Source of the DNA: Candidatus Cloacimonadota bacterium
Lineage (GTDB): Bacteria > Cloacimonadota > Cloacimonadia > Cloacimonadales > WRIO01
Length of the DNA: 12,736 bases
Reading direction: 5' to 3'
NCBI GenBank assembly: GCA_023230175.1
Contig: JALNXV010000065.1
Span: 1-12,736, forward strand
The notes under the pieces were generated by a model, which worked only from the letters and a program-made list of their open reading frames with translations, ran no database searches and was not told the origin of the DNA. Below are positions 1 through 12,736 of this stretch, piece by piece. Both the position numbers and the translations under genes were made by a program. The stretch's first letter is position 1, and every line of letters begins with the position of its first letter.

Positions 1-198
1 TCATTAAAGAGTGAAGTTGAATTTGATATTGATGATACAGATCCGATATCCAAACTGTTTGCCATGATACGTGATGAAACTAAATCGGGTTCTGAGTTTT
101 ATGTTCAGTTTGAGAGTTTAAAAAAATCCTATGAAAAGATAATAACTGAAAAAACCGCTATTGAACAAGCGGATTCAGAGGAAAAACTTTCGTTTTAG
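1..198 (+). CDS. C-terminal fragment of an unrecognised protein (5' end outside window)
   Basis: An open frame runs in from the left edge for 65 codons and stops at TAG 196-198. The peptide is acidic and charged (an early run of Asp/Glu, then Lys/Glu-rich sequence ending EEKLSF). Its second half looks helical and may form a coiled coil. No catalytic motif or family signature is visible, so I do not assign a function. It is followed by about 185 bp without a gene, and hsdM begins with its own promoter, so this gene is probably a separate transcription unit. Confidence 0.5.
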   Translation, partial: SLKSEVEFDIDDTDPISKLFAMIRDETKSGSEFYVQFESLKKSYEKIITEKTAIEQADSEEKLSF

Positions 199-332
199 TA
201 TATTAATTAAATATGGTTTTATAGCATAGGAGGATTAAACCTCAGACTTTTTCTTTAAATATATGTATCTACTACACTTGATTTAACACTTTAGATAAAT
301 TCTATTTTAACCTATTATAAAATCTAATATTA

Positions 333-341
333 TGATATAAT
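333..341 (+). promoter_or_regulatory. Candidate extended -10 promoter of hsdM
   Basis: TGATATAAT at 333-341 is an extended -10 (TGnTATAAT). No convincing -35 lies 16-18 bp upstream, where only weak AT-rich sequence occurs, as is common for extended -10 promoters. Transcription would start near 348, about 36 nt before the hsdM start at 384. This would place the ATG at 354 almost on the transcription start, which is one reason to prefer 384. The rest of 199-332 is AT-rich, with only a weak GAGG/CCTC hairpin followed by T-rich sequence near 230-255. Confidence 0.55.
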
Positions 342-383
342 ATTTTTAGTTGCATGATAATTGTTGTAGTGAATGGAGGAAAA

Positions 384-1856
384 ATGGCGAAGATTGATGA
401 AAAAATATTATGGGCTTCAGCAGACAAATTAAGAGGGAGTGTTAGTGCATCTGATTATATGTACGTTGTATTAGGATTAATTTTTTTAAAATACATTTCT
501 GATCGCTTTGAAGACAAATATAATTATTTAGTAACAGAGGGTGAAGGATTTGAGAATGATAAAGATGAATATACATCTGAACACATTTTTTGGGTGCCAG
601 AAAAATCAAGATGGAATTATATATCACAATTTTCAAAACAAGAAGAACTTGGACAAAAACTTGATGAGGCATTTATTGAAATAGAAAAAGAAAATGATGA
701 ATTAAATGGAATTTTACCTAAAATATATTCTTCTTCAGCAATTGATAAAAGAAGACTTGGCGAACTTATAGATTTATTCAGCAATCAGCTTGAGACATCT
801 GTTGAAGGCGATTTCATGGGGCAGATTTACGAATATTTTATGGGGAAATTTGCCAGAAACTTAGGACAAACAGGTGGAGAATTTTATACTCCAAGATGCA
901 TCGTTCAACTATTGGTTAGAATGATAGAACCTATGGGTGGTAGAGTATATGATCCTTGCTGTGGAAGTGGCGGTATGTTTGTACAAGCTGCTGATTTTGT
1001 TAAAGCACATAGAGGCAATGTAGATAAGATTTCTGTTTACGGACAAGAATTAAATACAACAACTTGGAAACTTGCTAAAATGAACTTATCTATTCGAGGA
1101 ATTGATGCTAATCTAGGAGAGTCACCGGGAGATACTTTTCATGATGATAAACATAAATCTCAAAGATTTGATTATATATTAGCGAATCCTCCTTTTAATA
1201 TTAGTGATTATGGACAACCATCATTGTTAGAAGATCCAAGATGGGTATATGATATTCCACCTGCTGGAAATGCAAACTACGCATGGATTCAACATATGTA
1301 TTCAAAATTAGCTCCAAAAGGAATAGCCGGGTTTGTTTTAGCTAATGGATCACTATCTACCACATCTAAACAAGAATATAACATTAGAAAACTTATGCTT
1401 GAAGATGGTATAGTTGATTGTGTCATTACTTTACCAGATAAGTTGTTTTATACAACAGGAATACCAGTATCTCTCTGGTTTATTAGAAAAAGTAAAACTA
1501 CTAATGAAGTTTTATTTATTGATGCTCGAAATTTAGGAGAAATGATAGATAGAAAAGTAAGAGAACTAAAAGAAGAAGACCTAGTTAAAATTACGGATAC
1601 ATATCATAATTGGTTAAAGGATAAAAACTATGAAGATGTTAAAGGTTTCTGTAAAAAAGCATCTTTAGATGAAATAAGAGAAGCTGACTATACACTAGTT
1701 CCGGGAAGATATGTAGGAATTGATGATTCTGATAAAATGAGTGAAGAAGAAATTGATGCTGAAATTAAAAAATTATCTTCTGAACTATTAGACTTATTTG
1801 AAAAGAATAGGGAACTAGAGAACAAAGTTGAGGAAATACTTAAATCTAATATGTAG
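384..1856 (+). CDS. hsdM: Type I restriction-modification DNA methyltransferase subunit HsdM
   Basis: HsdM is the N6-adenine methyltransferase subunit. With HsdS it forms the M2S methylase that protects host sites, and it is part of the R2M2S restriction complex. From ATG 384 it is 490 aa, normal for the family. The N-terminal helical HsdM_N region (about 1-130) is followed by the N6_Mtase fold. The SAM-binding motif DPCCGSGGM begins near residue 190 and the catalytic NPPF is at about 268-271. An acidic, helical, Lys/Glu-rich tail would contact HsdS. ATG 384 is chosen because GGAGGA lies at 375-380 and the protein then starts MAKIDEK; the in-frame ATG at 354 has no ribosome site. The 3' end overlaps by 11 bp, convergently, the tail of the silent hsdS half-gene. 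The gene lies outside both predicted inverting segments, so methylase expression should not depend on hsdS orientation. Confidence 0.96.
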   Translation: MAKIDEKILWASADKLRGSVSASDYMYVVLGLIFLKYISDRFEDKYNYLVTEGEGFENDKDEYTSEHIFWVPEKSRWNYISQFSKQEELGQKLDEAFIEIEKENDELNGILPKIYSSSAIDKRRLGELIDLFSNQLETSVEGDFMGQIYEYFMGKFARNLGQTGGEFYTPRCIVQLLVRMIEPMGGRVYDPCCGSGGMFVQAADFVKAHRGNVDKISVYGQELNTTTWKLAKMNLSIRGIDANLGESPGDTFHDDKHKSQRFDYILANPPFNISDYGQPSLLEDPRWVYDIPPAGNANYAWIQHMYSKLAPKGIAGFVLANGSLSTTSKQEYNIRKLMLEDGIVDCVITLPDKLFYTTGIPVSLWFIRKSKTTNEVLFIDARNLGEMIDRKVRELKEEDLVKITDTYHNWLKDKNYEDVKGFCKKASLDEIREADYTLVPGRYVGIDDSDKMSEEEIDAEIKKLSSELLDLFEKNRELENKVEEILKSNM

Positions 1857-2295
1857 TTCTTACAATGTCAACTATGTGTTGTTGCTCTGTATGGGTCACA
1901 TTATGTATTGGATAATTTAAAAGCACACTTTTTTCACCTCTAGGCATTTTCGTTCCTTTAGCTGATTTTACGAACACATTTATGAAATTGTCAGTTACTA
2001 AATTATAATATATATACTTTGCATTATGTCCTTCTCTTGCTCTCAGGCAAATAATATCACTCGAGCACCCTCCATAAATTGAAGACAACCATATTTTTTT
2101 GAAATACGGTCTTATATTTGAAATTAAAATATCATTTGGCTCAACTTTAGTAATACTGCCAGCAGGGATGCTGTTTGCTTGTTTTATACCACCAAAATTT
2201 GAAATCATATTCTCTGTTGTAACATACTTATTTATATCAACACTATTTGATTTTATTTTTTCATTTACAATGTAACAGCATTCATTTATATTCAT
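1846..2295 (-). CDS. hsdS: Silent 5' half of hsdS (alternative TRD1), inverted cassette
   Basis: This 149-aa frame on the minus strand encodes one HsdS target recognition domain. Visible TRD features are the segment VEPNDILISNIRPYF, the following I(Y)GGCSSDIICLRA strand region, and MPRGEKSVLLNYPI before the conserved linker EQQHIVD. The linker is where HsdS proteins pass into their central helices, but here it ends after six more residues (IVRTTY, then stop), so there is no second TRD. It has its own ATG (2293-2295) and an AAAGG ribosome site about 7 nt upstream. The codons around site A (1866-1884) match those in the expressed hsdS and keep frame. An inversion between sites A and B would therefore fuse this half to the complete 3' half downstream. 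In the present orientation it faces hsdM and is probably silent or makes only a truncated half-subunit. Confidence 0.88.
   Translation of the reverse strand: MNINECCYIVNEKIKSNSVDINKYVTTENMISNFGGIKQANSIPAGSITKVEPNDILISNIRPYFKKIWLSSIYGGCSSDIICLRAREGHNAKYIYYNLVTDNFINVFVKSAKGTKMPRGEKSVLLNYPIHNVTHTEQQHIVDIVRTTY
1866..1884 (-). repeat. Recombination site A (inverted copy of the left part of site B)
   Basis: Read on the minus strand this is caacaacacatagttgaca, identical over 19 bp to 2785-2803 on the plus strand and in opposite orientation. It ends in the shared hexamer TTGACA (1866-1871). Beyond the core the sequence departs from site B (TTGTAAGAAC instead of CTATAGGAAG). It lies inside the QQHIVD codons, 9 bp after the hsdM stop. 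Recombination with B would invert about 938 bp and exchange the two hsdS 5' halves. Confidence 0.85.
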
Positions 2296-2325
2296 ATAAA
2301 AACCTTTCTAGGAGACAAACATTTT

Positions 2326-3471
2326 ATGAAATTAGAAGAAATAATAAAAATATATAGACCTAATACAACATCAAGAGTTGATTTATCAATTGAAGGAATT
2401 AAATGTATTCATTATGGAGATATTTATAAAAATTATAGTAATAAAAGCATTACCAGTTCAAGTATTATTAATAGTTTTACGAAAACTATAAAATCGGAAA
2501 AAATCATAAATTCTGATTCAATAATTTTTCCTGATGTAACAGAAACTGTAGAGGATTTTGGACATTTTGTCTATGTGCAATTTGATAATGTTAATTATAT
2601 CAATGGAACACATACATTTGCATTAACAACGACCGAATGCAATTTGAAATATTTATTTTATTATCTCCAATCAGTTTCGACAAAGGCAAAACTGAGACAA
2701 CTATTAAAAGGAGATACTGTTTTCCAATTATCTGCCAAAGACTTTTTAAAATTAGATATTTCAAATTTTCATACTATTAATTTTCAACAACACATAGTTG
2801 ACACTATAGGAAGTATCGATGATTTAATAGAAAACCTAAATACCATCAATTGTAAAATTAATGATCTAATTCAAATTATATTTCGTAAACACACCCATCA
2901 CCTTAATACAACTCGTATTGGTAATTTGAAGGGATATTCAATTATTAAATCAGGTATAAAAACTTTTAGCGGAACAAAAGTTTATTTAAACACAGCTTCA
3001 GTTAACGAGAATGGAATATCTTCAAATGATTATATTATAACGATGAAAGATAAACCTTCAAGAGCGAATATGCAACCCATTCCAAATTCCGTTTGGTTTG
3101 CCAAATTAAAAGATAGTCCTAAATTCTTATATGTTAGAGATTTTATGGAATATATCCTAAATAATTACATTTTTTCTACAGGGTTTATGGGATTAGTTTG
3201 TGACAATTCATATGTCTCTAACTACATGTATTCGCTAATAACAAGTAAGCAATTTGATGAAAACAAAAATGCTCTATCCATTGGCGCAACTATGCAAGGA
3301 ATCAATAATGATTCATTCAAGGAAATTCAAGTTCCTAATGTAAATATAAATTTAATGACTACAATAGGTAAAGAAGCTGAGTCAAAAATAAAATTTATAT
3401 ATTATAATAAGAAGAAAATTGAAAGATTGACTCTATTGAAAAAAAATTACTTAAAAAAGTTCTTTGGATAA
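2326..3471 (+). CDS. hsdS: Expressed Type I specificity subunit HsdS (phase-variable)
   Basis: HsdS reads the bipartite target sequence through two TRDs held apart by conserved helices and scaffolds HsdM and HsdR. The 381 aa divide into TRD1 (about 1-150), a central conserved segment (QQHIVDTIGSIDDLIENLN, from residue 154) that carries recombination site B, TRD2 (about 190-340), and a C-terminal Lys-rich helix ending LLKKNYLKKFFG. The length is typical of a complete HsdS. GGAG at 2311-2314 precedes ATG 2326. No promoter is evident in the 30-bp gap to the head-to-head silent half-gene, so transcription probably reads through from hsdM across about 470 bp that is antisense to the silent cassette. 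Its stop codon sits in the loop of a strong terminator. Both halves have a silent counterpart in the window, so the present version is one of four predicted. Confidence 0.93.
   Translation: MKLEEIIKIYRPNTTSRVDLSIEGIKCIHYGDIYKNYSNKSITSSSIINSFTKTIKSEKIINSDSIIFPDVTETVEDFGHFVYVQFDNVNYINGTHTFALTTTECNLKYLFYYLQSVSTKAKLRQLLKGDTVFQLSAKDFLKLDISNFHTINFQQHIVDTIGSIDDLIENLNTINCKINDLIQIIFRKHTHHLNTTRIGNLKGYSIIKSGIKTFSGTKVYLNTASVNENGISSNDYIITMKDKPSRANMQPIPNSVWFAKLKDSPKFLYVRDFMEYILNNYIFSTGFMGLVCDNSYVSNYMYSLITSKQFDENKNALSIGATMQGINNDSFKEIQVPNVNINLMTTIGKEAESKIKFIYYNKKKIERLTLLKKNYLKKFFG
2785..2823 (+). repeat. Composite recombination site B within expressed hsdS
   Basis: Two partly overlapping repeats meet here. 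Bases 2785-2803 are the inverted partner of site A (19/19). Bases 2798-2823, ttgacactataggaagtat plus one variable base plus gatgat, are the inverted partner of site C (25/26). The overlap is TTGACA (2798-2803), flanked by ATAG (2794-2797) and CTAT (2804-2807), an inverted pair around a 6-bp centre as expected for a tyrosine-recombinase core. All junctions are in frame (IVD|T codons). Confidence 0.85.
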
Positions 3472-3492
3472 TGCACTCCAAAGAACTTTTTT
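3453..3492 (+). terminator. Strong hairpin terminator of expressed hsdS
   Basis: A perfect 16-bp stem pairs 3453-3468 (aaaaaagttctttgga) with 3477-3492 (tccaaagaactttttt). The loop contains the hsdS stop codon (TAA 3469-3471). The A-run and T-run make it workable on both strands. It overlaps the codons for the conserved C-terminal KKFFG, so the terminator travels with this hsdS 3' half. It should limit read-through into the recombinase gene that starts 37 bp later. Confidence 0.85.
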
Positions 3493-3498
3493 GCTATT

Positions 3499-3530
3499 AT
3501 ATATAAATATCTCAGGAGGTATTTATATAT
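3499..3530 (+). promoter_or_regulatory. AT-only inverted repeat enclosing the recombinase ribosome site
   Basis: An exact 11-bp inverted repeat, atatataaata (3499-3509) and tatttatatat (3520-3530), flanks tctcaggagg. In mRNA the strong AGGAGG site (3514-3519) would be in the loop, while the first two bases of the start codon (3529-3530) lie in the stem. The stem contains only A-U pairs and would be weak. It may tune translation or sensitivity to temperature, or simply reflect AT-rich sequence; the repeat itself is certain, the role is inferred. Confidence 0.5.
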
Positions 3531-4332
3531 GATAGAGGAATTTAAAGAATGGTTAAAAATGCAAAACTTATCAATGAATACAATAGATTCATATGTTTTT
3601 TCAGTAAATCAGTTTCTTTCGTTTTACAAAAAAATAACAAAAGATTACATTTCTGCATATAAAGGTTATTTAATAGAAAATTATAAAGGGAAAACAGTAA
3701 ACTTAAGAATCCAAGGGTTAAATAAATATCTTGACTTTATTGAGAAAAGTTCATTGAAAACGAGGTTTATAAAAATCCAACAAAAATCAGTATTAGAAAA
3801 TGTTATCAGTAATGCAGATTATCACTTTTTATATATTCAATTGAAAAAAGATAATAATAATGATTGGTATTTTGTGGTGAGATTTTTGGGAGCTACAGGA
3901 TGCCGAGTGAGTGAACTTATTGAAATTAAAGCAGAACATGTTATTTTGGGACATATCGATATTTATTCAAAGGGCGGGAAGATTAGAAGGTTGTATATTC
4001 CTAAGACCTTACAACAAGAAGCATTGCAGTGGTTAAAATGTAAAAATAAAATGACTGGATATATTTTTTGTAATAGAAGCGGTTTAAAACTTACAACAAG
4101 AGGCATAGCTCATCAATTAAAAAAACTAGCAAAAGATTATGGCGTGAATACCAATGTTGTATACCCCCACTCATTTAGGCATAGATTTGCAAAAAATTTC
4201 ATTGAAAAATGCAACGATATTGCTTTACTTGCTGACCTTATGGGCCATAATTCTATAGAAACAACAAGAATATATCTAAGAAGAACATATGAAGAGCAAA
4301 GAGAAATAATTGATAAAGTTATTACTTGGTAA
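3529..4332 (+). CDS. Tyrosine recombinase, probable hsdS invertase
   Basis: The 267-aa protein is a phage-integrase-family recombinase of the small XerC/D-like type. It has an N-terminal SAM-like core-binding domain (about 1-85) and a C-terminal catalytic domain. All catalytic residues are visible: R126 in GATGCRVSEL, K148 in SKGGKIRR, H214-x-x-R217 in HSFRHRF, H240 in LMGHNS and nucleophile Y249 in RIYLRR. Such enzymes cleave at a Holliday-junction core of 6-8 bp, matching the shared TTGACA. Recombinases of this family invert hsdS genes in other phase-variable Type I loci (for example the pneumococcal ivr locus). Position between the expressed hsdS and a silent half-hsdS strongly suggests the same job here. 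Start ATG 3529 has AGGAGG 9 nt upstream. The gene lies inside the predicted B-C inverting segment and would flip with it. Confidence 0.93.
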   Translation: MIEEFKEWLKMQNLSMNTIDSYVFSVNQFLSFYKKITKDYISAYKGYLIENYKGKTVNLRIQGLNKYLDFIEKSSLKTRFIKIQQKSVLENVISNADYHFLYIQLKKDNNNDWYFVVRFLGATGCRVSELIEIKAEHVILGHIDIYSKGGKIRRLYIPKTLQQEALQWLKCKNKMTGYIFCNRSGLKLTTRGIAHQLKKLAKDYGVNTNVVYPHSFRHRFAKNFIEKCNDIALLADLMGHNSIETTRIYLRRTYEEQREIIDKVITW

Positions 4333-4360
4333 AAAAAGTTCTTTAACTAAAGAACTTTTT
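4333..4360 (+). terminator. Bidirectional terminator between recombinase and silent 3' hsdS half
   Basis: A perfect 12-bp stem pairs 4333-4344 (aaaaagttcttt) with 4349-4360 (aaagaacttttt) around AACT. It directly follows the recombinase stop (TAA 4330-4332) and contains the stop end of the minus-strand half-hsdS, with A/T runs on both sides. The stem sequence is nearly that of the 3453-3492 terminator because both derive from the codons for the conserved HsdS C-terminus KKFF. Either hsdS 3' half thus brings its own terminator. Confidence 0.8.
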
Positions 4361-4990
4361 AAGAAGATACTTTTTACACAATGATAAATGCTTGATTTTT
4401 AATACGTTATTAATCATTAATTCATAAATATAGTTTAATTCATTATTAACACTAATATTGATAATTTCATCAATTTGTAAATAATTTAATGATTTTGAAG
4501 CATGTAAAATCGTGGTTCCAAATGAGTGTTCATTTATGCATTGTTGTATTTGATCTGATATTGACCAAAAGAATATATACCCTTTGCTAATACACATTTT
4601 TCTACATTCAATTTTTCTGAGACTACCCGAAAAGCACCCTTCAATAGTATATCCCACTCTGCCTGGTGCTCCATCAAATGAAATTAATATATCCCCAATT
4701 CTCGATTCTGCTTGTTTTAAATATGAAGTGTCTACATAAACTTGGGATGATAATGAATTCATGTCTCCGACTCTATAGTATGCTACGTTTCCGCTAGATT
4801 TAGTTGTTTGATATACTTTTGAACCTGTCTCAATCCCTTTTATAAATTTTAATTTTTTTGTTGCCAAAATTGTATCGTTTGTTTTATTTTTTTGATACAC
4901 AAGCTTACCCAAACTAATTAATTTTTCATTTATTAAATTTAAATTTTCAATGTTATCATCAATACTTCCTATAGTGTCAATAATGTGATG
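4343..4990 (-). CDS. hsdS: Silent 3' half of hsdS (alternative TRD2), inverted cassette without start
   Basis: On the minus strand the frame begins within the conserved central segment (HHIIDTIGSIDDNIENLN, from about 4990), continues through a complete TRD and ends LCKKYLLKKFFS, parallel to the C-terminus of the expressed HsdS. Typical TRD pieces are VAYYRVGDMNSL, ESRIGDILISFDGAPGRVGY and the SFGTTILHASKSLNYLQIDEI region. The first in-frame ATG is only at 4912 (MGKLVYQK), after the conserved linker, and has no clear ribosome site. I therefore read this as a promoterless and startless donor cassette, not an independent gene. Inversion between B and C would join it in frame to either 5' half. 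The open frame runs on upstream toward 5068, but that part is the hsdR promoter region and unrelated to HsdS. Confidence 0.87.
   Translation of the reverse strand, partial: HHIIDTIGSIDDNIENLNLINEKLISLGKLVYQKNKTNDTILATKKLKFIKGIETGSKVYQTTKSSGNVAYYRVGDMNSLSSQVYVDTSYLKQAESRIGDILISFDGAPGRVGYTIEGCFSGSLRKIECRKMCISKGYIFFWSISDQIQQCINEHSFGTTILHASKSLNYLQIDEIINISVNNELNYIYELMINNVLKIKHLSLCKKYLLKKFFS
4955..4980 (-). repeat. Recombination site C (inverted copy of the right part of site B)
   Basis: On the minus strand it reads ttgacactataggaagtat, then t, then gatgat. It matches 2798-2823 at 25 of 26 positions; the only difference is at 2817/4961, a synonymous ATC/ATT. The core TTGACA is at 4975-4980. Outside it the sequence differs from B (left arm TTA instead of TAG) although CATCACAT still resembles CAACACAT. 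B-C recombination would invert about 2.18 kb including the recombinase gene. Confidence 0.85.
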
Positions 4991-5015
4991 TTTTATAAAA
5001 GTTTTAAAATATAGG

Positions 5016-5043
5016 TTAAAATTGTTTAATAATATGGTATAAT
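5016..5043 (+). promoter_or_regulatory. Candidate promoter of hsdR
   Basis: TGGTATAAT (5035-5043) is a good extended -10, preceded at 16 bp by TTAAAA (5016-5021), a 4/6 match to the -35 consensus. Transcription would start near 5050, about 20 nt before the hsdR start. It lies just beyond site C, outside the inverting DNA, so hsdR transcription should be the same in all four configurations. Confidence 0.6.
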
Positions 5044-5070
5044 TTATAAAAAAGGATATGGGGAATTTTT

Positions 5071-8000
5071 ATGTTTTATGAAAGTGATGTAGAAAAAGCA
5101 GTCATTGAATCGCTAATAAGTATAGGGTATTCTTATATTGGTGATAATAATAGATGGATTCAAGAACGGAAACTATCTGACTTTATTAATGAGGAAGTGT
5201 TGTTTGAACAACTAAAGAAGATTAATAAAGGGATAAAAGGGAGAATTTTAGAAGAAGCAATATTTGTAATTAAGCGATATGATCATCCCTCACTATTTGA
5301 AAGAAACAAAGTATTTCATCAATTTTTTGTTGATGGAATAACCATTGAAGATCATAAAAGTGAAGTAAATCCTTTGGTTAGGCTTGTTGACTTTGATAAT
5401 ATTAAGAACAATATATTTGAAGTAGGTAACCAAATAAAGTTCAAAGAATTTTCCAATCGAAGCGTTAGAATACCAGATGTCATTTTATTTGTAAATGGGA
5501 TTCCGTTAGTCGTTATGGAATTAAAATCCTTTGAAAACATTAATGGGACTTTACTAGAAGATGCATTTAATCAACTTGGTGGTAATTCTGAAAGCGATGG
5601 GTATCGTTATGATATTCCAACATTATTTAATTTCAATGCTTTCAATGTGATTAGTGATGGTGCAAATTCAAAAGTTGGTGTTTTAACTTCAAAATTTGAC
5701 CGATATAACGAATGGAAAAGTATCAATGGAGAACTCGGGTTTAAAGACAGTTATTCTTTCAAACTGGATGTATTGGTGGAAGGATTACTCAAGCAAGAGA
5801 AACTTTTAGATGTGATTAGGAATAACATCTTCTTCATCAACAAAGATAAAAATAAGAACATTAAAATAATGGCACAATATCATCAGTATTTTGGTGTAAT
5901 CAAATCTATGGATAGAATCAAATATGCTTTAAGACCAGAAGGAAATGGTAAAGCTGGTATTTTGTGGCATACACAAGGCAGTGGTAAAAGTTTTTCAATG
6001 GTGATGCTTGCACATCGTATTATCACAAGTCAAGAATTTTCTAATCCTACAATAGTTATATTAACAGATCGAAATGATTTAGACGATCAATTGTTCAATA
6101 CATTTTCAAGTGCAAGTAATTATCTTAGATGCACACCAATAAAAGTAACTTCAAGAGGGGACTTACTTAATAAACTAAAAATCACAAAACAAGGTGGAGT
6201 GATTTTTTCAACGATCCAAAAATTTGATAAAGACAACATTCAGGTAAATGAACGCTCAAATATCATTGTAATGGCTGATGAAGCACATCGGGGTCATTAT
6301 GGATTATATGAGAAAGTTAGTTATCAAGAAAACGAAGAAACAAAAGAACTTGAAATGGTTGTTTCATATGGGACAGAAAAGTATATTAGAGAATCACTTC
6401 CTAATGCTACATTTATTGGTTTTACTGGTACACCAGTAACGACACTTGATAAGTCAACGACCGATATTTATGGAGATATTATTGATACATATGATATGAC
6501 ACAATCAGTGAATGACGGTGCAACAGTTAGAATTTTTTATGAAGGACGACTTGCAAGGGTTTGGACTGATGATACGTTGCTTCAAAAAATAGATGAAAAC
6601 TATGAAGATCTAGAAAATAAAGGTGTAAATGAACAGGTTATCGAAGAGTCAAAACGCAGGATGAGCAGTATCAAAGTAATACTTGAAGATGAAGATTTGA
6701 TTCATTTGCTTGCGAAAGATATTATTGATCATTATGAACTTCGAAAGCAATTCTTAAATGGAAAAGCGATGATAGTTATGCCAACAAGAAAAGCAGCAGC
6801 TATCTTATATAAGGCAATGCTATCATTAAAACCTAATTATCAAGATAAGTTGATTGTTATAGTAACTGAAAGTAATAAAGATGATGAAGATACAAGAAGA
6901 TTATTTCAGAATTCTCAATATCGAGATAATATGGCAAGGGACTTTAAGTCAGAAAATAGTAATGCTAAAATTGCTATTGTTGTTGATATGTGGCTTACAG
7001 GTTTTGATGTTCCAGATTTAGATGTCATGTATTTATTTAAGAAAATGAAAGGGCATAGTTTAATGCAAGCAATTGCTAGAGTCAATAGAGTTTTTCCTGG
7101 TAAAGAGTCCGGATTAATTGTTGATTATATTGGTTTAGCAAAACCACTAGAAGAGGCATTAGATAAGTATACTGCAAGAGACAAAGAATTAAATCTAAAA
7201 GATATCAAAGAAGTTGCTGTAACTATTCTGAAAGAAAAATTATCCATTTTAAATGAATGGTTCTACAAGATTGATACCAAAAAATTCAATTCTGATTCTG
7301 CAAAAGAAAGATTCCGTGTCATCCAAGAAGGTTCTGCTTTTGTTTTAGAGAACGAAAGTCGTAAAAAAGATTTCTTGAAACTGTCGCTTGACTTAAAACA
7401 CGCATACATTATTTGTGCTGGTATGTTAAAAAAAGAAGAACATGGAATAGTTCAATATTATTTATCAGTACGAAGTTATATTATAAAGCTTGATATTGGA
7501 GTGGGTCCAATGGGTGTTGGAGAGATAAATGATCAAGTTGCAGCTTTAGTTGCTGATGCAATTAGAGGTGATGAAGTGAAAGTACTGACAAAGATAGGAA
7601 CAAAAGATCAGAATGCTTTAATTGATTTATTAAGACCTGAAAAAATCGAAGAAATAAAACAATCTAATCCTCCTCATATATTTTTAAAAATCATAGAAAA
7701 TCTTTTAAAACAAGTTATTGCTGAAAGTAGAAGAACCAATTTGATCAAAGCTCAACAATACAGCGAGAAACTTAGAAAAATTTTAGAAAAATATAATAGT
7801 AGAGCATTGGATTTTGATACAACAGATACCATCATTAAGATAATCGATTTCGCTCAAGAGGTTGTGTCAGATGAAGATGAAGCCACATCAAAAGGACTCA
7901 CAGGAAGAGAACGTGCATTTTATGACTCTTTGGCAAACAACAAAAGTGCATATGAACTGCTAACTGATGAAACACTTAAATGTATTGCGCATGAATTACG

Positions 8001-8166
8001 AGAGATTGTTGAAGAATATGCAACTACCGATTGGTCAAAGAAAAAGTCAACTCAAGCAAAAATGAGAAAAGAAATAAAAAGGTTACTAAAAAAGTATAAT
8101 TATCCACCTGAGTATACCGAGGATGCTATTCAAACTGTAATAAAACAAGCGGAATTTATGATGTAA
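5071..8166 (+). CDS. hsdR: Type I restriction endonuclease/translocase subunit HsdR
   Basis: HsdR is the motor and nuclease subunit. It binds the M2S core, translocates DNA using ATP when sites are unmethylated, and cuts at a distance. At 1031 aa it is full length. The N-terminal PD-(D/E)xK nuclease is visible as P135-D136 and E150-L-K152 (IPDVILF ... VVMELKS). The two RecA-like helicase domains follow: Walker A GSGKS at 303-307 (HTQGSGKSFSM), DEAH at 403-406, GFTGTP just after residue 450, and the arginine-finger motif QAIARVNRVFPG near 670. The C-terminal third is helical and would bind HsdM/HsdS. GGGGAA about 6-7 nt before ATG 5071 supports the start. No decay is seen in the catalytic motifs, so the system looks restriction-competent. 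It follows the silent half-hsdS on the opposite strand and has its own promoter. Confidence 0.97.
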   Translation: MFYESDVEKAVIESLISIGYSYIGDNNRWIQERKLSDFINEEVLFEQLKKINKGIKGRILEEAIFVIKRYDHPSLFERNKVFHQFFVDGITIEDHKSEVNPLVRLVDFDNIKNNIFEVGNQIKFKEFSNRSVRIPDVILFVNGIPLVVMELKSFENINGTLLEDAFNQLGGNSESDGYRYDIPTLFNFNAFNVISDGANSKVGVLTSKFDRYNEWKSINGELGFKDSYSFKLDVLVEGLLKQEKLLDVIRNNIFFINKDKNKNIKIMAQYHQYFGVIKSMDRIKYALRPEGNGKAGILWHTQGSGKSFSMVMLAHRIITSQEFSNPTIVILTDRNDLDDQLFNTFSSASNYLRCTPIKVTSRGDLLNKLKITKQGGVIFSTIQKFDKDNIQVNERSNIIVMADEAHRGHYGLYEKVSYQENEETKELEMVVSYGTEKYIRESLPNATFIGFTGTPVTTLDKSTTDIYGDIIDTYDMTQSVNDGATVRIFYEGRLARVWTDDTLLQKIDENYEDLENKGVNEQVIEESKRRMSSIKVILEDEDLIHLLAKDIIDHYELRKQFLNGKAMIVMPTRKAAAILYKAMLSLKPNYQDKLIVIVTESNKDDEDTRRLFQNSQYRDNMARDFKSENSNAKIAIVVDMWLTGFDVPDLDVMYLFKKMKGHSLMQAIARVNRVFPGKESGLIVDYIGLAKPLEEALDKYTARDKELNLKDIKEVAVTILKEKLSILNEWFYKIDTKKFNSDSAKERFRVIQEGSAFVLENESRKKDFLKLSLDLKHAYIICAGMLKKEEHGIVQYYLSVRSYIIKLDIGVGPMGVGEINDQVAALVADAIRGDEVKVLTKIGTKDQNALIDLLRPEKIEEIKQSNPPHIFLKIIENLLKQVIAESRRTNLIKAQQYSEKLRKILEKYNSRALDFDTTDTIIKIIDFAQEVVSDEDEATSKGLTGRERAFYDSLANNKSAYELLTDETLKCIAHELREIVEEYATTDWSKKKSTQAKMRKEIKRLLKKYNYPPEYTEDAIQTVIKQAEFMM

Positions 8167-8185
8167 ATCACAAAGGTTTCTAAGT

Positions 8186-8214
8186 TTTACATAATTATTA
8201 GTTACATATATAAC
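8186..8214 (+). promoter_or_regulatory. Candidate promoter with overlapping palindrome before ATPase/TOPRIM pair
   Basis: TTTACA (8186-8191), a 17-bp spacer and TATAAC (8209-8214) give 5/6 and 5/6 matches to the consensus. An imperfect palindrome, AGTTA-catata-TAACT (8200-8215), covers the -10 and could be an operator. A further 6-bp inverted repeat (GATGAT 8281-8286 / ATCATC 8294-8299) lies just before the ribosome site AGGAG (8304-8308). No clear terminator follows hsdR, so read-through from hsdR is also possible. Confidence 0.5.
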
Positions 8215-8313
8215 TATAAAGAAAAAAAGGTGTGGAGTAGAAAGAAAGCAATTGTACAATAGTTAACAAATGAGTTTAAAGATGATTGATAGTATCATCA
8301 GATAGGAGAAAAA

Positions 8314-9615
8314 ATGAAGAGTATATTTGTAAAAGGATTGTTTGGAAAATTTGATTATAATATTATTTTTAAAGAAGACAGATTGACAATTTTGACAGGG
8401 CCTAATGGTTATGGAAAATCTACTATCCTACGCATTATTAACAATTTATCAAAAGGAGTTCAAGGTTTCATTCAATTAATGTCTACTAACTTTTCAAGCA
8501 TTAAACTTTGTTTTGACGATAAAACTTATGAGATTACTAGAACAAATGATAGATTCGAAATCAATGGTAAAGATATAAAAAAGAGTATTCAAAAAATCGC
8601 TGAAGATTTAATCGGAAGTGGATTATACAGAGATATAGATGATGAAATTAGGTACTATAGAAATTATGATAGTTATTTTAAATCATATAATTATATTCAA
8701 CTTCTTTCATCCAAGTTAGAAGATTTATCTTTGGAAGATGTGAAGCTTCTTAATTACGGAGAAAGAATACTATCGAAAAATAAAGATGTATATGGATTAA
8801 TAACTGAGATAAAAGAAAAAATCGGAGAAATACATTTTATTAAAGAACAAAGATTAATTCAACCTCAAAAGAAAACTGAAAAAAATAGAGTTAAAAGAGA
8901 GATAGTTGAGGTAATAACAGAAATACCTGTCAAACTAAGGGGAAAGATATTGGATGTTGCTGCATCTTATTCGCAGATTTCTACTCAGTTAGATAGTTCT
9001 TATCCTTCAAGACTGCTCAGGAATCAAACAACCATTACGGAAGAAGAATTTATTTTAAAGAACGAGGAAACAAAAACGAAATATAATAAATTAAGAGAAT
9101 ACGATTTGACACCAGAACAACCTATAGATGAGATGAATTATAAAGAAGAATTTTCAAAAGCTCTAAGTGTTTATTTTGATGATTTTAAAAACAAGTATAG
9201 TGTGTTTGAACCATTAGTTAATCAATTGGATATATATACAGACATCATTAATAATCGATTAAGTTTTAAAAAAATACAAATCAAAAAGGATATTGGGTTA
9301 TCAGTAGTAAATGATAAGGGAGAAAACATTGAACTATCTCAACTTTCTTCAGGTGAGCAACAAGAAATTGTTTTGTTTTATGAACTTATTTTTGAAGCGA
9401 GCAAAGGTTGCTTGTTATTAATTGACGAGCCTGAGATTTCTTTGCATATAGCCTGGCAAAGAATGTTTATTCATGATCTAATAAAAGTATCAGACTATAA
9501 GAAGTTTCACATTATTATTGCTACACATTCGCCTCAGATTATTGATAATCGATGGGATAACCAGATTGATTTAGGAGAACTTTTTGATGAATTCAATAAT
9601 ATCAAACCTAAATAA
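8314..9615 (+). CDS. ariA: ABC/AAA_15-type ATPase, AriA-like (PARIS system)
   Basis: The 433-aa protein has a split ABC/SMC-like ATPase head. Walker A GPNGYGKST is at 29-37, an insertion of about 250 residues with charged helical stretches follows, then the ABC signature LSSGEQQ (344-350), Walker B LLLIDEPE (D371, E372) and the switch histidine in ATHSPQ (H405). This organisation fits AAA_15/OLD-like ATPases. The partner encoded next is a separate TOPRIM protein rather than a fused domain, which points to AriA of PARIS more than to OLD or Gabija GajA. AriA is known to assemble into a complex that holds AriB inactive until a phage anti-restriction protein (T7 Ocr for one) is sensed. AGGAG 5 nt before ATG 8314 supports the start. 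The gene overlaps the next by 29 bp, indicating translational coupling. Assignment to PARIS is inferred from motifs and neighbourhood. Confidence 0.72.
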   Translation: MKSIFVKGLFGKFDYNIIFKEDRLTILTGPNGYGKSTILRIINNLSKGVQGFIQLMSTNFSSIKLCFDDKTYEITRTNDRFEINGKDIKKSIQKIAEDLIGSGLYRDIDDEIRYYRNYDSYFKSYNYIQLLSSKLEDLSLEDVKLLNYGERILSKNKDVYGLITEIKEKIGEIHFIKEQRLIQPQKKTEKNRVKREIVEVITEIPVKLRGKILDVAASYSQISTQLDSSYPSRLLRNQTTITEEEFILKNEETKTKYNKLREYDLTPEQPIDEMNYKEEFSKALSVYFDDFKNKYSVFEPLVNQLDIYTDIINNRLSFKKIQIKKDIGLSVVNDKGENIELSQLSSGEQQEIVLFYELIFEASKGCLLLIDEPEISLHIAWQRMFIHDLIKVSDYKKFHIIIATHSPQIIDNRWDNQIDLGELFDEFNNIKPK

Positions 9616-10345
9616 GAATGACACAATAGCATCTTTAAAAATGAATTTGCATCACCCATCATCATTAGGACTCCATATTGTTGTTGAAGGAACATCAGAT
9701 ATTATATTTTTGTCTTCACTCCTAGATAACATATTCATCTATGAATCTCATAGTGGTAAAGAAGGTGTTTTCGAAATACTTGAAATCGTATATTCAACAA
9801 AAGTAATTGGGATATGCGATAGAGATTTTGACTTGCGCACAAATAGTAGAATTTTTTATTATGATGGAATATCACTTGAGACAATGATGATTATGAATGA
9901 TGAAGCTTTTAATAAAGTGCTAAATCAGTTCTTTGTTTATGAAGAGGAAAAAAAGAATTTTAAACAAGAAGTGTTTTCATGTGCAACACCGATTTCAATA
10001 CTAAGAAAAAAAAGTTATGAAAATGAATGGCATATTAAATTTGATGTCATTAAACCTTCTCATTACATTAAAAATAAAAAATGTGACATTAATTCTTTGA
10101 TGGAAAAGTGTTCACTTGTTAATAGCAATTTTGACTTTAGCTGCTTAAATATTGAAGAAATCCAACCAGAGACATATCCGATTGAATTACTACACGGTCA
10201 TGATTTAGTAAGTATAATAGCATTTTTAATTAAAAACAAACCAAAAACAATTGAGCAAATGTTAAGAATAGCATATACAAAAGAACATTTTTTTAGTACG
10301 CATATTTATAAAAGCATCAGTGACTATGAAATAAGTCAAAAGTAG
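9587..10345 (+). CDS. ariB: TOPRIM/DUF4435-like effector, AriB-like (PARIS system)
   Basis: The protein is 252 aa from ATG 9587, preferred because AGGAG lies 9 nt upstream; a TTG directly before it is also open. Metal-binding TOPRIM signatures are present: the acidic residue E34 in HIVVEGTSD and the second motif CDRDFD (D78, D80, D82), separated by GKEGVFEI. This arrangement matches DUF4435, the AriB family. AriB, released from AriA after triggering, is known to act as a toxic nuclease directed at host tRNA, so the pair works by abortive infection. The C-terminal part (about 110-252) is helical and carries no motif I recognise. The start lies inside the 3' end of the ATPase gene, so the two are almost certainly one operon. 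A free-standing OLD-family or other TOPRIM nuclease is the main alternative. Confidence 0.7.
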   Translation: MNSIISNLNKNDTIASLKMNLHHPSSLGLHIVVEGTSDIIFLSSLLDNIFIYESHSGKEGVFEILEIVYSTKVIGICDRDFDLRTNSRIFYYDGISLETMMIMNDEAFNKVLNQFFVYEEEKKNFKQEVFSCATPISILRKKSYENEWHIKFDVIKPSHYIKNKKCDINSLMEKCSLVNSNFDFSCLNIEEIQPETYPIELLHGHDLVSIIAFLIKNKPKTIEQMLRIAYTKEHFFSTHIYKSISDYEISQK

Positions 10346-10378
10346 AAGTAGTTTAACAAAAAAAGGAATGTAGCATTT

Positions 10379-11042
10379 ATGAAAATATTAATTGAAAACG
10401 GAGTATTGATAATGTACAACAAAAAATTTAAAGAAATTTGCACAAGTTATTATGGTTCTTGTAATACTGATTTGCCATGCGAGGACGAATTTATCTGTAT
10501 AATTGACATGGAAAATGAATCATTTTTAGAGGGTTATGATATTATTCAAACAGATGAGGCAGGGAAAAAAAGAAATCAGACCATAAAAGATAAAATATTG
10601 AACTATGAATGTAAAGTGATTGCTTTGGTTTTGGAATCTCCGCATACAAGCGAATACAATCAGTGTACACCTTTAGGCCCTGGACTAGGTAAAACTGGTA
10701 AAAATATCCATGATCACATCATAGAAATATTAAAGAATTCAAATTTACAATTAGTTGCTTAAATATAAAATAATATAAGTCGAAGCAGTAAGTTATCAAT
10801 GCTCGAATGGGAAAAGTTTAATAGATAAATCAATAAGAGACGATACATTTAAAAAAGTTTTGGTTTCATTTGGAGAGAATGATTTTAAGTGTAGAATGAA
10901 AGACTATAATCCTGATATTATAATTAATTCTTGTACTGGTGGGTTATAAAAAATCCATAGTAATGATTCATTGAATGGATTAGTTCAATCAGCAATTGAA
11001 AAACTAGATTATGTAAATGTTGCTACTCCCTCCTCACTCTAG
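10379..11042 (+). pseudogene. Decayed gene of an uncharacterised family (one frameshift, two internal stops)
   Basis: The open part gives up to 127 aa (10379-10762); the better start may be ATG 10412 (MYNKKF), with GGAG 8 nt upstream. The visible conserved-looking segment is CKVIALVLESPH...GPGLGKTGKNI. Reading then breaks at T10760. Skipping that base restores a protein-like frame: KYKII, stop (TAA 10776-10778), VEAVSYQCSNGKSLID, further on DYNPDIIINSCTGGL, stop (TAA 10947-10949), then SAIEKLDYVNVATPSSL to TAG 11040. The high coding quality of the restored frame shows that this was one gene of about 220 aa. Blocks such as YQCSNGKS and NPDIIINSCTGG resemble a widespread conserved hypothetical family from memory, with no known function that I can state. 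It lies behind the AriAB-like pair and beside the IS element, so it may be a former defence-island member. Confidence 0.7.
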
Positions 11043-11059
11043 TTCAACATGGTTTTGGC

Positions 11060-11127
11060 GCAAAAAAATGATTTGACTATATTTATTGAATTTTCATAGT
11101 CTAATTTTTCTTGAATAAATCATTTTT
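11060..11127. repeat. Imperfect long inverted repeat before the IS21 transposase
   Basis: AAAAATGATTT (about 11063-11073) recurs inverted as AAATCATTTTT (11117-11127), and GACTAT (11074-11079) recurs inverted as ATAGTC (11096-11101). A stem with a bulge can form. It may be part of the complex left end of the IS21-like element, which usually carries several transposase-binding repeats, or a remnant terminator. The exact IS terminus is not resolved; TG dinucleotides near 11050-11057 are possible first bases. Confidence 0.4.
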
Positions 11128-11172
11128 GTTTTTGATTAAATCGAATTATAAAAAATGTAACTGAAAAAGAAT

Positions 11173-11200
11173 AGCGGTAGAACTTTCTATCGCTTTTTTT
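11173..11200 (+). terminator. Rho-independent terminator upstream of istA
   Basis: A 9-bp stem (11173-11181 with 11186-11194, one G-U pair) around ACTT is followed by a T-run to 11200. It stands about 70 bp before istA. It would stop transcription arriving from the defence genes, a common way for insertion sequences to avoid being driven by outside promoters. Confidence 0.75.
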
Positions 11201-11272
11201 GGGAGGTGGTTAAATTGATTGTCATATGAAATCTAAAATTTATCAAGATGAGAAAGGAGGAAGTAAATCAAG

Positions 11273-12733
11273 ATGAATTTAGAACAATTTAAAAAGATGA
11301 AAGAATTAAAAGCTTTAGGCCTTTCTAGAGTAAAGACCGCTAGTACTCTAGAATTGAAAGAATGGGAGATTAGAAAGTACTGGAACATGACTGAAGATGA
11401 GTTTAGAGGATTACAACAAGAAGCCATTCCAACATTCGATAAGTACAAGGATTTTGTAGTAAACATCTTAAAAGTGACTCCAATGATTCCAGATAGGAAT
11501 GTTATGTTTAAACTGAAAGAAGCATTTCCTGATTTTGATATTTCAACTTCTGCGTTCTATCGTTACATAAAAAGTTTGCGGGAAGAACATGGATTTGATA
11601 AGTTTAAAAAGCGAAATACAGTATTAAGACAAAACCCAGAACCAGGTGAAGAAGCACAAGTAGATTTTGGTCAAGATAAGATTATTGACATGTATGGAAT
11701 CAATAGACGCATCTATTTCTTTGTGATGGTATTAAAGTACAGTAAGTTAATGTATGTTTACTTTAGTAGCGAACCGTTTACTACTGTTAAGTCCATTGAA
11801 GCACACAAATATGCATTCCGGTTTTTTGGTGGGTATCCGAAAAACATTGTTTATGATCAAGATAGGGTGTTTGTTGTTCATGAAAACTTTGGAAACATTA
11901 TTCTTGTGAAAGAGTTTGAAGATTATGTAAAAGATGTGGGATTTTCAGTCGTTGTTTGTAGTGGATATCATCCGGAAAGCAAAGGGACGGTTGAAAACTA
12001 TGTGAAAATTGTTAAAAGTGAGTTTTTACTCGGAAGGGTGTATACTTGTATTGATTGTTTGAACTCAAGTTGCCTAGAGTGGTTAGATCATCGATCTAGT
12101 GATGTCGTTCATTCTAGTACTGGTAAAACAGCACGAGAACTATTCATGAAAGAAGCCAATCACTTAACAAAGATAGCCTACAACTTAAACTATAGTAGAT
12201 TTATCTATACGGTGGATAAAAATGTCATCAAGTATCAATATTCTATGTATGAGATTCCACTCGGGTTTGAAGGAGATAAGGTATTAGTAGAAGTAGAAAA
12301 TGATGAGTTGCTTGTAAAGAATCCAATCACCAAAGATGTAATATGCAAACACACCATTACAAACGCACGAGGAAGTGTCGTAAAACTAAAAGAAACAAAA
12401 ACCAATCCAAGTGTCGGTGAGGTGATTGTGTTAAACCACTTTAATCATGACGCGTTAGTCATGAAGTATTTAAGTGAGATAAGAGAAAAACATCCGAGGT
12501 ATTATAGTAAATCTTGTAACAAGCTCCAAACCCTAATCAAACAATACTCCAAAGAACAACTAAAAGATGCAATGGAATATTGTCTTAGTGTAGGTGATGT
12601 GATGTTATCCGAACTTGCTTCTTATCTCATTTACAAGTATGGAGAAGAAATTGCGAGTCGTTGTCATTACAAATCCCTCTTTGAGTATTACAAGAAAAGA
12701 GCGAAGGAAATCGAGGTGTTGCTGAATGGTTAA
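11273..12733 (+). CDS. istA: IS21-family transposase IstA (DDE recombinase)
   Basis: IstA cuts and joins the IS ends in cooperation with the ATPase IstB. The 486-aa protein has an N-terminal helix-turn-helix region (about 1-60, GLSRVKTASTLELKEWEIRKYW), a second DNA-binding part, then the RNase H-like core with D131 (AQVDFGQ), D195 (IVYDQDRVF) and E241 (YHPESKGTVENYVK). The C-terminal region contains the basic, beta-rich part and a helical tail. Length and motif order are normal for IstA, so it looks active. AAAGGAGG (11253-11260) lies 12 nt before ATG 11273, slightly far but the only good candidate. The stop overlaps the start of the next gene. Confidence 0.93.
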   Translation: MNLEQFKKMKELKALGLSRVKTASTLELKEWEIRKYWNMTEDEFRGLQQEAIPTFDKYKDFVVNILKVTPMIPDRNVMFKLKEAFPDFDISTSAFYRYIKSLREEHGFDKFKKRNTVLRQNPEPGEEAQVDFGQDKIIDMYGINRRIYFFVMVLKYSKLMYVYFSSEPFTTVKSIEAHKYAFRFFGGYPKNIVYDQDRVFVVHENFGNIILVKEFEDYVKDVGFSVVVCSGYHPESKGTVENYVKIVKSEFLLGRVYTCIDCLNSSCLEWLDHRSSDVVHSSTGKTARELFMKEANHLTKIAYNLNYSRFIYTVDKNVIKYQYSMYEIPLGFEGDKVLVEVENDELLVKNPITKDVICKHTITNARGSVVKLKETKTNPSVGEVIVLNHFNHDALVMKYLSEIREKHPRYYSKSCNKLQTLIKQYSKEQLKDAMEYCLSVGDVMLSELASYLIYKYGEEIASRCHYKSLFEYYKKRAKEIEVLLNG

Positions 12734-12736
12734 TCA
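12726..12736 (+). CDS. istB: Start of istB (IS21 helper ATPase), truncated by window edge
   Basis: ATG 12726 opens a frame MVN that overlaps the istA stop by 8 bp and has GAGGTG about 9 nt upstream. Only three codons are visible, so the assignment rests on position: in IS21 elements istB follows and overlaps istA. IstB is an AAA+ ATPase that selects targets and stimulates IstA. Confidence 0.5.

Follow-up and report, generated by a model that had tools for sequence, protein, structure and literature searches.

Comparison with described invertible hsdS loci

The closest described systems are invertible hsdS loci, which we compare here from the available parts of the published accounts. The pneumococcal cod/ivr (SpnIII) locus is a Type I restriction–modification system with a PsrA-type recombinase gene within the locus, and the expressed hsdS is connected with two further hsdS genes through three different repeat pairs, IR1, IR2 and IR3 (PMC4948785, PMC7096588). 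In the hsd locus of Listeria monocytogenes, two inversions give four variants; an integrase gene lies between opposed hsdS genes, and the switch relies on two repeat pairs that differ from each other, a 5′ pair of 16 bp and a central pair of 29 bp, together with the second, opposed hsdS (PMC4783014). The hsd2 locus of M. hominis and the hsd loci of M. agalactiae and M. pulmonis also contain several hsdS genes (PMC11096450, PMC9465063, PMC2824730). A psrA or integrase gene lies within the locus in the first two species (PMC11096450, PMC9465063), whereas M. pulmonis has two hsdS genes per locus and a recombinase gene elsewhere in the genome (PMC2824730). In M. hominis hsd2, psrA is placed between hsdS genes with inverted repeats (PMC11096450), and this may be another two-sided locus in the sense used below.

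The locus studied here lies in the window, the whole stretch of 12,736 nucleotides that was analysed. It shares the Type I genes and an internal PsrA-like recombinase gene (3529–4332) with the pneumococcal locus, an internal recombinase gene with M. hominis and M. agalactiae but not with M. pulmonis, and two predicted inversions giving four variants with Listeria, where the integrase is similarly placed. Its B–C repeat is comparable to pneumococcal IR1 (15 bp), which is the short inverted repeat for TRD2 exchange (PMC4948785, PMC7096588). The differences concern the sites and the spare sequences. Where pneumococcus has three repeat pairs, the window has three copies of a single core, and its spare TRD1 is on the opposite side, beside hsdM. 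Alternative hsdS sequence is found only beyond the expressed gene in the one-sided layout of pneumococcus and Listeria; in the window TRD1b is placed upstream of hsdS, with hsdM on its other side, in agreement with the earlier note, which had described the silent halves as separated, unlike pneumococcal ivr. Compared with Listeria, the window shows no 5′ repeat pair, and every TRD1 cassette has a start of its own. Half cassettes on both sides of one central site are not described in the available parts of the M. hominis, M. agalactiae and M. pulmonis accounts (PMC11096450, PMC9465063, PMC2824730).

Gene layout and recombination sites

The locus has the order hsdM, inverted silent TRD1 half, complete hsdS, PsrA-like tyrosine recombinase gene, inverted silent TRD2 half and hsdR, and the Type I set is complete. 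The methylase subunit HsdM (500 residues; 354–1856, plus strand) matches Pfam N6_Mtase (5e-107) and HsdM_N (2e-24), with its stop codon at 1854–1856. TRD1b, the silent 5′ half of hsdS with its own ATG, occupies 1846–2295 on the minus strand (PADLOC Specificity_I, 9e-32), and the stretch in use once A–B is inverted is 1873–2295. In the present phase the complete hsdS (381 residues; 2326–3471, plus strand; Pfam Methylase_S, 2.5e-5) combines TRD1a and TRD2a. A terminator-like hairpin on both strands (3452–3493) stands between hsdS and the recombinase gene (267 residues; 3529–4332, plus strand; Pfam Phage_integrase, 2.8e-24), which lies within the B–C segment. The terminator scan of the region gave three sites against 0.7 expected, two of the three being this hairpin, and the promoter scan was uninformative (36 found against a shuffle mean of 26.8). 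TRD2b, the silent 3′ half, lies at 4343–4912 on the minus strand with a weak Specificity_I match (1e-4). It lacks its own hsdS start; the frame is open upstream through site C to 4981 and, continued from site C, gives product 1a2b of 369 residues. The restriction subunit HsdR (1031 residues; 5071–8166, plus strand) scores 530.6 bits against TIGR00348 (cutoff 284.55). Gene calls and profile matches thus confirm a complete hsdS flanked by an inverted silent TRD1 half on the left and an inverted silent TRD2 half on the right, as the earlier note had proposed.

Site A (1866–1884, minus strand), directly past the hsdM stop codon, consists of a left arm and the core TTGACA, and site C (4962–4980, minus strand) consists of the core and a right arm. 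Site B (2785–2816, plus strand), in the middle of hsdS, has both arms around the core and is the partner of both: A is identical to 2785–2803 and C to 2798–2816, each over 19 of 19 bp in inverted orientation. Exact inverted repeats of at least 19 bp with arms more than 100 bp apart occur twice in the window and in 0 of 300 first-order Markov simulations, and each 19-mer is found in two places only with up to three mismatches allowed (chance expectation 0.01). The simulations and the uniqueness of both 19-mers rule out a chance origin. When exact inverted repeats of at least 14 bp are considered, the window holds A–B, B–C and one hairpin after hsdS, with no separate pair at the hsdS 5′ end.

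The longest run common to A, B and C is TTGACA. A and C are in direct orientation relative to each other, so A × C recombination would delete hsdS and the recombinase gene. These two sites agree at 23 of 32 positions in the window (longest run 6), and A and C2 have a common run of 16 in the two Mycoplasmopsis arginini loci discussed below (L190 and L193); a likeness confined to little beyond the core is thereby ruled out. In eight records (seven distinct loci) with both partner kinds aligned, the left arm is present with the core in A and the right arm with the core in C, while B combines all three, and in all eight the A–C resemblance is below that of A–B and of C–B. This lower resemblance may bias recombination toward the two useful inversions and away from A × C, which would delete the specificity gene.

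Predicted states and the HsdS model

With a probability of about 0.87, we interpret the locus as a three-site, two-inversion switch with a PsrA-like recombinase, which reshuffles Type I specificity among 2 × 2 HsdS forms. The inverted repeats join hsdS in frame to silent alternative TRD sequence, as in invertible (phase-variable) hsdS loci. In the proposed mechanism, the locus-encoded tyrosine recombinase would reshuffle DNA specificity through one core, that of site B in the middle of hsdS, which would serve two partners. Recombination of A with B would flip about 0.9 kb and swap TRD1 together with the start codon that each cassette carries, and recombination of B with C would flip about 2.2 kb and swap TRD2, with the recombinase gene turning along. 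The 2 × 2 combinations would yield four HsdS proteins; in silico, each of the four states contains an intact HsdS (381, 365, 369 and 353 residues) with all joints in frame. The 19-bp identities and these joints agree with the initial description of A–B and B–C as inverted repeats at the hsdS centre, in frame throughout. All four forms would presumably be produced and would confer four methylation and restriction specificities with differing targets; in a Type I system the sequence methylated and cut would be bipartite.

The AlphaFold2 model of HsdS (pLDDT 90.8, pTM 0.84) shows the S-subunit fold. Its closest PDB folds are S subunits; this kinship comes from fold comparison, since the sequence search of HsdS against PDB sequences gave no match at 1e-3. 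The core of site B encodes residues 158–159, and in the model this joint is close to the start of the central helix (151–190). TRD1a and TRD1b are 20% identical (27/133), and TRD2a and TRD2b are 24.5% identical (40/163); the members of each pair are therefore different recognition domains.

Observed inversions and the recombinase

The A–B inversion has occurred in the window's lineage. The 365-residue A–B product, built in silico before the match was found, is identical at 365 of 365 positions to P0122, an NCBI protein under the name Candidatus Izemoplasmatales, in which TRD1b is joined in frame to TRD2a. Another public assembly, from an almost identical strain, includes a contig (G992:C160) that differs from the predicted A–B-inverted sequence by a single substitution in 3634 bases and reproduces the two hybrid junctions of the 0.9-kb segment exactly. 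Very probably the protein and this sequence derive from the same contig (5962 bp each) and count as one observation, not two. The contig ends within the recombinase gene, whose frame is broken near the contig end by a one-base length difference that may be a sequencing error. A prediction made from raw sequence thus held when compared with another assembly, and TRD1b as a fixed remnant is ruled out. A DNA search of the order of G992 (90 genomes) gave a long match to the switch region in G992 only, and six fetched hsdM relatives (L177–L182) all have a plain hsdM–hsdS–hsdR operon with no recombinase alongside, so the switch is not general in this order.

The B–C inversion is observed in a relative only. 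Between L190 and L193 of M. arginini NCTC10129, which have the window's layout, the A–B segment (972 bp, 100% identical) and the B–C segment (2119 bp, 99.9% identical, recombinase included) are both inverted, and both inversions end at the sites. No B–C-inverted sequence of the window's lineage was found among the protein matches listed or in G992:C160: the best of the listed matches to the TRD2b chimera is P0122 (356 bits, 56% identity), and an identical chimera would rank first. The predicted B–C junction is also absent from the viral contigs searched. Of the earlier proposal of three sites, two independent inversions and four HsdS proteins, the A–B part is hence supported directly by the near-identical contig, and the B–C part by the M. 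arginini records.

The recombinase is 59.8% identical over residues 2–267 to the product of a Streptococcus dysgalactiae gene annotated as psrA, and its best solved relatives are Xer proteins. Arg126, His214, Arg217, His240 and Tyr249 are invariant in 13 aligned recombinase sequences, and we take them to be the tyrosine-recombinase catalytic motif. By sequence relation and conserved residues, the enzyme is of the PsrA kind.

These observations bear on three other explanations. The G992:C160 form might be an assembly artefact over a short repeat, with the halves in fact fixed; the contig encodes a protein whose name points to a MAG, and the repeat is just 19 bp. However, the hybrids are exact at both ends of the segment, the resulting gene is among those predicted to be intact, and the same pattern is seen between records of a named strain, M. 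arginini NCTC10129, so we consider an artefact very improbable. Alternatively, the window's lineage may switch the left half only, TRD2b and site C being a decayed remnant, which would leave two specificities instead of four. This would fit the missing B–C product or hybrid junction in that lineage and the dissimilarity of C to B on the left side. Yet C retains exact identity to B over 19 bp, core included, the TRD2b frame is open and joins correctly in silico, and relatives, M. arginini with its B–C inversion among them, as a rule have a C site that lacks the left arm. A left-only switch is therefore unlikely, as is the fixed-remnant outcome named in the earlier note for the right half.

The inversions might also be made by general homologous recombination or another recombinase, the locus recombinase having a different job. 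In pneumococcus, IR2 and IR3 inversions persisted in a psrA mutant according to one account (PMC4948785) and were strongly reduced according to another (PMC7096588); according to the title of a 2019 paper, spnIII recombination does not depend on any known site-specific recombinase of pneumococcus (PMC6620402), and the M. pulmonis recombinase gene is elsewhere in the genome (PMC2824730). Against this, the 19-bp common stretch is comparable with the 15-bp IR1, which requires PsrA (PMC4948785, PMC7096588), and the PsrA-like recombinase gene is located inside the switch. The gene is inside in 11 of 11 two-sided loci as well, which is weak support because ten of them came from recombinase searches. 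We regard another agent as quite unlikely, and the locus recombinase is the probable catalyst of the proposed three-site switch.

Distribution of the two-sided layout

The comparison of gene order in related genomes suggested in the earlier note gave 11 distinct two-sided loci in the fetched set, most of them in two recombinase clusters; all but the window's were found via searches with the recombinase. Among the remaining loci with full context, the most frequent arrangements are one-sided like that of pneumococcus. The layout table has 122 rows, 23 of which show the recombinase only. Some contigs appear twice (e.g. L079/L110, L045/L111 and L014/L112), and the window's strain and M. arginini NCTC10129 have two rows each. 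The table covers loci other than the short L081–L108 and L129–L136, mostly refetched longer, and L145, L146 and L147–L175; L086, L087, L089, L095, L108 and L136, with the recombinase present and no longer refetch, are uncounted. Ten loci were found in viral contigs, and among the eight whose layout was compared (all but L145 and L146, at 34% identity) none is two-sided and five have the recombinase only. The recombinase tree, built from 65 of 67 named rows of the table (11 two-sided and 54 of 56 one-sided; two dropped out through identity or a score under the threshold), shows three layout changes. A single origin of the two-sided layout, with the 11 rows constrained to group, is not rejected (p-AU 0.252) and not demonstrated.

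The layout occurs in M. arginini NCTC10129 (NZ_LR215046, NZ_LR215045) and M. bovirhinis NCTC10118 (NZ_LR214973). Like the window, these records have hsdM, one or more inverted TRD1 halves, hsdS, recombinase, one or more inverted TRD2 halves and hsdR; unlike the window, they have more silent halves and extra S genes. They are annotated gene by gene, with no switch described in their feature tables. The earlier view of the arrangement as under-described thus stands in part: annotated mycoplasma records are among the 11 loci that carry it, and we found no description of three sites with half cassettes in the available parts of the published accounts. A 2020 REBASE survey set a minimum of 20 bp for exact repeats (PMC7394358), and under this published rule 19-bp sites like those of the window would presumably be passed over.

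The two-sided layout exists and recurs as a variant of the known invertible hsdS switches. A more tentative and rather doubtful reading is that it forms a separate, long-lived class, with one central core, two one-armed partner sites and a recombinase whose orientation is tied to the TRD2 state. Carried on the TRD2 segment, the gene would have its orientation, and possibly its expression, dependent on the methylation state just set. Its orientation matches that of hsdS in five of the 11 loci and is opposite in five; in one strain, each orientation is found in one of two records. A 2 × 2 set of specificities from three sites that share one core would be a minimal design among invertible Type I systems, and extra cassettes on either side would multiply the specificities, as in L058 (two TRD1 and one TRD2 spare halves) and L109 (two of each).

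Architecture of the switch and its recombination sites

The window (G+C content 29.6%) carries a Type I restriction–modification operon in which hsdM (354–1856, + strand) and hsdR (5071–8166, +) flank the switch region. The gene map confirms the layout proposed in the earlier note, in which a complete hsdS (2326–3471, +) lies between an inverted 5′ half, TRD1b (ORF 1846–2295, −), and an inverted 3′ half, TRD2b (4343–4912, −, its frame open upstream through site C); a tyrosine recombinase gene occupies 3529–4332 (+). The silent target recognition domains share 20% (TRD1a versus TRD1b) and 24.5% (TRD2a versus TRD2b) identity with their expressed counterparts.

Site A (1866–1884, −) is identical over 19 bp to site B at 2785–2803, and site C (4962–4980, −) is identical over 19 bp to B at 2798–2816, bearing out the claim that A–B and B–C are inverted repeats. 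The window contains two exact inverted repeats of at least 19 bp, whereas 300 first-order Markov simulations produced none. The longest run that all three sites share is TTGACA, flanked in B by CATAG and CTATAG; the resulting small palindrome would be consistent with the surroundings of a tyrosine-recombinase core. Sites A and C run in the same direction; thus, A × C recombination would excise hsdS and the recombinase gene.

Inversion of A–B, B–C or both in silico leaves an intact hsdS frame every time, as expected from the claimed in-frame joints and 2 × 2 = 4 HsdS proteins, with lengths of 381 (1a2a), 365 (1b2a), 369 (1a2b) and 353 (1b2b) residues, each form being named by its TRD1 and TRD2. 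The recombinase gene flips along with B–C, its frame intact. The structural model of the 381-residue HsdS, built from 38 sequences (mean pLDDT 90.8, pTM 0.84), shows two TRDs and two long helices, and its ten best solved-structure matches are either Type I complexes or S subunits, the latter belonging to Type I enzymes or to two related systems, PacII and BsaXI. The site core falls at residues 158–159, close to the beginning of the model's central helix (151–190).

Inversions between sequence records

The 1b2a protein was predicted before the protein search, which returned P0122, a protein identical to it at 365/365 residues and named 'MAG: restriction endonuclease subunit S [Candidatus Izemoplasmatales bacterium]'; the host is called an Izemoplasmatales bacterium on the strength of this name. 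A DNA search found contig C160 (5962 bp) of G992, a near-identical strain, and the longest contig given for P0122 is likewise 5962 bp, so P0122 and C160 very probably count as a single observation. The reverse complement of C160 differs from the predicted A–B inverted sequence by a single substitution in 3634 bases; the two hybrid junctions are exact and the crossover is confined to the common 19 bp. Thus, sequence data exist for two of the four states in this lineage. A homopolymer in the C160 recombinase gene, close to the low-numbered contig end, differs in length by one base and breaks the frame; either this is a sequencing error or the recombinase is genuinely stopped.

C160 terminates at window position 4005, and a DNA search of G992 with window 4006–12736 gave no match except a short one at site C. 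No TRD2b chimera near this lineage appeared among the protein matches listed, and the predicted B–C junction was absent from the viral contigs searched. Both inversions are seen between two records of a relative, Mycoplasmopsis arginini NCTC10129, NZ_LR215046.1 (L190) and NZ_LR215045.1 (L193), which were entered as plasmids ('plasmid 3' and 'plasmid 2'). Their hsdM flanks are identical (2818 bp, 100%), and both the A–B segment (972 bp, 100%) and the B–C segment including the recombinase gene (2119 bp, 99.9%) are inverted, ending at the sites; one record has about 0.5 kb of additional sequence among its silent TRD2 halves. The records may represent one locus caught in two phases or else two copies; their appearance is that of contigs from a single chromosomal hsd locus whose phase differs. 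One of them ends with smpB and a folate-enzyme gene, pointing to a chromosomal contig and not a plasmid. Of the two inversions claimed, A–B is therefore shown in this lineage, and B–C is seen only between the M. arginini records.

Occurrence of the two-sided layout

From a genome scan with the recombinase we retained the best 80 of 486 relatives, and added partly overlapping recombinase searches of the orders of G002 (matches in 6/161 genomes), G001 (6/294, a sample) and G003 (12/279) and of a class sample (14/395). The order of hsdM, hsdS pieces, recombinase gene and hsdR was then compared across 122 recombinase-bearing rows. An inverted hsdS half lies 5′ of a forward hsdS in 14 of the 122 rows, comprising 11 distinct loci: the window and L176, which is contig C160 of G992 (one strain), L079 and L110 (one contig), L190 and L193 (one strain), L013, L058, L109, L122, L183, L184, L189 and L019. 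Ten of the 11 additionally have a TRD2 half on the opposite side; the L019 stretch stops short of that side. The profile missed two of these halves, so that of L110 is known from six-frame translation and that of L189 as an annotated hypothetical gene beside a site-B-like repeat. In L109 and L110 hsdM is not on the stretch, and the forward hsdS frame of L184 is interrupted when read with code 4. L185 was left out of the count; it has a single half of this kind, and its gene order is otherwise different.

The commonest full-context rows are one-sided, namely hsdM–hsdS–recombinase–half–hsdS (14 rows) and hsdM–hsdS–half–recombinase–hsdS (11 rows), counts that reflect the yield of the recombinase searches and not natural abundance. 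A DNA search of 90 genomes from the order of G992 matched 19, with a long switch-region match in G992 only, and six other hsdM relatives (L177–L182) have a plain hsdM–hsdS–hsdR operon. In L188, L119, L121 and L061, hsdS open frames lie end to end on one strand beside a recombinase, with a stop between them, and are possibly tandem TRD cassettes.

Site grammar and recombinase kinship

Sites were aligned with both partner kinds in eight records (seven distinct loci), and A alone in three further loci (L013, L019, L110). In all eight, A consists of left arm and core, C of core and right arm, and B of all three. The exact A–B and B–C matches overlap by 6 bp in the window and 6–16 bp elsewhere, except for 3 bp in L058, where a mismatch comes after the common ATAGCGGGCG. 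The core is TTGACA in the window and L183, TTAACA in L109, L110, L184 and L190/L193, and ATAGCGGGCG in L058 and L122; by eye, its position within the central HsdS motif is the same across loci. L058 has four core copies, two of type A, so 3 × 2 specificities are predicted.

A–C identity is below that of A–B and B–C in 8/8 records over 32–33 positions (window: 23, 27 and 28 of 32, respectively); nonetheless, A and C2 of L190/L193 have a common run of 16. Since the retained arms are coding on the side of retention, coding constraint alone could explain the arm pattern; we hypothesize that one-armed sites also protect against A × C deletion.

On a tree of 65 recombinases, 11 of them two-sided, the two-sided label requires 3 changes against a shuffle mean of 10.5, and none of 500 shuffles was as low. 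One weakly supported group of eight (77/84) joins the window, L183 and mycoplasma-like rows with the one-sided L113, and a group of four (98/94) holds L019, L013, L058 and L122. The window's position is unsure because its own branch is long, and a topology test did not reject a single origin of the layout (p-AU 0.252). Two recombinase relatives, P0002 (430 residues) and P0003 (412 residues), contain an internal repeat of recombinase sequence, either an assembly artefact or a partial duplication.

Comparison with known invertible hsdS systems

We compared the switch with the available text of PMC7394358, PMC11096450, PMC4948785, PMC7096588, PMC4783014, PMC9465063, PMC2824730, PMC11062135 and PMC5903667. 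Its recombinase is PsrA-type (59.8% identity), and it acts like the switches of pneumococcus (PMC4948785, PMC7096588), Listeria (PMC4783014) and S. suis. However, as far as those texts describe them, these switches use two or three unlike repeat pairs, whereas the window has one core in three copies and, unlike them, a TRD1 spare upstream of hsdS. In the text available for M. hominis, hsd2 has four hsdS genes forming inverted repeats with psrA between them (PMC11096450), and may have the same layout. The passages compared, and the literature listings searched, gave no description of half cassettes flanking one site on both sides. The earlier note's 'under-described arrangement' stands to that extent, but its novelty is moderate given 11 distinct loci.

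Neighbouring genes

Directly 3′ of hsdR, at 8314–10345, an AAA ATPase gene overlaps one for a DUF4435 protein. The ATPase matches AriA in PADLOC (4.4e-25) and is also PtuA-like; the DUF4435 protein scores 27.4 bits in Pfam against a cutoff of 27 and has no PADLOC assignment. AriB is linked to DUF4435, hence our reading of the pair as PARIS-like, and such a pair beside hsdR would turn the region into a small defence island. A short open frame (10379–10762) without a Pfam or PADLOC match is followed by an IS21-type transposase gene (11273–12733; NF033546, 162.5 bits against a cutoff of 160).
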